Source of the DNA: a virus
Direction: 5' to 3' (one strand)
Length of the DNA stretch: 64,000 bases
Virus record (IMG/VR): IMGVR_UViG_3300032236_001391
Location: 1-64,000 of that record
In this document: in pieces, positions 1 through 64,000 of the stretch
Layout: each line of letters begins with the position of its first letter
Position numbering within the stretch: the first letter of the stretch is position 1
Program-made: the position numbers and the translations under genes
Notes under the pieces: model-generated
Seen by the model: the letters and a program-made list of their open reading frames with translations, nothing else
What the model was told of the DNA's origin: nothing
Databases searched by the model: none

Positions 1-2
1 AA

Positions 3-698
3 AGACATGCCAATAAAGCATTATCATACATGGGTAAGGTTAAAACCGCATTAGAAGCTCTTTCAGGACATGAAAAAGTATTAGAAGATAAACAAGCACA
101 AGTAGACGATAAAGAAGCTGACAAGCATTTAAAAACCATTGAAAAACATGTTGGTAAGGTAATTAAAGATCCTAGACATGTTAAGAATGTGATGAAGCAT
201 TTAAGCAAAGAAAAAGCAGTATATTTAAAGAACAAGATGAACGGTCAGATGGATGAAGAGAAAATAGCTCACGCTTTAATAAGAAAAGCTATTCACGAAG
301 GAGCTATTCCTGGAAAAAAAAAGTCTAGTTTAAAAGAAGAAGTTACTCCTGAAGGTATAGAAAAAAAAGCTAAGGAAATACAAAAACCATTTATTGATGG
401 TGGATTAGATAATGATTTTTATAATTTATTGAAAAATTTGGAAAAGCACGGTGAAAACGCAAGTGACTTTGATAATGACGATGCTAAACAAATTTATATG
501 AATCATTATGAGGGATACAATTATAAAAATATGATAGATCTTGTAAAGAAATTACATAAAATGGGAAAAGTATCTGAATATTTTATAGAAGATTATGTAG
601 AAGAATTCCCAGGATTAGAAGACAAATCTAACTTAAAAGAAGAGCCTAGATTTGCTCAAGACGCACACAGAGGTGGCGGAATGGCAATATCTAGATAG
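3..698 (+). CDS. Partial CDS, charged protein of unknown function (5' end outside window)
   Basis: The reading frame is open to the left edge of the window, and the first internal Met (position 30) has no convincing leader, so the true start probably lies upstream. The product is rich in Lys and Glu and looks largely helical. Two similar short motifs, SSLKEEV near the middle and SNLKEEPR near the C-terminus, suggest a weak internal duplication. It ends just before a strong terminator and is followed by baseplate genes, so a virion or virion-assembly role is possible from context only. I do not recognise the family. Confidence 0.7.
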   Translation, partial: RHANKALSYMGKVKTALEALSGHEKVLEDKQAQVDDKEADKHLKTIEKHVGKVIKDPRHVKNVMKHLSKEKAVYLKNKMNGQMDEEKIAHALIRKAIHEGAIPGKKKSSLKEEVTPEGIEKKAKEIQKPFIDGGLDNDFYNLLKNLEKHGENASDFDNDDAKQIYMNHYEGYNYKNMIDLVKKLHKMGKVSEYFIEDYVEEFPGLEDKSNLKEEPRFAQDAHRGGGMAISR

Positions 699-747
699 TT
701 TTAACAATCAAATAAGCGCCCTGCTACCTTAGGAATAACCCAAAAGG

Positions 748-777
748 CCACATCTCTTAGACCGGATGTGGTTTTTT
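748..777 (+). terminator. Rho-independent terminator
   Basis: A perfect 7-bp stem CCACATC/GATGTGG (748-754 and 765-771) is followed directly by six T residues. It separates the upstream partial gene from the baseplate operon. Confidence 0.85.
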
Positions 778-790
778 ATTTAAAAAAACC

Positions 791-810
791 TAACTTTGTA
801 TATTTATATA
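791..810 (+). promoter_or_regulatory. Candidate promoter region of the baseplate operon
   Basis: TAACTTTG (791-798) matches the Bacteroidota -7 element TAnnTTTG but lacks a good TTTG at -33. It overlaps the AT element TATTTATATA (801-810), which recurs upstream of many genes in this window and ends 15 nt before the next start codon. Either could be the real signal; the second may be a phage late element. Confidence 0.4.
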
Positions 811-825
811 TACAAAACATAGTTT

Positions 826-1590
826 ATGTCAGAAAATCAAGTTTTTAAAACCCCGACGCAACCATTAGACCTACCTTCAAAAGGTAAATTTTATCCAAAG
901 GATAATCCGTTAAGCTCCGGACAGATAGAACTCTATCTCCCAACAGCGATGCACGAAGACATTTTAACCAATCGAAATTTAATTCAACAAGGATTGGTGA
1001 TAGATAAGTTCCTACAAGCGATTATAGCCTCTAAAATCGACTATAATGATCTTTTAGTAGGTGATAAGAATGCTATCATGGTAGGTGCTAGAATATTAGC
1101 TTACGGTAGTAAATATTCATTTAAATATACTGATCCTTCTACTAAAGAAGTTGAGGATGTAACAGTGGATTTATCGCAGTTAAAAGAGAAAGAAATTGAT
1201 TGGGATCAAGTGACCGAAGGTTCAAATGAATTTGAATTTACTCTACCCACATCAAATGTGACTGTTACTTATAAAATTCTTTCACATAGAGATGAAAATA
1301 AAATTGAATCCGAACTAAAAGGTATTCAGAAAATAAGTAAGAATATGGCCGGAGAAGTTACAGTAAGGCTCGCTAATTCAATTACTTCAGTAAATGGTAA
1401 TAGAGATCCTAAAATTATTAGAGATTTCTCTAAAAACATGCCTATTAAAGATTCTCAGACGCTTCGTAAACAAATTAATTCAATGACACCAGATATCTTG
1501 ATGAAATTTGATTTTACAACTAATAGAGGGGAGGTAGTGGAGGGCCTTAGCATACCGATGACGGTTGACTTTTTTTGGCCTGACCTATGA
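826..1590 (+). CDS. Baseplate hub assembly protein, T4 gp26-like
   Basis: 254 aa. The N-terminus contains the phrase LDLPSKGKFYP followed by an ELYLPTAMHED-type segment, typical of the T4 gp26 / T4 baseplate protein family (PF12322), which helps assemble the central baseplate hub. The order hub-assembly gene, then a small overlapping gene, then a tape-measure-like gene matches T4-like tail modules. The start is the first Met after the AT-rich leader. The 3' end overlaps the next frame at a run of seven T (1570-1576), where a +1 slip would fuse the two products. Family assignment is from recalled motifs. Confidence 0.7.
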   Translation: MSENQVFKTPTQPLDLPSKGKFYPKDNPLSSGQIELYLPTAMHEDILTNRNLIQQGLVIDKFLQAIIASKIDYNDLLVGDKNAIMVGARILAYGSKYSFKYTDPSTKEVEDVTVDLSQLKEKEIDWDQVTEGSNEFEFTLPTSNVTVTYKILSHRDENKIESELKGIQKISKNMAGEVTVRLANSITSVNGNRDPKIIRDFSKNMPIKDSQTLRKQINSMTPDILMKFDFTTNRGEVVEGLSIPMTVDFFWPDL

Positions 1591-1849
1591 GTATAGAAAC
1601 CACATGTTCGATGAAATCCTATGGTTATCAATGAACACTAATGGTGGAATTAGCTACGAGATGGCATATCATATGCCTACGGCATATCGATTGATTAATA
1701 TAAAAAAGGTAGGAGATAAAATACAAGAACACAATGAACAAATAGAAAAAGCAAATAGTAAGGGTAAAACCATGACAATGGAAGATCTTACTAAACGAAA
1801 AGACTTCAAACCGGATTACGTTACAACTAAAGCCGCTAGTAAAAATTAG
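1565..1849 (+). CDS. Small tail/baseplate assembly protein overlapping gp26-like gene
   Basis: This frame overlaps the end of the gp26-like gene in the +1 frame. It can be read from TTG 1565, from ATG 1604, or as a frameshifted C-terminal extension produced at TTTTTTT (1570-1576). The sequence YRNHMFDEILWLSM, a segment ISYEMAYHMPTAYRLINIKKV and a lysine/glutamine-rich tail resemble the small chaperone-like partners of tail and baseplate assembly (T4 gp51 or tail assembly chaperone C-domains). No Shine-Dalgarno site precedes ATG 1604. Separate translation and frameshifting are both plausible. Confidence 0.6.
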   Translation: MTFFGLTYEYRNHMFDEILWLSMNTNGGISYEMAYHMPTAYRLINIKKVGDKIQEHNEQIEKANSKGKTMTMEDLTKRKDFKPDYVTTKAASKN

Positions 1850-1858
1850 TGGCTTTGA

Positions 1859-1868
1859 TATTTATATA
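1859..1868 (+). promoter_or_regulatory. TATTTATATA element upstream of tape-measure-like gene
   Basis: TATTTATATA lies within GATATTTATATATA, 12 nt before the start at 1881. It is one of several copies of the same element ahead of structural and other genes here. Confidence 0.35.
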
Positions 1869-1880
1869 TAAAGCTCAAAT

Positions 1881-4112
1881 ATGGCGGACCAAGATCCAGA
1901 TAATTTAATTAATGAAGATTCTATTAATAATGCTAAAAAACTTTCTAATGATGTAGAAGATATAAGAAGTGCATTATTCGACGCACATGATTATGCTAGA
2001 GATATGGCAAAGGAACTAAGACAGAGTAGTTCTAGTATTAATAAAATGTTTACTGATACTACTAAGATTAATTACGCTTTAGATGATTATCAAGCAGTTC
2101 TAAGTAGAATAGGTAATACGTATATTAGCCAAGGCTCTATTGAAAAAAAAATTATTCAAAATTCAGATATTAGAATACGCGCAGAAAAATCGATTTTAGA
2201 AATCACTAAAAAGATCGCTGACAAAGAACAAGAACTAGATACATTAAATGGTAAAACTTCAAAAAAAGCTAAGGTACAAATAGAGAACATTACCAATCAA
2301 CTGACTCCTTTGAAAGCTATTCTAGAAACGATAAATAAACAAATAGCTAGCCTCGATGCCACGGATAAGGGATATAAAGACGTCCTAAAAGATTTAGATA
2401 AGTATAATGATAAAGCACATGATGCCACAATTAATGCATTAGCTCTTAAAAGAATATTATCATCGATTGCTAGTATTCCTATTATAGGACCATTGTTAGA
2501 TTGGCAACGTATTTCAGATAAAATATTTGGTGAAGGCGGTAGTAACGCAAAAGGTATTGCTGAATTAAAAAAACAAGTAAAGGATTTATTAAATAATACT
2601 CTTGTTCGAGGCTTAATAGGTTTATATGCTTTAGAAAAAATATATGATTTATTTAAAGGATATGTAAAAGTTCTTGCAGAAGTAGATAAAGGTGTTACAT
2701 CTTTATCTAATAATATAGGAATGTCAAAAGCTGCGGGAGATGAACTTTACGACACATTCGGTGATATATCTTGGGATACTATATGGGGTAGTAAAGGATT
2801 AATAGCAGGATTAGATAGTTCTTTCATGTCTATTCGAAATATGGTCAATGCGTCTAATGAATTGCAAGATTCATTAGGAACTAACACATTGATGACTGAG
2901 GATAGAATTGAAAGCGAAATTTTGCTTACTAAGCAAATGAAAATGAGCAATGAAGAAGCAGCTGGTTTCCAAAGACTATCTGCTATATCCGGAAAAACAG
3001 TATCTGGTATTCTTCAAACTACTATTAAACAAAATACAGCAGGTCTTTCATATAAGAAAATATTAAAAGAGGTTTCGGAAGTGAGTGCTGAATTATCAAT
3101 GAGATTAGGTAATGATCCAGAAAAAATAGCTAAAGCGGTAGTTCAAGCTAATAAATTGGGTTTATCATTGGAGAGCACTCGTAAAATATCTGATAGTTTA
3201 CTTAATTTCGAATCGTCAATTGAAGGTGAATTAGAAGCTGAATTGTTATTAGGTAAACGATTTAATTTTGAAAAAGCTAGAGAATTAGCTTTAATGGGGA
3301 AATCGTCCGAAGCTGCTGCTGATTTATTAGGACAGATTGGCGGTATTAACGAATTGGAGAAGATGAATGTTATTCAACGTGAAAGAGTAGCCAATGCAAT
3401 TGGTTTGTCTGCCGATGAATTATCTAAAGCGGCAATACAAGAACAAGTTTTGAAACAATTGAATTTAGAAAATGTTGATGCATTAAAAGAAAGAGTAAAA
3501 ATTCTTCAACAACACAATGACTATACTGGCATTGCAGCATTAGAACAAGAAGCCGCTAAAGTTAGAGGAGGAGATATTTTAGTTCAAGACATAGCTAAAG
3601 CATCTGCAGCAGATAAATATGCACAAACAATGGAGAAATTAGAAGATATTTTAGCAAATATATTAGCTCACTCAACGGCTTTGAAAGTAGCATTTGTTGC
3701 CTTAGCTGCTGTGGCTGCAGGAATCGCAGCTTCTATGGTAGCCGCAGCGGTTGCGTCTATAATTGCAACAGGAGGAGTATCAGCTCTAACGGCGGGTATT
3801 GGAATCGGTGCATTGACTTTAGCTGCAGGTGGGGCTGCTATGTACGCAGTAAGCGATTCAGTCATATCTCCCTCAGGTCAAGTGATGATATCTACACCAA
3901 AAGGTGGAATTATCCCAGATAAAAACGATTCTATTATAACAACAACTAATCCTCAAGGATTATTAAACGGTGGAAATAACAACGATGGAATGGCATCGGT
4001 TGCTCAAGAAATAAAGAATTTACACCAAACAATTAGTAGAGGTGGTAATGTCTATATTGATTCAGTTAGATCGGGTATGGCGTATGGTATGAGTTATAAT
4101 TCTTATGCATAA
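1881..4112 (+). CDS. Tape-measure / tail-length protein (T4 gp29 position)
   Basis: 743 aa. Roughly residues 10-190 are heptad-like and charged (coiled coil), followed by a mixed helical middle. Residues about 595-660 form a long Ala/Gly/Val-rich hydrophobic stretch that could span membrane. The C-terminus has a short beta-like segment (SPSGQVMISTPKGGIIPDK) and a Gly/Asn-rich linker. This layout and its place after the gp26-like pair fit the protein that sets tail length and may enter the host membrane at injection. It is shorter than most tape measures but longer than T4 gp29 (590 aa). Confidence 0.6.
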   Translation: MADQDPDNLINEDSINNAKKLSNDVEDIRSALFDAHDYARDMAKELRQSSSSINKMFTDTTKINYALDDYQAVLSRIGNTYISQGSIEKKIIQNSDIRIRAEKSILEITKKIADKEQELDTLNGKTSKKAKVQIENITNQLTPLKAILETINKQIASLDATDKGYKDVLKDLDKYNDKAHDATINALALKRILSSIASIPIIGPLLDWQRISDKIFGEGGSNAKGIAELKKQVKDLLNNTLVRGLIGLYALEKIYDLFKGYVKVLAEVDKGVTSLSNNIGMSKAAGDELYDTFGDISWDTIWGSKGLIAGLDSSFMSIRNMVNASNELQDSLGTNTLMTEDRIESEILLTKQMKMSNEEAAGFQRLSAISGKTVSGILQTTIKQNTAGLSYKKILKEVSEVSAELSMRLGNDPEKIAKAVVQANKLGLSLESTRKISDSLLNFESSIEGELEAELLLGKRFNFEKARELALMGKSSEAAADLLGQIGGINELEKMNVIQRERVANAIGLSADELSKAAIQEQVLKQLNLENVDALKERVKILQQHNDYTGIAALEQEAAKVRGGDILVQDIAKASAADKYAQTMEKLEDILANILAHSTALKVAFVALAAVAAGIAASMVAAAVASIIATGGVSALTAGIGIGALTLAAGGAAMYAVSDSVISPSGQVMISTPKGGIIPDKNDSIITTTNPQGLLNGGNNNDGMASVAQEIKNLHQTISRGGNVYIDSVRSGMAYGMSYNSYA

Positions 4113-4114
4113 TC

Positions 4115-4124
4115 TATTTATATA
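4115..4124 (+). promoter_or_regulatory. TATTTATATA element upstream of baseplate gene
   Basis: A copy of the recurrent AT element, 10 nt before ATG 4135, starting just after the tape-measure-like stop codon. Confidence 0.35.
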
Positions 4125-4134
4125 AAACGAGAAA

Positions 4135-5922
4135 ATGCCCACATTAGCGGATTTAGCAAATAATTTACCAAATTATCAGTATTATAGCGGAATAGGAAAC
4201 TTTAATGCTAATAAATTACCGGCAGATAGCGGGCAATTTATAGTTAAAAAGCCTGGTGAGAAATGGAATTTAGGTGTATCGGATACCCTAACTCCATTTG
4301 GTATTGTTACAACTGTTAATAGAACACTATCTGATGTTAGTCGTATAAGCCAATTTATGTATACGACTCCTCAAGGTGTAATGTTTTTAGCTAAACAAAC
4401 CGGTTTACAGCTGACTAATCCTGAATTAGAACATGATGGCGAGGCCTTGCCTACTAATAAACCCCAAACAGGACAAGGGTTTTTTGGAAATGTGTCTAAC
4501 TCAATTTCTAATTTTGCTAATAAAGCAAGTAATGATTATGGCCCAACAAGAATTTATAATCCGTTAGGAACGAATACACTTGCTGAAGTTGGTGTTGTTG
4601 CTTCTGGTATAAGATTCACAAAACACGGATTGGTTCCCGACTTGAATACTAATAAAAATGCGTATAGTGATTATATCCTTAAAAAGGACAAAGATAGTAA
4701 CAATAGATTATCCGGTCTTATAAAAAAAGTATCAGATCCTAATTTTACAAATGGTATTCTAATTTCTTATAAAGGAGGACCCGGTTCTGCATTTGGTATA
4801 GGAAATACAAATATCAAAAAAGCAAATACAAATGATAGACCATCTGCGATGATTTTGACTTCAGTGGATGATGGTCGTGGTGAATATTATTCGTCAATAC
4901 CATTTAATAGTATTATTAATATTAAAGATTCTATACTAACAATAGATAAGAAAAATTATGATATAGGTAATAATCGAGATTTTAGAAAAATAAAAAAAGA
5001 TAATACGCCATTTGGTTATTCGTTAACTTTACCATCATCCGATTATCAAAAACTTAACCTAGAAACAAGAATAGGTATAGCAAGATCAAGAACAAGATTG
5101 GAAAATCAAACGGCTAAAGGTGATTATTCTGTAGACATATCAGGATCATCTGATCATTTGAATAGAATAAGTTTATTTTATGCTGAAAATGTAGATGCTG
5201 AAAATGTATCCAACCAATTAGATATTAATAATGAAGTAATAGGAAAAAGAAATGATTTAATAAAATTCCGTATTAAATCATATGATAATAATTCTAATAG
5301 TACGGGTGGAGTATATATGATATTTAGAGCATATTTAAGTAATATAAAGAGATCCATGAATGCTAAATGGAATCCTTACAATTATGTCGGTAGAGGTGAA
5401 AGTTTTTATTTATATGATGGATTTACAGAATCCATATCTTTTCAATTCACTATTATGGCATCAAGTAGAGGCGAGATGAAACCTTTATATCAAAAGTTGA
5501 ATTACTTAATGTCTACTTTAGCACCTGATTATAATTCGAATAACAGAATGAGAGGAAATATATCTGAGTTAACTATTGGTGATTTTGTTAAATATCAACC
5601 CGGAATTATAACCAATTTAGATATAGCAATAGACGAAGATACCAATTGGGAGATCGCATTATCAGAACCATTAGGTACAGAGCAAAGAGATGCGGATATG
5701 CACGAATTACCACATATGCTTAAATGCAGCATGACATTTATTCCTATTTATAATTTCTTACCAAGAAAATCTTCAGAAGCACCATTTATAGGTATCAATG
5801 ATAATGAAAATAAAGGAAAAGGAAAAGACTGGACTAAGCATGATACCGGTAAAAAAACTTCTAATAATGATCCTATATATGCCGGAAATGATACGGATTT
5901 AAAAAATCTTACATCTAAATAA
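4135..5922 (+). CDS. Baseplate/tail tube structural protein (unassigned)
   Basis: 595 aa, Asn/Ser-rich and without signal peptide or membrane segment. The N-terminal part carries GVSDTLTPFGIVTTVNRT and SRISQFMYTTPQGVMFLAKQ; the C-terminal part is rich in beta-strand-like segments and ends in a polar tail after FIPIYNFLPRK. It lies between a tape-measure-like gene and a gp53-like gene, where T4 keeps its tube-cap and baseplate-plug genes (gp48, gp54), so a tube-cap or inner baseplate role is inferred from position. No motif settles which one. Confidence 0.55.
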   Translation: MPTLADLANNLPNYQYYSGIGNFNANKLPADSGQFIVKKPGEKWNLGVSDTLTPFGIVTTVNRTLSDVSRISQFMYTTPQGVMFLAKQTGLQLTNPELEHDGEALPTNKPQTGQGFFGNVSNSISNFANKASNDYGPTRIYNPLGTNTLAEVGVVASGIRFTKHGLVPDLNTNKNAYSDYILKKDKDSNNRLSGLIKKVSDPNFTNGILISYKGGPGSAFGIGNTNIKKANTNDRPSAMILTSVDDGRGEYYSSIPFNSIINIKDSILTIDKKNYDIGNNRDFRKIKKDNTPFGYSLTLPSSDYQKLNLETRIGIARSRTRLENQTAKGDYSVDISGSSDHLNRISLFYAENVDAENVSNQLDINNEVIGKRNDLIKFRIKSYDNNSNSTGGVYMIFRAYLSNIKRSMNAKWNPYNYVGRGESFYLYDGFTESISFQFTIMASSRGEMKPLYQKLNYLMSTLAPDYNSNNRMRGNISELTIGDFVKYQPGIITNLDIAIDEDTNWEIALSEPLGTEQRDADMHELPHMLKCSMTFIPIYNFLPRKSSEAPFIGINDNENKGKGKDWTKHDTGKKTSNNDPIYAGNDTDLKNLTSK

Positions 5923-5924
5923 AA

Positions 5925-6224
5925 ATGAGATACGATAATATAAAAGTTCTAACTGATTCTGATACTAAAATAAAATATTTAAGGGGCGTAAAATACCCTT
6001 CAATAGATTATGATAATAATGATATTTACGTTATAACTAATATTGGTGATAGATTAGATTTATTAGCCAATGAATATTACGGAAATATAGATTTCTATTG
6101 GATGATATTAGTCGCCAATAATTTGCCAGGAGATAGTATATTTGTGGCTCCAAATTTACAATTGAGGATTCCGGTTAATACCACCAAGATATTGCAGGAT
6201 TTCGATTTATTAAATGAAATATAA
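5925..6224 (+). CDS. Baseplate wedge protein, T4 gp53-like
   Basis: 99 aa. The core segment DRLDLLANEYYGNIDFYWMI and a following NNLPGDSIFVAP loop are characteristic of gp53-type wedge proteins, which contain a LysM-like fold and join wedges around the hub. The gene starts 2 nt after the previous stop and is followed 13 nt later by the hub-like gene, so it is almost certainly co-transcribed. T4 gp53 is longer (196 aa), so this is the minimal LysM-like form seen in many myoviruses. Confidence 0.7.
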   Translation: MRYDNIKVLTDSDTKIKYLRGVKYPSIDYDNNDIYVITNIGDRLDLLANEYYGNIDFYWMILVANNLPGDSIFVAPNLQLRIPVNTTKILQDFDLLNEI

Positions 6225-6237
6225 AAGTTACATATAG

Positions 6238-9200
6238 ATGTCCATATTTAAATCCTCATTTAAACCTTTTGTTAGAAATCAAATAACAGCTAGGCAAGAT
6301 TTAGTTAATTCTAGAGGAACTAGACCCCTAGATTTACAAAAATACGTCTCAGCTAAATCTCCATGGGTTAAAATGACTTCTTTTGTTGATTACGCTAACC
6401 CTAAAAAAAATGGTAATCCCGATTCTACATTAGCACAAAAATATATCTTATGTGGAGGAACATTATATCCAGATTGGAACGATCCTGATAAAATACAATA
6501 TACATTGAGATCTGGTATTAACGCTAAAGGATCTGCATATGGAACCGATTTAGGATACGCAGGACATGATAAAACACCAAAAAACGGTCAACAATACGGT
6601 ATAAGACCAATGCCGGGAATTAGTGACGTTGACATAAAATCTAAAAGTGCTTACGGATCATTGAGAGAAGCCGTCGTAAAGTTTTATGCCTGGGATGTCA
6701 ATCAGTTAGAAGACTTATTGATTCTTTTTATGAGGCCGGGATATCAAGTACTATTAGAATGGGGTTGGTCGATGTACATCGATTCGGAAAATAAAGGAAA
6801 TATAAAATCTTTTGATGGAAATACAATAAACTGTTTTAGAGATAATATTACACAAGATTTCATATACGATAAAATAGAAGAATTACAAAAAAAGTATTCG
6901 GGTAACTATGAAGCTATGCTAGGTGTGATACGAAATTACGAAACTTCTGTATTGCCAAATGGCGGATTTGAGTGCGCAGTTACACTAATCAGTATCGGAG
7001 ATGTTATAGATAGTCTAAGAATGAATACTGAAAATGGTCAGATAAATAATTCAACAGACGAATCTAAGAAATTGCAGGATGAATTCGAGATATATCTAAG
7101 ATCTTTCTGTCAATCTGCAGATTCATTAGATTATATAATGCAACCTTTTATTAAAGAGATTAGACAAAGCGCGGAAGACATTAATATTTATCATTCTAAT
7201 GAAAAACAAAAAAATATTAAAATTGATACTAATATTTATATCAGCGATTTAAGTTCTGATATTTCTACTAATATTAAGGCTCCTGTAACCGGAAATAATA
7301 ACGGATCAACTTTAAACGAAAATACAGATATGCCCGGTGATGCGGCATATTCATATTATATGCAATTTGCATATTTTATTCATTTCTTGAATAGCCAAAA
7401 AAATTTATATTTTAATGATAAGGATAAATTATTAAATTTAGAAATACCTTTACCTTATTCTTCTAGTTTAAATGAACCTGTAACCAAAAAAAATTTTGGA
7501 AATGGATTGTGCTTAGGCTCTTATGATTCTGTTACTATAGATAATACATGCTGTTTAATACAGAATCCAAATTCTAAAGTATTATCAAAGAATGGATTTG
7601 TACATCCGTATTTATATAATACGTCTATCAACATTACGATAAATAATACTGTACCGATTGCTCCTGCAATCCCTGTAAATTCATTTTCAAATGGTTTTTT
7701 GCCACCCAATATATCAACTAATCCTGTACCACATATACTAGCTAATGCTACTATGAATGATTATCTATACGAAGATACTAATCTAGGAATAATAGGTAAT
7801 GTATATGTCAATATAGGTAAGATGATTGATTTGTATAAAAGCGAAATACAAAATAATAATGGATTTGCATATCTTGGTAAATTTATTAAAAGAATATTAA
7901 AAGATATTCAATTTACTCTAGGCTCTATAAATGATTTTGATATATCTGTTCAAGAAAATAGAATGATTATCATAGATAAACATTATGTGGAACCCCCATC
8001 AGATACAAGAAAAGAAGAAAAATTTCAGATAAACATTTTAGGAACCGATAGTATTGTTAGAAATGAAAAAATAATTTCAAAAATATTTCCTTCTCAAGCT
8101 ACTATAATAGCAATAGCGGCTCAGAGCAGAGAAAATGTTGCATCATTACAAAGTTCTACATATACACAGATGAATGCCGGACTTAGAAATAGATTATTAT
8201 CTTCATCCGATTTATCTTCTTATGCAAACGAGATATCTGATTTGCAAAAAGAAAAAGACAAAATCTTTAATAATAATATGGTATCTTTAGTTGAATATAT
8301 AAATGATACTGTATTGAAAGGATCAATTATAATAAATAAAAAACCTAATTTATCTGCTATTAATACGTTTTTAAATAATTTTTTAGTTAAATATGATAAT
8401 GCAACAAACTATAGAGCCATTGTTCCAGTTTCATTGGATATAACAATAGACGGAATAAGCGGAATAACAATAGGAGAAATATTTAGAATAAACAACGATA
8501 TACTACCAAGAGAATACGGCGATAAAGGAATAGGTTTTATAGTTACAAGAATTTCTCATAAAATAACAAGACCCGATTGGACAACAACATTGGAAACACA
8601 ATTTTGTTTATTGGATCAGGATGTTAGACAAAGTGAATTGTATAAAAATCAAATTGAAGCAAAAAACAAAATAAATGAAACTATAAATAAAAATAAGAAG
8701 GATTTAAGAGCAGCAATAGCTTTGTATAATTTACTAGCAAGTTATTTTGTCGATTTAGTATCAGCTAGATATAAAATTGCTTTTGATTCATTTAGTAAAG
8801 GTTCTTTTATAATAACTTATAAAGAAAGCTCTTCAAAAAAACATCTAAAAGCTAGATTAGACGAGAGAGATCTAAATTTTGATGGTGAAAATGTAACAGT
8901 AGAAAGTTTTTTAAAAGAAGTTGCTTTACAGAGTGAAAAATCATATTCCGTCTCTCCAGTATTAGCAGTCGATTTATATAATACCAGACCTTATAAAGAG
9001 AATGGAACATTATTCTTTCAGGATAGAAAAATAATAGTTTCAAGTACGGATATAGAAATATTACAATCTACTAAGTTTTATAAACAGATGGCAGAATTAT
9101 CAAGTGACATTAAAAAAACATTTGATACAAATTTAAATGAAATAAAAAATCAAAATAAGACAATATTTCCTTTAATAAACTCAGATTTATCTATCACTGA

Positions 9201-9249
9201 ATATGGACAGTTAAATATAATATATTTTTCAAATTTAATATCTTTTTAA
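6238..9249 (+). CDS. Large baseplate hub protein (gp27/hub-like)
   Basis: 1003 aa, with no signal peptide. An N-terminal region (SLREAVVKFYAWDVNQLEDL then LEWGWSMYID) leads into a long Asn-rich middle. Around residues 735-800 the sequence DGISGITIGEIFRIN, followed by GFIVTRISHKITRPDWTT, resembles the last barrel of hub proteins related to T4 gp27 and PBSX XkdQ. The C-terminal 180 residues are charged and helical. I infer a central hub protein that holds the puncturing device, possibly fused to extra domains. No lysozyme or peptidase motif was found. Confidence 0.55.
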   Translation: MSIFKSSFKPFVRNQITARQDLVNSRGTRPLDLQKYVSAKSPWVKMTSFVDYANPKKNGNPDSTLAQKYILCGGTLYPDWNDPDKIQYTLRSGINAKGSAYGTDLGYAGHDKTPKNGQQYGIRPMPGISDVDIKSKSAYGSLREAVVKFYAWDVNQLEDLLILFMRPGYQVLLEWGWSMYIDSENKGNIKSFDGNTINCFRDNITQDFIYDKIEELQKKYSGNYEAMLGVIRNYETSVLPNGGFECAVTLISIGDVIDSLRMNTENGQINNSTDESKKLQDEFEIYLRSFCQSADSLDYIMQPFIKEIRQSAEDINIYHSNEKQKNIKIDTNIYISDLSSDISTNIKAPVTGNNNGSTLNENTDMPGDAAYSYYMQFAYFIHFLNSQKNLYFNDKDKLLNLEIPLPYSSSLNEPVTKKNFGNGLCLGSYDSVTIDNTCCLIQNPNSKVLSKNGFVHPYLYNTSINITINNTVPIAPAIPVNSFSNGFLPPNISTNPVPHILANATMNDYLYEDTNLGIIGNVYVNIGKMIDLYKSEIQNNNGFAYLGKFIKRILKDIQFTLGSINDFDISVQENRMIIIDKHYVEPPSDTRKEEKFQINILGTDSIVRNEKIISKIFPSQATIIAIAAQSRENVASLQSSTYTQMNAGLRNRLLSSSDLSSYANEISDLQKEKDKIFNNNMVSLVEYINDTVLKGSIIINKKPNLSAINTFLNNFLVKYDNATNYRAIVPVSLDITIDGISGITIGEIFRINNDILPREYGDKGIGFIVTRISHKITRPDWTTTLETQFCLLDQDVRQSELYKNQIEAKNKINETINKNKKDLRAAIALYNLLASYFVDLVSARYKIAFDSFSKGSFIITYKESSSKKHLKARLDERDLNFDGENVTVESFLKEVALQSEKSYSVSPVLAVDLYNTRPYKENGTLFFQDRKIIVSSTDIEILQSTKFYKQMAELSSDIKKTFDTNLNEIKNQNKTIFPLINSDLSITEYGQLNIIYFSNLISF

Positions 9250-9279
9250 TAATCTATGTTCAAAAATGAATAATGAATA

Positions 9280-9801
9280 ATGTACTACCCAAAATCAGAA
9301 ATAACTCCTAACTTATCAACAAACGGAACAGAATTTGTTTACGTGAGTACAGGAAAACTGTATAAGGGGCCATATTATGCCACATCCGATGGTAAATTCT
9401 ATACTGGTGCCGAATACAGCCCCAACGCACAAGAAATAATTAAATCTTCTATAAAAAGCGTATCAAAATCATCTACGCCTATTAATTTTATACCTCAACC
9501 CTCATCTACCGATTACAATAATGGATTTTTTATCCGTTATGTAATAAAAAGAGTAAATAGTGGCATAGAAACTATAAAAGAAATAAATGAAACCGATTAT
9601 TATACCATAATTAGAAATCCTCTCTATAACGCTACACAGTTTAAATGGAAGTTAACGGGACCATTATACGATGATTTATCCAATCCTAACATGCCTGTTT
9701 ATGGAATAATAGATACAAATGAAAGAACGCTACAACAACAAGAGTATATTATCCCGGGTATTTCAAAATTTTTTGTAAACTTGGCTCAGTATTCTAAATA
9801 A
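9280..9801 (+). CDS. Probable baseplate-associated structural protein
   Basis: 173 aa, beta-rich and polar, starting MYYPKSEITPNLSTNG. It has Gly/Tyr-rich repeats near the N-terminus (KLYKGPYYATSDGKFYTGAEY), which resemble short beta-hairpin repeats. It closes the tail block and is followed by a promoter-like TATTTTTG (9807-9814). No known family recognised; the structural role is inferred from position only. Confidence 0.5.
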   Translation: MYYPKSEITPNLSTNGTEFVYVSTGKLYKGPYYATSDGKFYTGAEYSPNAQEIIKSSIKSVSKSSTPINFIPQPSSTDYNNGFFIRYVIKRVNSGIETIKEINETDYYTIIRNPLYNATQFKWKLTGPLYDDLSNPNMPVYGIIDTNERTLQQQEYIIPGISKFFVNLAQYSK

Positions 9802-9832
9802 TTGTATATTTTTGTAGCTAAAGGTTATAAAA

Positions 9833-11170
9833 GTGTATTACATCATTGAAAATAAAGATCAATTATCTAAATTCTCTCAATACGATCTCTCTAATTGTTT
9901 TGTTGATATTATAATGATGAATGACGAATATCATCCTGTATTATCAAAACCCTCTCTGATATACATCAAACCATTTAGATCGAGATCCGGCTTTATACTG
10001 TCTATAGATCATTCAGAAACCTTTAAACTACATCTAGAAGACGTAATATCTTTATTACGCGATAAGATAGGCCAAATTTATGCAGTAGATGCCAAACGAC
10101 TAAGATACTTCCTTAATAGAGATAACGCCTTATTCTGCCTTAAAACAGCCAAATATTTGCATTCTGGGGAAATAATCGACGAATCGTCGTATAATACCGC
10201 AGCACATAGGTTTTTTTACGGTAAATATGAAAGCAAATGTGATATAAACAGGATAATCCCTGTCGCAAAGCATTATGAGAAGATGGAAAACCTAATTTTG
10301 GATTATAAATTCAACCAGAGTTGGTTTAATCCTAAATATTATAAGCTTTATGGTTCCATGGCAATGAATGTGTATAGAAAAATCGAATCTGCTGGTATAA
10401 AGGTAGATAATGTCGTGTTTTTCAGTCATTATAAGCCAAAATGTAACTTAATGTCGCTTAAAAACGACATTATTTATACTCATTATAACATATATACCTC
10501 TACCGGAAGACCTTCAAATGCATTTAATGGTATAAATTTTAGTGCTATGAAGAAAAACGATGGTAGCAGAATGTCTTTTATAGCTAAAAACGATATTCTG
10601 GTTGAATTTGACTATTCATCGTATCATTTGAGAATACTTACTAACCTTATTGGGTATGAATTTGAAGATAAAGACATTCATACACACCTTGGAAAGCTAT
10701 ATTTTGAGAAAAATGATATATCACCGGAAGAATATATCGAAAGTAAGTCACTTACATTCAAACTTTTATATACAGATTCATTTTCAGAAGAATTAATACA
10801 TATTCCATTTTTTAAAAAGGTTAGAGATTTCAAAAACGAATTATGGGAAAAATATAAAAAATACGGTTATATAGAAAGTTTTATATCAAAAAGACCTATA
10901 AGAAATTTAGAGTCTAAAACTCAGTTATTACCGTATATTCTGCAAAATTATGAAACAGAAAGGAATATAATGGTCATGCATGAACTGTTAAATTTCTTAG
11001 AAAATAAAAAAACTAAAATTATTTTATATAATTATGATTCTTTTTTATTAGATTTGCATAAAGGCGACGGTAAAGATATTCTGGAGCAAATAAGTTTGAT
11101 ATTAGAGCAGGACGGTTATTACACTTCTGTTAGTTTTGGTAAGAATTACCAAGACATGAAAAAAATTTAA
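9833..11170 (+). CDS. Family A DNA polymerase-like protein, short and divergent
   Basis: 445 aa, read from GTG 9833 since no ATG fits the N-terminus. The C-terminal half has a Pol I-type palm: YTSTGRPSNAFNGINFSAM near residues 221-240 (compare TGRLSS...), motif A VEFDYSSYHLRILTNL near 256-271, a degenerate O-helix (SKSLTFKLLY) near 304-313, and motif C LYNYDSFLLDL near 398-408. Both metal-binding Asp are present, but the HDE of motif C has become YDS and the O-helix lacks the usual YG. The N-terminal 200 residues could be a decayed exonuclease domain. A full family B replicase is encoded at 21442-24033, so this would be a second polymerase, active or repurposed. Confidence 0.6.
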   Translation: MYYIIENKDQLSKFSQYDLSNCFVDIIMMNDEYHPVLSKPSLIYIKPFRSRSGFILSIDHSETFKLHLEDVISLLRDKIGQIYAVDAKRLRYFLNRDNALFCLKTAKYLHSGEIIDESSYNTAAHRFFYGKYESKCDINRIIPVAKHYEKMENLILDYKFNQSWFNPKYYKLYGSMAMNVYRKIESAGIKVDNVVFFSHYKPKCNLMSLKNDIIYTHYNIYTSTGRPSNAFNGINFSAMKKNDGSRMSFIAKNDILVEFDYSSYHLRILTNLIGYEFEDKDIHTHLGKLYFEKNDISPEEYIESKSLTFKLLYTDSFSEELIHIPFFKKVRDFKNELWEKYKKYGYIESFISKRPIRNLESKTQLLPYILQNYETERNIMVMHELLNFLENKKTKIILYNYDSFLLDLHKGDGKDILEQISLILEQDGYYTSVSFGKNYQDMKKI

Positions 11171-11185
11171 TTTTATATTAACAAT

Positions 11186-11199
11186 CAGATATTTATATA
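11186..11199 (+). promoter_or_regulatory. CAGATATTTATATA element abutting a start codon
   Basis: The 14-mer CAGATATTTATATA runs into ATG 11199. An identical 14-mer lies directly before GTG 41234. Too close to the start to be an ordinary -10 box for that start, so it may act in translation or serve a downstream start. Confidence 0.4.
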
Positions 11200-11630
11200 T
11201 GTTATTAAATGAATTATTAGAAATTACGGAAGACCAATTGAATAAGTTATTTTGTACATTCACAAAAAAAGAAGAGTTAGATTATACCATAACGGATATT
11301 AGATCGAAGTACAATATATTATATTCGAAAGTATTTGTTTTAGAAATATCTGAAGGAGAAGAATTTGTGTGCACATATAACATCGACAGCGAAAATATCA
11401 ATAAAAACACTCTTCTTCCTAATACTATCCTAATGCATAGAAGAAAAGAGACTAATACTCTATATACCATAAATTCTCTCAATTCGCTGGTTTCAAAGTT
11501 AAATAATGGTGTTATGGACAAAAATTACAAAATAAATTGGATAGATTATAAAAATTCTATACTTTTAACCCGCAGCGGAGATTTTTGCAAATTAGATACT
11601 AAAATCCACGATATTTTAGTTTTTAACTAA
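11199..11630 (+). CDS. Hypothetical protein with MLLNELLE-type N-terminus
   Basis: 143 aa, acidic at the N-terminus and mixed alpha/beta after it. The first residues MLLNELLEI resemble the N-termini of two other proteins here (MKLSEILNES at 40364 and VKTLTDLLIEA at 41234), and two of the three genes have the same upstream 14-mer. Such short amphipathic leaders are sometimes packaging or targeting tags in T4-like phages, which is only a possibility here. No domain recognised. Confidence 0.55.
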   Translation: MLLNELLEITEDQLNKLFCTFTKKEELDYTITDIRSKYNILYSKVFVLEISEGEEFVCTYNIDSENINKNTLLPNTILMHRRKETNTLYTINSLNSLVSKLNNGVMDKNYKINWIDYKNSILLTRSGDFCKLDTKIHDILVFN

Positions 11631-11636
11631 AATTAT

Positions 11637-11667
11637 TTTGCAGATTTGATTTTAATTAATAGTTTTG
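11637..11667 (+). promoter_or_regulatory. Bacteroidota-type promoter of the replication operon
   Basis: TTTG (11637-11640), 19-nt spacer, TAGTTTTG (11660-11667) matches TTTG-N19/20-TAnnTTTG. It lies 25 nt before the ssDNA-binding protein start. Confidence 0.6.
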
Positions 11668-11692
11668 TTTTTTAAATTTTAAAAATACAGTT

Positions 11693-12547
11693 ATGTCAAA
11701 CATTGATTTAATTAAGCAGAGACTGACTAAGCTTCAGTCAAAAACCTCAGGAAATTTTGAAAAAGTTGATTACACGACCCTTTTTTGGAAACCCAAATTA
11801 GGAAAATCAGTTGTTAGGATCGTTCCTCGCAAAGCAAACAAAGATTATCCATTTGCTGAAGTTGATTTTCACCAATACAATGTGTTCAAAAAAAGTGTTT
11901 ACACACTATCAAATTTCGGAGAGAAAGATCCCGTAGAACAATTTGTAAAAGAACTTTACAATGAAAACAACGAGGAAAGTAAAGAATTGGCTCGTAAAAT
12001 TAAGCCTCGTAAGAAATATTACTGCAATGTGCTGGTAAGAGGCGAAGAAGGCTTAGGTGTTCGTATTTGGGAGTTCAATAAAACCACATATGAAAAATTA
12101 TTGAGTATTATGGCCGATGACGATTTCGGTGATGTTGCTGATATAAATTCAGGAACCGATCTTACAATCGAAGGTTATAACGATTCTATTAAAATCGGTA
12201 AAAGAGATGTAAACTATATCGCAGTTAATGTTACACCTAAACGTAACTTATCTGTTTTATCGGATAACGCTGAGTTAGTTAAGTCTTATTTAGAAAATCA
12301 AAAAGACATCTTGGATGTTTATAAAAGATATTCTTACGATGAGATTAAAACAATGCTTAAAGAATATTTAAATCCTACTGATACTACAGAAGAAGCATCT
12401 GATTCAGTTGCGAGCGATTCTATTAGCCCGGACGAAGAATCATCTGAAGAAGCTCCGGCAAAAACTTACACTCCGGAAGTTTCTAAAAAAACAGCACCTA
12501 AATCATCATCTTCTAAATTCGATGAAATATTTGAAGGAGAAGACTAA
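11693..12547 (+). CDS. Single-stranded DNA-binding protein, T4 gp32-like
   Basis: 284 aa. It starts with a helical, basic N-terminus (SNIDLIKQRLTKLQSK), which in gp32 drives cooperativity. A core follows with LFWKPKLGKSVVRIVP and a KPRKKYYCNVLV strand, close in pattern to gp32 OB-fold segments. The last 50 residues are Ser/Asp/Glu-rich and end DEIFEGED, the acidic tail used to contact replication partners. The classical gp32 zinc ligands are not evident. It lies directly upstream of UvsX in one operon, with a host-type promoter ahead. Confidence 0.8.
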   Translation: MSNIDLIKQRLTKLQSKTSGNFEKVDYTTLFWKPKLGKSVVRIVPRKANKDYPFAEVDFHQYNVFKKSVYTLSNFGEKDPVEQFVKELYNENNEESKELARKIKPRKKYYCNVLVRGEEGLGVRIWEFNKTTYEKLLSIMADDDFGDVADINSGTDLTIEGYNDSIKIGKRDVNYIAVNVTPKRNLSVLSDNAELVKSYLENQKDILDVYKRYSYDEIKTMLKEYLNPTDTTEEASDSVASDSISPDEESSEEAPAKTYTPEVSKKTAPKSSSSKFDEIFEGED

Positions 12548-12559
12548 TAAATAAAATAT

Positions 12560-13651
12560 ATGAGTCAAGACGAAATAAAACCCCTTAAGAAAAATATTAA
12601 GGAGGCGGTAAACAGCGCCATAAACAAAAACAAAATAGGCTTTGATCTAGCGAAATTTAAAGAGACAAAGAACCTTACTACCGATGGAATGAAACCGCAA
12701 ACCTGGATTAAAGTATCGGATGCTTTTACATCCGCTACAGGATTGCCTGGTATTCCGGAAGGACAAGTTACAATCATTAGAGGTCACTCTGATACTGGTA
12801 AATCTGCTTTAGGAATTGAAGCAGTAGTTTCAGCTCAAAAAGCAGGTAAACTCCCAGTATTGATTATAACTGAAATGAAGTTTTCATGGGAACATGCTAG
12901 AATAATGGGATTGGATTTTGAAGAAGTTCCTGATCCAAACACAGGTGAAGTTAGGTATGAAGGACATTTCATTTATGCGGATATCGATAAGGTTGGAACA
13001 ATTGAACAAGTAGCTGCATTTATGGCTGATTTGATGGATGAGCAAGCAAAAGGTAAATTGCCATTTGATTTGGTTTTCTTCTGGGATTGTGCAGGAACTA
13101 TTCCTTGTCAGCAATCTATTGATTCCAAATCACAAAACAACGAGTGGGCAGCTGCAGCAATGAGCAGGAACTTCGGTAATTATATCGATCAAAAGATTAT
13201 CACTTCTCGTAAAATCAATAGACAATTTATAAACACATTTATTGTTGTTAATAAAATTTGGGTGGATAAACCAGCAACATATGGTGCATTGCCTACAGTC
13301 AAATCTAAAGGTGGTAATGCTTTATATTCTGATGCAGCATTAGTTATTTTGTTCGGTAATGTGACTAATTCAGGTACATCTAAAATCAAAGCGCAAAAAA
13401 ATGGTAAAGAAATAGAATTTGCGAAAAGAACTAGAGTATCAATTGAAAAAAATCATATTGATGGTGTTACAGCATCCGCTAAGATTATCATTACTCCCCA
13501 TGGTTTTATATTAGACGAGAAAAAATACATCGATCGTTATAAGAAAGAACATGCAAATGAGTGGTTATCTATTTTAGGTGTAACAGATTTTGATCTAGTT
13601 GAAGAAGAAGATAAGCAAGAAAATATTAACGACATACAAGGTGAAGACTAA
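12560..13651 (+). CDS. uvsX: UvsX/RecA-like recombinase
   Basis: 363 aa. The P-loop GHSDTGKSA lies near residues 75-83, a Walker B-like LVFFWDCAG near 171, and a RecA-type L2 region around SKGGNALYSDAALVILFG. Length and order match T4 UvsX (391 aa), the strand-exchange protein of recombination-dependent replication and repair. It sits 12 nt after the SSB gene and 3 nt before the 5' nuclease gene, so the three are co-transcribed. The C-terminus is acidic. Confidence 0.85.
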   Translation: MSQDEIKPLKKNIKEAVNSAINKNKIGFDLAKFKETKNLTTDGMKPQTWIKVSDAFTSATGLPGIPEGQVTIIRGHSDTGKSALGIEAVVSAQKAGKLPVLIITEMKFSWEHARIMGLDFEEVPDPNTGEVRYEGHFIYADIDKVGTIEQVAAFMADLMDEQAKGKLPFDLVFFWDCAGTIPCQQSIDSKSQNNEWAAAAMSRNFGNYIDQKIITSRKINRQFINTFIVVNKIWVDKPATYGALPTVKSKGGNALYSDAALVILFGNVTNSGTSKIKAQKNGKEIEFAKRTRVSIEKNHIDGVTASAKIIITPHGFILDEKKYIDRYKKEHANEWLSILGVTDFDLVEEEDKQENINDIQGED

Positions 13652-13654
13652 ATA

Positions 13655-14713
13655 ATGAATAAAGAAAGATTATTAGATATATTTTCTCGCATAAATAAAG
13701 AAGATAACGAAGATGTTTTTCGTATACCGGATAATTTCCATTTTAATAGTAGAATTTTATTAATAGACGGCATGAATACCTTTTTAAGAGGATTCTCGGT
13801 TGTTAACAAAATGAATTTACTTGGAAATGAAATAGGAGGTATAGTTGGATTTCTTCGATCGATAGGACATGCTATCAAATTATTATCGCCGACTCGCGTC
13901 ATCATCGTTTTCGATGGTGAAGCGGGATCGACTAATCGAAAATATCTTTATAATGATTATAAGTCTAATAGAGATACTGGTAATATAATGAATCGTTTAT
14001 CTTTTAATACAAAAGAAGAAGAGGATGATTCTAAATATAATCAGTTAGAACGTTTGATTGATTATCTTTCTTTTTTGCCTGTAACTTTAATTTCTATTGA
14101 TAAATTAGAAGCAGATGATATTATTGGATACCTATCACAATACATTTATAAAGAGCATTTAGATAGTGAACAATACATTATGTCATCTGATAAAGATTTT
14201 TTACAGTTAGTAAATGATAGAATAAAAGCTTATAGTCCTATTAAGAAAAAGATTTATCATGTTGAAGATGTAATCGATGAATTTGAAATACATCCTAATA
14301 ATTTTCTTCTGTTTAAGACACTAACCGGAGATAGCTCCGATAATATTCCTGGCGTATCAGGATTTGGTAAATTGAATACACCTAAGTTATTTGAATTCAT
14401 GAAACATGAAGAGACAAAGGATTTAAATACTATCTATGAAATATGCGAAAATCCTCCTAAGAAATCGGTTTTATATGAAAGAATCTTGAATACTAAAAGA
14501 GATGTTGAAATCTTCTACAAAATAATGAATCTCAAAAATCCTAACATATCAGAAGAAGATGAATTGGATATACAAGAGTATTTCAAAAAAAGCCACCCCG
14601 AATTAAAGAAAATGGATTTTATAAAATTATATCACCATGATAAGATGGGTGATGCTATATCTTATCTTGAGACATGGATAAATACATTTTCAACGTTGAA
14701 TAGTTATAAGTAA
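13655..14713 (+). CDS. 5'-3' exonuclease of the FEN family (T4 RNase H-like)
   Basis: 352 aa. Metal-binding acidic residues are in place: LLIDGMNTFLRG near residue 33, VIIVFDGEAG near 84, LEADDIIGYL near 150, SSDKDFLQL near 177 and GDSSDNIPG near 229, followed by the helix-hairpin-helix turn. This is the structure-specific nuclease that removes RNA primers and 5' flaps during lagging-strand synthesis. Length fits T4 RNase H (305 aa) with a short C-terminal extension. The next gene downstream is a homing endonuclease on the other strand. Confidence 0.85.
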   Translation: MNKERLLDIFSRINKEDNEDVFRIPDNFHFNSRILLIDGMNTFLRGFSVVNKMNLLGNEIGGIVGFLRSIGHAIKLLSPTRVIIVFDGEAGSTNRKYLYNDYKSNRDTGNIMNRLSFNTKEEEDDSKYNQLERLIDYLSFLPVTLISIDKLEADDIIGYLSQYIYKEHLDSEQYIMSSDKDFLQLVNDRIKAYSPIKKKIYHVEDVIDEFEIHPNNFLLFKTLTGDSSDNIPGVSGFGKLNTPKLFEFMKHEETKDLNTIYEICENPPKKSVLYERILNTKRDVEIFYKIMNLKNPNISEEDELDIQEYFKKSHPELKKMDFIKLYHHDKMGDAISYLETWINTFSTLNSYK

Positions 14714-14715
14714 CT

Positions 14716-15363
14716 TTATAATTTACCACGTTTGATGTTTCTATTTATTTTAGAACATAAAGGGCGTAAATTAGTATAATGGCTAAGTTTGATGAGATCT
14801 TGTTCGGAAGAAGCCGAAGATATCGGGATTATATGATCGATATCCCACCCGTAATTGTCCGCACCATTATACAAGCCGTGGTTATCCCATGTCATCCAAG
14901 GTTCAAATAAAGATTCTAAATGTTGTTTGAAATGATCATAAGAACATCCTAAAATGATAGTTGTCTTATTTTTCTTAATAAAACTTCTACTTTTTAAAGC
15001 TCTATGTATATGCGATCTCATAAGACATTCTATTTTATAAATAAAATCTGTTTTATATTTCAATAAACGTTTTTGATTTTTTATCGATTTATAATTTTGA
15101 TCATATTTTCTTTTTCTATCTTTATACTTATTTTTATGTTTTTCTCTGCTTATTTTTTGTGATTTTTGATATTGTTCTATATTATCACGTTGATACTTTT
15201 TTTTATTCTCTATAATTTGAATTCTATTGGATTGATAATAAGTATCATTAAATATTTTAATACATGATTTACATTTATAACTCAAGCCATCGCGAGAGCC
15301 TTTTTGTTTATTAAATTCGTTTAAAGATTTTGTGATACCACAAGATTTGCATATCTTTGTCAT
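14716..15363 (-). CDS. HNH homing endonuclease
   Basis: 215 aa from the Met at 15363, chosen because the zinc-binding motif MTKICKSCGITKS begins there; an earlier Met (15387) would add eight residues. A CxxC...CxxC ribbon near the N-terminus is followed by a very basic middle (Tyr/Lys/Gln-rich DNA-binding linker) and a C-terminal HNH core WDIDHIIPISSASS...NLRPLCSKINRNIKRG. It is free-standing, on the minus strand, wedged between two replication genes, which is typical of phage intron-less homing genes. Confidence 0.85.
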   Translation of the reverse strand: MTKICKSCGITKSLNEFNKQKGSRDGLSYKCKSCIKIFNDTYYQSNRIQIIENKKKYQRDNIEQYQKSQKISREKHKNKYKDRKRKYDQNYKSIKNQKRLLKYKTDFIYKIECLMRSHIHRALKSRSFIKKNKTTIILGCSYDHFKQHLESLFEPWMTWDNHGLYNGADNYGWDIDHIIPISSASSEQDLIKLSHYTNLRPLCSKINRNIKRGKL

Positions 15364-15435
15364 AATAAAAAAATCCCAACTGTTCATCAGTACCAGTGAT
15401 TACTAAGTTGAGATCTAAAATAAAAATAAGTTTTA

Positions 15436-15458
15436 GTATTTACCTGGTACGTAAATAC
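15436..15458. repeat. Inverted repeat between the HNH gene and the helicase gene
   Basis: GTATTTAC (15436-15443) and GTAAATAC (15451-15458) are perfectly complementary with a 7-nt loop. The hairpin lies in the divergent intergenic region, near a TATTTTTG promoter-like box (15474-15481), so it could be an operator or an attenuator for either gene. Confidence 0.5.
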
Positions 15459-15514
15459 ATATATAAATATCAGTATTTTTGGTTTTTTAAATATTTAATA
15501 ATAAATATAAGAAT

Positions 15515-16867
15515 ATGACATTAAAAGGATTATCTGCCTTCGGGCACCACTTTCAAATAAAGGTATTATATTCTTTATTAAACGATAAATTATTCCTACA
15601 AAAGATAGCAGATGTAATAACATCTGATTATTTTGAATCACCGGCGCATAAATGGATCATAGAAACTACTTTATCTTATTATGGAAAATATCATACTTAT
15701 CCAACAATGGAAGTGATGAAAGTAGAAATCAAAAAAGAAAAGAATGAAGTCCTTCGCCTTTCTATTAAAGAAGAATTAAAGCAGGTATATACTACCACTC
15801 ACGATGAAATCGATTATGTTAAAGAAGAATTTTTTAATTTTTGTAAGAATCAAAGGTTAAAAGAAGCTTTAATAAATTCAGTTGGTCTATTAGAAAGCGG
15901 AGAGTACGAAGGTATTCGTAAATTGATCGACGAAGCCATGAAAGCTGGTAATGATAAGAATATAGGACATGAGTACGATAAAGATATTGAAAGTCGTTTT
16001 AGAGAAGAAGAAGATAATAAAATACCTTTCCCATGGAAAGTATTTAACGATATTACAGACGGTGGAATTGGTACCGGTAATTTAATGTTATTATTTGCTC
16101 CTCCGGGTATAGGTAAATCTACCGTAGTATGTAATATGGCAGCACATGTTATTAAATTGGGTTTCAAAGTAATTTATTATACTTTAGAACTTGACGAAAG
16201 GTATGTAGGTAAAAAGATAGATTCTATATTAACCGGCATTGATATGAAGCTGTTAAAAAATCACAGGAAAGAAATAGAAAGCAAAATTCAATCAATACTT
16301 GGAAAAATAGTTATCAAAGAATATTCTCCTGGCAGAGCATCATTGGACACCATAGAATCACATTTAAAACAATTAGCAGCTAATAATGATTTTTATCCGG
16401 ATTTAATAATAATTGATTATCCAGATCTTTTAAAACCACGTAAAGCTAGGAAAGAATCTAAAGAAGAACTGGATGATATTTACACAGATGTTAAAGGATT
16501 AGCCAAAGATAATAAGATTCCAGTTATTTGTCCTTCGCAAATCAATCGTATGGGTGCAAAAGATGATATTATTGAAGGCGATAAAGTCGCAGGTAGCTTT
16601 CAAAAGATGATGATAGCAGATTTTAGTGTATCTTTGTCTAGAAAAAGAAAAGATAAAATTAATGGTACCGGGAGATTCCATATTATGAAGTCTAGATTAG
16701 GACCAGATGGTATGACTTATTCTGCAAAAATTGATCTCAATAAAGGATATATTGATATATCGGAAGATCTATACGATGAAGACACTGAAAATCAATCAGA
16801 TGATAGCGGAGGGGATTTTTCAAATAATGAACTTCAAAAATTGAAGAATAAATTTATAAGATCATAG
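15515..16867 (+). CDS. Replicative DNA helicase, DnaB/gp41-like
   Basis: 450 aa. The N-terminal 150 residues are helical and match the primase-interacting domain of DnaB/gp41. The RecA-like core has the P-loop FAPPGIGKSTVV near residues 194-205, Walker B LIIIDYPDLLKPRK near 300, and the DnaB H4 signature with VICPSQINRMGAKDD near 340, followed by SFQKMMIADFSVSLSRKRKD. It unwinds the fork and recruits primase. The acidic tail is like that of other replisome proteins here. No primase was found in the window. Confidence 0.88.
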   Translation: MTLKGLSAFGHHFQIKVLYSLLNDKLFLQKIADVITSDYFESPAHKWIIETTLSYYGKYHTYPTMEVMKVEIKKEKNEVLRLSIKEELKQVYTTTHDEIDYVKEEFFNFCKNQRLKEALINSVGLLESGEYEGIRKLIDEAMKAGNDKNIGHEYDKDIESRFREEEDNKIPFPWKVFNDITDGGIGTGNLMLLFAPPGIGKSTVVCNMAAHVIKLGFKVIYYTLELDERYVGKKIDSILTGIDMKLLKNHRKEIESKIQSILGKIVIKEYSPGRASLDTIESHLKQLAANNDFYPDLIIIDYPDLLKPRKARKESKEELDDIYTDVKGLAKDNKIPVICPSQINRMGAKDDIIEGDKVAGSFQKMMIADFSVSLSRKRKDKINGTGRFHIMKSRLGPDGMTYSAKIDLNKGYIDISEDLYDEDTENQSDDSGGDFSNNELQKLKNKFIRS

Positions 16868-16980
16868 ACTCATAAGCACAGTATATATAAACAAAAAAAG
16901 TTAGATTTTTTTGACTTTTTTTTAAAAAGGGTTTACTATTTATCTTTACGTTTAACAACTCACAAAAAACATATTACATT

Positions 16981-17976
16981 ATGAGCAAATTATTTACCGA
17001 AAGGATTCCATTTAAACCGTTCGAGTACCAGGAATATTATAACGAAGGTTGGTTAAAACAGATGCAAGCATTTTGGTTACATACCGAAATACCAATGCAG
17101 GGAGACGTTAAGGATTGGAATGAAAATTTAAATGAATCTGAGAAACATTTAGTCGGTAATATCCTTTTAGGTTTTGCTCAAACAGAATGCGCAGTATCGG
17201 ATTATTGGACAGGCATGGTAACTAAATGGTTTCCAAAACATGAGATAAGGCAAATGGCTATGGCGTTTGGTTCACAGGAAACGATCCATTCAATAGCATA
17301 TTCATATCTTAATGAAACATTAGGTTTAGATGATTTTGCTGGGTTCTTGCATGAGCCAGCAACAAAAGCGAGATTTGAATTATTAACCGAAACAACTGCT
17401 GATTGGACACCTCAAGATCTGGATACAAATCCACAAGCAAGAAAAGAAGTTGGCAAAAGTCTAGCTATATTCTCAGCATTTGCTGAAGGGGTATCTTTAT
17501 ATTCTTCTTTTGCGGTATTATACTCATTTCAAATGAGAAATCTTTTAAAAGGAATTGGTCAACAGATGAAATGGAGTGTTAGAGACGAATCTTTACATTC
17601 TAAAATGGGTTGTCAATTGTTTAGGCATATGTGTCAAGAGTTTCCTGAACTACTAAACGATGCTAGAAATGATATTTTTGAAGCAGCTAATTTAATTAGA
17701 GATCTAGAATTTAACTATATTGATAAAATGTTTGAGATGGGTGATTTAGAAAATCTTAAAAAAGATCATTTGAAACATTTTATTATACAGAGAATAAATG
17801 AAAAACTTAGAGAACTAGGTTACGAAGGAACACTTGAATATGATAAAAATAAAGCAGCAGAATTAGATTGGTTTTATAATTTAGCGGGTGGTGTAACATG
17901 GACTGATTTTTTTGCTATAAGATCAACCGATTATTCCAAAGCAGGTGAGGGGGAAGATTGGGATGATATATTTTAA
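16981..17976 (+). CDS. nrdB: Ribonucleotide reductase class I beta subunit
   Basis: 331 aa. Iron-ligand segments are clear: GFAQTE for the first acidic ligand, SQETIHSIAYSYL carrying the ExxH pair with the radical Tyr four residues after His, EGVSLYSSFAVL, and VRDESLHSKMG for the last ExxH. It supplies the tyrosyl radical needed by NrdA to make deoxynucleotides. The alpha gene follows at 18752, separated by a GIY-YIG homing endonuclease. The start follows a 110-nt AT-rich leader. Confidence 0.9.
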   Translation: MSKLFTERIPFKPFEYQEYYNEGWLKQMQAFWLHTEIPMQGDVKDWNENLNESEKHLVGNILLGFAQTECAVSDYWTGMVTKWFPKHEIRQMAMAFGSQETIHSIAYSYLNETLGLDDFAGFLHEPATKARFELLTETTADWTPQDLDTNPQARKEVGKSLAIFSAFAEGVSLYSSFAVLYSFQMRNLLKGIGQQMKWSVRDESLHSKMGCQLFRHMCQEFPELLNDARNDIFEAANLIRDLEFNYIDKMFEMGDLENLKKDHLKHFIIQRINEKLRELGYEGTLEYDKNKAAELDWFYNLAGGVTWTDFFAIRSTDYSKAGEGEDWDDIF

Positions 17977-18039
17977 AAAATAGTTCTATTATCTAATGGT
18001 TTTTCTACTTAACCTATATTTATAATAAACAATTATACT

Positions 18040-18735
18040 ATGTATATTTATAAAACTACAAATTGTATAAACGGAAAAGTTTATATAGGAAAAAGTGAAA
18101 AATTATTTAATAAAAACTATTATGGTTCTGGTATTTTATTAGAGAAGGCTATAAAAAAATATGGAAAAAGCAATTTTAAAATTGAAGTGTTAGAAGAATT
18201 GTTTACAATTGATGAATTAAATGAAAGGGAAAAATATTGGATAGAATATTATTCAGGTAATTCGTATAATTTAGCTGAAGGTGGTACTGGTGGATGGACA
18301 ACTAAACATTACTCATCTGAACAAAAAGAAGTATATAGTAAATTGCTATCATCAAAACGAATTGGAAGAACACATACGATTGAAACAATTGAAAAACTAA
18401 AAAAAATGCATGCTGGTAAAAAATTTGGAGATAGTAAAAAGGTTAGTGAAACCATTAAAAAAATGTGGAATGACCCTAATTCAATATTTAACACTCCAGA
18501 ATATAGAAAAAGATTGTCGGAAGCCGGTAAAAAAAGAGTTTGGACTGAAGAAACAAAAGAAAAAATTAGAAAAAGCAAATTAGGTTCAAATAGTCCGGTA
18601 GCAATTAAAATTGAAGTGGATGGTTTATTATATGAAACAAGAAGAGAATGTGCTAAACATTTTGGTATAAGTGAACCCGCAGTTACTAAAAGATGTAAAA
18701 GCAAAAACTTTGAAAATTGGAAAATCATTAAATAA
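18040..18735 (+). CDS. GIY-YIG homing endonuclease
   Basis: 231 aa. The N-terminus MYIYKTTNCINGKVYIGKS is a textbook GIY-YIG start, with FKIEVLEEL and the Glu-containing EREKYWIEYY helix downstream. Lys-rich NUMOD3-like repeats (THTIETIEKLKKMH, WTEETKEKIRKSK) and a C-terminal helix-turn-helix (RRECAKHFGISEPAVTKR) bind DNA. It lies between nrdB and nrdA with its own TATATTTATAATA leader; RNR genes are a known homing hot spot in T4-like phages. Confidence 0.9.
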   Translation: MYIYKTTNCINGKVYIGKSEKLFNKNYYGSGILLEKAIKKYGKSNFKIEVLEELFTIDELNEREKYWIEYYSGNSYNLAEGGTGGWTTKHYSSEQKEVYSKLLSSKRIGRTHTIETIEKLKKMHAGKKFGDSKKVSETIKKMWNDPNSIFNTPEYRKRLSEAGKKRVWTEETKEKIRKSKLGSNSPVAIKIEVDGLLYETRRECAKHFGISEPAVTKRCKSKNFENWKIIK

Positions 18736-18751
18736 AAAAATTAAATAGAGT

Positions 18752-20530
18752 ATGAAATATTACGGAGAAGAATTCGGTTGGGAAATAGGTGTCGACTACC
18801 CTGAGTGGGCTAACACAGAAATATACATAAAAACAATTTCAAAAGGGTATTTACAGGAAGGTGAAAAACCAAAGGATGCATACTGGAGAGTATCAACAAC
18901 AATTGCTAAAAGGTTAGGTAAACCTGCATTGGCTACTAAATTCTTTGATTATATGTGGAAAGGTTGGTTATGTTTAGCCACACCAGTACTATCAAATACC
19001 GGCACAGACAGAGGATTGCCAATATCATGTTTTGGTATTGATGTGGGTGATAGTATTTTTGAAATAGGAAACAAAAATTTAGAATTGATGCTACTCGCAA
19101 AACACGGTGGCGGTGTTGGCATTGGGGTAAACATGATTAGACCAGCAGGTTCTAAAATTACTGGTAACGGTACATCCGATGGTGTTATACCATTTGTTAA
19201 AATTTATGACTCAACAATATTAGCAACAAATCAGGGTTCCGTTCGTAGAGGTGCTGCTTCTGTAAATATAAAAATCGAACATAAAGATTTTGAAGATTTC
19301 TTAGAAATCAGAGAACCTAAAGGTGATGTCAATCGCCAATCATTAAACTTACATCAATGTGTTGTAGTTAGTGATAAATTTATGAAAAAATTAGAAGACG
19401 GTGATCCTGAAGCTAGAAGAAAATGGGGTAAACTATTACAAAAAAGAAAAGCAACTGGCGAACCATATATCATGTTTAAAGGAAATGTTAATAAACAAAA
19501 TCCTGACATGTATAAGAAAAATGGTTTGAAAGTTCATATGACTAATATATGTTCTGAAATTGTTCTTCACACAGACGAACAACATTCATTTGTTTGCTGT
19601 TTAAGTTCACTTAATTTAGCAAAATACGATGAATGGAAAGATACTGATTTAGTTTACACTTCGACATTATTCTTAGATGGAGTTTTAGAAGAGTTCATCC
19701 AGAGAGCAAAAAACATGAAAGGATTCGAGAATGCGGTTCGTTCTGCTGAACGTGGTAGAGCATTAGGTTTAGGTGTCTTAGGTTGGCATACTTATTTACA
19801 ACAAAAAGGTATTCCATTTGAAGGTCTTCTGGCTCAATTTGAAACCCGTAAGATTTTTTCTCAGCTAAAGATTGAAAGTGAAAGAGCAAGTAGAGATATG
19901 GCTAAAGAATACGGTGAACCTTTATGGTGTAAAGATTTCGGTATGAGAAATACACATTTACGATGTGTCGCTCCGACTGTTTCTAATTCAAAATTAAGCG
20001 GTAATGTAAGTAGCGGTATCGAACCATGGGCAGCAAATGTTTTCACAGAACAAACAGCAAAAGGAACTTTTATTAGAAAAAATCCTGAGTTAGAAAAAAT
20101 ACTACGTAAAATAGGTAAAAATACTAAAGATGTTTGGGATCAGATTTTAGCAGATGGTGGTTCAGTATTAGGTCTAGATTTTTTAGATAAATGGTGTTTT
20201 GTTGATTCTAAAGCAGTTGAAATAACTGAAGTTTCTGAAGAGAATAAATTTAAAATAGTCCCAGTTAAAGATGTTTTTAAGACATTTAAGGAAATAAATC
20301 AATTGGATTTAGTAAGACAAGCTGGTGTTAGACAACAATATATTGATCAATCTGTATCATTAAATTTAGCATTTCCGGCAATAGCTGAACCGAAATGGAT
20401 AAATACTGTTCATTTAGAAGCTTGGAAACAAGGTGTTAAAACATTATACTACATGAGAACAGAATCAGTATTAAGAGGAGATATAGCAGCACAAGCAATG
20501 GATCCAGATTGTATTAGTTGTGAAGCATAA
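18752..20530 (+). CDS. nrdA: Ribonucleotide reductase class I alpha subunit
   Basis: 592 aa. Active-site Cys are present in GLPISCFG, NICSEIVL and FVCCLSSLNL, and GGGVGIGVNMIRPAG forms part of the nucleotide-binding loop. The C-terminal DPDCISCEA supplies the CxxC pair that is re-reduced by thioredoxin or glutaredoxin. There is no N-terminal ATP-cone, so overall activity regulation by dATP is probably missing. The protein is much shorter than host NrdA (about 760 aa). It pairs with NrdB encoded upstream. Confidence 0.9.
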   Translation: MKYYGEEFGWEIGVDYPEWANTEIYIKTISKGYLQEGEKPKDAYWRVSTTIAKRLGKPALATKFFDYMWKGWLCLATPVLSNTGTDRGLPISCFGIDVGDSIFEIGNKNLELMLLAKHGGGVGIGVNMIRPAGSKITGNGTSDGVIPFVKIYDSTILATNQGSVRRGAASVNIKIEHKDFEDFLEIREPKGDVNRQSLNLHQCVVVSDKFMKKLEDGDPEARRKWGKLLQKRKATGEPYIMFKGNVNKQNPDMYKKNGLKVHMTNICSEIVLHTDEQHSFVCCLSSLNLAKYDEWKDTDLVYTSTLFLDGVLEEFIQRAKNMKGFENAVRSAERGRALGLGVLGWHTYLQQKGIPFEGLLAQFETRKIFSQLKIESERASRDMAKEYGEPLWCKDFGMRNTHLRCVAPTVSNSKLSGNVSSGIEPWAANVFTEQTAKGTFIRKNPELEKILRKIGKNTKDVWDQILADGGSVLGLDFLDKWCFVDSKAVEITEVSEENKFKIVPVKDVFKTFKEINQLDLVRQAGVRQQYIDQSVSLNLAFPAIAEPKWINTVHLEAWKQGVKTLYYMRTESVLRGDIAAQAMDPDCISCEA

Positions 20531-20560
20531 TATTTATCATCAATAGATATTTAAAAAAAA

Positions 20561-20592
20561 TTTGGTAAGTAATTAATATTTATCTAATTTTG
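20561..20592 (+). promoter_or_regulatory. Bacteroidota-type promoter
   Basis: TTTG (20561-20564), 20-nt spacer, TAATTTTG (20585-20592) is a full consensus match, 13 nt before the small membrane ORF and upstream of dUTPase and polymerase genes. Confidence 0.65.
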
Positions 20593-20605
20593 AAAAAAAT
20601 AAATT

Positions 20606-20770
20606 ATGTCTACTATAGAAGCAATTCTTTTTTCTATTTTGTTTTTAACAAATGCATATTTTTTATATCTATTTGATATACAGAAAAAAATTAATGTTAA
20701 GTTATTAGATTTTTTAATAAAAATTTCAAAGTTACCAATAGTAAAAAAAGAACCCGAAGAAAAAAATTAA
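20606..20770 (+). CDS. Small single-pass membrane protein
   Basis: 54 aa. A short polar start (MSTIEA) is followed by the hydrophobic segment ILFSILFLTNAYFLYLF and then a basic, Lys-rich cytosolic tail ending VKKEPEEKN. It is the first gene after a strong promoter and lies 6 nt before the next ORF, which supports it being real. Function unknown. Confidence 0.6.
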   Translation: MSTIEAILFSILFLTNAYFLYLFDIQKKINVKLLDFLIKISKLPIVKKEPEEKN

Positions 20771-20776
20771 TTAGTT

Positions 20777-21001
20777 ATGAAAAAGAATTCATTAGTTATT
20801 TGCATTATAGGACACCCAGGTGTTCTAATAAAAGGAGAAATTTATACAGTATCTGAAATTACTAAACAAGGTAATGTAAGATTAGAAGAGGTAGAACCTC
20901 CTAAGCCTCATACTTCTTTCAAAAAAAATAGATTCATAGAAATTCAAGAGCCTATGGATGTAAATAAATTAATTGAAAATATAATAAGTTTACAACTATG
21001 A
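20777..21001 (+). CDS. Small hypothetical protein, SH3-like
   Basis: 74 aa. The pattern GHPGVLIKGEIYTVSEITKQGNV looks like a small beta-barrel (SH3/KOW-like) domain of a kind often found in phage middle operons. Its stop overlaps the dUTPase start by 4 nt (ATGA), implying translational coupling. No specific function can be named. Confidence 0.6.
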   Translation: MKKNSLVICIIGHPGVLIKGEIYTVSEITKQGNVRLEEVEPPKPHTSFKKNRFIEIQEPMDVNKLIENIISLQL

Positions 21002-21426
21002 CAATAAAATTTAAAAAACTAAATGATCTTGCTAAAGATCCATTTTACGCCAGCGAAGGTGCATCCGGATTTGATATATGTTCTGTAGAGAATGTATTGA
21101 TACCACCTAATGAAAGGAAATTAATATCAACTGGACTTTCGATTGAAATACCTGAAGAATATGAATTGCAAATAAGACCCAGAAGTGGCTTTGCATATAA
21201 AAACGGAATAACTGTTTTAAATACACCTGGAACTATCGATAGTGATTATCGTGGAGAAATTAAAGTTTTATTAATAAACCTAGGGTCAGTTAGTTTCATG
21301 GTAAATGTCGGAGATAGAATCGCTCAAGGAGTTATCATGGCTGTTCCTACTATAAAATTTGCACAGGTATATACACTATCTGAAACAGAAAGAGGTGCAG
21401 GTGGATTTGGTAGTACTGGTAAGTAA
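20998..21426 (+). CDS. dut: dUTP diphosphatase
   Basis: 142 aa, the normal length for a trimeric dUTPase. All five motifs are present in order: ASEGASGFDI, RPRSGFA, NTPGTIDSDYRGEI, GDRIAQGVI and the C-terminal RGAGGFGSTGK that closes the active site. It converts dUTP to dUMP and PPi, limiting uracil in DNA and feeding dTMP synthesis. The gene is coupled to the small upstream ORF and followed 15 nt later by the polymerase gene. Confidence 0.95.
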   Translation: MTIKFKKLNDLAKDPFYASEGASGFDICSVENVLIPPNERKLISTGLSIEIPEEYELQIRPRSGFAYKNGITVLNTPGTIDSDYRGEIKVLLINLGSVSFMVNVGDRIAQGVIMAVPTIKFAQVYTLSETERGAGGFGSTGK

Positions 21427-21441
21427 AAATAAATAAAGGTT

Positions 21442-24033
21442 ATGTATCAATCATTGTATTTTAATTATAAGACAAGGACATGTCATCTTCGAGATGATTC
21501 GGAAGGATGGTGTGAATTTGAATATCATCCTACTTATTATAAAATTGATGCTAATGGTTCTTTTGAAACCTTAGATGGTAAAAGAGCAAATCCTACAAAA
21601 AAATATGATAAAGAAGATAATAATCTTTATGAAAAAGATGTTGATAAGAATTTATCTATACTCCTTGATATTTACAGAGATATAGATGATGTTCCATCTT
21701 ATCATAATAAGATATATCTAGACATAGAAACAGAACGAGGAGAAGCTATTAATTTAGCATATTGTCAACGTGCTCCTGTTAAGATCACTTCTATTGCAAT
21801 TTACGACGAAACAGGTGATCATTATTATGCTTATGTATTAGATTCGTCCGGTCTCATGGAAAAATCTATCAATTCAGATATATCGGTTATACCCTGTTCT
21901 AATGAAGCTTCATTATTAGTATCATTTCTCAATAAATGGACTGAAATAGATCCTACTATTATTGTTCATTGGAATGGAGATAATTTTGATATACCTTATC
22001 TTTATAATAGGATGAAAAAAGTATTAGGTCAATTTAAAGCTAATACTCTTTCTCCTTTAGGGATTGTGGAATTCGATGAAAGAGATCCTAAGATGCCCTA
22101 TAAGATAGCAGGAGTCAATTCATTTGACTATATGAGATTGTACAAGAAATTTATTCCAAAGCAACAACCTTCATATGCATTAGATGCTATTTGTCGAAAA
22201 GAATTAGGTAGAGGTAAAATCGAATATGAAGGATCGCTAGATAGACTCTTTAGAGAAGATGTACAAAAATTCATTGAATATAATATCAATGATGTTAGAT
22301 TGATAGTAGATCTTGATAAAAAGAGAAAATTTATTGATCTGGCCATAATGGTTTGTCATTTGGGACATGTTCCTTACAATTATGTTTACGAATCATCAAG
22401 AGTAGTAGAAGGCGCCATCATGACGTATCTTAAAAGAAAAGATATCGTTTCTCCCAATAAGCCTACTACAATAAATCCGGAATTGAAAAAGCAATTATCA
22501 GACGGTAATGAAGATAGTGATGAAAAATTTGCAGGGGCTTACGTGAAAGATCCTATCCCTGGATTATACGGATGGAATTTTGACTTGGACATTGAATCGG
22601 AATATCCTAGTGCCGGCATCTTATTAAACGTAGGTATTGATACTTTTATGTTTAAAATATCAGTAGAAGATCCATGGGATGATTCGTGGAATTTGAATGA
22701 TATGAAATTAAAAAATCCGGATCAAACAGTTACAATAGAAAAGATAAACGGTGAAATAAAAGAAATTAAAATAGGTAAGCTTGTAAATGTCATTGAACAT
22801 AATAAATTAACTATTTCACCAAACGGTGTTGCGTTTACTACTGATCAACCTAGTATACTAGCTGAGGTGATGGACTCATGGTTCTTGAAACGTAAGGAAT
22901 TCAAGAAAACAATGATTAAATACGGCGAAGAAGGTAATCAAAAAATGTATGCTTTTTATGATTTGTATCAGCAAGTAATGAAAGTATTCTTGAATAGTAT
23001 CTACGGATGCTTAGGTCTTAAGTCCTTTAGATACGCAGATGGTAAAGATTATCTGGCATCTGCGATAACTTCTACCGGAAGAGTTATTATTACTAGATCT
23101 GCAAATTTTGTTAATGAAAAAATCAACAGGGAATATGATCAAACCGCAGAGATGAAGGATTACATATTGCAAAGTGATACCGATTCAATGTATATAGAAG
23201 CTTCTCCTATCCTTAAAAGATTAGATATAAAAATATCGGAGCATGAGAAGGTTGTTCAAGAAGTTAGAAAGATTGCAAAAGAATTTTCTGACTCATTAAA
23301 CAATTATTATGCTACTGAATTTACAAAAAAGCATTTTAACTCTGATAATAATAGGGTTAGAATTAAATCTGAAACAATAGCTAAATCTCTTTACATATCT
23401 GCTAAAAAACAATATGCTCAGTACATTGTAGATAAAGAAGGTGTACCGGTTGAAGATTTTGATTTTAAAGGCATGGATGTTATGAAATCATCTTTCCCTC
23501 CTGTATTTAGAAACTTCATGCAACAAGTAATAAAAGATATTCTTTTTGGTAAAGATAAAGCACACTTTGATAAAGTTATATTAGATTTCAGAGATAAATT
23601 TAGAGATCTTTCTTTACAAGAAGTTTGTAAACCTACCGGATTAAATAAATATACTGAGTATATTGCTAAGAAACCGGGTGCCGGTAGAATATTTACAGAA
23701 ATCAAATTACATTGTCCAGTCAATACTAAGGCTGCGATTTATCATAACGATCTTTTGAAATTTAAAGGATTAGATAAAAAAATACCTTTCATTCAAGTCG
23801 GGGATAAAATAAAATGGATATACTTAAAAGAAAATCCATATAATATAGATGTTCTCGCAGTGAATGGGTATGAACCTTCTCAGGAAATATTAGAGATAAT
23901 GGAAAAATATATGGATAGAGAAGCCATGTTTGATAGGAATCTAGTAAAAAAACTAGAAAAAATCTACGATAATTTGGGTTGGGGCTCGATTAATTTCAAT
24001 TCTAATGTTGGTCGTTTCATGAAATTTATTTAA
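21442..24033 (+). CDS. Family B DNA polymerase (replicase, gp43-like)
   Basis: 863 aa. The 3'-5' exonuclease motifs are IYLDIETERG near residue 92, HWNGDNFDIPYL near 175 and EYNINDVRLI near 275. The polymerase motifs are A (LDIESEYPSAGILLN, near 385), B (VFLNSIYGCLG, near 515) and C (LQSDTDSMYIEA, near 577). This is the leading- and lagging-strand replicase that uses the clamp encoded next. T4 gp43 is 898 aa, so it is full length. The start fits the leader after dUTPase. Confidence 0.93.
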   Translation: MYQSLYFNYKTRTCHLRDDSEGWCEFEYHPTYYKIDANGSFETLDGKRANPTKKYDKEDNNLYEKDVDKNLSILLDIYRDIDDVPSYHNKIYLDIETERGEAINLAYCQRAPVKITSIAIYDETGDHYYAYVLDSSGLMEKSINSDISVIPCSNEASLLVSFLNKWTEIDPTIIVHWNGDNFDIPYLYNRMKKVLGQFKANTLSPLGIVEFDERDPKMPYKIAGVNSFDYMRLYKKFIPKQQPSYALDAICRKELGRGKIEYEGSLDRLFREDVQKFIEYNINDVRLIVDLDKKRKFIDLAIMVCHLGHVPYNYVYESSRVVEGAIMTYLKRKDIVSPNKPTTINPELKKQLSDGNEDSDEKFAGAYVKDPIPGLYGWNFDLDIESEYPSAGILLNVGIDTFMFKISVEDPWDDSWNLNDMKLKNPDQTVTIEKINGEIKEIKIGKLVNVIEHNKLTISPNGVAFTTDQPSILAEVMDSWFLKRKEFKKTMIKYGEEGNQKMYAFYDLYQQVMKVFLNSIYGCLGLKSFRYADGKDYLASAITSTGRVIITRSANFVNEKINREYDQTAEMKDYILQSDTDSMYIEASPILKRLDIKISEHEKVVQEVRKIAKEFSDSLNNYYATEFTKKHFNSDNNRVRIKSETIAKSLYISAKKQYAQYIVDKEGVPVEDFDFKGMDVMKSSFPPVFRNFMQQVIKDILFGKDKAHFDKVILDFRDKFRDLSLQEVCKPTGLNKYTEYIAKKPGAGRIFTEIKLHCPVNTKAAIYHNDLLKFKGLDKKIPFIQVGDKIKWIYLKENPYNIDVLAVNGYEPSQEILEIMEKYMDREAMFDRNLVKKLEKIYDNLGWGSINFNSNVGRFMKFI

Positions 24034-24038
24034 TTTTG
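24008..24038 (+). promoter_or_regulatory. Bacteroidota-type promoter for the clamp-chaperonin segment
   Basis: TTG (24008-24010), 20-nt spacer, TAATTTTG (24031-24038), lying across the polymerase stop codon and 7 nt before the clamp start. It could drive clamp, GroES, GroEL and clamp loader separately from the polymerase. Confidence 0.55.
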
Positions 24039-24045
24039 TATTGTT

Positions 24046-24762
24046 ATGAGTATAAAAGAGTTATTAATATCATCGATTAGAAAAAACTTCTTAGATTTAA
24101 CAGGAGTTGATGATTACTATATCTTCTGGAAAGTAGAAGATAGAAAAATTAAACTTGGATCTTATGTGATTGCACATAAAAGTTCTACATTAAGTATAGT
24201 AGAAGTCGATCCTGTTTTTATTCCAAATTCATCTGCTCTTATACGAGATCCAGGAAGGCTTTTAAAGATGTTAGCTATAACAAATGATAATCTCAAAATT
24301 GAAATTGCAGATAATAAAATGAAATTATCCGACGATGCATATGATTTGGAATTCATTTTATGCGACCAATCTACTGTTGGAATAAAGCTACCTTTGATAG
24401 AAGAACCATTATCTTATGATATTATATTAGAAATCAATGATGATTTTGCTAATAAGTTCATATCAGCTAAAAATGCAAATAGTAGCGAAATAGTATCAGT
24501 TGAAGTTAAAGACAGAAAAGCTAAATTCGAATTAGGAGAAACTAATGGATATAGTAATAAAATTAAATTTTCGATAGAATTGGATGGTATGTTCGAAATG
24601 GAGAAAATTTTATTTTCATCAGATATTATAGAAGAAATATTCAAAAGAAATAAAAATTCCAATGGAAAGTTGTATGTTTGTGAAGATGGATTGATGATGA
24701 TCGAATACCAGAAAGAAGAAATTAAAAGTAAGTATTTTTTAGTAGCATTAGATAAATTATAA
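24046..24762 (+). CDS. DNA sliding clamp, T4 gp45-like
   Basis: 238 aa (T4 gp45 is 228). The order polymerase, clamp, clamp loader matches T4-like genomes. The sequence is beta-rich with alternating acidic strands and a C-terminal strand (LYVCEDGLMMIEYQKEEIKSKYFLVAL) typical of the trimeric processivity clamp. Sequence identity to gp45 looks low by eye, so the call depends on length, composition and neighbours. In T4 the clamp also activates late transcription. Confidence 0.7.
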   Translation: MSIKELLISSIRKNFLDLTGVDDYYIFWKVEDRKIKLGSYVIAHKSSTLSIVEVDPVFIPNSSALIRDPGRLLKMLAITNDNLKIEIADNKMKLSDDAYDLEFILCDQSTVGIKLPLIEEPLSYDIILEINDDFANKFISAKNANSSEIVSVEVKDRKAKFELGETNGYSNKIKFSIELDGMFEMEKILFSSDIIEEIFKRNKNSNGKLYVCEDGLMMIEYQKEEIKSKYFLVALDKL

Positions 24763-24765
24763 ATT

Positions 24766-25065
24766 ATGAGTAAAACAGTTGCATTGCACGACAAAGTCGT
24801 ATTAAAAAAGATTGATGAAGAAACAAAAATGTTAGGAGGTATTATTGTTCCTGATACCGGCAAAGAAAAATCTAATTACTTTGAAGTGGTTAGCGCCGGA
24901 CCGGGGATGTATGATACTACTAATGGTAATTTCTTCCCCATGACAGTCACTCCAGGTGATAAAGTAATAGTTCCTAAATCATCCGTTACACAAATCATTG
25001 TTGATGGTGATGAATATTATGTTTGTAGAGAAGTAGAAATTTTAACAATTATTAAAGAAGATTAA
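24766..25065 (+). CDS. groES: GroES-type co-chaperonin
   Basis: 99 aa, the standard co-chaperonin length. LHDKVVLKKIDEETKMLGGIIVPDTGKEK matches the N-terminal strand and the mobile loop (GGIIVPDT), and EYYVCREVEILTII matches the C-terminal strand. An unusual insert sits in the middle (SAGPGMYDTTNGNFFPMTVTPGDKVIVPK). It begins 4 nt after the clamp gene and is followed 11 nt later by GroEL, so the pair is probably made together to fold virion or replication proteins. Confidence 0.9.
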   Translation: MSKTVALHDKVVLKKIDEETKMLGGIIVPDTGKEKSNYFEVVSAGPGMYDTTNGNFFPMTVTPGDKVIVPKSSVTQIIVDGDEYYVCREVEILTIIKED

Positions 25066-25075
25066 AAAAGTAAAG

Positions 25076-26725
25076 ATGATAAAGACAGAATTTGGAACAG
25101 AACTAAAGAAAAAAATATTAAACGGAATCAATAAAATGAATGATTCTGTGTCCTCGACCTTAGGACCTAGTGGTAGAAATGTAATCATCAGAGAAGAAGA
25201 TGGTAATATCAAAATCACTAAAGATGGTGTTACAGTAGCAAAAGCATTTAGTAAATTGGAAGATCCGATAGAAGATATCGGTGCTCAATTGTTAAAAAAC
25301 GTATCTATCAGATCAGCAGATAAAGTAGGAGATGGTACAACCACTTCAACATTACTTGCAACCGTTATGGTAAACGAAGGTATCAAAGCCATAACTCAAG
25401 GTTCAAATGCGGTTGAAGTTAAAAAAGGAATCGATAAAGCAGTTTCAGCAGTAGTCGCTAATTTGAAGACTATCTCAAGAGATATTTCTTCAGAAGAACA
25501 AATAACTCAAGTTGCAACAATTTCAGCTAACAATGACATTGAGGTTGGAAATCTTATTGCTACAGCTTTAGATAAAGTAGGAAATGACGGTGTCATTGCG
25601 ATTGAAGAATCGAAAACCGGTGAGACCGAATTAGAAATAGTTGAAGGTATGATGATTGATAGGGGCTTTAAATCTCCTTATTTCGTGACCAATAATGCAA
25701 CTATGCAAGCTGTTTTAGATAAACCTTCTATCTTTTTATTCGATGGTAGAATAAGTACATCTAGCCAGATCTTACCTGTATTACAAGCAGCTGCAGCTGA
25801 AGGTAACCCATTGTTGATTATTGCCGAAGATGTGGAAAATGAAGCATTAGCTTTATTAGTTGTTAATAAAGTTAATAATACTATTAAAGTTTGTGCAGTT
25901 AAAGCTCCTGATTTCGGAGAACGTAGAACACACATCTTAGAAGATATCGCGGTTCTTACCGGCGGTACTGTATTTTCTCCAACAAAAGGACATAAAGTCG
26001 ATAAGATGAGACCGGAAGAATTTAAAAATTCTTTAGGTAAGGCCAGAGTAATTAATGTTACTTCAAAAGATACTACAATTATTGATGGTAAAGGAACAGT
26101 CGAAGCGATTGAGCAAAGATTGAATGAGATAAAAAATCAAATTGATATCGCTAAATCTAATTTTGAAGTAGAAAAATTACAAGATCGATTGTCAAAATTA
26201 ACAGGTGGAGTAGCAATCATCAATGTAGGTGGTATGAGCGAAGTAGAATTAAAAGAAAAGAAAGATCGCGTTGATGATGCATTGCATGCTACCAAAGCAG
26301 CATTAGACCAAGGTATCTTGCCAGGCGGAGGAATGGCGTTGATTAATTGCTTAGATGCCGTTAAAAACGCAGACTACGATAACAATGATCAAGTACTAGG
26401 TTCCAAAATCGTTGAAAAGGCACTATACGCTCCATTTAAGACCATATTATCAAATGCTGGTATAGAAGATCATTTCAGTATATTGAGTCGTATAAACTCA
26501 AATAAAATCGTTTCTAGTAACCCTATATGGGAAGGCTTCAATGTAAAGACTTCTTTATATGTAGATTTGTTAGAAACAGGTGTTTTGGATCCCACCAAGG
26601 TAACTAGAACTGCTCTTGAGAATGCAGCTAGTGTCGCCGGCACTATCTTAACTACTGATTCAACAGTTTATCACGTAGGTGATATTAAAAAAGATGATAT
26701 TGATTACAGTCAATTTATGCAATAA
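25076..26725 (+). CDS. groEL: GroEL-type chaperonin
   Basis: 549 aa, full length for HSP60. It has [12 protein letters not shown] at the N-terminal ATP region, the nucleotide motif [14 protein letters not shown], the apical region with [14 protein letters not shown], and [21 protein letters not shown] with the catalytic Asp. The C-terminus ends YSQFMQ and lacks the usual Gly-Gly-Met tail. Phage chaperonins are uncommon and known mostly from giant phages. Its place between clamp and clamp-loader genes is unusual. The stop codon overlaps the next start (TAATG). Confidence 0.95.
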
Positions 26726-27642
26726 TGTTTGGAAGAAAAGAACACACACTTTGGACTGAGAAATACCGTCCGATAGACCAAGAAAATTATATTGGGAATT
26801 ATATATTCAAAGAATCTGTTGCAAAATATATTCGTAAGAATGATATTCCTAATATAATTCTTCACGGTGTGCCGGGTACAGGTAAAACTACTGCAGCAAA
26901 AATGATAGTTCAAAATATCAATTGTGATCATCTATACCTGAACGGTTCAGATAATAATGGTATTGATACTGTAAGAACTACAATTAAAGATTTTGCTTCT
27001 GCTGCTTCATTTAAGCCATTGAAAATAGTTATTTTAGATGACTGTGCCACATTGACTGATCAAGCGCAACAGGGTTTATTGAATATAGTAGAAACATTTA
27101 GTAAGAGTACTAGATTTATATTTACTACTAATCATTTGGATAAACTTATTGACGCTTTAAAATCTAGATGTTTATCATTTAAAATAGATCCTCCTTCTAA
27201 AAAAGAAGTTGCTATACATTTAATGGGTATATTAGAAAAGGAGAATGTAGAATCCGAAGCTTCTGATATTGCTAAAATAGTTAAAAGGTATTATCCAGAT
27301 ATTAGAAAATGCGTTAGTATTACACAGGAATGCGTTGTTGACAACAAATTAAACATAGAATTTAGTAACTTAGGTAATAAATCTTACTTAAATGATTTAT
27401 TAGAGCAACTTAAGAAACCAAATAAAAATACCTGGAGAGAAATCAGAACTATACTAGCTGATTCTAATGCTACGGATTATACCGAGTTGTTTAGATTTCT
27501 ATACGATAAAGTAGATGAATACGCACCAGACAACTATGAAAATGCTATATTTGCTATATCAGAAGCTCAATACCAGAATTATTTTGTTCCGGATAGAGAA
27601 ATAAATGTAATGAACATGATTTTAAAAATTTTAAAAGTATAA
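26725..27642 (+). CDS. Clamp loader ATPase, T4 gp44-like
   Basis: 305 aa (T4 gp44 is 319). It begins with TLWTEKYRPIDQENYIG, the clamp-loader opening phrase, followed by the P-loop GVPGTGKTTAAKM near residue 48, Walker B VILDDCATLT near 107 (DD rather than DE), and the SRC-type motif LKSRCLSF near 146. It loads the sliding clamp at primer ends in ATP-driven fashion with the small subunit encoded at 28161. The start overlaps the GroEL stop by 1 nt. Confidence 0.92.
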   Translation: MFGRKEHTLWTEKYRPIDQENYIGNYIFKESVAKYIRKNDIPNIILHGVPGTGKTTAAKMIVQNINCDHLYLNGSDNNGIDTVRTTIKDFASAASFKPLKIVILDDCATLTDQAQQGLLNIVETFSKSTRFIFTTNHLDKLIDALKSRCLSFKIDPPSKKEVAIHLMGILEKENVESEASDIAKIVKRYYPDIRKCVSITQECVVDNKLNIEFSNLGNKSYLNDLLEQLKKPNKNTWREIRTILADSNATDYTELFRFLYDKVDEYAPDNYENAIFAISEAQYQNYFVPDREINVMNMILKILKV

Positions 27643-27643
27643 C

Positions 27644-27892
27644 ATGAAACTAGTACCAAAAAATGATCCGATACAATTACAATCGCTTCGCCCTGAAATA
27701 GAAGCAATGGATTCTTTAGTCGATTCACTAGCACGGTTCGAACCTATTAAAAATCCAAAGTACGTTGGTGGATACAGAAATACTAAAGATGGTGATATCT
27801 ATGTGCAATTTCATTTGCAAAAAAAGCCTAAATGGATTCATAGACAATTTATGAGAATTCTTTTAGGATTTTACTGGGTGGATAATAAGTAA
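27644..27892 (+). CDS. Small hypothetical protein
   Basis: 82 aa, beginning 1 nt after the clamp loader stop, so translationally linked to it. A central YVGGYRNTKDGDIYVQFHLQ segment looks like a beta-hairpin and the C-terminus is aromatic (FMRILLGFYWVDNK). No family recognised; a role beside the clamp loader is inferred from position. Confidence 0.6.
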   Translation: MKLVPKNDPIQLQSLRPEIEAMDSLVDSLARFEPIKNPKYVGGYRNTKDGDIYVQFHLQKKPKWIHRQFMRILLGFYWVDNK

Positions 27893-27937
27893 AATAATAA
27901 GTATAAGAATAGTATAATCAATTAAAATAAATAAATA

Positions 27938-28201
27938 ATGCAACAAAATCCATTAGCCGGAATACGATTTGATCAAACAACAGGAGTAATCTGTGAAAAT
28001 TGTAAGAACAATTCATTTCAAGAAGTCTATTTACTTAGAAAAGTTTCTAAATTCTTAGTAGCAGCAAACACAGATAAAGATCAATTAATACCTATACCTG
28101 CATTTAGCTGCAGTAAATGTCATCATATTAATAAAGAATTTTTACCCGAAGGAATAAAAAATGAATCTAACTCAGATGCTAGCTCTAGTGACAACGGATA
28201 A
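27938..28201 (+). CDS. Small zinc-ribbon protein
   Basis: 87 aa. Two knuckles, CENC near residue 19 and CSKC near residue 54, would bind one zinc ion. The tail is Ser/Asp-rich and acidic. It overlaps the gp62-like gene by 41 nt. Zinc ribbons at this place could bind nucleic acid or RNA polymerase, but I cannot assign a role. Confidence 0.65.
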   Translation: MQQNPLAGIRFDQTTGVICENCKNNSFQEVYLLRKVSKFLVAANTDKDQLIPIPAFSCSKCHHINKEFLPEGIKNESNSDASSSDNG

Positions 28202-28571
28202 AATCCCTTGGAACAATTTAACAATAGAGCAACAAAAAGAATACGATGTATTCATAGTTAATAAAATATTATCAGCAGATACAGAATATGTAGAGTTGGT
28301 TAATATTATGCAAATGCACTATAACATGCCCAAGAAACATTCATATAATGTTTTGCTAAGATTATTACCTAAGAAGAAAGTAAATATAGATTTTATAAAA
28401 AGCAGTAAAGAGAAAATAAATAAAGATTTACTTCTTATATTATCTAAGCATTACCGGATTTCTATATCAGAGGCAAAATTATATTATAATAAAATGGGTA
28501 AAGCTGATATTACAATTTTATTAAACGATTTGGGTTACGATAATAAACAAATCAATAAACTTATGAAATAA
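28161..28571 (+). CDS. Clamp loader small subunit, T4 gp62-like
   Basis: 136 aa (T4 gp62 is 187). The C-terminal part LLLILSKHYRISISEAKLYY followed by ITILLNDLGYD aligns by eye with the gp62 stretch around LLAKRYQVNTNDAINYK. It lies downstream of the gp44-like gene as in T4. The small subunit completes the pentameric loader and contacts the clamp. The start is the first Met that gives a helical N-terminus, and it overlaps the zinc-ribbon gene. Confidence 0.65.
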   Translation: MNLTQMLALVTTDKIPWNNLTIEQQKEYDVFIVNKILSADTEYVELVNIMQMHYNMPKKHSYNVLLRLLPKKKVNIDFIKSSKEKINKDLLLILSKHYRISISEAKLYYNKMGKADITILLNDLGYDNKQINKLMK

Positions 28572-28573
28572 GT

Positions 28574-28765
28574 ATGACACAAGAAGAAATAAATAGTAAA
28601 ATTGAAAATTATCAAATACGACTCGAGGATTATCGATCTCAATTAGAATTGTTATCTAAAAGCGATGATATAATAAATGATTCGATACAAAATAAATTCG
28701 ATCTTATTATGAAAGAAATAGAATTAATAACAAGTGAATTAGAATCTTTAATAGAGTTAATATAA
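28574..28765 (+). CDS. Small coiled-coil protein
   Basis: 63 aa, nearly all helical with heptad-like spacing of Ile and Leu (YQIRLEDYRSQLELLSK, LIMKEIELITSELESLIEL). It begins 2 nt after the gp62-like stop and overlaps the nuclease start by 1 nt, so it is tightly coupled. Function unknown; it may be a partner of the nuclease downstream. Confidence 0.6.
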   Translation: MTQEEINSKIENYQIRLEDYRSQLELLSKSDDIINDSIQNKFDLIMKEIELITSELESLIELI

Positions 28766-29703
28766 TGAAAACAGCAATATCTATATCTGAAAAACTGTTA
28801 AATAAAATAAAAACTGAGAAAAGGGCAGATCAAAGAAACATATCCTTTTCTCAGTTTTCTGTTTATGAATCATGCCCGTATAGATGGTACCTCACATATG
28901 CTAAAGGTAATTATTTATTTTCCGGTAGTATTCATACTGTATTTGGTACCGCCATACACGAAGCTGTTCAACAATATCTAACTTTATTATTCAATGATTC
29001 TGTAAAAGCTTCGGAAGAATTTGATATGATTGAATTATTTGAGAGAAGATTCAAAGAAGAATACATAAAAGAACTCGAAAGTAACAACGGAGTTCATTTC
29101 TCTAGTAAACAAGAGATGCAAGAATTCTATGAAGATGGTATAGAGATATTGAAATATATAAAGAAGAAAAGAAAAATTCTGTTTGATCATAATGATTATG
29201 AGTTGCTAGGTATGGAAATACCTATTAACACTGAAATAAAAGACGGTACAGACACTTTTATATTCAATGGATATATAGACATGGTTTATAGAGATAAACG
29301 CGAAGGAACGGTCTATATTGAAGATTTTAAGACATCAACTAAAGGATGGTCTAAATATGAGAAATCAGATGATACAAAACAATCTCAGATACTTTTATAC
29401 AAGAATTATTTTGCCAAACAATTTGGCGTTGATCCAGAAAAAATTATTCCTAAATTTAGAATACTAAAGAGAAAATTATGGGAAGATTCCGCTTTCCCGC
29501 AATCTAGAGTACAAATCCATGAGCCAGCCAATGGTAAAGCTAAAGTACATCAAGCTGTTCAAAGATTAGTTAATTTTATAGATGAATGCTATAGTTCAGA
29601 TGGTAGTCCTAAAGATAAACCTTATTTGAAGAAAGCTTCTGTTAATAATTGTAGATTTTGCCCATTTAGTGATAAACCGGAGTTGTGTAATAAAAAAGTT
29701 TAA
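28765..29703 (+). CDS. PD-(D/E)XK nuclease with probable Fe-S cluster (Cas4/RecB-like)
   Basis: 312 aa. Motifs follow the RecB/AddB order: a first Cys in SVYESCPYRWYL, GTAIHEAVQQYL, NGYIDMVYR, EDFKTSTK (catalytic D/E-x-K) and KQSQILLYKNYF (QxxxY). Three more Cys close the protein (NNCRFCPFSDKPELCNKK), so four Cys likely hold a 4Fe-4S cluster as in AddB and Cas4. It probably acts as an exonuclease in phage recombination or host DNA degradation. It is the last gene of the replication block. Confidence 0.85.
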   Translation: MKTAISISEKLLNKIKTEKRADQRNISFSQFSVYESCPYRWYLTYAKGNYLFSGSIHTVFGTAIHEAVQQYLTLLFNDSVKASEEFDMIELFERRFKEEYIKELESNNGVHFSSKQEMQEFYEDGIEILKYIKKKRKILFDHNDYELLGMEIPINTEIKDGTDTFIFNGYIDMVYRDKREGTVYIEDFKTSTKGWSKYEKSDDTKQSQILLYKNYFAKQFGVDPEKIIPKFRILKRKLWEDSAFPQSRVQIHEPANGKAKVHQAVQRLVNFIDECYSSDGSPKDKPYLKKASVNNCRFCPFSDKPELCNKKV

Positions 29704-29744
29704 AAAATTATATATACTTATATATTTTTTATCCGATTCGTATA

Positions 29745-29754
29745 TATTTATATA
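29745..29754 (+). promoter_or_regulatory. TATTTATATA element upstream of the RHH gene
   Basis: A copy of the recurrent element, 23 nt before ATG 29778, in an AT-rich intergenic stretch with several near-repeats of TATATA. Confidence 0.35.
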
Positions 29755-29777
29755 TACATTTTATAAAACAATAAATT

Positions 29778-29975
29778 ATGAAAAATGATAATTTAAAACT
29801 AACCTCGGTAAAAGTCCACGAAGATTTGGCTGAAAATTTTAAAATAGAGTCAGTCAGAACCGGTATTACTTTACAAAAACTTGTTAATAGAACTATACAT
29901 ATGTTCTTAACTAATAGCGAGTTTAAATATAAAGTATTGACTTACAACAATTTAGCTACTAGCGGTAGTATTTAA
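29778..29975 (+). CDS. Ribbon-helix-helix DNA-binding protein
   Basis: 65 aa. LTSVKVHEDLAENFKIESVR is followed by TGITLQKLVNRTIHMFL, the strand-helix-turn-helix pattern of Arc/MetJ-type regulators. It is probably a dimeric transcription factor of the following glycosyltransferase block or of itself. The upstream leader is rich in TATATA tracts that could be its operator. Confidence 0.65.
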   Translation: MKNDNLKLTSVKVHEDLAENFKIESVRTGITLQKLVNRTIHMFLTNSEFKYKVLTYNNLATSGSI

Positions 29976-29986
29976 AAAAATTAATT

Positions 29987-30310
29987 ATGAAAAAAATATT
30001 GCAAAAAATTGCATTATTCATATTGGGTATGAAGCATGCATATACAAGCACAACAAACGAAGGGGATGTTATAATAATGACAACATATTCTTTATCTATA
30101 TTCACCCAATCCGTAATTAGCAATGGATTAAAAAATGAAAATTTTGAATTTAAAATAAATGAAGTGTTTTTAAAAACATTAAATGAACATAAAGGTACTG
30201 TAGAAGACGGAAAATGTTTTCTAGCAGCTGATCAATTTGTATTAGGAATTAATAAAGACGGAAAAATAAAACCTATTATAGATTGTAAAACCGAAAAACA
30301 AAGTACATAG
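29987..30310 (+). CDS. Hypothetical protein
   Basis: 107 aa. The first 15 residues (KKILQKIALFILGM) are hydrophobic but weak for a signal peptide. The rest is mixed with Asn/Lys-rich turns and a strand-rich end (FVLGINKDGKIKPIIDC). It lies 11 nt after the RHH gene. No family recognised. Confidence 0.5.
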   Translation: MKKILQKIALFILGMKHAYTSTTNEGDVIIMTTYSLSIFTQSVISNGLKNENFEFKINEVFLKTLNEHKGTVEDGKCFLAADQFVLGINKDGKIKPIIDCKTEKQST

Positions 30311-30335
30311 GATTAAATAAAAACAAAACAACGTT

Positions 30336-31784
30336 ATGAATCAAAAGGAAGGTTACATTGAGCGCAGCCAGCGCAAGAAAATTTTATTGCTCGGAGATGA
30401 TATTAGATTCTTTTCAGGTATTGCGACAATCGCAAGAGAGATAGTTGTAGGTACTGCACATAGATACAATTATGCCGTGATCGGCGGGGCGATAAATCAT
30501 CCAGATAAAGGAAAAAGATTAGATTTATGTGAATCCACAAATCAAGTAGCTAAGATAAAAGATGCAGAAGTTTATTTATATCCTACTGACGGATACGGAA
30601 ATCCGGATATGATAAGGAATATGATAAAATATGAAAAACCAGATGCTATATTTTTCATTACTGACCCTAGATATTATACGTGGTTATTTGAAATTGAGCA
30701 CGAAATAAGAAGTAAAATCCCAATGATCTATCTACAGATATGGGATTGTGAGCCGGCTCCATTGTATAATATTAATTATTACAGAAGTTGTGATGCATTG
30801 TTAGCTATTTCCAAACAAACAAAAATCTTAAATGAAGTAATACTAGGAGAAGAAGCTAAATCTAAGATTATAAAATATGTACCTCACGGTATCAATCAGG
30901 AATATTTCTATCCTATAGAAAAAGATAGCGTTGAATATGATTCAGTAAAACAAGTTAAGACTGCTTTATTCGGTAATAAGGAATACGATTTTGTCATTTT
31001 ATTCAATAGTAGGAATATAAGAAGGAAATCTATACCTGATACTATTTTATCCTTTAAACATTTTATAGATGGTTTACCTAAAGAGAAAGCCGATAAATGT
31101 TGCTTGCTTCTACATACACAAAGATTAGATGAAAATGGAACCGATTTACCTGCAGTTATAGAACTTTTATTAGGGGAAAGGAAAGATCAAGTTGTTTTTT
31201 CTAATCCGGGTAGTGTTACCAACTACATGAATGTCTTATATAATATTTCAGATGCGACTATATTACTAAGTAGCAATGAAGGTTGGGGATTATCTATAAC
31301 TGAAGCTATGATGGCCGGAAAGATGATTATAGCTAATGTAACTGGGGGTATGCAGGATCAAATGAGATTTGTGGACGAAAATGGAAAATGGATTGAATTT
31401 GACGAATCTTTTTGCACCAATCATTTAGCTAAATACAAAGAATGCGGTGAATGGGCAATACCGGTATTCCCTTCTAATATTAGTATACAAGGAAGTATTC
31501 CTACTCCATATATTTTCGATGATAGAGTCGATTTCAGAGATGCGGCTAAAGCATTAAGAGAATTACATGATATGCCTGAAGAAGAAAGAGAAAGGAGAGG
31601 TAAATTGGCTAGGGAATGGGTATTATCAGAAGAATCTGGTATGAGCGCAATTAAAATGTGTGATAATGTTATTCAAGCAGTTGATGAAACAATAGATACC
31701 TTTAAGCCAAGAAAAAGATTTGAAATATATAAAATAGAGGAAAGACCTTTAAAAACATTAAAATTTCCTGTATCTTTGCCTTAA
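30336..31784 (+). CDS. Glycosyltransferase, GT4-like (GT-B fold)
   Basis: 482 aa. The N-terminal Rossmann half starts KKILLLGDDIRFFSGIATIA. The C-terminal half has the donor-binding region LLSSNEGWGLSITEAMMAGK, the GT4 E-x7-E-type signature, with KYVPHGINQEYF in between. It probably transfers a nucleotide-sugar residue to phage DNA, a virion protein or a host surface glycan. First of at least six transferases in the next 11 kb, which suggests multi-step glycan synthesis. Confidence 0.8.
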   Translation: MNQKEGYIERSQRKKILLLGDDIRFFSGIATIAREIVVGTAHRYNYAVIGGAINHPDKGKRLDLCESTNQVAKIKDAEVYLYPTDGYGNPDMIRNMIKYEKPDAIFFITDPRYYTWLFEIEHEIRSKIPMIYLQIWDCEPAPLYNINYYRSCDALLAISKQTKILNEVILGEEAKSKIIKYVPHGINQEYFYPIEKDSVEYDSVKQVKTALFGNKEYDFVILFNSRNIRRKSIPDTILSFKHFIDGLPKEKADKCCLLLHTQRLDENGTDLPAVIELLLGERKDQVVFSNPGSVTNYMNVLYNISDATILLSSNEGWGLSITEAMMAGKMIIANVTGGMQDQMRFVDENGKWIEFDESFCTNHLAKYKECGEWAIPVFPSNISIQGSIPTPYIFDDRVDFRDAAKALRELHDMPEEERERRGKLAREWVLSEESGMSAIKMCDNVIQAVDETIDTFKPRKRFEIYKIEERPLKTLKFPVSLP

Positions 31785-31820
31785 TTAATTTTATCTTCTT
31801 TAATACAAATAATTTAAAAA

Positions 31821-33137
31821 ATGAGTAATACAAAATTAAAGTGTATCTTTTCTTGCCCGATAGATACCTTCAGCGGTTATGGTAGCAGGGCTAGAGACTT
31901 TGCTAAATCATTGATAAAAGTGAAAGGTGATGAGTGGGACATTAAGTTTATGTCCCAAAGATGGGGTAACTGTCCATTTGGAGCATTGGATGAGAATGAT
32001 CCAGAAGAGAAAGATATATTGGATAGAATATTACCTCCGGGTAATATACCATATCAACCAGATATATGGTTACAACATTCAGTATCTAATGAATTTTATC
32101 CAATAGGTAAAGTAAATATAGGTATATCAGCTCTTACAGAATCAACTATTCTTCCTGGAGAAATGTTGGAAGGATTAAATAGAATGCATTTTAATATTGT
32201 TTCTTCTGAATACGTAAAAGCAACTGCTGCTAATACCGGTTATCAAAAAGAAGAAAATGGTAAAACAGTAAAAGTTAGTTTGAATAGACCGGTAGAAGTA
32301 TTGTTTGAAGGTGTTAATACTAATATTTTCAAGAGATTAAAAGAATCAACATTTGATTTATCAATGGTAAAAGAAGAATTCTGTTTCTTAACGGTTGCTC
32401 ACTGGTTACAGGGGGATCAAGGAGAAGATAGAAAACAACTTACAACTCTTATTAAATCTTTCTTAGAAGCTTTTAAAGGAAAGAAATCTAAACCTGCTTT
32501 GATATTAAAAACTAGTTTAGCTGGATTTAGTATCATCGAAAGAGAAATGATTTTGGATAGAATCGATGCCATAAGAAAATCAGTCGATGGTGATTTACCT
32601 AACATCTATTTTTTATACGGTGAATTGACAAATGAAGAGATGAATGAATTGTACAATCATCCAAAAATAAAAGCATTTGCTTTAGTGGGTAATGAAGGAT
32701 TTGGAAGACCGTATTTAGAATTTTCAGCAGCTACAAGCAAACCAATAATCTCTTCTCCCTTCAGCGGACACATGGATTTCTTACACGGTGATTTTAACGT
32801 ATTTGTTTCAGGTAAAATAGATCAAGTACACCCTTCTGCTGTTAATAATTTTATAATTAAAGAATCTTCTTGGTTTAAGGCTGATCCATTATCTGTTTCT
32901 AAAACATTAGAAGAAGTACATAAAAATTATAATAAGTATGTAGAGATGGGTAAAAGACAAGGTCATATATCTAGAACTGATTTTAGCTTAGATAAAATGA
33001 CTGAGAAGCTAGCGATTATCTTAGAAAAAAATATGCCTAAAATGAGTAGACCAGTCGCTATTTCATTACCTAAATTGAAAACTTTCACACCAGATAAATC
33101 TATAGACGAAATAGAATATTTGGAAGAAATAAAATAA
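31821..33137 (+). CDS. Glycosyltransferase, GT4-like (GT-B fold)
   Basis: 438 aa. CIFSCPIDTFSGYGSRARDF is a GT-B N-terminal nucleotide-binding start, and FALVGNEGFGRPYLEFSAATS supplies the C-terminal donor site. It has the same general architecture as the preceding transferase but low identity by eye. It lies 36 nt downstream in the same operon. Substrate unknown. Confidence 0.75.
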   Translation: MSNTKLKCIFSCPIDTFSGYGSRARDFAKSLIKVKGDEWDIKFMSQRWGNCPFGALDENDPEEKDILDRILPPGNIPYQPDIWLQHSVSNEFYPIGKVNIGISALTESTILPGEMLEGLNRMHFNIVSSEYVKATAANTGYQKEENGKTVKVSLNRPVEVLFEGVNTNIFKRLKESTFDLSMVKEEFCFLTVAHWLQGDQGEDRKQLTTLIKSFLEAFKGKKSKPALILKTSLAGFSIIEREMILDRIDAIRKSVDGDLPNIYFLYGELTNEEMNELYNHPKIKAFALVGNEGFGRPYLEFSAATSKPIISSPFSGHMDFLHGDFNVFVSGKIDQVHPSAVNNFIIKESSWFKADPLSVSKTLEEVHKNYNKYVEMGKRQGHISRTDFSLDKMTEKLAIILEKNMPKMSRPVAISLPKLKTFTPDKSIDEIEYLEEIK

Positions 33138-33150
33138 TTTATTAAATTTG
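33119..33150 (+). promoter_or_regulatory. Bacteroidota-type promoter
   Basis: TTTG (33119-33122), 20-nt spacer, TAAATTTG (33143-33150), overlapping the end of the preceding gene and 4 nt before ATG 33155. Confidence 0.55.
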
Positions 33151-33154
33151 CATT

Positions 33155-33340
33155 ATGACAGACAGAGAACTTATAATTTGGATAAAAGGGTTGGTAGACG
33201 GTATACAGGATGAACAAGTACCCGATAAAAATCAATGGGATATTTTAAAAAAAACTGTTAAAGATCACGTTTCTAAATCAAAAGATTTAAATAGTTGGTA
33301 TTCAAATAATACTTCAGGTAAACATATAATAATAGATTAA
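33155..33340 (+). CDS. Small hypothetical protein
   Basis: 61 aa. It is mainly helical at the start (ELIIWIKGLVDGIQDE), then contains DKNQWDILKKTVKDHV and a polar tail. The aromatic/acidic pattern resembles small phage proteins of unknown role. It starts the transcript from the promoter at 33119 and ends 1 nt before the next gene. Confidence 0.55.
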   Translation: MTDRELIIWIKGLVDGIQDEQVPDKNQWDILKKTVKDHVSKSKDLNSWYSNNTSGKHIIID

Positions 33341-33341
33341 T

Positions 33342-33785
33342 ATGAAAGATCAATTAACTGCATGTCGTAAATGCGGAAGTCCATTATGTTACGAAAGGCA
33401 CCTAGATAATATCATTTCATGGGATTGTCTTCAATGTGGATTTACAACTAACACATTACTTTTAGAAAATACAGAAGCTGTCATTGGTTACGAATCTGTG
33501 CTTCCTTCTTTATTTAAAGATATTAAATTTATAGATAACGAAGGCTTTGTTTGGTATCCTACAACTGTTACAAAAGAAGGTGTAGGTATTGTATTTCCTG
33601 ACGGTTCTTCCAAAGAAAATTGGAAATGGGCCTTTGCTCCTCATGTACCGGTATCAGAACAAGAGAAAGAAAAGTTTAAAAAGAAAGATGGAACTTATCA
33701 TAAATTTAAAACTAATATGAAACAAGTTTTACATTTCGATCAACAGTATTTTTCACAAGCTTTAGAAGCTGCTGGATTAATTTAA
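33342..33785 (+). CDS. Zinc-ribbon protein of unknown function
   Basis: 147 aa. An N-terminal ribbon CRKCGSPLCYERHL...WDCLQCGFTTNT has two CxxC knuckles. The rest is a compact domain with DGSSKENWKWAFAPHVPV and a C-terminal helix (QQYFSQALEAAGLI). The family is familiar in outline from large phages but has no function I can name. Confidence 0.6.
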   Translation: MKDQLTACRKCGSPLCYERHLDNIISWDCLQCGFTTNTLLLENTEAVIGYESVLPSLFKDIKFIDNEGFVWYPTTVTKEGVGIVFPDGSSKENWKWAFAPHVPVSEQEKEKFKKKDGTYHKFKTNMKQVLHFDQQYFSQALEAAGLI

Positions 33786-33795
33786 AAAATATAAT

Positions 33796-34422
33796 ATGGT
33801 TAGTGTATCTTATTGTATAACTACTCACAATGAAGGTTCTGTTTATCTAGAACCTTTATTATTCAAATTAACAAAGAATCTTTCAGACGAAGATGAAATC
33901 ATTGTTGTAGACGATTTTTCAGATGAATCTACCACATTATCTGTTTTGGATAAGTATAAAGATAAAATAAAACTATTCAAGCATAAACTAGATGGTGATT
34001 TTGCTGCGCATAAAAATTTTGCTAAAAACCAATGTACTAAGCAATATATATTTTTTATAGACGGTGATGAAAATTTTCATGATAATTTACTTGGAACTCT
34101 AAAAGAGATATTGATTAATAATCAAACGATAGATTTATTTCTTGTTCCTAGAGTTAATGTGGTTCCCGGTTTAACTAAAGAACATATTGATAAATGGGGA
34201 TGGAGAGTCGATTCTAGGAACTATATTAATTATCCTGATTATCAAACTAGAATAGTAATAAATAGCCCTAATATAAGATGGGAGGGTAAAGTTCACGAAA
34301 GACTAGTAGGCCACGAAACACACGCCTCCTTGCCGGATGAAACGCAGGATTACTGTCTTTTACATGTAAAGGCATTAAAACGACAAGAAGATCAAAATGC
34401 ATTTTACCAAACTTTACTATAA
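33796..34422 (+). CDS. Glycosyltransferase family 2 (GT-A fold)
   Basis: 208 aa. VSYCITTHNEGSVYLEPLL and IIVVDDFSDES form the nucleotide-binding start, and FFIDGDENFHDN has the DxD metal motif. WEGKVHERL is the typical acceptor-side segment near the C-terminus. It is short but complete for a GT2 core. Its stop overlaps the next start (TAATG). Confidence 0.82.
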   Translation: MVSVSYCITTHNEGSVYLEPLLFKLTKNLSDEDEIIVVDDFSDESTTLSVLDKYKDKIKLFKHKLDGDFAAHKNFAKNQCTKQYIFFIDGDENFHDNLLGTLKEILINNQTIDLFLVPRVNVVPGLTKEHIDKWGWRVDSRNYINYPDYQTRIVINSPNIRWEGKVHERLVGHETHASLPDETQDYCLLHVKALKRQEDQNAFYQTLL

Positions 34423-35345
34423 TGAATATAATATTTCATAGCAACCAACTCGGGATTCGAGGAACAGAAGTAGCATTATATGATATGGCTCATTACAATG
34501 AAACCATACTGGGTAATACTTCTTATATAACATATCCTGCAAATAGCGATCTAACTTCATTTGATAAATTTAATAATAGATTTAAAGATAGAATGCTTCC
34601 ATATGAAGATTTTAGTTCTTTAGAAGAGGTTTGTAATCGATTGGGTATAACTCACTCATATATAATCAAAGCAGGTTATAATGACGGGAAATTAATCTCA
34701 GGAGTAAAGAATTTTGTTCATGCTGTTTTTGATGGATCACAACCACACGGTGAGTGCTACATGGCCATAAGCGAATGGTTAGGAAAAAGATATAACATAG
34801 ATTATCTACCACATAATGTAAGTCTCCCTAATGTAAAAGAGGATTATAGAGAATTTCTAAACATACCAAAAGAAGCGGTTGTTTTTGGCAGATACGGTGG
34901 TTATGAACAGTTTGATGTGCCTTATTTACCGGAAGCCATATTTAATGCAGCACAACAAGGTAAATATTTTCTTTTGATGAATACAAAAGAATTACCATAC
35001 CCTCATCCTAATATAATTTATTTAGAAGGCACCACTGATGTAGATAGCAAAACAGCATTTATAAATACATGCGATGCTATGATTCACGGAAGAACTGATG
35101 GGGAAAGTTTTGGGTTAGCTGTATGTGAATTTTTACATCAGAATAAACCAGTTATAACAAATATAGAATGCAGAGATAGACATCATATTTCTCTTATGAA
35201 AGAGAAGGGATTTTATTATAATAGCTCTAGTGAGCTTTATGCTATTTTATTTTCATTTGAAAAGAAAAATTATGATGTTAAACAATTGGTAAATCAATTT
35301 TCACCAGAGATAGTTATGAAAAAATTTAAAAATATATTTTTATGA
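34422..35345 (+). CDS. Glycosyltransferase, GT-B-like
   Basis: 307 aa. It begins IIFHSNQLGIRGTEVALYDM, a GT-B start, and keeps the donor-site stretch MIHGRTDGESFGLAVCEFL. It is shorter than typical GT4 enzymes and may lack part of the N-terminal half. It overlaps the previous gene by 1 nt and the following methyltransferase by 4 nt. Confidence 0.7.
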   Translation: MNIIFHSNQLGIRGTEVALYDMAHYNETILGNTSYITYPANSDLTSFDKFNNRFKDRMLPYEDFSSLEEVCNRLGITHSYIIKAGYNDGKLISGVKNFVHAVFDGSQPHGECYMAISEWLGKRYNIDYLPHNVSLPNVKEDYREFLNIPKEAVVFGRYGGYEQFDVPYLPEAIFNAAQQGKYFLLMNTKELPYPHPNIIYLEGTTDVDSKTAFINTCDAMIHGRTDGESFGLAVCEFLHQNKPVITNIECRDRHHISLMKEKGFYYNSSSELYAILFSFEKKNYDVKQLVNQFSPEIVMKKFKNIFL

Positions 35346-35980
35346 GCGATAAAATAAAAAATTGGGAATATTCTTTATTACCCTCGCTTATAAATAATAT
35401 CAATTATATAGTTGATAATATTCCCGAAAATGGTGTTTTCTATGATGTTGGGGCAAATACTGGATTATTATCTCAAATGGTTTTAAATAAAAGACCAGAT
35501 GTTAAATTTTATTTATTTGAACCAATTATGGAATTTTGTCAGTACATGTATGATAAATTTTCTAATAACTCTAATGTAGCGATTATAAACACAGCCTTAA
35601 TGCATGAAAGAGGGGTATTTAAAATATCTAAAGATCATAATAATTTAGGTTACAATACAATTAATTTCATAGAAAATTATGGGATAATAGAAGAAGTTCC
35701 AGTTATGACATTATCCGAAGCGTATAAAGAATTTAATTTACCTGAACCCGATTTTATAAAAGCTGATATAGAACAATCAGAATGTTATTTTATAGATGGG
35801 TGTAAAGAACTTTTTAATAATGGAATACAACCTAGTAAAATATTAATGGAGATTGGAATACCAAATAATCATCATCTTTTTACTAAAGAAAAAGAAATGA
35901 TAGAATATTTGTTTAGCCTGGGATATAAAAGATTTGATTACGATAAATCTCATACATACGATGCAATCTTCGAAAAATAA
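35342..35980 (+). CDS. FkbM-family methyltransferase
   Basis: 212 aa. Motif I is FYDVGANTGLLSQM; FYLFEP and PDFIKADIEQSE are the FkbM-type acidic motifs. The family O-methylates sugars or other small substrates with S-adenosylmethionine. It sits among glycosyltransferases, so a sugar on a phage-made glycan is the likely target. The last 20 nt overlap the next gene. Confidence 0.78.
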   Translation: MSDKIKNWEYSLLPSLINNINYIVDNIPENGVFYDVGANTGLLSQMVLNKRPDVKFYLFEPIMEFCQYMYDKFSNNSNVAIINTALMHERGVFKISKDHNNLGYNTINFIENYGIIEEVPVMTLSEAYKEFNLPEPDFIKADIEQSECYFIDGCKELFNNGIQPSKILMEIGIPNNHHLFTKEKEMIEYLFSLGYKRFDYDKSHTYDAIFEK

Positions 35981-37517
35981 AATAGCATTTATATTTGCAT
36001 ATAGAACATCTGATATTTGGTCTACCCCGTTATCTATAGTAGAAGAATTTAAAAAAAGAGGATGGGAAACAAAAATATATTCTTTGTTTGGAAAAAATGA
36101 TGAATATACTGATGATAATATCAGAAAAATGATTGATTCAGATAATCCAGATATAGTAATGTATATGGATTGGGGAAGATATGATTCTGAATTATTGAAT
36201 AAATCTAATCTCCCTTCAGCATATTGGATTATGGAATCTGGAGACGATCCTCAAAACTACGATAAAAATTCTATTAAAGCTCATAAGTTTGATTTGATAT
36301 TAACTCCTGCTCATGATTCTTATTTGAAATATAAGAATAACGGACACGATGTATTATGGTGGACTCATTTTGCTGATACTAATATACACACCTTATATAT
36401 GGGTTTTGATGATTTACCGCCAGTGAGATCGACTAGAGGTCAGGGTGGTTCTCAATTTATGGATATTTTGTCTTCACTTATTCCGGATAAATTTATTAAT
36501 AAGAATGGATTTACAGGTACTGATTATGGGTATTTTTTAAACAATGGTAAAATAGTATTACAAAATAGCCGATGGAAAGAAATAACTAGAAGGATATTTG
36601 AAGGTATGGCATGTGGTAGAATGATTTTAACCGATAGGCTCCCAGATGAAACTATGATAAGTACTTTATTCACCGAAGGAAAAGATATTGTTTATTATGA
36701 TAATTTTTCTGATTGCATTTCTAAAATAAATTATTATCTTAGTCCTGAGGGGATATATGAAAGAGATACTATAGCTAGTAATGGATATGATAATGTTATA
36801 AAAAATCATACTCAAAAACAAAGAGTTGATGTTATACTTGAAAAATATAATGAATTTAAAATTAAAAAAATGGAAAATCCAAAATTAGCAAAAGGTTTTG
36901 AGCATTTAGCTCAATCTATGCCTACCGGATGGCACTCATCTCATCCTGATTATAAGTTACTCTTTTATAAAGGAGTAGAAGTTTCTCAAGTAACCGGGGC
37001 ATTGCAAGTACTAAATGAAGAATTCTTTTCTCAGTTTGACACAATAATTGAGATAGGTTCTTATTTCGGTGGTTTATCTTTATGGATTAACGATCATAAA
37101 AGACCGGATACAAAATTTATTAGCTATGATATAGACCCTTCAATAAACAGGGTAGCCGCTGCCGGTATTCCTATTGATTTTAGAATAAAAGATTGTTTTT
37201 CAGAAGAAGGTAAAAAAGAAATCATAGATCTTATTCAGCTAAAAGGAAAAACATTATTGGTTTGTGATGGGGGTGCTAAAAATGAAGAATTCAAATTATT
37301 TTCTAAATATTTGAAATATGACGATGTTATAATTCTTCATGATTTTTTAACAGATGATGCTACGTTTAAACGTTTGGGTAACTTTTGGCAATGGCCTTAT
37401 GGTGGAGAATCTCAATACACATCTATCGAATCAGCAATAATTGAAAATAATTTAGATCGAATCTCCAATTATGAAGATTTTGTATCAACATTTTGGGGCG
37501 CATTTGTAAAAAGATAA
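35961..37517 (+). CDS. Fusion of a glycosyltransferase-like domain and a methyltransferase-like domain
   Basis: 518 aa from ATG 35961; a TTG at 35934 gives nine unsupported extra residues. Residues about 1-300 resemble a CgeB/GT-B enzyme (FAYRTSDIWSTPLS, then RRIFEGMACGRMILTDRLPD). The C-terminal 200 residues have a second Rossmann fold: TIIEIGSYFGGLSLWI, FISYDIDP, LLVCDGGAKNEEF and VIILHDF, as in cephalosporin-hydroxylase/CmcI-type methyltransferases. A single chain could add and then methylate a sugar. Confidence 0.7.
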   Translation: MQSSKNKIAFIFAYRTSDIWSTPLSIVEEFKKRGWETKIYSLFGKNDEYTDDNIRKMIDSDNPDIVMYMDWGRYDSELLNKSNLPSAYWIMESGDDPQNYDKNSIKAHKFDLILTPAHDSYLKYKNNGHDVLWWTHFADTNIHTLYMGFDDLPPVRSTRGQGGSQFMDILSSLIPDKFINKNGFTGTDYGYFLNNGKIVLQNSRWKEITRRIFEGMACGRMILTDRLPDETMISTLFTEGKDIVYYDNFSDCISKINYYLSPEGIYERDTIASNGYDNVIKNHTQKQRVDVILEKYNEFKIKKMENPKLAKGFEHLAQSMPTGWHSSHPDYKLLFYKGVEVSQVTGALQVLNEEFFSQFDTIIEIGSYFGGLSLWINDHKRPDTKFISYDIDPSINRVAAAGIPIDFRIKDCFSEEGKKEIIDLIQLKGKTLLVCDGGAKNEEFKLFSKYLKYDDVIILHDFLTDDATFKRLGNFWQWPYGGESQYTSIESAIIENNLDRISNYEDFVSTFWGAFVKR

Positions 37518-37519
37518 AA

Positions 37520-38242
37520 ATGGAAAATATAAGTTTATCAATCGGAATATTGACATGGAAGTCTCATGACACATTATTTAATACATTAAACTCGTATAAA
37601 AATAATGGTCTATTAGATATGACATCAGACGTTAGAATATACGCTCAAGAACTTTCCAGAGAAGATCTTAGTATAGCAGATCATTTTCGTATTAAAAATA
37701 TTATAGGAAGTAAAGAAAATATTGGAATAGGAAAAGCTTTTAATGCACTTATAGATGATGCTAAATACGATCACATCCTCATATTAGAAAATGATTGGGT
37801 ATTATGTGAAAATCCTCACATAACAAAGAAAGTTATATTAGAATCAATGTCCGCAGTTATTTATGATGGAGTTGATTTTATGAGACTAAGACATGTACAA
37901 AACCCAGGTGATCCTTTATACACAAGACAATTTGAAGGAAACGAAATGGCAAGCCCTCAGCATTTATTAGATGCTATTCATTGGCATGGAAAAAATCTAG
38001 CTAATGTATTCCCAGATAAAATATTTGAAGGACCCGGTTATTTATTTACTGATTCAAAATTTGGTAATCATACAAATAATCCTTTTCTTTGCAGTAAGAA
38101 ATTCTATAATGATAATATAAGACCTTATTCCGGAGAAGGTATTCAATTAGAAGGATTAATAAGAGATCAGTGGGTCGATGCTAATTATAAAGTAGCACAT
38201 AGCACAACTGGTTTATTTACACATCATAGGATGGACCGATGA
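37520..38242 (+). CDS. Glycosyltransferase family 2-like
   Basis: 240 aa from ATG 37520, which replaces a start nine codons upstream that lies inside the previous gene. SLSIGILTWKSHDTLFNTL is a GT2 start and HILILENDWVLCE holds the acidic metal site (END in place of a clean DxD). The C-terminal half is aromatic and His-rich (DAIHWHGKN, THHRMDR). It ends the first transferase run before the secreted nuclease. Confidence 0.68.
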   Translation: MENISLSIGILTWKSHDTLFNTLNSYKNNGLLDMTSDVRIYAQELSREDLSIADHFRIKNIIGSKENIGIGKAFNALIDDAKYDHILILENDWVLCENPHITKKVILESMSAVIYDGVDFMRLRHVQNPGDPLYTRQFEGNEMASPQHLLDAIHWHGKNLANVFPDKIFEGPGYLFTDSKFGNHTNNPFLCSKKFYNDNIRPYSGEGIQLEGLIRDQWVDANYKVAHSTTGLFTHHRMDR

Positions 38243-38283
38243 TAAAAAATATATTATAATTTAATAACTAAAAAAAAAACAAG

Positions 38284-38931
38284 ATGAAAAAAATTGTATT
38301 ATTGTTATCAACAATTACATTATTTTTCGCTATGAGCGGAAAAACACAAGATACTATTCGTATCAAACATACTAATTATGTATCAGTATATTCAAAATCT
38401 TTAAAGTATCCAGTATTGGTAGAATGGTGGGAAACAAAAGCAAAGGTAGCTTGTCCTGCACCATTGCCTAGGAAAGATCAATTTGCACCAGATCCATTAT
38501 TACCAGTAGAAACTAATCTAGGTAAAGACTACGTCGGCTCAGGAACAGATAGAGGTCATATGTCCCCAGCAGCATCAAATGAATGTAATGGTCCTCAAGT
38601 ATTAACTGAATGTTTTTATTTCTCGAACATGGCTCCCCAATACCATTCACTTAATGCCGGAGATTGGAAAAGCGTCGAAACGTTATCCCGCGACTTGGCC
38701 ATCAAAAACGATTCAGTTCATATTTGGGCAGGGTCTATTGGTGTGGCAAAAACATTTGGTGCTGATAAAGTTGCCGTTCCCACCGAATGTTGGAAAGTTA
38801 TCTATATAGTAAAATCAAAAGAATGGTTTGCATACGAGTTCAAAAATACAACAGATAAACCAACGGGAGTCCATTCTCATGAAGTTACAGTTGAGGACAT
38901 AACTAAATTGACCGGATTTAAATTTAAATAA
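38284..38931 (+). CDS. Secreted DNA/RNA non-specific endonuclease (NucA/NUC1-like)
   Basis: 215 aa. The first 21 residues (KKIVLLLSTITLFFAMSGKTQ) form a signal peptide. The catalytic motif is GTDRGHMSPAA with the general-base His, and the metal-binding Asn lies in FSNMAPQYHSLNAGDW. The enzyme cleaves DNA and RNA without sequence preference and would act in the periplasm or outside the cell. It may degrade rival DNA or salvage nucleotides. It is placed unexpectedly inside the glycosylation island. Confidence 0.9.
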   Translation: MKKIVLLLSTITLFFAMSGKTQDTIRIKHTNYVSVYSKSLKYPVLVEWWETKAKVACPAPLPRKDQFAPDPLLPVETNLGKDYVGSGTDRGHMSPAASNECNGPQVLTECFYFSNMAPQYHSLNAGDWKSVETLSRDLAIKNDSVHIWAGSIGVAKTFGADKVAVPTECWKVIYIVKSKEWFAYEFKNTTDKPTGVHSHEVTVEDITKLTGFKFK

Positions 38932-38932
38932 T

Positions 38933-39556
38933 ATGTACAGATACGATATAATAAACACTTTCATAAAAAAATATAATTTTAAAAATTATCTAGAAATCGG
39001 AGTATTCACAGGTCAATGTATACGAGAAGTCATAGCCAGCAAGAAAGATGGGGTAGATCCGGGAGTCGAAGGTCATACACCACCTGAAGTGAATTACATA
39101 ATGGGATCAGATCAATTTTTTGAGATACTGAAATCTAGAAGTGAAAAAAATAAATACGATATAATTTTCATCGATGGATTACATCATTCAGATCAGGTTG
39201 ATAAAGATATAGAAAACTGTTTAGAATATCTAATCGATGGCGGAATATTGATGTTACATGATTGTAATCCATTAAAAGAAGAATATACTTTTGTTCCCAG
39301 AAAAACAGGAATATGGCACGGTGATGTATATAAATCAATATTAAAATTTAAATTGAAAAATATACATACTTTCTTTACAGTTGATACAGATTGTGGATGC
39401 GCCGTCATTACAAAAAATTATATAAAAGAAAGTAATATTGATACAGAAAGTTTAGAAAAAGCTTTAGTATCTTGGGAACATTTCGATGCTAATAGAACAG
39501 AATTATTGAATTTAATATCACCGGAAAAATTTAAAAAAATATATGAAATTATTTGA
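38933..39556 (+). CDS. Class I SAM-dependent methyltransferase (Methyltransf_24-like)
   Basis: 207 aa. NYLEIGVFTGQCIREV and DIIFIDGLHHSDQVDKDIE plus GGILMLHDCNP form the SAM-binding and catalytic core of small-molecule or sugar methyltransferases. It begins 1 nt after the nuclease stop. The 3' end overlaps the GT17-like gene by 14 nt. Confidence 0.78.
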   Translation: MYRYDIINTFIKKYNFKNYLEIGVFTGQCIREVIASKKDGVDPGVEGHTPPEVNYIMGSDQFFEILKSRSEKNKYDIIFIDGLHHSDQVDKDIENCLEYLIDGGILMLHDCNPLKEEYTFVPRKTGIWHGDVYKSILKFKLKNIHTFFTVDTDCGCAVITKNYIKESNIDTESLEKALVSWEHFDANRTELLNLISPEKFKKIYEII

Positions 39557-40367
39557 TTGTTTTACTTTTTTTAATGAGTTGGATTTATTAGAGTTTAGAT
39601 TAAAATTATTAGGAGATCATGTTGATTATTTTGTAATATGTGAATCTAATCTAACACATTCAGGTAAATCTAAAGAGTACATACTAAACAATAATATTAG
39701 TAGATTTAATAAATGGAAAAATAAAATTATCTATTTACCGATAGAACAATCTATAGAAGGATTGTCGTTTGATGAAGTTAATACCTATACTCCAACTAAC
39801 GGTTCTTGGATTTTGGAAAATCAACAGAGATCAGGTTTATCGTATGTGAATAATATGATAGATGATAATGATTTAGTTCTTGTTGGTGATTTGGATGAAA
39901 TACCCAATCCTGAAATAATTAAAAAAATTATAGATACTGAAATTCCAATTAATAATCCTATAGTTTTAAGACAATTATTTCATTATTATTTTTTAAATTG
40001 TCAAAATGAAGGAGCGGAAAGATGGTGGAACGGAACTATACTTAGTAATGGTATATGTTTTAAAGAATATGGACCACAAGAATTGAGAAATAACAGAAAT
40101 AATTTAACCATTTTACCTCTAGCCGGTTGGCATTTTTCATACTTAGGGGGAATAGAAAAGATAAAAGCTAAAATACAATCCTTTGCTCACACCGAATTCA
40201 ATCGACCTGATATATTATCAGACGAGAATATAATAGAGGCATTAGAAAAAGGTACAGACGTTTTAAAAAGACCTGGAGTTTATTATAAATTCTATCCATT
40301 AGATTACTATCCTGAATATCTAAGGGATCTGATGAAACAATATCCGTTATTTATCAAAGACATATGA
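39543..40367 (+). CDS. Glycosyltransferase family 17-like
   Basis: 274 aa. FDCFTFFNELDLLEFRLKLL followed by DYFVICESNLTHSGKSK is the hallmark of GT17 (beta-1,4-GlcNAc-transferase family), and LVGDLDEIPNPEII carries the acidic metal motif. A conserved LAGWHFSYLGG segment supports this. Phage GT17 enzymes are known from other large phages. The substrate is unknown. Confidence 0.83.
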   Translation: MKLFDCFTFFNELDLLEFRLKLLGDHVDYFVICESNLTHSGKSKEYILNNNISRFNKWKNKIIYLPIEQSIEGLSFDEVNTYTPTNGSWILENQQRSGLSYVNNMIDDNDLVLVGDLDEIPNPEIIKKIIDTEIPINNPIVLRQLFHYYFLNCQNEGAERWWNGTILSNGICFKEYGPQELRNNRNNLTILPLAGWHFSYLGGIEKIKAKIQSFAHTEFNRPDILSDENIIEALEKGTDVLKRPGVYYKFYPLDYYPEYLRDLMKQYPLFIKDI

Positions 40368-41200
40368 AATTATCAGAAATATTAAACGAATCATGTTTTG
40401 GTACCATCGCTACAATCGATGCTGAAGAAAGTATAAACAAGCTTCAATTCTTCCTAGAATGTAATAAAGCGTTTATAAATAACTTCAAACACGTATTAGT
40501 ATCCCTAAATTTCATTGAAAATACTTCTTCTGAAGTAATTGATCAATATAAAAAGATATGGTCAGAAAACGTCCCTAATGCGGTTTTTTTAATCCATAAT
40601 GAGAATAAAGGTCATATGTTTGGGACGATAGATTTAGAAGAATCTATTTTCACATTTATAACCGATAATTATAAAGATGTTAGATATATATGGAAAAGTA
40701 TGGATGATTTTCTTTTATCGGAAAATCTATTCGATGTAGAAGTCCCCAATGTGGGTTTCTATTATTTGCCTGGTTTTAGCTATGAATCTATATATAAAGC
40801 CGGAGGTAAAGATGCTCTATTTGAAAATTATGAGAATTATGAAAATGGTTTTTGGACTCCTCAAACAACTTTTTTTATTCTTAATATTAGTACTTCTGAT
40901 AATCTTTATGGTTCCGATATTCTTGATAAATATAAAATTTATCTCGATCATAAAAAGAACATCCCGGAAATAAAACCATGGGATATTAAATTTGATATAA
41001 AATTTGACTGTGAAACCCATTTAGGTAGAACTACAAAGGATATATCCAAATATTGCTTATTAGGGGAAAATAAATTTAAAGAGCTATTAGACTTCGTTGA
41101 TTTTAATAGAATTGGAGATCCTTCACATAAAAATATATATTTTATAGATTTAAAAATTTCCCATTATCATTTCTATAATGATCTTGTTTTTAACATTTAA
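40364..41200 (+). CDS. GT-A-like protein, probable glycosyltransferase
   Basis: 278 aa. The start MKLSEILNESCFGTI overlaps the previous stop by 4 nt. A region NAVFLIHNENKGHMFGTIDLEE and IWKSMDDFLLSE resembles GT-A active-site segments (acidic pair MDD). A C-terminal His/Asp-rich stretch follows. The first ten residues resemble those of two other proteins in the window. Enzymatic assignment is tentative. Confidence 0.5.
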   Translation: MKLSEILNESCFGTIATIDAEESINKLQFFLECNKAFINNFKHVLVSLNFIENTSSEVIDQYKKIWSENVPNAVFLIHNENKGHMFGTIDLEESIFTFITDNYKDVRYIWKSMDDFLLSENLFDVEVPNVGFYYLPGFSYESIYKAGGKDALFENYENYENGFWTPQTTFFILNISTSDNLYGSDILDKYKIYLDHKKNIPEIKPWDIKFDIKFDCETHLGRTTKDISKYCLLGENKFKELLDFVDFNRIGDPSHKNIYFIDLKISHYHFYNDLVFNI

Positions 41201-41213
41201 TTGATTATCTTTG
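41183..41213 (+). promoter_or_regulatory. Bacteroidota-type promoter
   Basis: CTTG (41183-41186), 19-nt spacer, TATCTTTG (41206-41213). It is followed by CAGATATTTATATA (41219-41232), the same 14-mer that precedes the gene at 11199, and then GTG 41234. Confidence 0.55.
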
Positions 41214-41233
41214 TATTTCAGATATTTATATAC

Positions 41234-41932
41234 GTGAAAACATTAACAGATTTATTAATAGAAGCTGCGCTAAAACCCGAAATAGCACAGCAAATTATAG
41301 ATAAGAATCAACGTATTTCTATCTACTATAGGGGCGACGAAACCAACCCAAAGGGTTGGAGAAAGTTTGAACCGGCGTTTATTGATAAGGTAAAAGGTAA
41401 ACAATTTATTGTAGGTTATGAAATAGAAACCTCAGGAGAACTCAAAAAAGAAAGATCTAGATTTGAATTAGATAAAATTGTAAACTGGAACTTATTATCT
41501 ACTGCCCCAACAACATTCAACCCCAAAGAAGATGATCCTATCGTCGACGCTATTAGGAACAAAAGAGTAGTAAGTTTTTATTATAAAGGAGATAAAGAGG
41601 AAGCTCCTGGATATAGAACAGGGATCGAACCTGTTTGCTACGGCAAAAGAAAAGGTATCAAATATTTAAGAGCATGGCAAAAAGGTGGTAAATCTGTTAG
41701 TGCAGAGAAAGGTGATAAAAAAAGACAATTACCCAGTTGGAGGTTCTTTAGAGTAGATAGAATAAGAGCATGGAAACCTACTGGTACAGAAACATTCACT
41801 GACCCTCCTTCTGCCAATTTTAATCCATATGGAGATAAACTCATGGATACCATATTAATCGTAGCTGACTTTATTAAAAAACCAGGTGAAACTCTACAAG
41901 AATCAATAATCGAAGCAGTAAATATATTTTAA
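41234..41932 (+). CDS. Protein with two WYL-like domains
   Basis: 232 aa from GTG 41234, chosen because the promoter and leader lie just upstream; an ATG at 41201 would be inside the promoter. Two SH3-like repeats are visible: ISIYYRGDETNPKGWRKFEP...RSRFELDKIVNWNLL and VSFYYKGDKEEAPGYRTGIEP...RFFRVDRIRAWKPTG. This matches the WYL/WCX type of ligand-binding modulator domain but without a helix-turn-helix. It may bind nucleic acid fragments or nucleotides. The first residues VKTLTDLLIEA recall the leaders at 11199 and 40364. Confidence 0.6.
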   Translation: MKTLTDLLIEAALKPEIAQQIIDKNQRISIYYRGDETNPKGWRKFEPAFIDKVKGKQFIVGYEIETSGELKKERSRFELDKIVNWNLLSTAPTTFNPKEDDPIVDAIRNKRVVSFYYKGDKEEAPGYRTGIEPVCYGKRKGIKYLRAWQKGGKSVSAEKGDKKRQLPSWRFFRVDRIRAWKPTGTETFTDPPSANFNPYGDKLMDTILIVADFIKKPGETLQESIIEAVNIF

Positions 41933-41942
41933 AAAATATAGA

Positions 41943-42272
41943 ATGGAAAAGAAAAAACGCAGTAAACATAAAAAACGAATTGTACCTTTTCTAAATTACA
42001 ACGTAAGAGACTTCAGCGATTACGATACATTATCAAAAACAACAGAACTTAAAAAGATTGTATTCTCTTCTTTATACGAAGCTATCAAAGATAGTATAGC
42101 GTGTAGAAAAGAAAATGCAGATATTTTCATGATTAATCAAGATGAATATGTAGTTTTGAATAAAGACAAATGGAAAGACTCTTTACAAAAAGCTATTGAA
42201 TTCTTTTCTACAGAAGAGATTCAAGACTACGAAAGCTGCAAATTATGTAAAGATTTGATAAATAAATTATAA
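41943..42272 (+). CDS. Hypothetical protein
   Basis: 109 aa. The N-terminus is very basic (EKKKRSKHKKR) and the rest is helical, with a CxxC-like ESCKLCKDLINKL at the end. It lies in a string of five short genes of unknown role ending before the tmRNA. No family recognised. Confidence 0.55.
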   Translation: MEKKKRSKHKKRIVPFLNYNVRDFSDYDTLSKTTELKKIVFSSLYEAIKDSIACRKENADIFMINQDEYVVLNKDKWKDSLQKAIEFFSTEEIQDYESCKLCKDLINKL

Positions 42273-42275
42273 GTT

Positions 42276-42689
42276 ATGTTAGACAATTTAAGTCCAGACA
42301 AATCACATGAAGAAAATGTGAAGGTTGTTATTGATAAAATTCTAGGACAGCCCACCATTTTAAAAAGGAAAAAGAAATCAGCGGAAGATCACAAGAGAAT
42401 ATTGTTCTGCCGGATTATAGATGGGTTAATAGTAGCAGAAGAAAAAGCTATCGCTATTGACGAAATGTTTAGTATAAACATGGAGAAATACAATATCACT
42501 TTCTTTGATGTTATACAAGATTTATTGAATTTCAGTTTTAATAAAGAGCAATTGAATCTTATAAATTTCTTCATGTATGATAGGTATTCAGCAGATGGAG
42601 CTATATTAGATTTAGTAGACACTGAAGGGAAATTAGTTCCTTTAGAATCTTCTACTGATTTATGGTTTTTAATTAAAAAATTTGAGTAA
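42276..42689 (+). CDS. Hypothetical protein
   Basis: 137 aa, helical and mixed in charge, with a basic stretch LKRKKKSAEDHKR and a C-terminal FMYDRYSADGAILDLVD. The stop overlaps the next start by 1 nt (TAATG), so the two products are probably coupled. No domain recognised. Confidence 0.55.
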   Translation: MLDNLSPDKSHEENVKVVIDKILGQPTILKRKKKSAEDHKRILFCRIIDGLIVAEEKAIAIDEMFSINMEKYNITFFDVIQDLLNFSFNKEQLNLINFFMYDRYSADGAILDLVDTEGKLVPLESSTDLWFLIKKFE

Positions 42690-43402
42690 TGGACATCAGG
42701 CCAGAATTAAAAAATAAGAAATCAAAATACATACCAGTTAACAAAAAAGAAATATTAAGAGCAGATGTTGAGAGGGCTGTTAAAAATACTAAATCCAACA
42801 GAGCTGCAGCTAGATATCTTGGTGTAGATATCAAAACATATAAGAAGTACGCGTCGAAATATACCGATGAAAACGGTAACAATCTATATGAATACCATAA
42901 TAATAAATCAGCTGTAGGTGTTCCCAAATATACTGTAGGTCTTCCTAGCAGTTCTCAGCTCATTGACATAATGGAAGGTCGGTTAGATAAGAATTTTATA
43001 TCACATAAAGTTTTTAAGAATAGACTTATATCAGAAGGTTTTATAAAAGAAGAATGTTCAAGATGCGGTTATCATGAAAAAAGAGTTTTAGATGAAAAGG
43101 TTCCTATCATTCTTCATTATGTAGACGGTAATAAAAAGAATTGGAAATTAGAAAATATTCAATTCTTATGTTACAATTGTTATTTTCTCTGTGTTGGTGA
43201 TGTTTTTGAGAAAAAACAAATAGAAGCGATGGAAGATTATATGAGAGGTAATGTAAAGGCGATAGACTTTGATCTTCCCGAAATACATGAGGAACGGATA
43301 AAAAAGGAGATTAACTTGGAAAACAGATATATTTATAACAAAGATGATTCGGATAAAGACTCAAACTATGGAGATGATCTAATTTCAATTTATAGAAGAT
43401 AA
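42689..43402 (+). CDS. Degenerate HNH protein with N-terminal helix-turn-helix
   Basis: 237 aa. SNRAAARYLGVDIKTYKKYASKY near residues 37-59 is a helix-turn-helix. A C-terminal zinc-backed HNH fold follows: CSRCGYHEKR, then ILHYVDGNKKNWKLENIQFL and CYNCYF. The first His and the Asn are kept, but the usual third His after the second CxxC is Tyr, so cleavage may be lost. It may be a DNA-binding protein derived from a homing nuclease. It is on the plus strand inside an operon, unlike typical free-standing homing genes. Confidence 0.65.
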   Translation: MDIRPELKNKKSKYIPVNKKEILRADVERAVKNTKSNRAAARYLGVDIKTYKKYASKYTDENGNNLYEYHNNKSAVGVPKYTVGLPSSSQLIDIMEGRLDKNFISHKVFKNRLISEGFIKEECSRCGYHEKRVLDEKVPIILHYVDGNKKNWKLENIQFLCYNCYFLCVGDVFEKKQIEAMEDYMRGNVKAIDFDLPEIHEERIKKEINLENRYIYNKDDSDKDSNYGDDLISIYRR

Positions 43403-43771
43403 ATGACAAGGAAAAAGAAAGAAGATACATTAGCCGATGCTCTAATTAAACAAAAAGAAGAATCGGATAAATTAAAAAAATTAGCCAGCAAGGCTGCAGG
43501 TCTTGCTTCTCTATTGTCTAACAAACCTAAAATTGATTTATTAAGGAAAGAAGTGATGAGAAGATTGCCGATTATCTTTATGAAGTTGGCGGAAAAGATA
43601 GAATTCTTTAAAAATAAGTCACCGGGTAATATAATAAATCTATATAAAGAAATTGATATATGTGAAAAATATATTGATATTTTAGATAAAGATATGACCG
43701 TCGATAAAGCTGTAGAGATATTAGAGTGGACCGAAAAAATTGATTCTAAATATGGGTTCGAATCTATTTAA
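43403..43771 (+). CDS. Hypothetical helical protein
   Basis: 122 aa, Lys/Glu-rich start (TRKKKEDTLADALIKQKEESDKLKK written in part as a charged coiled coil), then LLRKEVMRRLPIIFMKLAEK and a helical acidic end. It begins directly after the previous stop. Function unknown. Confidence 0.55.
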   Translation: MTRKKKEDTLADALIKQKEESDKLKKLASKAAGLASLLSNKPKIDLLRKEVMRRLPIIFMKLAEKIEFFKNKSPGNIINLYKEIDICEKYIDILDKDMTVDKAVEILEWTEKIDSKYGFESI

Positions 43772-44087
43772 AATACGCATAACTTCTGATAAGGATAAGA
43801 TGCCTCAGATATTAAGAGATAATGAGCACAGCTTATCCATGGAAATAGTCTATAAAGTATGCCAAGCCATCGATAAAGATTTGGCATCAATAGATATTGC
43901 AGAGATAATAACTCCGGCAGAAATAATAACCATTCATTCTACAAGACCCAATTATCTAGATACATTAGAAACTAATCTACAAACTCTTATCAAATACGAA
44001 GAATATGAGGTATGCGCAATGGCAAAAACTCATATAGATTTATTGAAAGAAAAAAAATCCAAAAAATATTTGGATAATAAAAAATAA
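43752..44087 (+). CDS. Hypothetical protein
   Basis: 111 aa from ATG 43752; a TTG at 43740 would add four residues deeper in the previous gene. MGSNLFKIRITSDKDKMPQI starts a small alpha/beta protein with a basic C-terminus (LLKEKKSKKYL). It overlaps the previous gene by 20 nt and its end overlaps the tmRNA promoter. No family recognised. Confidence 0.5.
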   Translation: MGSNLFKIRITSDKDKMPQILRDNEHSLSMEIVYKVCQAIDKDLASIDIAEIITPAEIITIHSTRPNYLDTLETNLQTLIKYEEYEVCAMAKTHIDLLKEKKSKKYLDNKK

Positions 44088-44099
44088 TATTTATCTTTG
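44069..44099 (+). promoter_or_regulatory. Promoter of the tmRNA gene
   Basis: TTTG (44069-44072), 19-nt spacer, TATCTTTG (44092-44099) is an exact Bacteroidota consensus match. The tmRNA 5' end lies 19 nt after its last base, leaving a short leader for RNase P to remove. Confidence 0.7.
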
Positions 44100-44118
44100 C
44101 TTTAGTTCTTTAAAATAT

Positions 44119-44601
44119 GGGCCGGCCAGGCATTTGATTGCTATGTAAAGGGTAGTATCACACGCAGAGGAATGGTTCTCAAGCCTCTTTAATCAAGGAA
44201 CAAACTAATAAACGACAACACAAACACTCGTCAAGAAGAAGGTGCTAGCATTATCAACATGGCTTTTGCCAATGTTAGAATGGCTGTAGCAGCTTAGTTC
44301 TTTCCCTGGTAACTTGGGTGAAACAGTAAGTTACAAAATTGGTATCCATCTACCGTAAAGTGGTCACAATGATGGAACATTCCCCGCCGAGAATGTGGGT
44401 AGTCGGGGCGAATTTTTGCTAGTTTAGTAAAATTAGATGGTGGAGCGACTGTACCTAACCAGTATAGTCCCAAATTACGGTGCAGATGAACCTTGTGCTA
44501 CCGCTTACTGGTAGTAGACAAGTAGTAGTTAGTACTAAGCGTGTGAGACGTTGGTATTATGTTTTCTTAGTAAGACAGCGGTTCGATTCCGCTCCGGTCC
44601 A
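44119..44601 (+). ncRNA. ssrA: Transfer-messenger RNA (tmRNA)
   Basis: The 5' GGGCCGG (44119-44125) pairs with 3' CCGGTCC (44594-44600), with discriminator A at 44601 and CCA not encoded. A T-arm GCGGTTCGATTCCGC and a conserved ACTAAGCGTGTGAGACG 3' segment match tmRNA. The tag frame ends ...RMAVAA-stop with TAG at 44295-44297 and can be read back to AACGAC at 44211, about 28 codons, preceded by ACTAAT. Downstream are pseudoknot stems (GTAACTT/AAGTTAC and CCCCG/CGGGG). The RNA rescues stalled ribosomes and tags proteins for proteolysis. At 483 nt it is longer than most, mainly through the tag. Confidence 0.88.
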
Positions 44602-44605
44602 CGAG

Positions 44606-44663
44606 CACTTTTTGTACCTTGGGTGTATCTATAATAAAATATAGATATACCAAGGTAAAAGTG
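44606..44663 (+). terminator. Long hairpin after tmRNA, probable terminator
   Basis: CACTTTT, TACCTTGG and TATCTAT on the 5' side pair with ATAGATA, CCAAGGTA and AAAAGTG on the 3' side, giving over 20 bp with small mismatches and an A/T loop. No long T tract follows, only TAAAAAAG, so it may also protect the 3' end. Confidence 0.6.
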
Positions 44664-44717
44664 TAAAAAAGAAATTAAATAAAATATTAAAAAAATTATT
44701 TTTATACCCTATTATAT

Positions 44718-44879
44718 ATGATTAAATATTTATTTTTTATACCGGTATTATCAGTATTTTTTTATATTAATGTTACAAATAAAGATTCCATTAAGATAAA
44801 TACCGATTCGATTAAACTTGATAGTTATATCAAAAAAACAATAAAGGTTTTAAAGAAAAAACATTTAATAGCACATTAA
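44718..44879 (+). CDS. Small membrane or exported peptide
   Basis: 53 aa. MIKYLFFIPVLSVFFYINV is one hydrophobic segment followed by a polar Lys/Asp-rich tail (KDSIKINTDSIKLDSYIKK). It ends converging with the minus-strand gene, overlapping it by 4 nt. Its reality is supported by a plausible membrane segment and an AT-rich leader only. Confidence 0.4.
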   Translation: MIKYLFFIPVLSVFFYINVTNKDSIKINTDSIKLDSYIKKTIKVLKKKHLIAH

Positions 44880-45835
44880 AGTTTTTGCCATTTTTCTTTA
44901 TCAGGATTACTATCATATTTAGTACGTCTCCATCGTCCCATTGTTTTTAATAATGGTTGTATTTCTTCAGGTGCATTGTCTAAAAATACATTTAAATTCA
45001 TATCATATGTAGCTTGTCCATATTTACCTATCGTTTCTTTACTATTAGCCTTATATGCATTTGTAATTTTTTCAAAATCTTGTTTATTTTTAGGAAGGAG
45101 ATATATACCCTTAAAACCGCTTTCATCTCCTCTTATATTAATAATATATTTTGGTCTACCATCACCAGTATATGTATCTGTAGAAGTTTTAACAATAGGT
45201 GGTGTATTTGATGTTAATTTAATAGAAATATTAACATATTGATCTTTAGTAAATTTATTATCATTTACATTATCACCTGGTGTATATTTTTCATCACCTA
45301 CCAATATTTTAGGTTCACTTATACTAACATCACCTTTTAAAAAACCGTCTTTTTTAGCAGCCTCTATAAATGTCTTAACCATTAATTGAGCAGCATCTGC
45401 TCTTTTTTGAGCCAATTGACCTACTTCTAAACGTGGATTACCAGGTTTCTCGGCATCTCTATTAGGAACTTGAGATTCACTTGATATAACTTTAATTTCA
45501 AAATTTGATTGAGGATTACGTTGAATAAAAGATCCTATTTGTTTAAGTTTATTTTCAACCTCTTCTGTACTTTTAAATGAATAAGTACCACTCTTAAAAG
45601 ATGTTCCTATTGGAACTATCAAAGAATCTTTTTTAGCTTGTTGAACAGTATCAACACCTTTACCACCCATGGTTGTTTGAGCCTTAATACCACCAAAGAA
45701 ACTAGCCGCAGCAATAGCTGCAGCAACTATATTTGATCTGAAATCTTCATCTAATTGTTTTTGTTTTCGATATAGATACAGTTCTTCTTGTATAATTTTT
45801 CTTATTAATTCTTTTGATAATACCTTGGATCCCAT
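44876..45835 (-). CDS. Protein with OmpA-like C-terminal region
   Basis: 319 aa. The N-terminus KVLSKELIRKIIQEELYLYR resembles leader segments of phage virion proteins. A short hydrophobic run (AAAIAAASFFGG) follows. The middle part has NPRLEVGQLAQKRADAAQLM and DNKFTKDQYVNISIKL, which match the OmpA/Pal peptidoglycan-binding pattern. A separate C-terminal region (PKYIINIRGDESGFKGIYLL) is unassigned. It is the only minus-strand gene between 16 and 62 kb apart from shadows, and has its own TATTTATTAT leader (45851-45860, minus strand). Confidence 0.55.
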   Translation of the reverse strand: MGSKVLSKELIRKIIQEELYLYRKQKQLDEDFRSNIVAAAIAAASFFGGIKAQTTMGGKGVDTVQQAKKDSLIVPIGTSFKSGTYSFKSTEEVENKLKQIGSFIQRNPQSNFEIKVISSESQVPNRDAEKPGNPRLEVGQLAQKRADAAQLMVKTFIEAAKKDGFLKGDVSISEPKILVGDEKYTPGDNVNDNKFTKDQYVNISIKLTSNTPPIVKTSTDTYTGDGRPKYIINIRGDESGFKGIYLLPKNKQDFEKITNAYKANSKETIGKYGQATYDMNLNVFLDNAPEEIQPLLKTMGRWRRTKYDSNPDKEKWQKL

Positions 45836-45900
45836 TATAAATGATTTACTATAATAAATATTTATTATTACAAAATAAAAATATATTTATATAAAAAAAA

Positions 45901-45932
45901 TTTGGAGGAAATAAAAAACCTCTTTATCTTTG
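45901..45932 (+). promoter_or_regulatory. Bacteroidota-type promoter
   Basis: TTTG (45901-45904), 20-nt spacer, TATCTTTG (45925-45932), 16 nt before ATG 45949. Probably starts transcription into the RNA region. Confidence 0.7.
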
Positions 45933-45948
45933 TTAAAATTTACAAGTT

Positions 45949-46401
45949 ATGAAATTAGCAAAAGCGCTTAAAATTAAAGGCAAAAAGTTAAAGGAGTATC
46001 AAACAACTCTCAGTAAGACTATTAGTCATAATAGTTATGACGTTGATGTTACAGATAATAGAATCTATAATTCAAAAGAATTGTTAAGCAAATCTCAAGA
46101 CTTGCTAAACGATTACATTGCTTTCAAAGCAGCAATCCACAACACGTCTGCACCAATTAGAAGTAAGATCTTTAGGTTGGGAGAACTCAAGTTTTTTTTA
46201 GACCGTATTAACGATATGTCTACTGTCGCAGGAATCCGCAAGTCAGAATCATACTCGGGAACGCCGGTTATCAACACGTACAAAGCTGATATTTCCGAAA
46301 CTGAAAAGAACGATCTAATAAAACTATTAGAAGACGAGATTGAAGAGATTCAAGACGAAATAGACATCTTCAACGCCACTACTGATTTAGTGGGATATTA
46401 A
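45949..46401 (+). CDS. DIP1984-family-like protein
   Basis: 150 aa. It starts MKLAKALKIKGKKLKEYQTT and has a long helical hairpin with FLDRINDMSTVAGIR and an acidic C-terminal helix (LIKLLEDEIEEIQDEIDIF). This pattern fits the DIP1984 family, small helical proteins of unknown role found in bacteria and phages. Codon use looks less AT-biased at third positions than that of neighbours by eye. Confidence 0.5.
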   Translation: MKLAKALKIKGKKLKEYQTTLSKTISHNSYDVDVTDNRIYNSKELLSKSQDLLNDYIAFKAAIHNTSAPIRSKIFRLGELKFFLDRINDMSTVAGIRKSESYSGTPVINTYKADISETEKNDLIKLLEDEIEEIQDEIDIFNATTDLVGY

Positions 46402-46607
46402 ACTTAAAAATGGGGACTGAGTAAGTGGCTGATTTCGATTCAATTGTTCGACCCTACAATCAAACGAAACTGATCTAGACTTGCATTCAAAATTCAAAAT
46501 TCAATGAATCAAAAGTCAAAAATTAAGACACAAAACTCTTTATGATCAATTATCGTATTAGTCAAAGAAAAGTTCCCATTGTTTTTCTCTTACAAATTAA
46601 ATAAGTT

Positions 46608-47003
46608 ATGTCAATACAAATAAGAAGATTTTTTAAAGAAGAAAATGGTAACTGGTATGCTGATCTCCCAGATTACATTCAATCCGGAGGAACCAAAGAG
46701 GACTGTCAAATGGTATTAGGTGCTGATACCTGGTTGGATATAATAAGTGAAGGACAGTCTGAGATAGTACTAAGCATTTCCAAAGATGAGTTCGAAGGTA
46801 CTGAATTCCTGAAATTAGATTCAACTGATCTAAAATATCCCGAATACGGGGCTTACTATCGAATAGGTTCTTTTAAAGGTATAAATTATTCTCACGAACG
46901 ATTATGGTTGTGTCCAGTAACATTGTTTGTGTTTGGGGAATATCCAAATAAGATATATTATAGAAGGAGGGTTGGCAGAGTTGGTCGATCGCACCAGTCT
47001 TGA
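46608..47003 (+). CDS. Hypothetical protein (possibly DUF6717-like) running into tRNA-Ser
   Basis: 131 aa. NGNWYADLPDYIQSGGTKED and MVLGADTWLDIISEG resemble small DUF6717-type proteins, and ERLWLCPVTLFVFGEYP follows. The last 13 residues are read from the first 38 nt of the tRNA-Ser gene, giving an Arg-rich tail (RRRVGRVGRSHQS). Either the natural stop was lost when the tRNA was acquired or the tail is tolerated. Preceded by a 206-nt AT-rich gap in which I see only short TTCAAAA repeats. Confidence 0.5.
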   Translation: MSIQIRRFFKEENGNWYADLPDYIQSGGTKEDCQMVLGADTWLDIISEGQSEIVLSISKDEFEGTEFLKLDSTDLKYPEYGAYYRIGSFKGINYSHERLWLCPVTLFVFGEYPNKIYYRRRVGRVGRSHQS

Positions 47004-47055
47004 AAACTGGAGATCTCTAAAGGGTCCGTGAGTTCGAATCTCACACCCTCCTCCA
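46966..47055 (+). tRNA. tRNA-Ser (UGA)
   Basis: Acceptor GGAGGGT pairs with ACCCTCC. The anticodon stem CCAGT/ACTGG encloses CTTGAAA with anticodon TGA. A class II variable arm and T-arm GTGAG-TTCGAAT-CTCAC follow, with CCA encoded at the end. It is a conventional tRNA, unlike most tRNA-like genes downstream, though the discriminator is T rather than G. Confidence 0.9.
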
Positions 47056-47135
47056 CTTTAGGTTTTTAAATAAGAATAAAAAATAACTCATGAAAAAAAA
47101 ATTTGATAAGCATTAGGTAACAAACCTAATGACAA

Positions 47136-47318
47136 ATGAAAACAAAATGGACTGAAAAAGCCATAACAAACAAAGAATATAACATCAGACTAAAAAATTA
47201 CTCTTGTTATTGCCCAGTTTGTAATAAGAGAGCTGGTATATTCAATGCATACTGTGGACCTACTGGTAAAAAACAAAATAAAAATTGGAAACAGTATAGG
47301 AAAACACAATGGAAATAA
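47136..47318 (+). CDS. Small zinc-finger-like protein
   Basis: 60 aa, basic. CPVCNKRAGIFNAYC supplies three Cys, with another Cys just before (SCYCPVC), enough to bind zinc. A hairpin TTAGGT/ACCTAA (47113-47129) lies 7 nt upstream of the start and might hide it. Function unknown; it sits between two tRNA genes. Confidence 0.5.
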   Translation: MKTKWTEKAITNKEYNIRLKNYSCYCPVCNKRAGIFNAYCGPTGKKQNKNWKQYRKTQWK

Positions 47319-47320
47319 AA

Positions 47321-47382
47321 TATAAAATCTAGCTAAGTGTCATGCACTGGTCTAACCTCGGAATTACTGGTCGGATTTTATA
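47321..47382. repeat. 9-bp perfect inverted repeat enclosing a structured 44-nt segment
   Basis: TATAAAATC (47321-47329) pairs with GATTTTATA (47374-47382). Inside are AGTG/CACT around TCATG and ACC/GGT. It ends 3 nt before tRNA-Glu. It looks like a folded RNA with a closing stem but lacks tRNA T-arm sequence. Confidence 0.45.
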
Positions 47383-47385
47383 TTT

Positions 47386-47457
47386 GGTCTGTTCGAATAA
47401 GGGTTAGTTCACCTCCCTTTCACGGAGGTAATACGGGTTCGAATCCCGTACAGACTA
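47386..47457 (+). tRNA. tRNA-Glu (UUC)
   Basis: Acceptor GGTCTGT/ACAGACT with one wobble. Anticodon arm CCTCC-CTTTCAC-GGAGG gives anticodon TTC. T-arm ACGGG-TTCGAAT-CCCGT, discriminator A, then a single encoded C. All arms have normal size. Confidence 0.92.
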
Positions 47458-47460
47458 CGA

Positions 47461-47612
47461 AACTAGCAACGGCTATCATAACAATGACACAGGCGACAGC
47501 CGAAATGTAAAAGCGCTCAATGATTAGGCAATGTGAATGATGAGGGTGGAATACCTCGCGTCCTGTAGGTAAACTTCAAAGTCCACCGATATGCTTGTTG
47601 CTAGTTTTTTTT
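47461..47612 (+). ncRNA. Structured small RNA candidate with terminator-like T8 tail
   Basis: AACTAGCAAC (47461-47470) and GTTGCTAGTT (47597-47606) form a perfect 10-bp closing stem, followed by a T8 run (47605-47612). Inside, CGGCT/AGCCG (47470-47474, 47498-47502) and a long arm GGTGGA...TCCACC with inner TACCT/AGGTA pair up. This gives a multi-branched RNA ending like an intrinsic terminator. It matches no class I recognise. It could also be a processed spacer between tRNAs. Confidence 0.55.
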
Positions 47613-47680
47613 AGTCAGGTAGCGTAAAGTAACGCCTCATATTGGTATGAGAGATACAGATTCAAGTTCTGTCCTGACTA
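47613..47680 (+). tRNA. Short tRNA-like gene, identity uncertain
   Basis: 68 nt. Acceptor AGTCAGG/CCTGACT, T-arm ACAGA-TTCAAGT-TCTGT and discriminator A are canonical and shared with the next genes. The D-arm is GCGT/ACGC. The anticodon arm is CTCAT-ATTGGT-ATGAG with only six loop bases (or CTCATA/TATGAG with four), so the anticodon could be TTG (Gln) or TGG (Pro), and neither gives a normal U33 loop. It may be decayed or a decoy. Confidence 0.55.
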
Positions 47681-47697
47681 CACGGGAGGTGTTTTCT

Positions 47698-47727
47698 CTA
47701 CTTTGTCCTGCGTCCCAATCAAAGTAG
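47698..47727 (+). ncRNA. Hairpin spacer upstream of expanded tRNA-Leu
   Basis: CTACTTTG (47698-47705) and CAAAGTAG (47720-47727) pair perfectly over 8 bp around TCCTGCGTCCCAAT. GGGA (47684-47687) could pair with TCCC in the loop, forming a pseudoknot. The hairpin ends 5 nt before the next tRNA-like gene, so it may be a processing signal. Confidence 0.5.
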
Positions 47728-47732
47728 TAAAT

Positions 47733-47889
47733 AGTCAGGTGGCGGAATTGGTAGACGTAATAAAGGCTTAAGACTTTAAAGGTTGCCGACTTAGTCAATG
47801 TAAAGTAAGGGTGTCTTTTAGAGAGTAAAATCCAATGAAATACAAACTAAGTAATAGAAACCGTGCAGGTTCGAATCCTGTCCTGACTA
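47733..47889 (+). tRNA. tRNA-Leu (UAA)-like with giant variable arm
   Basis: 157 nt against about 85 for a normal tRNA-Leu. Acceptor AGTCAGG/CCTGACT, D-arm GGCGGAATTGGTAGACG and T-arm GCAGG-TTCGAAT-CCTGT are normal. The anticodon loop CTTAAGA (47767-47773) gives TAA. The variable arm begins GGTT (47781-47784), ends AACC (47859-47862) and holds about 74 nt including a perfect ACTTAGT/ACTAAGT helix (47789-47795, 47846-47852). No group I intron core fits this size, and the insertion is not in the anticodon loop. Confidence 0.65.
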
Positions 47890-48009
47890 CGAAGGGAACA
47901 TAATCTCAAGCAGCCCTAAAATGTGAATCATCTAAGTTTATCCAAACATAAAGATGTGCGACAGACGTTATAGATGCTAAGGTTGACAAACGGGGAAAGA
48001 CCCGTCCAT
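47890..48009 (+). ncRNA. Structured spacer between tRNA-like genes
   Basis: The 120-nt gap has AGGG/CCCT, a nested CATCT...AGATG around GTTT-ATCC-AAAC, and ACGGG-GAAAGA-CCCGT ending 3 nt before the next tRNA-like gene. No ORF of note. It may be a separate small RNA or processing spacer. Confidence 0.4.
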
Positions 48010-48131
48010 AGTCAGGTGGCGGAATTGGTAGACGCAGTGGTGTGTTAAATGTGGGAATAGACATAATCCCTAACCCTGAAAAGGGCTAACTGCTTGTCTC
48101 TTAGCTACAGGTTCGATTCCTGTCCTGACTA
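48010..48131 (+). tRNA. tRNA-like gene with large insertion in the anticodon region
   Basis: 122 nt. Acceptor AGTCAGG/CCTGACT, D-arm GCGGAATTGGTAGACGC and T-arm ACAGG-TTCGATT-CCTGT are intact and Leu-like. No normal anticodon arm can be drawn. Instead, GCAGT (48034-48038) pairs with ACTGC (48089-48093), enclosing GGGA/TCCC and CCCT-GAAA-AGGG (48074-48085), a GNRA tetraloop hairpin. The amino-acid identity cannot be given. Confidence 0.55.
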
Positions 48132-48144
48132 CTAAAACCAATTT

Positions 48145-48336
48145 ATGTATAAATTTAAAAAAATAGGTATAATAGGAGTAGCACTATTTTTAGTGTTATA
48201 TATTTTAAGCTCATTTATTCAAGCTAATTTAGACTGTTCTAAATGGAGTCCAGACAGCAGAGCTGTAATGTGTGGTTGGTGGGCTGTGTTTTTCATTATT
48301 TCGATAGTCGCTATTCTTGATCCACTAAAAGATTAA
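48145..48336 (+). CDS. Small two-pass membrane protein
   Basis: 63 aa. Two hydrophobic segments, IGIIGVALFLVLYILSSFI and GWWAVFFIISIVAIL, are separated by a short loop with two Cys (LDCSKWSPDSRAVMC). It starts 13 nt after a tRNA-like gene, in the RNA array. Function unknown; an ancillary holin or host membrane effector are possibilities. Confidence 0.55.
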   Translation: MYKFKKIGIIGVALFLVLYILSSFIQANLDCSKWSPDSRAVMCGWWAVFFIISIVAILDPLKD

Positions 48337-48364
48337 AAGCTTACAAGAGTTAATTTTGCATAAT

Positions 48365-48499
48365 AGTCAGGTGGCGGAAGGGTAGGGGTGTCACCCTGCC
48401 GTGGTAGACGCTAAAATAAGAGGTAGGGTAAAAGGTTGGGCATCGAAATTCCTCTTGGCCTAAAAACATCCCGTACAGGTTCGAATCCTGTCCTGACTA
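48365..48499 (+). tRNA. tRNA-like gene with insertions in both D-loop and anticodon loop
   Basis: 135 nt. Acceptor and T arms are identical to the neighbours (AGTCAGG/CCTGACT, ACAGG-TTCGAAT-CCTGT). The D-loop holds a 7-bp hairpin, GGTAGGG (48381-48387) with CCCTGCC (48394-48400) and loop GTGTCA, after which the normal TGGTAGACGC resumes. The anticodon stem AAGAGG/CCTCTT (48418-48423, 48451-48456) closes a 27-nt loop instead of 7. Two independent loop insertions argue against a single intron. Confidence 0.6.
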
Positions 48500-48542
48500 C
48501 TCTAGCGATGGTGGTAACGCGCTTTGAGATTGAAAAGTAACA

Positions 48543-48618
48543 TTTAGCCTGCAAGCTAAACTAAGTGAAAAAGTAAGTCAATAAGGAGGACAATCCCACT
48601 CGTCCCTTGCAGGGGACG
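48543..48618 (+). ncRNA. Two hairpins with fully complementary six-nucleotide loops
   Basis: Hairpin 1 is TTTAGC-CTGCAA-GCTAAA (48543-48560). Hairpin 2 is CGTCCC-TTGCAG-GGGACG (48601-48618). Both stems are perfect 6-bp helices, and the loops CTGCAA and TTGCAG are exact reverse complements, so they can form a kissing-loop complex. The pair fills the spacer between two expanded tRNA-like genes. The core TGCA is self-complementary, so dimers between molecules are also possible. Confidence 0.6.
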
Positions 48619-48623
48619 ATTAT

Positions 48624-48713
48624 AGTCAGGTGGCAGATGGTGTCACAGCTGCTTCGGTGGCTGTATCACGCTCCCTGTAATGGGGAGTTCAGGTTCGAAT
48701 CCTGTCCTGACTA
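48624..48713 (+). tRNA. tRNA-like gene with UUCG-capped hairpin in the D-loop
   Basis: 90 nt. Shared acceptor AGTCAGG/CCTGACT and T-arm around TTCGAAT. The D-loop contains ACAGCTGC (48645-48652), TTCG, GTGGCTGT (48657-48664), an 8-bp helix with two G-U pairs closed by the very stable C(UUCG)G tetraloop. The anticodon stem CTCCC/GGGAG encloses TGTAATG, giving TAA with G at position 33; a four-pair alternative gives GTA (Tyr) with U33. The variable loop is short. Confidence 0.6.
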
Positions 48714-48736
48714 CTAAACTTTAAAAATAAAATAAA

Positions 48737-49048
48737 ATGACAAGCAAAGTAAGAAGCAAAGAAGAACAAACAGTAGTCAATGAAACACAATACCCAGATC
48801 CGCAACGGCAACCACAGGAAATAGAGGAAGGTCCTGTGCCGCAGATAGAGGGACTTCTTGAAGTTTCAAACCAAAGACTATTGCGAGAATACGAAATAAC
48901 AATTCGTTTTTTGAACAGGGGTTGTATTATAAACGTAGGCTGCAAGAGCATACCGTTTGAATCAACAGACTCTGCCATTAAAGAGCTCAACGATTACTTA
49001 AGAGATCCGCGCAAATCTTCAAAGAAATGGCACGCTGTATTAGATTAG
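48737..49048 (+). CDS. Hypothetical protein
   Basis: 103 aa. A Gln/Glu/Pro-rich start (VNETQYPDPQRQPQEIEEGP) leads to a compact domain with ITIRFLNRGCIINVGCKSIP and a C-terminal helix (SAIKELNDYLRDP). It shares the opening ATGACAAGC with the gene at 49206. It lies between two tRNA-like genes. No family recognised. Confidence 0.55.
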   Translation: MTSKVRSKEEQTVVNETQYPDPQRQPQEIEEGPVPQIEGLLEVSNQRLLREYEITIRFLNRGCIINVGCKSIPFESTDSAIKELNDYLRDPRKSSKKWHAVLD

Positions 49049-49068
49049 ATTCTTAAACTAGTAGGCTT

Positions 49069-49188
49069 AGTCGGGTGGCGGAATTGGTAGACGCACAAAG
49101 AGGTGCATTAACTCTCCTTGGTAATCGTAATAAAGAAGTAAACATTTGCACCTAACGATTAATGCAGGTTCAAGTCCTGTCCTGACTA
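49069..49188 (+). tRNA. tRNA-like gene with pseudoknot-capable insertion in the anticodon loop
   Basis: 120 nt. Acceptor AGTCGGG/CCTGACT (one G-T), Leu-type D-arm GCGGAATTGGTAGACGC and T-arm GCAGG-TTCAAGT-CCTGT. AGGTGCA (49101-49107) pairs perfectly with TGCACCT (49147-49153) where the anticodon stem should be, closing a 39-nt loop. Within that loop, TAATCGT (49122-49128) is the reverse complement of ACGATTA (49155-49161) in the variable region, which makes an H-type pseudoknot. Anticodon not assignable. Confidence 0.6.
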
Positions 49189-49205
49189 CACAAAAAACAA
49201 ATAAA

Positions 49206-49442
49206 ATGACAAGCGTAAAGGTTACCGCAAAAGTAAAAGATGATTACACAGACGGCAAGGAAGGATTACTTACCAAGGAACTAATGATCGTTATGTCCGA
49301 TAGCGATAGCTTAGAAGAGATCCTACAAATGATACTAGGTTGTTGGTACGAGCTGGTAGATTACACCCACGAGCCAATCGATGTATACGTGAGCGAAACC
49401 TACGTAAAAGATAGAGCGGTGGACATTATCAAGAGAGCGTAA
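49206..49442 (+). CDS. Small hypothetical protein
   Basis: 78 aa from ATG 49206; a longer frame from 49146 would read through the preceding tRNA-like gene. TSVKVTAKVKDDYTDGKEGL starts a small alpha/beta protein with a Leu-rich helix (SLEEILQMILGCWYELV). Codon use is less AT-rich than in the replication block by eye. No family recognised. Confidence 0.55.
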   Translation: MTSVKVTAKVKDDYTDGKEGLLTKELMIVMSDSDSLEEILQMILGCWYELVDYTHEPIDVYVSETYVKDRAVDIIKRA

Positions 49443-49464
49443 AATAAAAATTAAAAATAAAAAT

Positions 49465-49647
49465 ATGAGTGATTTTAAATTCAAGATTGGGGACAAAGTT
49501 TATAAACCAAAGGGATACAAATACCCAGGTATCGTAGTTGCTGTGTTTAAAACCACTTCAGACGAAAAAAGAATTGTTGCAGAGTTGGAAGATAACGGAA
49601 TGCTTCATATCTTTGCAGAGTCTCAATTAGAGAAAAGAGAAGATTAG
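49465..49647 (+). CDS. Small SH3/KOW-like protein
   Basis: 60 aa. FKIGDKVYKPKGYKYPGIVV followed by AVFKTTSDEKRIVAELEDNG is the strand-turn pattern of KOW/SH3-like barrels, found in RNA-binding and ribosome-associated proteins. It ends 3 nt before a tRNA-like gene. An RNA-binding role is possible but unproven. Confidence 0.55.
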   Translation: MSDFKFKIGDKVYKPKGYKYPGIVVAVFKTTSDEKRIVAELEDNGMLHIFAESQLEKRED

Positions 49648-49650
49648 AAT

Positions 49651-49801
49651 TGTAGGGTGGTGAAACTAGGCAAACACACCGTCCAGTCCCGACGGCGCGG
49701 ATAAAGAAATAGATGGGTAATACTGGGGTAGACCACCAGCTTGCAAGCACTTATGTTACCCGTTGAATCTCCGTTTAGAGGTTCGAATCCTCTCCCTACA
49801 G
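49651..49801 (+). tRNA. tRNA-like gene with giant structured variable arm and non-U33 anticodon loop
   Basis: 151 nt. Acceptor TGTAGGG/CCCTACA with G as discriminator, D-stem GTG/CAC, T-arm AGAGG-TTCGAAT-CCTCT. The anticodon stem CCGTC/GACGG holds CAGTCCC, so the nominal anticodon would be GTC with A at position 33, which is abnormal. The variable region is about 80 nt: CGGA/TCCG, then GGGTAA/TTACCC, then CTGG/CCAG and self-complementary GCTTGCAAGC. Its acceptor differs from the AGTCAGG group, so this expansion arose or spread separately. Confidence 0.55.
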
Positions 49802-49817
49802 CCGTAAAAATAGAATT

Positions 49818-50222
49818 ATGAAACAAGCAATCTACTTGGACGACATCAGAACACCCGTAGATCCTTCTTGGATTGTAGTAAGGAATTACGATGAATTTGT
49901 TTCCAAGATTCAGGAGATAGGATTAGAAAATATAGAAATCATATCATTAGACCACGATCTGGGGGACAGTGCTATGAAAGAGTGGAAAACAAACGTGTAT
50001 CACAACTACAAGTTGGACTATGACAACATTACTGAAAAGACAGGATACGACTGCGCTAAATGGCTAGTTGATCAGTGGATGATTGGTAAACCGGTAGTAA
50101 GAGTACTAACTCATTCGGCGAACGCTATTGGAAGTGCGAATATTATGGGATATATTAACAACTACAGGCATATAAATCGTCTGGATCAAAACTGCTTTAG
50201 AGTCAATATAAAACATACTTAA
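49818..50222 (+). CDS. cREC-domain protein (cyclic-phosphate-processing receiver-like)
   Basis: 134 aa. AIYLDDIRTPVDPSWIVVRN and IISLDHDLGDSA are the two acidic strands of the receiver-like fold described as cREC. This domain is predicted to act on 2',3'-cyclic phosphate RNA ends in RNA repair loci. It lies right after the last tRNA-like gene, so a role in processing or repairing these RNAs is attractive. The catalytic assignment is from family knowledge and not tested. No RNA ligase was seen in the window. Confidence 0.65.
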   Translation: MKQAIYLDDIRTPVDPSWIVVRNYDEFVSKIQEIGLENIEIISLDHDLGDSAMKEWKTNVYHNYKLDYDNITEKTGYDCAKWLVDQWMIGKPVVRVLTHSANAIGSANIMGYINNYRHINRLDQNCFRVNIKHT

Positions 50223-50241
50223 TTTACAATTTAGTTTTTAC

Positions 50242-50323
50242 ACCCGATAGGGTATATTTTTAAAGTAAATATTAAATCAAATACCCGATAGGGTATATTT
50301 TTAAAGTAAATATTAAATCAAAT
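50242..50323 (+). repeat. Two tandem 41-bp direct repeats with palindromic core
   Basis: Two identical 41-nt units (50242-50282 and 50283-50323) each start with the palindrome ACCCGATAGGGT and continue with an AT-rich segment ending ATTAAATCAAAT. They stand immediately before ATG 50326. The palindrome could be an operator bound by a dimeric regulator, in two copies. Confidence 0.8.
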
Positions 50324-50325
50324 AT

Positions 50326-50577
50326 ATGAAATGCGTATCTAAAAATGGAGTTTACGATAGAGTAGAAGAGGCAATTGCCGAAACACGAGTTAAAAACCAA
50401 GGATGGAATTACGTTAGTAAGTCCGAATGGAAAACTAATACTAGAGTTTCAGTAAGCGAGAAAAGCGAATTGGAACAGGAAAAAAAAGAGAAAACTTTAT
50501 CTAAAAAGGCAGAAAACAGAAAAAAGATAAATGCCAAAAAAAGAGAAGCTAGTTTCTCAGATAGAATCATGATGTAA
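50326..50577 (+). CDS. Basic hypothetical protein
   Basis: 83 aa. The first half is mixed (KCVSKNGVYDRVEEAIAETR); the second half is a Lys/Glu-rich helix ending SFSDRIMM. It starts 2 nt after the tandem repeats, which probably control it. No family recognised. Confidence 0.55.
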   Translation: MKCVSKNGVYDRVEEAIAETRVKNQGWNYVSKSEWKTNTRVSVSEKSELEQEKKEKTLSKKAENRKKINAKKREASFSDRIMM

Positions 50578-50610
50578 TAATATATACGATATTTATTAGA
50601 AATCAGTTTA

Positions 50611-51204
50611 ATGACTTCTAATGATCGCAAATTTATTGAACATGTAAAGTCTGAATGTGTCAAGTACGGTGTAAAATGCGATCTAAGGGCAGTTAAATAC
50701 CTTAAATATTCTTCTTCTATGAAAGTCTCCGGATGGTTCGATGGAGACAAAAAAGAACTTGTTTGTGCTAAAAATAGACATGATTTTTTAGAAATATTAG
50801 TTCACGAATTCAGCCACCTTACCCAATGGGCAGAGCAATGTGATGTCTGGGTAAACATTGGAAACAGTTACGGTGAAATGGATGAATGGTTAAAAGGTAA
50901 ACAAGTTCGTAATATTTATTACCATCTCTCTAAATGTAGAGATTTGGAATTAGATAATGAAAAAAGATCAGTCAAGAATATTAAGAAATTTAAACTTTCA
51001 ATAGATATCGATAGATATATAAGAAAGGCAAATGCATATGTTATTTTTTACAATTGGATGGGGGTAACGAGAAAATGGTGCACTCCTAAAAATAGTCCAT
51101 ATAATAATAATAAATTAATATACTCGATGTCTAACAAATTCAATATGAATTATAAGACAATGAGTAAAAAAGTAGAGAAAGCTTTTAAAGAAGCTAATAT
51201 ATAA
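50611..51204 (+). CDS. Zincin-like metallopeptidase domain protein
   Basis: 197 aa. ILVHEFSHLTQW gives the HExxH zinc motif (HEFSH) near residue 73, preceded by a strand with KKELVCAKNRHDF and followed by GEMDEWLKGK, which could supply the third ligand. The C-terminal part is basic with aromatic residues. It resembles small SprT/ImmA-like phage zincins. Substrate unknown; a TATTTATTAG leader element lies upstream and a terminator downstream. Confidence 0.65.
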   Translation: MTSNDRKFIEHVKSECVKYGVKCDLRAVKYLKYSSSMKVSGWFDGDKKELVCAKNRHDFLEILVHEFSHLTQWAEQCDVWVNIGNSYGEMDEWLKGKQVRNIYYHLSKCRDLELDNEKRSVKNIKKFKLSIDIDRYIRKANAYVIFYNWMGVTRKWCTPKNSPYNNNKLIYSMSNKFNMNYKTMSKKVEKAFKEANI

Positions 51205-51228
51205 AAGAGGCCTAGTGCCTCTTTTTTT
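51204..51228 (+). terminator. Rho-independent terminator
   Basis: AAAGAGGC (51204-51211) pairs with GCCTCTTT (51217-51224), with a T run completing the signal. It separates the zincin gene from the exported-protein cassette. Confidence 0.85.
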
Positions 51229-51283
51229 ATTTAAATAATATTATTTCAAGTATATATTGTATTTATATTTGAAAATCTAAACC

Positions 51284-51784
51284 ATGAAAGTATTACCATT
51301 ACTTATCATTGGTATAATGCTGTGCACATCAGTAATATGCCAAGATAAAAGTATATATACAAATCCTGTTACAAACTCAATAAAGATAGGACCCTTAACA
51401 GGAAACAAGAATTTAGCTTTCGGGTGTAGAAATATTTTCCAAGAGATCTTACAGGACAAAGATTTTACAATTACCTCAAGTCCAGAATCTTCAGATTACG
51501 TATTAACAGTAGATATATTGTACTTTGATGTGAATCGTACTAAAAAAAATATATCAGTTTTTCATTCAGACAAAGAAGAAACCTTAGTTATTATGAAAGG
51601 TTTGTTATCGGACAAAAGCGGAAATAAAATAAAAGAATCTGTAGCTCAAGAGTCGAGCTCAGAAATTTCCACTTCAACATTAATAACCGATGCTGGTAGT
51701 GATAAAATAAATCAACAATCTCTATCTATAGCAATCAAAAAAACTTGTGAATCTTTAATAAACAAACTATTAGAAAAAAAATGA
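51284..51784 (+). CDS. Exported protein, distantly CsgG-like
   Basis: 166 aa. VLPLLIIGIMLCTSVICQ is a signal peptide with a cleavage site near Cys/Gln 19-20. The end NQQSLSIAIKKTCESLINKL closely matches the end of the CsgG-like protein at 56433 (NQSTISIATKKALDIACARI), suggesting paralogy. It overlaps the next gene by 4 nt. It begins the secreted cassette. Confidence 0.55.
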   Translation: MKVLPLLIIGIMLCTSVICQDKSIYTNPVTNSIKIGPLTGNKNLAFGCRNIFQEILQDKDFTITSSPESSDYVLTVDILYFDVNRTKKNISVFHSDKEETLVIMKGLLSDKSGNKIKESVAQESSSEISTSTLITDAGSDKINQQSLSIAIKKTCESLINKLLEKK

Positions 51785-53385
51785 AAAAGCTATTAATCCT
51801 ATTATCTATTTTGTTCTCTATCAATTCAAATGCTCAATTGATTATAAATCAATCGATTGTTCAAACGCCACCATATCGTGTCGGAGATACATTAACACTT
51901 AATTACACAATTTCAAATACCGGAACAACACCTCGTTATTTCTGGTTAAGGTACCAATGGAATAATTCAGCATTACAATATGTTCCTAACAGTACTATAT
52001 TCTATCAAGGAAATTCTTCACAAACTTATTTCACAATGTGGAGTAATTATTTATTTAACCCTTCCCCGTCAATTAGTATTGGAGATCTGTATGCACAATA
52101 TAAAGCATCTCCTTGGAACTATATGATTAATAATAGTTGGAATGTAGGACAATTAACAATACAAAGAGCAGATGCTTCTATCAGTGGTGTTATAGCATCT
52201 CAAAAATTTATTTTATTAGATAAGAATGATTATACTAATATTCATAAATTAGATATGGCCTATGCAAACGATGCGAGTGGTAAATATATCACAAATATAT
52301 ATTCTCAAATTTTAGATTACTCAATACCAACTTCTAGCATAGTTGGTAATACATCCGCTTATAAAGTAATGATTGCGTTCCCTCAAGGTGATACGTCTAT
52401 TACACATTTAAATGCGCAGTTAATGAATTTAAATTTAGATGGAACAACTAACTGGACTTTACCTCCTATTGCACAAGCTAGCTTCAATGCGCAAGGTATA
52501 GCATCATTTACCGGTTTAAAAGTAGGACAGAAATTTGCAGCATATGTGACCCCATCGTTTCACTCTTTATATTTAGATAATATAGTAACAGTATCCGATG
52601 CTTATAAAGCTTTCTTAGGTATATCTGAAGTTGGACTTAACGGAACGTCAAATTATTTTACATACCCTACATTACAGAAAATGATTGGTAATGTTTCAGC
52701 ATCACCATTAATTGATAGCACTTTTGATAATAACGATGCGTATTATTTATTCTCATATGTGATGGGAATTGATGTAAGCAGTAAAGCGAAAATACCAACA
52801 ACTGCTGCAAATACGTTTAATTTTATTTCAGGTAAATATAGTACCTGGTATAAAGGTGCAGTATCTGATCACACATTTACAGTTAACTCTATAAATCAAA
52901 CAGATACATTGGCTTATGCATATGGAGGTGATTTAAATTTTTCAAATTCGACCGATCCTTCGTTAATACCCGGATCTACCGCCGGTCTTAGAATAAGTAA
53001 ATCTAATTCAGCTGTAGTAACAACCGCTAAATTGAGTTTAACATCTACAATAAGTAATGGTAAAGTTATATTAACAGGAGCATTGTCTCAAGCTGATTTA
53101 GCTGGTCTACAAGTGGTATTACAATATGATAATACTAAATTGACTTTAGATAACATAACATTTGATTCTGGAAATACCGTAACTAACTTTTCATCTAAGA
53201 ATGAAAATAGATTGACATTTGGTTCTATCGATCAGTTAAAAACATCTAGAATTAAAACGGGTACTCCTTATACTCTTACATTTAATTCTAATGTCCCTAT
53301 AACAAATACAACAGGTTTATTTTTTACAGTATTAGCGGATGCTGTTGATGGAAACGGAAATAAAGTTGCGTTATCTGTAGAATAA
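51781..53385 (+). CDS. Secreted protein with cohesin-like C-terminal domain
   Basis: 534 aa. Signal peptide KKLLILLSILFSINSNAQ. A first beta domain (RVGDTLTLNYTISNTG) is CARDB-like. The middle (VTVSDAYKAFLGISE and DNNDAYYLFSYVMG) has calcium-binding, dockerin-like features. The C-terminal 120 residues (ALSQADLAGLQVVLQYDNTK) resemble a cohesin fold. Such parts form cell-surface adhesive complexes in bacteria. In a phage genome the role could be altering the host surface or forming an extracellular structure. Confidence 0.65.
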   Translation: MKKLLILLSILFSINSNAQLIINQSIVQTPPYRVGDTLTLNYTISNTGTTPRYFWLRYQWNNSALQYVPNSTIFYQGNSSQTYFTMWSNYLFNPSPSISIGDLYAQYKASPWNYMINNSWNVGQLTIQRADASISGVIASQKFILLDKNDYTNIHKLDMAYANDASGKYITNIYSQILDYSIPTSSIVGNTSAYKVMIAFPQGDTSITHLNAQLMNLNLDGTTNWTLPPIAQASFNAQGIASFTGLKVGQKFAAYVTPSFHSLYLDNIVTVSDAYKAFLGISEVGLNGTSNYFTYPTLQKMIGNVSASPLIDSTFDNNDAYYLFSYVMGIDVSSKAKIPTTAANTFNFISGKYSTWYKGAVSDHTFTVNSINQTDTLAYAYGGDLNFSNSTDPSLIPGSTAGLRISKSNSAVVTTAKLSLTSTISNGKVILTGALSQADLAGLQVVLQYDNTKLTLDNITFDSGNTVTNFSSKNENRLTFGSIDQLKTSRIKTGTPYTLTFNSNVPITNTTGLFFTVLADAVDGNGNKVALSVE

Positions 53386-53413
53386 TAAAAATTAAACTAT
53401 AAAATAAAAAACA

Positions 53414-53782
53414 ATGAAAAAGCTATTCTTATTAACGTTAATTGTTGTGATTGTATCGGGATGTAGAAAATCAGACATTATATTACCGATAACAAAAGTT
53501 CCAACTGATTTAGCAATAGATAATTCAATTGGTATTAAATTAGAGTCAACTTTTGTATCAGGTGATGTATCTATGAATGTTAAAAGCAATATATCTCAAC
53601 CTGCAATTCTTAAGATATCAGATCTGACCGGTAGAGTTGTTTCAAAATCGGAAGTTGATTTAAAAGCCGGTGATAATATACTGAAAGTTTATTCTGCAGC
53701 ATTACCTTCATCTGCCTATAGAATTGGATTTTACGATATAAAAGATAATTTATTATCTATAACAGATTTTAATAAATTATAA
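53414..53782 (+). CDS. Lipoprotein with T9SS sorting-domain-like fold
   Basis: 122 aa. KKLFLLTLIVVIVSGCRK is a lipoprotein signal with the lipobox Cys at residue 18. The C-terminal 60 residues, ILKISDLTGRVVSKSEVDL and AYRIGFYDIKDNLLS, follow the pattern of the Bacteroidota type IX secretion C-terminal sorting domain. As a lipoprotein it would stay on a membrane, so the domain may serve as a binding module. Placed between two large exported proteins. Confidence 0.6.
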   Translation: MKKLFLLTLIVVIVSGCRKSDIILPITKVPTDLAIDNSIGIKLESTFVSGDVSMNVKSNISQPAILKISDLTGRVVSKSEVDLKAGDNILKVYSAALPSSAYRIGFYDIKDNLLSITDFNKL

Positions 53783-53796
53783 TAATAAATCATTTA

Positions 53797-55128
53797 ATGG
53801 TAAAACATTTTTTTACCGTATTGATTTTGTTTCTAGCATGTAATAGATCATATGGACAAACATATACCCAAACGTTTGTAGATAAGTGTACAGGACAAGT
53901 CAAAGTGGCAACTACAAATTATGTAAATGGAAATGCTGTAGTTTCTTTTTACGATCAGGTTAAAACATTTACACAGCAGGAAGTCCAATCTGGTATACTA
54001 CAAGCCTGGTTACAATCCACTTATGCTCTTTATAATGCATTATCTTGCTCGGTAAATCCAGTAGTCACCTCAACTGTACAATCTGCAGCATCACAAGCAG
54101 CATCTAACGCAGCCTCAAACGCAGCGTCTGGTGCTGCTAGTGGAGCCGCTTCGGGTGCCGCAAGTAGCTCTGCATCTGCTTCTGCATCTTCTTCTTCCGC
54201 ATCTTCAAGTAGTAGTACAAGCTCATCAACATCATCAAGTGAATCTAATTCACAGTCTTCAGGTGAAAGTTCATCGTCTTCTTCATCTGATAATAAAAGT
54301 AATAGTGATAGCAAATCTTCTTCCGATTCAAAATCAGAAAGCGGTAGTGATTCTAAATCGGATAGCAAAAAATCCGATAGTAAAAGCGAAAATAAAAAGG
54401 ATGATCAAAAAAAGAAAGAAGAAGAAAAGAAAAAGAAAGAGGAAGAAAAAAAGAAAAAAAAATTAGAAAATACGAATCCGTTATTATTCGCCTCGGATCT
54501 AGCCGGTTCAGAATCAGTTGGTGGAAAGTATAGCGCGATGATTTCATTAGGAATATCTAAATCTTCTTTAATGGGAGATAAGTCATATAGCTTAACGGGG
54601 ATGATATGGTCTACACTAAACCAATTTGCTGTTTCTGGAGGTTATACAAAAATGAATTTTAATAAAGGAAAATTGAATAATATCAATAGTTACTCAATAA
54701 CAACCGCATATTTACAAGGAAACCTAATGTCTTTGATGGGATATACATATATAAAGCCAAATCCAAAAATAGGTACATATGGTTATAATCTAGGCCTAAT
54801 TCAACTATTTATGAAAAATTCTAGTGGATCCGGTTATAATACGATGATGTCAACCTCAATGGTAGCTTTTTGGATGAATGCGTATCAAATAAATAAAAAG
54901 ACAACGGTATCTCCTCAAATATTTTGCATGAATTCTCCTATCGCTTGGGATCCAAAAACAGGAAAATCGACATTTAATAGTCATATTCAATATATTATTG
55001 GTACCGGTATAGATTATAAAATAAGTAAAAGGTTTGGTTTTAATTTTTCATATAAAGCATCCGCTCAAACCGAACCTAAAATTACTATTTTAAATAATTT
55101 TCAAATTGGGTCCAAATTAATATTATAA
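53797..55128 (+). CDS. Ala/Ser-rich exported protein with C-terminal outer-membrane barrel
   Basis: 443 aa. Signal peptide VKHFFTVLILFLACNRSYG. Residues about 90-125 are Ala/Ser repeats (AASNAASGAAS type), then about 50 Ser-rich residues, then a KKEEEK-rich highly charged block to about residue 225. The last 210 residues have alternating amphipathic strands (SLGISKSSLMGDKSYSLTG, FNFSYKASAQTEPK) and an aromatic/Leu end, as in outer-membrane beta-barrels. A stalk-like linker on a barrel is suggested. The repeats could vary in length by slippage. Confidence 0.65.
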   Translation: MVKHFFTVLILFLACNRSYGQTYTQTFVDKCTGQVKVATTNYVNGNAVVSFYDQVKTFTQQEVQSGILQAWLQSTYALYNALSCSVNPVVTSTVQSAASQAASNAASNAASGAASGAASGAASSSASASASSSSASSSSSTSSSTSSSESNSQSSGESSSSSSSDNKSNSDSKSSSDSKSESGSDSKSDSKKSDSKSENKKDDQKKKEEEKKKKEEEKKKKKLENTNPLLFASDLAGSESVGGKYSAMISLGISKSSLMGDKSYSLTGMIWSTLNQFAVSGGYTKMNFNKGKLNNINSYSITTAYLQGNLMSLMGYTYIKPNPKIGTYGYNLGLIQLFMKNSSGSGYNTMMSTSMVAFWMNAYQINKKTTVSPQIFCMNSPIAWDPKTGKSTFNSHIQYIIGTGIDYKISKRFGFNFSYKASAQTEPKITILNNFQIGSKLIL

Positions 55129-55230
55129 AAAATTTTGATAATAAAAAGGTTTGGTATAAAAACTTTAACTATATTTATTTTTATTATTCAAATTGGTTAA
55201 AATAATAATATTTATAATAAATAAAATCAT

Positions 55231-55608
55231 ATGGCAAAGGCAAAAAAAGAACAATCCCCAGAAGATAAAATGTCCCAAAACGAGAAACATAACGATGGAA
55301 CTATGAGCGGTTTGAAGAAAACCGTAATTGGTACTATAAGTACACTAGTTATTGGTGGAGGTACATTTTTAATGTCATATCTTCAAAAACCAAAGGATGA
55401 TGTCAAAGCAAATGGTAATCAACCAGCTATAAATATAAATATACCTTCTCAGCAACAACAACCGGCGGCAGCTACATCTAAGACTGTGATTATCAGAGAG
55501 AAAGCAGGAACTGTAGATAATGTTACTAAAAAAACTGAGCAATCGGAGAAACCTAAATCAATTAAAAAAGAGGGAGACGAATTTAAAAAGGAAGATCCTA
55601 AATGGTAA
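55231..55608 (+). CDS. Single-pass membrane protein with disordered tail
   Basis: 125 aa. Cytosolic Lys/Glu-rich start, one hydrophobic segment (TVIGTISTLVIGGGTFLMSYL) near residues 30-50, and a Gln/Pro/Lys-rich tail (QQQQPAAATSKTVIIREK) outside. The organisation recalls spanin-like or cell-wall-spanning proteins but lacks an identified partner. It follows a 100-nt AT-rich gap with a TATTTATAAT element (55209-55218). Confidence 0.55.
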   Translation: MAKAKKEQSPEDKMSQNEKHNDGTMSGLKKTVIGTISTLVIGGGTFLMSYLQKPKDDVKANGNQPAININIPSQQQQPAAATSKTVIIREKAGTVDNVTKKTEQSEKPKSIKKEGDEFKKEDPKW

Positions 55609-55651
55609 TGTAATTATTAATGCAATAAATCCTATATGGACCCCGACCCTG

Positions 55652-55867
55652 ATGAAAATAAAATTAATAAACACGATAAAAGAACTCTCGCTAATGTTGG
55701 CGATGTTCTTTCTGCCATTCGGTTACGATGCGTTATTCAAATTCATAATGGATATAACTGGTTCATATTGGGTAGCAGATATCGTTTTTTATTCTATATC
55801 GGCTTCATTTTTTATATTATATTTTTTATTAAAAGGTTATGTTAGAAAAAAATCTAAATCATCTTAA
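55652..55867 (+). CDS. Small membrane protein, lysis region
   Basis: 71 aa from ATG 55652. Two hydrophobic segments, LSLMLAMFFLPFGYDALF and WVADIVFYSISASFFILYFLL, are followed by a basic tail (KGYVRKKSKSS). The frame also extends upstream to 55520 but that would overlap the previous gene by 88 nt. Similar in size to phage holins or their regulators. Start choice is uncertain. Confidence 0.5.
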   Translation: MKIKLINTIKELSLMLAMFFLPFGYDALFKFIMDITGSYWVADIVFYSISASFFILYFLLKGYVRKKSKSS

Positions 55868-55879
55868 AATTAAAAAATC

Positions 55880-56140
55880 ATGACTTTCAAAGAATGGGTA
55901 ATTGAATTGTTCAAAGACGAGAGAGGTTCAATCTCTATCAAACCAGTAGTAGCATTTATTGGAGCATTGTTCCTATGTGTAACAATGTTAGCTAACTCTT
56001 TTTCAATAGCAGACATTAAACCTGCTCCTGAATTGGTTAATGCAGTAATGGTTATCACTGCAATCGGAATGGGTGCAGATACCATAGACAAATTCAGTAA
56101 AAAATCTCCAGCTGACTCTCCAGCCGAACCAGAAGCATAA
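55880..56140 (+). CDS. Putative holin
   Basis: 86 aa. Two membrane segments, PVVAFIGALFLCVTMLANSF and ELVNAVMVITAIGMGADTI, with an N-terminal amphipathic charged part (EWVIELFKDERGSIS) and a polar Pro/Glu tail. Size, topology and clustering with other small membrane proteins match class II holins. A hairpin terminator follows. No endolysin was identified near it. Confidence 0.55.
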   Translation: MTFKEWVIELFKDERGSISIKPVVAFIGALFLCVTMLANSFSIADIKPAPELVNAVMVITAIGMGADTIDKFSKKSPADSPAEPEA

Positions 56141-56145
56141 ATTAT

Positions 56146-56170
56146 AAAGGGAGACTAATAATCTCCCTTT
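56146..56170 (+). terminator. Hairpin terminator
   Basis: AAAGGGAGA (56146-56154) and TCTCCCTTT (56162-56170) pair over 9 bp. The following T tract is short (TTTACTT), so efficiency is uncertain. Confidence 0.7.
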
Positions 56171-56195
56171 ACTTAAACAAATAAAATAAAATAAA

Positions 56196-56426
56196 ATGAA
56201 AAAAGTTTTGATTAAAATGTTTCACAAGATCGCATATGTATTCTTGTTATTTATCTTGGTTTCGATTACATTTATTTTTTGTTTTGAATTATTTATTATA
56301 TATTTGCAATTCAATAATCGTAATGATACGGTAAAAAATATAGATAATAAAATTGCTTGGAAAATAGATGCTACATTTAAGAATGATTCAAATAACATCT
56401 GGCATAAGCCTGTTAAAAACAAGTAA
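56196..56426 (+). CDS. Small membrane protein
   Basis: 76 aa. One long hydrophobic segment (IAYVFLLFILVSITFIFCF then ELFIIYL) followed by a polar, Asn/Lys-rich tail. It lies 6 nt before the CsgG-like gene and may share its transcript. No family recognised. Confidence 0.5.
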   Translation: MKKVLIKMFHKIAYVFLLFILVSITFIFCFELFIIYLQFNNRNDTVKNIDNKIAWKIDATFKNDSNNIWHKPVKNK

Positions 56427-56432
56427 TAAAAA

Positions 56433-57149
56433 ATGAAAAAAATATTAATCTTATTAGGGCTATTCATTTATTTTAATTCAGAAGCACAAAATATTGGATC
56501 TACAAAAACTGAACAATATAAAGCTTCATTTGAAACTAAGATAGATATTAGTCAGTATATGGATTATGATGGTCCACAAATTCCAATTCAAATACTTAAA
56601 TGTGGAATAAGTGATGAGATGTATGAACAATATCCGGAACTAAAAGAAAAAAAAGTAGGACTTGGTGTTACTAATATATCAATGGAATACCTAGAAAATC
56701 TCAATCGTTTTCAATTTACCGAAGATAAAACAGAGATTAAAAACCGAATGGTAAAACAGTTCCAGGCATCGCAAGCTGGTATATCTAAAGATACTTTAAA
56801 CGGTAGAGGAAAAATTAGATTAGCACATTACTTCGTAGAAATAGAATGCTATGATTACTCAGTATCAGAAGATGAAGAAGTCAATCTAAAGGATGGGGTT
56901 AAAGACTTAATGGTAACCAGAATAGGTTTACAAGTCAGATTCACCGATGCTGAAAATGGTACAATAATAGCAGCTTCCGGTTTAGGTGAAGCTAAAACAA
57001 CAAGAGAATTAACATTTTTAAGCGATGCGACAGTAGATCCAGTTAAATTTAATCAGTCTACGATAAGTATTGCAACTAAAAAAGCTTTAGATATTGCATG
57101 TGCAAGAATTCTAAAGCGTATGGTAGATAAAAAAATATTCAATAAATAA
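56433..57149 (+). CDS. Exported CsgG-like protein
   Basis: 238 aa. Signal peptide KKILILLGLFIYFNSEAQ. The segments AHYFVEIECYDYSV and TRIGLQVRFTDAENGTIIAA resemble CsgG/curli-assembly-type outer-membrane proteins, which oligomerise into pores. The end NQSTISIATKKALDIACARI is shared with the exported protein at 51284. There is no lipobox, so it is likely periplasmic or secreted unless acylated elsewhere. Related CsgG-like genes occur in some large phages. Confidence 0.65.
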   Translation: MKKILILLGLFIYFNSEAQNIGSTKTEQYKASFETKIDISQYMDYDGPQIPIQILKCGISDEMYEQYPELKEKKVGLGVTNISMEYLENLNRFQFTEDKTEIKNRMVKQFQASQAGISKDTLNGRGKIRLAHYFVEIECYDYSVSEDEEVNLKDGVKDLMVTRIGLQVRFTDAENGTIIAASGLGEAKTTRELTFLSDATVDPVKFNQSTISIATKKALDIACARILKRMVDKKIFNK

Positions 57150-57156
57150 TACAAAT

Positions 57157-57510
57157 ATGGCAAACTCAGCACCAAAACCAAGACCAATGAGAAGTAAAAA
57201 GTCTGGAAAGAAAAAAGCAAAGTTGATAAATGTTAATAATGATATTATTAAGAAATTATTAGCATTAGCGTTATTAATTTTTATTTTCGGTTGTACTGCA
57301 CCGTATAAGATAATTGAAACTTATACAACCGATTCTACAGGAAAAACTGTTAAAACAGTTCAAAAAATCTATCCAAATAGAGATTCAGTTGTTGTTAATC
57401 ATACGTATAACGATATATCATTATATCCTTATCCATGGAATTATTATCATCCTTACTATCATTTGAGGCCTGTAATTATCTATCCTCGCGTAGCCCATTG
57501 GCATAGATAA
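57157..57510 (+). CDS. Probable lipoprotein with basic N-terminal extension
   Basis: 117 aa. A lipobox-like LLALALLIFIFGCTAPY occurs at residues 34-50 after an unusually long basic leader (KPRPMRSKKSGKKKAKL). The C-terminal part is Tyr/His/Pro-rich (YPYPWNYYHPYYHLRPV). A downstream start would give a more normal signal peptide, but no better Met precedes the hydrophobic run closely. Function unknown. Confidence 0.55.
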   Translation: MANSAPKPRPMRSKKSGKKKAKLINVNNDIIKKLLALALLIFIFGCTAPYKIIETYTTDSTGKTVKTVQKIYPNRDSVVVNHTYNDISLYPYPWNYYHPYYHLRPVIIYPRVAHWHR

Positions 57511-57567
57511 TAAAAAATTTATTTGTTTACGCATATATTATTACTTTTGTTGTTCTAAAATAAAGTT

Positions 57568-57855
57568 ATGGATAAAAAGGAATTTTCATTAGGTAATGGT
57601 AATAATTTAGAAATTAAATGTTCTACAATAGTTACTTTAAATCAATCCCTTATTGTGATCAATCAAGGGGAAACTCTCTCTTTAGATGTTACTATAAATG
57701 CTGATTTCGGTACTATTCCAGAAAAATATCATGAAATATTTTTAAATGTTCTATCTTCCAAATATTACGGAAGAGCAGTATTTGGAGATAATCCGTTTAG
57801 TCAATCCTTATCTAATTCTAAAAAAAGATGGTGGCAATTTTGGAAAAGTAATTAA
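57568..57855 (+). CDS. Hypothetical protein
   Basis: 95 aa, beta-rich start (FSLGNGNNLEIKCSTIVTL) and a C-terminal aromatic/basic stretch (KKRWWQFWKSN) resembling a membrane-surface anchor. TACTTTTG (57542-57549) upstream is promoter-like. No family recognised. Confidence 0.5.
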   Translation: MDKKEFSLGNGNNLEIKCSTIVTLNQSLIVINQGETLSLDVTINADFGTIPEKYHEIFLNVLSSKYYGRAVFGDNPFSQSLSNSKKRWWQFWKSN

Positions 57856-57869
57856 TTATATTATCTTTG
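57839..57869 (+). promoter_or_regulatory. Bacteroidota-type promoter
   Basis: TTTG (57839-57842), 19-nt spacer, TATCTTTG (57862-57869), 17 nt before the AAA+ ATPase start and overlapping the end of the previous gene. Confidence 0.6.
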
Positions 57870-57886
57870 TAAAAACGGAATAAAAA

Positions 57887-59092
57887 ATGGAAAAATCTAA
57901 CGTGGATAATACTGACAATTTATCTAATCAAAAATTAGAAACTAATTTTATAAATAAAAATATTTCTTTTTATTCAGACGACTATGTGGACGAGTTCCCA
58001 GTTGGTAGATATTTTATCGATAAATATTCAAAATTACCTTCTTCTTGTGTTTTAGAAGATAATTTAAAATTAGAACTTATTACAGAATTGATAGGTAATG
58101 ATTATAAATTGATATGGGTTAAAAAAAGGTTTAAATTAGGTAGTGTATTTACTTCTATTGAAGCATACGAAAAACATGGGATACTTGTATTATTATCACA
58201 TCTTCGCGAAAAAGAAGATGGAGTTTCTGTTAAAAAAAGATTTTACTCTTACGATGATTCTTATGATGAAGAACAAGAGCCAGATGATATAAGTAAAATA
58301 CTTCCAAATATTTTAAAAGGAACAATTTATTATACGGATGATAGTATCGCAGAAGATTTTTTTAATATTGCTAAAAAATATATATCTTCAAAGAAAACCA
58401 AATCAAAAATATCATTATTGATTTCTACTAAGTCTGGATTTTCTACATTACCACAAAAAATAAATAATCCTAAAATAGATATAAAATCTAATTATGGAGA
58501 GAAATTTATTAAAATCCATGATAAGATAATAGATCAATTAAGCGAATCTAATGGTAAAGGGTTAGTTCTTTTACACGGTCTTCCGGGTACCGGAAAAACA
58601 AATTACATCAGGCATCTTTGTAAGTCTATTGATAAAGAAATTATATTTCTACCTCCTTTCTTAGCAGAGAATATGTCAAGTCCTGATTTTATTCCATTTT
58701 TGTTAGATCATACTAATTCGATATTGATTATTGAAGATGCTGAAAAAGTAATACTAGATAGAGAAGGAGAACAAAGTAGTAGACAGAGTGTTGCTAATAT
58801 ATTAAATATGACAGATGGGATATTAAGCGATTGTTTATCAATTCAGATTATCGCTACATTTAATACCACAAGAGATCGTATTGATAAAGCTTTATTAAGA
58901 AAAGGTAGATTAATTGCTGAGTGGAAATTTGATGCTCTAAGTGTTGATGATTCTAATAATTTATTAAGAACTTTAGGTAAAAACCATATTACTAATAAAC
59001 CTTTGACTCTATCTGAAATTTATAATATAGAAGAAGAATTAAATGTAGTTCAAAAAGAAACAAATCAAATAGGTTTTTTAAAAAACAATTAA
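57887..59092 (+). CDS. AAA+ ATPase
   Basis: 401 aa. The N-terminal 215 residues are a substrate- or partner-binding domain of unknown type. The AAA+ core has the P-loop LLHGLPGTGKTNYIRH near residue 227, Walker B ILIIEDAEKV near 284, and LLRKGRLIAEWKF with the arginine finger region near 345. It resembles ring-forming unfoldase/remodelling ATPases (CDC48/BCS1 type) in large phages. It has its own promoter and could remodel proteins or nucleoprotein complexes. Confidence 0.8.
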   Translation: MEKSNVDNTDNLSNQKLETNFINKNISFYSDDYVDEFPVGRYFIDKYSKLPSSCVLEDNLKLELITELIGNDYKLIWVKKRFKLGSVFTSIEAYEKHGILVLLSHLREKEDGVSVKKRFYSYDDSYDEEQEPDDISKILPNILKGTIYYTDDSIAEDFFNIAKKYISSKKTKSKISLLISTKSGFSTLPQKINNPKIDIKSNYGEKFIKIHDKIIDQLSESNGKGLVLLHGLPGTGKTNYIRHLCKSIDKEIIFLPPFLAENMSSPDFIPFLLDHTNSILIIEDAEKVILDREGEQSSRQSVANILNMTDGILSDCLSIQIIATFNTTRDRIDKALLRKGRLIAEWKFDALSVDDSNNLLRTLGKNHITNKPLTLSEIYNIEEELNVVQKETNQIGFLKNN

Positions 59093-59103
59093 AATAAAAA
59101 AGT

Positions 59104-59403
59104 ATGTTATTAATCGTTAAGTACAAATCAGGAGAAGTTAGAAGAGTAAATTTAACACAGGAATTTTTTAATTCTTACGATTTATCTATTTCTAAAAGAG
59201 CATTAGATTTTGCACATATGAATGGTTCGGATGTTTATCATGTATCTGTACAAAGAGGAAATGAAATCGTATTTGAAAATATTTACAGAAGTAATGCACC
59301 TGAGGAGAAATCATCCGAATTTATTGTGGATGAATCAAACATAAAAAAAATGTTTAGAAATAAACATAAAAATGATAAGTTTACAACTAAAGTAATACTG
59401 TAA
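59104..59403 (+). CDS. Hypothetical protein
   Basis: 99 aa, small alpha/beta protein with VKYKSGEVRRVNLTQEF at the start and a charged tail (KKMFRNKHKNDKF). The stop overlaps the next start by 1 nt, so it is coupled to the phosphoesterase. No family recognised. Confidence 0.55.
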   Translation: MLLIVKYKSGEVRRVNLTQEFFNSYDLSISKRALDFAHMNGSDVYHVSVQRGNEIVFENIYRSNAPEEKSSEFIVDESNIKKMFRNKHKNDKFTTKVIL

Positions 59404-60143
59404 TGATAATTGTAGCGATAAGTGATACCCACGGTAGACACGAAATTTTAACTGGAACTGAAATGGGTAATCTATTACCCGATGGTGATTTATTGATTCA
59501 TGCTGGAGATTTGACTAATATAGGTGGTAAAGGAGAAGTGAATGATGTTCTTGATTGGTTGATATCTATTGCACCTAGATATAAACACGGTGTGATATTC
59601 ATCGCGGGTAATCACGATAGAGGATTCGATCCTAAGTTTAATCTAGCGGAAGATAAAAAAGATAAACCCGATTATCTTAAACATAGATTAGCTGATTTGG
59701 AATTAAGTGACTATGGTGTAACATATTTGGAAAATAACTATTGTATAATAGATAATATTAAAATATGGGGGTCTCCTATGACCCCCGATTTCTTTCCAGA
59801 TAGATGGGCATTCAATAGAACTAGAGGTGATATAATAAATGAATACTGGAAACAGATACCGGATGATACAAATATAATTATTACACATGGTCCTCCATAT
59901 GGATATAACGATTATGTATCTAGAGACCAATCGTATGTAGGTTGTTCCGATTTAGCTAATAGAATAAATGAGATAAAACCTTTTATATCAATACATGGGC
60001 ATATTCATGATAGTAGAGGTTATTCTTGGAACGAGGATACCAATTATATAAATGCATCTATTTTAGATGATAGATATGATATGAGATATCAGCCTATTGT
60101 ATTTGATGTAGATTTTGAACAAAAAAAATTTAATATAATCTAA
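59403..60143 (+). CDS. Calcineurin-like metallophosphoesterase
   Basis: 246 aa. All metal motifs are present: AISDTHGRH, DLLIHAGDLTN, FIAGNHDRG, IITHGPPYG and SIHGHIHDSRG. The length and motif spacing match small cytosolic phosphoesterases that act on nucleotides or phosphodiesters. A substrate cannot be given. It lies between an AAA+ ATPase and a nucleotide kinase, which makes nucleotide metabolism plausible. Confidence 0.88.
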   Translation: MIIVAISDTHGRHEILTGTEMGNLLPDGDLLIHAGDLTNIGGKGEVNDVLDWLISIAPRYKHGVIFIAGNHDRGFDPKFNLAEDKKDKPDYLKHRLADLELSDYGVTYLENNYCIIDNIKIWGSPMTPDFFPDRWAFNRTRGDIINEYWKQIPDDTNIIITHGPPYGYNDYVSRDQSYVGCSDLANRINEIKPFISIHGHIHDSRGYSWNEDTNYINASILDDRYDMRYQPIVFDVDFEQKKFNII

Positions 60144-60144
60144 T

Positions 60145-60312
60145 ATGAAAATTAAAAAAATAATTTATGTATTGTTTATCATTACAGGAATTTTAATAGA
60201 GAAATACGGATTACATACTGGTAATCCTGAACTAGAAAAATATTTTGGATTTGGTGCGGTTGGACTAGGATCTTTTAATTTAATATTAGATTATTTCAAA
60301 AGTAAAAAATAA
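60145..60312 (+). CDS. Small membrane protein
   Basis: 55 aa. KKIIYVLFIITGILIEKYG is one hydrophobic segment and FGFGAVGLGSFNLILDYF a second, weaker one. It starts 1 nt after the phosphoesterase stop and ends 5 nt before the kinase start, so it fits the operon exactly. Function unknown. Confidence 0.6.
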   Translation: MKIKKIIYVLFIITGILIEKYGLHTGNPELEKYFGFGAVGLGSFNLILDYFKSKK

Positions 60313-60317
60313 TTTTC

Positions 60318-60965
60318 ATGTCAATAATTGCAATTTCTGGATTTTCCGGTTCCGGTAAAGACACTGTAGGATCTATGATAGCTGAGTTTGATCATATTAA
60401 TAAATGGAAGATAAAAAGATGGGCCGATAAATTAAAACAGGTTGCTTCATTGATAACCGGCATCCCAGTAGAAAAATTTGAAGATCAAGAATTTAAGAAA
60501 ACAGAATTAGGTTCCGAGTGGGCATATAAAAAAAAATTTATCGGAAGACACTTTGATGCTTTTGTTAAAGATTGGAAGGAAGTGGATGTCCCAATGACTG
60601 TAAGAGACTTATTACAATTATTGGGAACCGAGGCTATGAGAAAGGGTTTGCACGAGAATGTTTGGATAAATGCTCTGATGTCTGATTATATTGCTAAGGA
60701 TAATCTATTACCGAATTGGATAATAACAGATACTCGTTTTAAAAATGAAACCTCTGCAGTTAAAAATAAAGGGGGAATAATAATTAGAGTTAATAGAAAA
60801 GGAGTAGGGCCGTTAAATGATCATTCTTCCGAAAACGAATTAACTGATTATTCTGGATTTGTTTATGTTATAAACAACGATGGATCTTTAGAAGATTTGA
60901 AGGATGCTGTTAGACATATGCTAGAACATTTTAGCATAGGTAGACAAATTATTTATAATAAATAA
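60318..60965 (+). CDS. Deoxynucleoside monophosphate kinase, T4 gp1-like
   Basis: 215 aa. The P-loop GFSGSGKDTV is at residues 8-17. VRDLLQLLGTEAMRKGLHENVW and WIITDTRFKNETSAVKNKGG are characteristic of gp1-type kinases, which phosphorylate dNMPs to dNDPs (in T4 including modified nucleotides). It works with NrdAB and dUTPase to supply dNTPs. Confidence 0.87.
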   Translation: MSIIAISGFSGSGKDTVGSMIAEFDHINKWKIKRWADKLKQVASLITGIPVEKFEDQEFKKTELGSEWAYKKKFIGRHFDAFVKDWKEVDVPMTVRDLLQLLGTEAMRKGLHENVWINALMSDYIAKDNLLPNWIITDTRFKNETSAVKNKGGIIIRVNRKGVGPLNDHSSENELTDYSGFVYVINNDGSLEDLKDAVRHMLEHFSIGRQIIYNK

Positions 60966-60975
60966 AAAATTTAAT

Positions 60976-61170
60976 ATGCCAAATATAAACGATAGGCTAT
61001 TTGGATTTGAACTATTTACAGAAATAAATGCAGAGATCGATAAGATCAAAAATTTATATCCATATTCTAATAATAATCATGCATACAATGCAATAGTTGA
61101 TATGTGTAAAGATAAAGTAAAAGAATTAGCAAATAGAAAAAAAGAAGGATTATCAAAACCAATAGATTAG
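60976..61170 (+). CDS. Small hypothetical protein
   Basis: 64 aa, helical, with NAEIDKIKNLYPYSNNNHAY and a Lys-rich tail. It lies 10 nt after the kinase gene and shares its orientation and spacing. No family recognised. Confidence 0.5.
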   Translation: MPNINDRLFGFELFTEINAEIDKIKNLYPYSNNNHAYNAIVDMCKDKVKELANRKKEGLSKPID

Positions 61171-61191
61171 TTGTAAAGTAAAAAATAATAT

Positions 61192-62355
61192 ATGTCAAAA
61201 AAACCAGTTCCATCCGAAATTTTAAATACAATAACTGAAAAGAAAAGAAAACAAAAAGAGGCAGGAAGAAAAGCAGCAGAAACCAGAAGGAGAAATAAAG
61301 AGTCAAGGGATTCAAAAGTAATAGAAGCTCAAGATGCTTTTAAAATTACTGATCATGTAATAACGAGGAGAGAGAACGCGGAGATAAAATCTTTGAAAAA
61401 TCAATTAGAACAAGCGGTTAAAGAATACGAAAATCTATCTGAGCTATACGACATAGCTCTTGCGATTAAGACACAGGATATTTCTAAAATAAATACACCT
61501 GTAATCAAACCCAACAATTCATTAAAAAGCGAAGCTACAGCTATAGTTCAATTATCAGACACGCATTTTGGTAAAATAATTTTACCGTCTACTGTTAATG
61601 GATTGAATGAACACAATCCAGATATTGCGAGAAAAAGGATGGAGTGTCTAGCGGAAAATCTAATTAAGCTAGTAAATAAAGAGAGATCTGAGGTGAAGAT
61701 TGAGAATTTAGTTCTGGGACTTGGTGGAGATTTTATAGAGAATTCTATGTTGCATGATCATAGCCAAATGGCTACAGCCTTTTCTCAAATGGAAGAGTTA
61801 TTATTTTCAAGAGAATTGCTACACAAATTCATTAAGACAGTTGCGGAAAACGGGAAATTTAAGAAGATTCTTATCCCATGTGTGAGAGGTAATCATAGTA
61901 GGACTACAAAAAAAATGAACTCTACAATAGACTACAGGACTAATTTCGAAGCATTGCTATACAATCTATTGAAACAAGATTTCAATGATAGTATGTTCGA
62001 ATGGTATTCCCCTGATAGTGATATTTGTGAATTCCAGGTTTACAATAAAAAAATTCGCAGCTTACATGGATGGCAAGTAAAAAGTGGAGGTGGTATTGGT
62101 GGTCTTACTATTCCTTTAAATAAATATATTTTAAGAATGGACCAGATCAGCAAATGTGATTACAATTTAATGCATCACTACCACAGCTTATCATACCCAA
62201 CATCTAACTGTACTTTGAATGGCAGTCTGTGTGGATATGATACATTTGCAATGCAAATAGGTGCCGGTTTCCAAAAACCCATGCAGTCATTTCAATTACT
62301 GGATAAACAAAGAGGTTTTACGATTAAGGCTCCTATATTTTGTGAAAGATTTTAA
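61192..62355 (+). CDS. Large metallophosphoesterase with N-terminal coiled coil
   Basis: 387 aa. Residues 15-95 form a very basic coiled coil (EKKRKQKEAGRKAAETRRR). The phosphoesterase core has VQLSDTHFGKII, LGLGGDFIENSM, PCVRGNHSRTT and HGW then MHHYHSLSYP. The GNHSR motif (Ser after His instead of Asp) departs from the usual GNHD. It resembles Mre11/SbcD-like or phage-specific phosphatases. It may bind nucleic acid through the basic segment. Confidence 0.75.
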   Translation: MSKKPVPSEILNTITEKKRKQKEAGRKAAETRRRNKESRDSKVIEAQDAFKITDHVITRRENAEIKSLKNQLEQAVKEYENLSELYDIALAIKTQDISKINTPVIKPNNSLKSEATAIVQLSDTHFGKIILPSTVNGLNEHNPDIARKRMECLAENLIKLVNKERSEVKIENLVLGLGGDFIENSMLHDHSQMATAFSQMEELLFSRELLHKFIKTVAENGKFKKILIPCVRGNHSRTTKKMNSTIDYRTNFEALLYNLLKQDFNDSMFEWYSPDSDICEFQVYNKKIRSLHGWQVKSGGGIGGLTIPLNKYILRMDQISKCDYNLMHHYHSLSYPTSNCTLNGSLCGYDTFAMQIGAGFQKPMQSFQLLDKQRGFTIKAPIFCERF

Positions 62356-62368
62356 TACTATTAATAAG

Positions 62369-62389
62369 CTCCCCAGATTAAGTGGGGGG
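62369..62389 (+). terminator. Weak hairpin terminator
   Basis: CTCCCC (62369-62374) pairs with GGGGGG (62384-62389), with one G-T pair. No clean T run follows, but the 167-nt gap downstream has no other ORF, so it probably ends the operon. Confidence 0.5.
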
Positions 62390-62522
62390 TCATTAAAATA
62401 ATTATTTATATTTTAAAACTTTTGAGGATTAAACAAAAATATCGAATTTTTATTTTGAGATAATTTTTTACCTGAAAATAAGATTTTTTGGGATTTACAA
62501 AGGGTTTTTAAATATTTCAAGA

Positions 62523-62918
62523 ATGGGATTTGAAAATAAAAGATATCAATTAGGAAGCTATGTAAATGTTAAACACTTAGGCGTTTCATCGATTAAAGGA
62601 ATGGACGATGAAATGGTTACGATATATAGCGATGAAAAATTACCATGGCATTATATAAAGCCCTTGGAGATTTCTGAAGATCATATGATAGATATCGGGT
62701 TTGAACTACTAAAGAAAATATCTAACCCCCATCACATGGATATCAATATGTGTATCAGAATAAACGGTAGATTCTACTTTGCTAGAGGTATCGTCTATGA
62801 TGATAAAAGCATATGGAGTTTCTATGGATCGGGGGTTAGATATGTGCATCAATTACAACAACTGATTTGGATAATAGAACCCACATTCAAAATTAATCTG
62901 GCCACATTTCATCAATGA
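62523..62918 (+). CDS. Hypothetical protein
   Basis: 131 aa, alpha/beta with GSYVNVKHLGVSSIKGMDDE and FYGSGVRYVHQLQQLIWIIE. The 3' end overlaps the converging minus-strand gene by 26 nt. A TATTTATATT element (62403-62412) lies about 110 nt upstream. No family recognised. Confidence 0.5.
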   Translation: MGFENKRYQLGSYVNVKHLGVSSIKGMDDEMVTIYSDEKLPWHYIKPLEISEDHMIDIGFELLKKISNPHHMDINMCIRINGRFYFARGIVYDDKSIWSFYGSGVRYVHQLQQLIWIIEPTFKINLATFHQ

Positions 62919-63465
62919 AAAGATTCGATACTACCTCTTTAATATCTAGGACAGATTTTAATTTAAATACTACTTTATTATTATCTGTAGTAAATAGACC
63001 AGCATCGATTAAATATTTAACCATAGTTCTATAATAATCAAAGGCATAAGAGAAATTTTCTCTAGCTAAGAACTCAGGTAAAGAATCAAATTTTTCTACA
63101 GAATCATCCCATTTATAACATATCAATTGACATATGATATATTTCATAGCCGGAACTTTCTTTAATCTGACTCTTTTAAACATTTTCTTCGAGGTCAAAT
63201 TATAAAATGTTTTGAATGGCCATGTATAATAAGTCGTACTATTTGGTAAATATATTTCTACAGTAATAATAGTATCTCCGTTAACTTTAGTAAGCCTTCG
63301 GTGAATTTTATACCTACCAAAATATCCATTGTCATCTAACAATTCCGACATCTTAATTACACTTCCTGGTCTATTTAATAGTACTAAATTGTTAATAGAT
63401 ATTTTGAATTCATCATTTTTATTCTCATCATCTATTACACCATCGTCTATTATTTCATCATCCAT
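62893..63465 (-). CDS. Hypothetical protein
   Basis: 190 aa. Acidic start (DDEIIDDGVIDDENKNDEF), then a mixed alpha/beta domain with VLLNRPGSVIKMSELL and FARENFSYAFDYYRTM-like aromatic helices. Divergent in direction from the previous block. It lies 1 nt after the next minus-strand gene, so they form an operon. No family recognised. Confidence 0.55.
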   Translation of the reverse strand: MDDEIIDDGVIDDENKNDEFKISINNLVLLNRPGSVIKMSELLDDNGYFGRYKIHRRLTKVNGDTIITVEIYLPNSTTYYTWPFKTFYNLTSKKMFKRVRLKKVPAMKYIICQLICYKWDDSVEKFDSLPEFLARENFSYAFDYYRTMVKYLIDAGLFTTDNNKVVFKLKSVLDIKEVVSNLFIDEMWPD

Positions 63466-63466
63466 A

Positions 63467-63796
63467 TTAATTAATATTGATTATTATTTTTCTGATTATC
63501 TCTTTATCTATTTCTACATTAGAACATGTATCATTTAATTGAGAAGATAATCTTATTAATTCTTTTAATCTAAGATAATTCTCATGTATCTGATTGTATC
63601 TGATACACATTCTCAAATTTAGATTTAAAGCATCCTTCTCTAAGATATCCATTCTATTTATAGTTGTCCCCATGAACATTAGCTCTTTATAAATTCGTTC
63701 CATGGTTCCTTTTAGATCACCGGTCATTTCTGCGAAATGGTCCAATACCGCATCTAATTCATCATCATCTATTTTGTCGTTGATTGTTTCATCCAT
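63467..63796 (-). CDS. Hypothetical helical protein
   Basis: 109 aa, acidic start (DETINDKIDDDELDAVLDHF), then a long helix-rich segment with NQIHENYLRLKELIRLS. It begins a minus-strand pair with the gene at 62893. No family recognised. Confidence 0.5.
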   Translation of the reverse strand: MDETINDKIDDDELDAVLDHFAEMTGDLKGTMERIYKELMFMGTTINRMDILEKDALNLNLRMCIRYNQIHENYLRLKELIRLSSQLNDTCSNVEIDKEIIRKIIININ

Positions 63797-63831
63797 ACTC
63801 TTTTATTTAGATTGTTATGAAATACTATTTA

Positions 63832-63999
63832 TCATGTGAATACAATTTTTGGTTTATAATTATTCTTAGACATCTCTTCAATACTGTTTAAGATTCTATT
63901 ATACTTCTGTAATTTAAAGATTTGATTCTCTGTGATATTATAATTTTTAGATTTAATTTTAATCAATAATAGATCAGCTCTTTCTATTATAAACTTTTT
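63832..63999 (-). CDS. Partial CDS, C-terminal part of an unknown minus-strand protein
   Basis: The last 55 codons of a frame that continues beyond the right edge. It reads KKFIIERADLLLIKIKSKNY and then NRILNSIEEMSKNNYKPKIV before the stop at 63832-63834. It is helical and basic. Its orientation matches the two genes to its left. Identity cannot be given from this fragment. Confidence 0.55.
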   Translation of the reverse strand, partial: KKFIIERADLLLIKIKSKNYNITENQIFKLQKYNRILNSIEEMSKNNYKPKIVFT

Positions 64000-64000
64000 A

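Follow-up and report, generated by a model that had tools for sequence, protein, structure and literature searches.

The DNA that we analyzed (the window) is a stretch of 64,000 nucleotides, part of a linear virus record of 67,521 bases, and carries on its plus strand a one-piece tmRNA gene (ssrA) at positions 44119-44601. The Rfam model RF00023 matches positions 44119-44604 (+) over its full length (model positions 1-374 of 374) with 65.6 bits (E = 2.5e-23), above the gathering score of 47 bits, and in the whole record this tmRNA is the only strong match to the model; ARAGORN did not detect it. Its acceptor stem is formed by GGGCCGG (44119-44125) paired with CCGGTCC (44594-44600), which yields a G3:U70 pair, the identity mark of alanine, and its T arm (AGCGG-TTCGATT-CCGCT) is intact. 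The discriminator base, A44601, is followed by CGA; hence, the CCA end is not encoded. Upstream of the gene and on the same strand lies a Bacteroidota-type promoter (44069-44100) that consists of TTTGG (44069-44073) and TATCTTTGC (44092-44100) with a 19-nt spacer, and promoters of the Bacteroidota follow the consensus TTTG-N19-21-TAnnTTTG. Directly 3' of the tmRNA, also on the plus strand, RNA folding of positions 44600-44670 predicts a terminator-like hairpin (44605-44664; -28.5 kcal/mol). With a promoter in front and a strong hairpin behind it, the tmRNA looks like a transcription unit of its own.

A reading made from the sequence alone had recognized a tmRNA at this locus, with a tag reading frame of about 28 codons from AAC at 44211, and had proposed that a covariance model be used to fix the resume codon. 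The full-model match and the intact tRNA-like ends bear out the identity of the RNA. The long frame holds up as well, but it is one codon shorter than had been supposed, since in the covariance-model alignment the resume codon falls on GAC at 44214-44216, one codon past AAC 44211, which gives a tag of 27 codons (44214-44294) followed by TAG (44295-44297): DNTNTRQEEGASIINMAFANVRMAVAA. The predicted peptide contains EGASIINMAFANVR and ends in MAVAA. Within it lie a core, G-A-x-I-I-N-M-A-F-A (44241-44270), that is common to about 40 phage tmRNA loci, and a C-terminal degron, A-V-A-A (44283-44294), whose four codons read A-[VLIM]-A-A in 29 of 32 unique relatives (pN/pS 0.29). The bases upstream of GAC 44214 read AATAA-AC-G and fit the context TAA-NN-G: among the 33 bacterial tmRNAs that we sampled, all but one from Bacteroidota (32), TAA is present in 24 and the G in all 33.

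As the outcome that would overturn it, the sequence-only reading had named a resume codon close to the stop, near a GCT AGC that it placed at 44241; this position is off by three bases, given that GGT stands at 44241 and GCT at 44244. Such a late start, at about GCT 44244 and with a tag of no more than 17 residues, could draw support from the four codons just 5' of the core (RQEE), which show no excess of synonymous change. We regard it as very unlikely, since the covariance model places the start at GAC 44214, TAA-NN-G directly precedes the predicted codon in nearly all relatives, and ARAGORN independently calls an early start in most of them. Furthermore, four relatives (L016, L119, L124, and L155) possess an in-frame TAA three to four codons 5' of the predicted resume codon and the core 3' of it. 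GAC 44214 is therefore the most likely resume codon, a placement that depends on the covariance model and the sequence context. A related locus found with a search pattern free of tag sequence (L034) encodes DNTISRQEEGARIINMAFANVEMAVAA at the equivalent place, which indicates that the tag frame is more than a chance opening.

The window encodes a T4-type family-B DNA polymerase, a DnaB-like helicase, a ribonucleotide reductase, and GroEL, and its virus is T4-like, as are part of the tag relatives. Few Shine-Dalgarno sites and TAnnTTTG promoters are characteristic of Bacteroidota. Shine-Dalgarno sites are nearly absent from the window and its relatives (3-4% of the ORFs), TAnnTTTG promoters are present in both, and the promoter motif occurs 17 times in the intergenic gaps of the window, where 6.8 occurrences are expected. 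Since, in addition, GroEL of the window is closest to that of Flavobacterium phages, the virus most likely infects Bacteroidota, a phylum that is inferred and not observed. Neither the tmRNA nor its region has any meaningful DNA similarity to annotated phages, a single-protein search with the DNA polymerase of the window gave no match, and the related cultured phages (Flavobacterium phage immuto, Bacteroides phages SJC03 and DAC19, and Microcystis phage Mel-JY01) contain no tmRNA. Elsewhere in the window (47613-49189), we observed six tRNA-like genes with a near-identical acceptor stem (AGTC[A/G]GG...CCTGACTA) and T arm whose middles (69-156 nt) differ greatly and are often oversized; several of the genes resemble tRNA-Leu with long insertions, and tRNA calls cover only some of the six.

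With a pattern that contained no tag sequence, we scanned IMG/VR for the conserved 3' segment of tmRNA and obtained at least 120 loci. Among the matches listed, ARAGORN reported 71 firm tags, the tag of L034 is near-identical to that of the window, and L016 and L119 share its core. Scans of IMG/VR with degenerate codons for the core then defined a family of about 40 loci (family A, tags with the core GAxIIxMAFA) with the consensus [D/V/A]-x(1-9)-[RH]-[QV]-x-x-G-A-x-I-I-[N/A/R]-M-A-F-A-x(1-8)-A-[VLIM]-A-A-stop, most members of which end in A-[VLIM]-A-A. The exact tag DNA of the window has no other match in IMG/VR, and tblastn found the tag peptides in no annotated phage isolate. Covariance-model searches confirmed the tmRNA in 14 of 16 larger phage records, and the two unconfirmed records (G026 and G073) contain group I introns at the tmRNA T loop. 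By locus, group I introns (86-98 bits) interrupt the T loop of family tmRNA genes in three cases, L169, L221, and L156, and possibly in L164.

Some carriers of the family A tag are T4-like, with polymerase matches at 39-47% in G016, G025, G071, and G076 and a Portal_T4 match in G024. Others are crAss-like, as judged from Crass_capsid (PF23898) in G026, the portal phrog_6547 in G026 and G073, a terminase in G073, and a major head protein in G022. A search of the large crAss-like records, which may be incomplete, did not turn up the polymerase of the T4-like group. The tag is thus common to unrelated phages, either by transfer of the tmRNA or by convergence, two possibilities that our data do not separate.

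The conservation of the core cannot be taken at face value, since the search patterns enforced its residues G, A, I, I, A, F, and A, and in the second scan M as well; the conservation of these seven or eight residues is consequently unusable as evidence. At the core codons left free (N and M), however, pN/pS is 0.24 in family A, and the third codon positions of the core vary, with a mean entropy of 1.14 bits vs. 0.28 bits at positions 1 and 2. Two further long-tag families (B and D), found without any tag sequence in the pattern, gave pN/pS values of 0.34 and 0.19, while frame-shifted controls of family B gave about 1.6. At the RQEE codons, pN/pS is about 1, so that selection at the level of the peptide can be claimed for no more of the tag than the core and the residues after it. 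Over this portion, the codon patterns imply that purifying selection is acting on the tag peptide. One might argue that the region is kept as an RNA structure or is the remnant of a pseudogene, given that the tmRNA is diverged and was overlooked by ARAGORN; with variable third codon positions and free codons at pN/pS 0.24-0.29, this view is already disfavored, and we consider it hardly tenable.

In each of 41 sampled tmRNAs from Bacteroidota the tag is 9-10 residues long (e.g., GENNYALAA and ANDYSYAMAA), a host-like type that the 27-residue tag does not meet. This comparison with host tags had been suggested on the basis of the sequence alone, as had the view that the tag is unusually long; the latter is upheld by the covariance model, the resume context, the codon-level conservation in about 40 relatives, and the shortness of the host tags. 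When about 85,000 species of bacteria and archaea were scanned with exact patterns, the family A core was found in no tmRNA, nor was it found at a tmRNA in 395 genomes of Bacteroidota scanned with a looser pattern. We also considered mimicry, either of a phage protein, as SGATIIYMAFAE occurs in a seemingly abundant tail-type protein (L213, L220, L224, L225, and L231), or of a host protein, as GARIIASAFADLGF occurs in a seemingly abundant mutase-like protein of Bacteroidota; both resemblances are best explained by chance.

We surveyed tag lengths, blind to tag sequence, in 67 phage tmRNAs with an A/V/S-type ending among the matches listed, and all shares refer to this sample. As called by ARAGORN, 36 tags among these matches comprise 7-14 residues and 31 comprise 21-31, with none between. 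Four of the "short" calls (L004, L005, L012, and L068) are mis-called long tags, and the corrected counts among the matches listed are 32 tags of 8-14 residues and 35 of at least 21, with none at 15-20. The earlier expectation that tags rarely exceed 15 residues stands for bacteria but, by these counts, fails for phages. In these four loci and in L077, ARAGORN sets the resume codon too late and shortens long tags; tag lists made with this program may accordingly under-report them. Among the matches listed, the median use of Shine-Dalgarno sites was 0.0 for long-tag loci vs. 0.30 for short-tag loci (p ~1e-8, not corrected for relatedness). About half of the sampled phage tmRNAs (among the matches listed) depart from the tag of about 10 residues, and their tags are long, family-specific, and conserved as peptides. 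A second long-tag family, TFEDAMxFVGADYAVAA (pN/pS 0.34), occurs in phages without Shine-Dalgarno sites (L013, L024, L028, L036, L040, L046, L059, L069, L074, L091, L100, L108, and L118), and further long-tag families read FWSLVN... and VDMAPSxxEADxIL....

We take as established the identity of the tmRNA, the sequence, length, and conservation of its tag, and the finding that the bacterial tmRNAs searched lack the core. On this footing, we favor, if only by somewhat better than even chances, a working phage tmRNA with a two-part tag whose conserved module is a second recognition site; the host, the use of SmpB, and the function of the module are inferences. The gene's own promoter, of Bacteroidota type, would drive transcription, and host enzymes would mature the RNA and, through alanyl-tRNA synthetase, charge it with alanine. 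SmpB is not encoded in the 27 phage records of the tag family that we searched; together with host SmpB, the phage tmRNA may rescue ribosomes stalled during infection, a trans-translation activity that is likewise inferred. Stalled proteins would then gain the 27-residue tag plus the charged alanine and would possess both the usual C-terminal degron (A-V-A-A) and the upstream module GAxIIxMAFA, which is missing from the bacterial tags searched. This module would probably be read by a protease or an adaptor of the infected cell, no partner having been identified, and the route or the rate of breakdown of the tagged fragments might then differ from that set by the host tag of 9-10 residues. No neighbor gene that might encode an adaptor is common to the surroundings of the family tmRNAs, and the core displays no amphipathic helix or strand pattern. 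A phage ClpP as dedicated protease was rejected, as all but 2 of 27 records lack it. The two family phages that encode a ClpP-like protease are L170 and L171.

That the tmRNA is an ordinary one with an ordinary ClpXP degron, its extra residues being a functionless spacer, would agree with the standard SsrA ending A-V-A-A and with the free variation of the residues 5' of the core between relatives. We nevertheless find this improbable: unrelated groups of phages retain GAxIIxMAFA although its codons vary, tag lengths are bimodal with none at 15-20 residues among the matches listed, and other long-tag families are under peptide-level selection as well. Since dozens of phages that are otherwise unrelated keep the core and the bacterial tmRNAs searched lack it, the core probably has a job of its own in infection. 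This job need not be proteolytic. The core might target proteins to a place or partner, occupy or inhibit a host protease or adaptor, or counter a defense protein, and its restriction to phages in our searches and its presence in unrelated phages with probably similar hosts would suit such a role; the degradation-type ending A-[VLIM]-A-A is, however, retained in 29 of 32 unique relatives, and we rate a non-proteolytic core as unlikely, albeit less so than a mere spacer. The suggestion made from the sequence alone, an altered protease route or a second function, fits the conserved core, whose function is untested.

Returning to the two-part tag as a recognition signal, we put forward a wider proposal, tentatively and at somewhat less than even odds: in Bacteroidota phages of at least two unrelated lineages (T4-like and crAss-like), tmRNAs carry long tags of several conserved families (GAxIIxMAFA, TFEDAMxFVGADYA, FWSLVN..., and VDMAPSxxEADxIL...), and the upstream module diverts the products of trans-translation to a protease or a destination to which host tags do not lead. 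The structured departure of the sampled phage tags from the usual length allows a direct test of whether phages reprogram ribosome rescue or merely supplement it, and the long tags are candidate new degrons.

The SsrA tag is a textbook case of a degron that is short (about 10 residues) and conserved. The phage RNA shares with standard one-piece bacterial tmRNAs (RF00023), such as those of Bacteroidota, the full model, the G3:U70 pair, the T arm, the TAA-NN-G context, and a C-terminal A-x-A-A; it differs in its length (483 nt, compared with about 350-405 nt), in its tag of 27 instead of 9-10 residues, and in a core that the bacterial tags searched lack. According to one report, 10 residues is the commonest tag length and 2 residues is extremely short (PMC11915505). 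Virus-encoded tmRNAs that rely on host factors are described for mycobacteriophages, Bacillus phage G, and marine phages such as Melnitz (PMC4131195, PMC9004378). The tmRNA of the window resembles these in being virus-encoded and, by inference, dependent on host factors; within the accessible portions of the open-access literature, which excludes subscription papers and preprints, phage tmRNAs are reported without any description of long conserved tags. Tags of comparable length (about 26-27 residues) are found in Mollicutes (Mycoplasma/Mesoplasma); they have another sequence and, with a -YAFA ending, are not known to carry A-V-A-A, and the likely hosts here are not Mollicutes. These long tags are degraded by Lon, ClpXP being absent (PMC8138137). 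In both their length class and the link between a longer tag and a different protease, the Lon-linked tags of Mollicutes are, by analogy, the closest precedent for a tag that has changed along with its protease.
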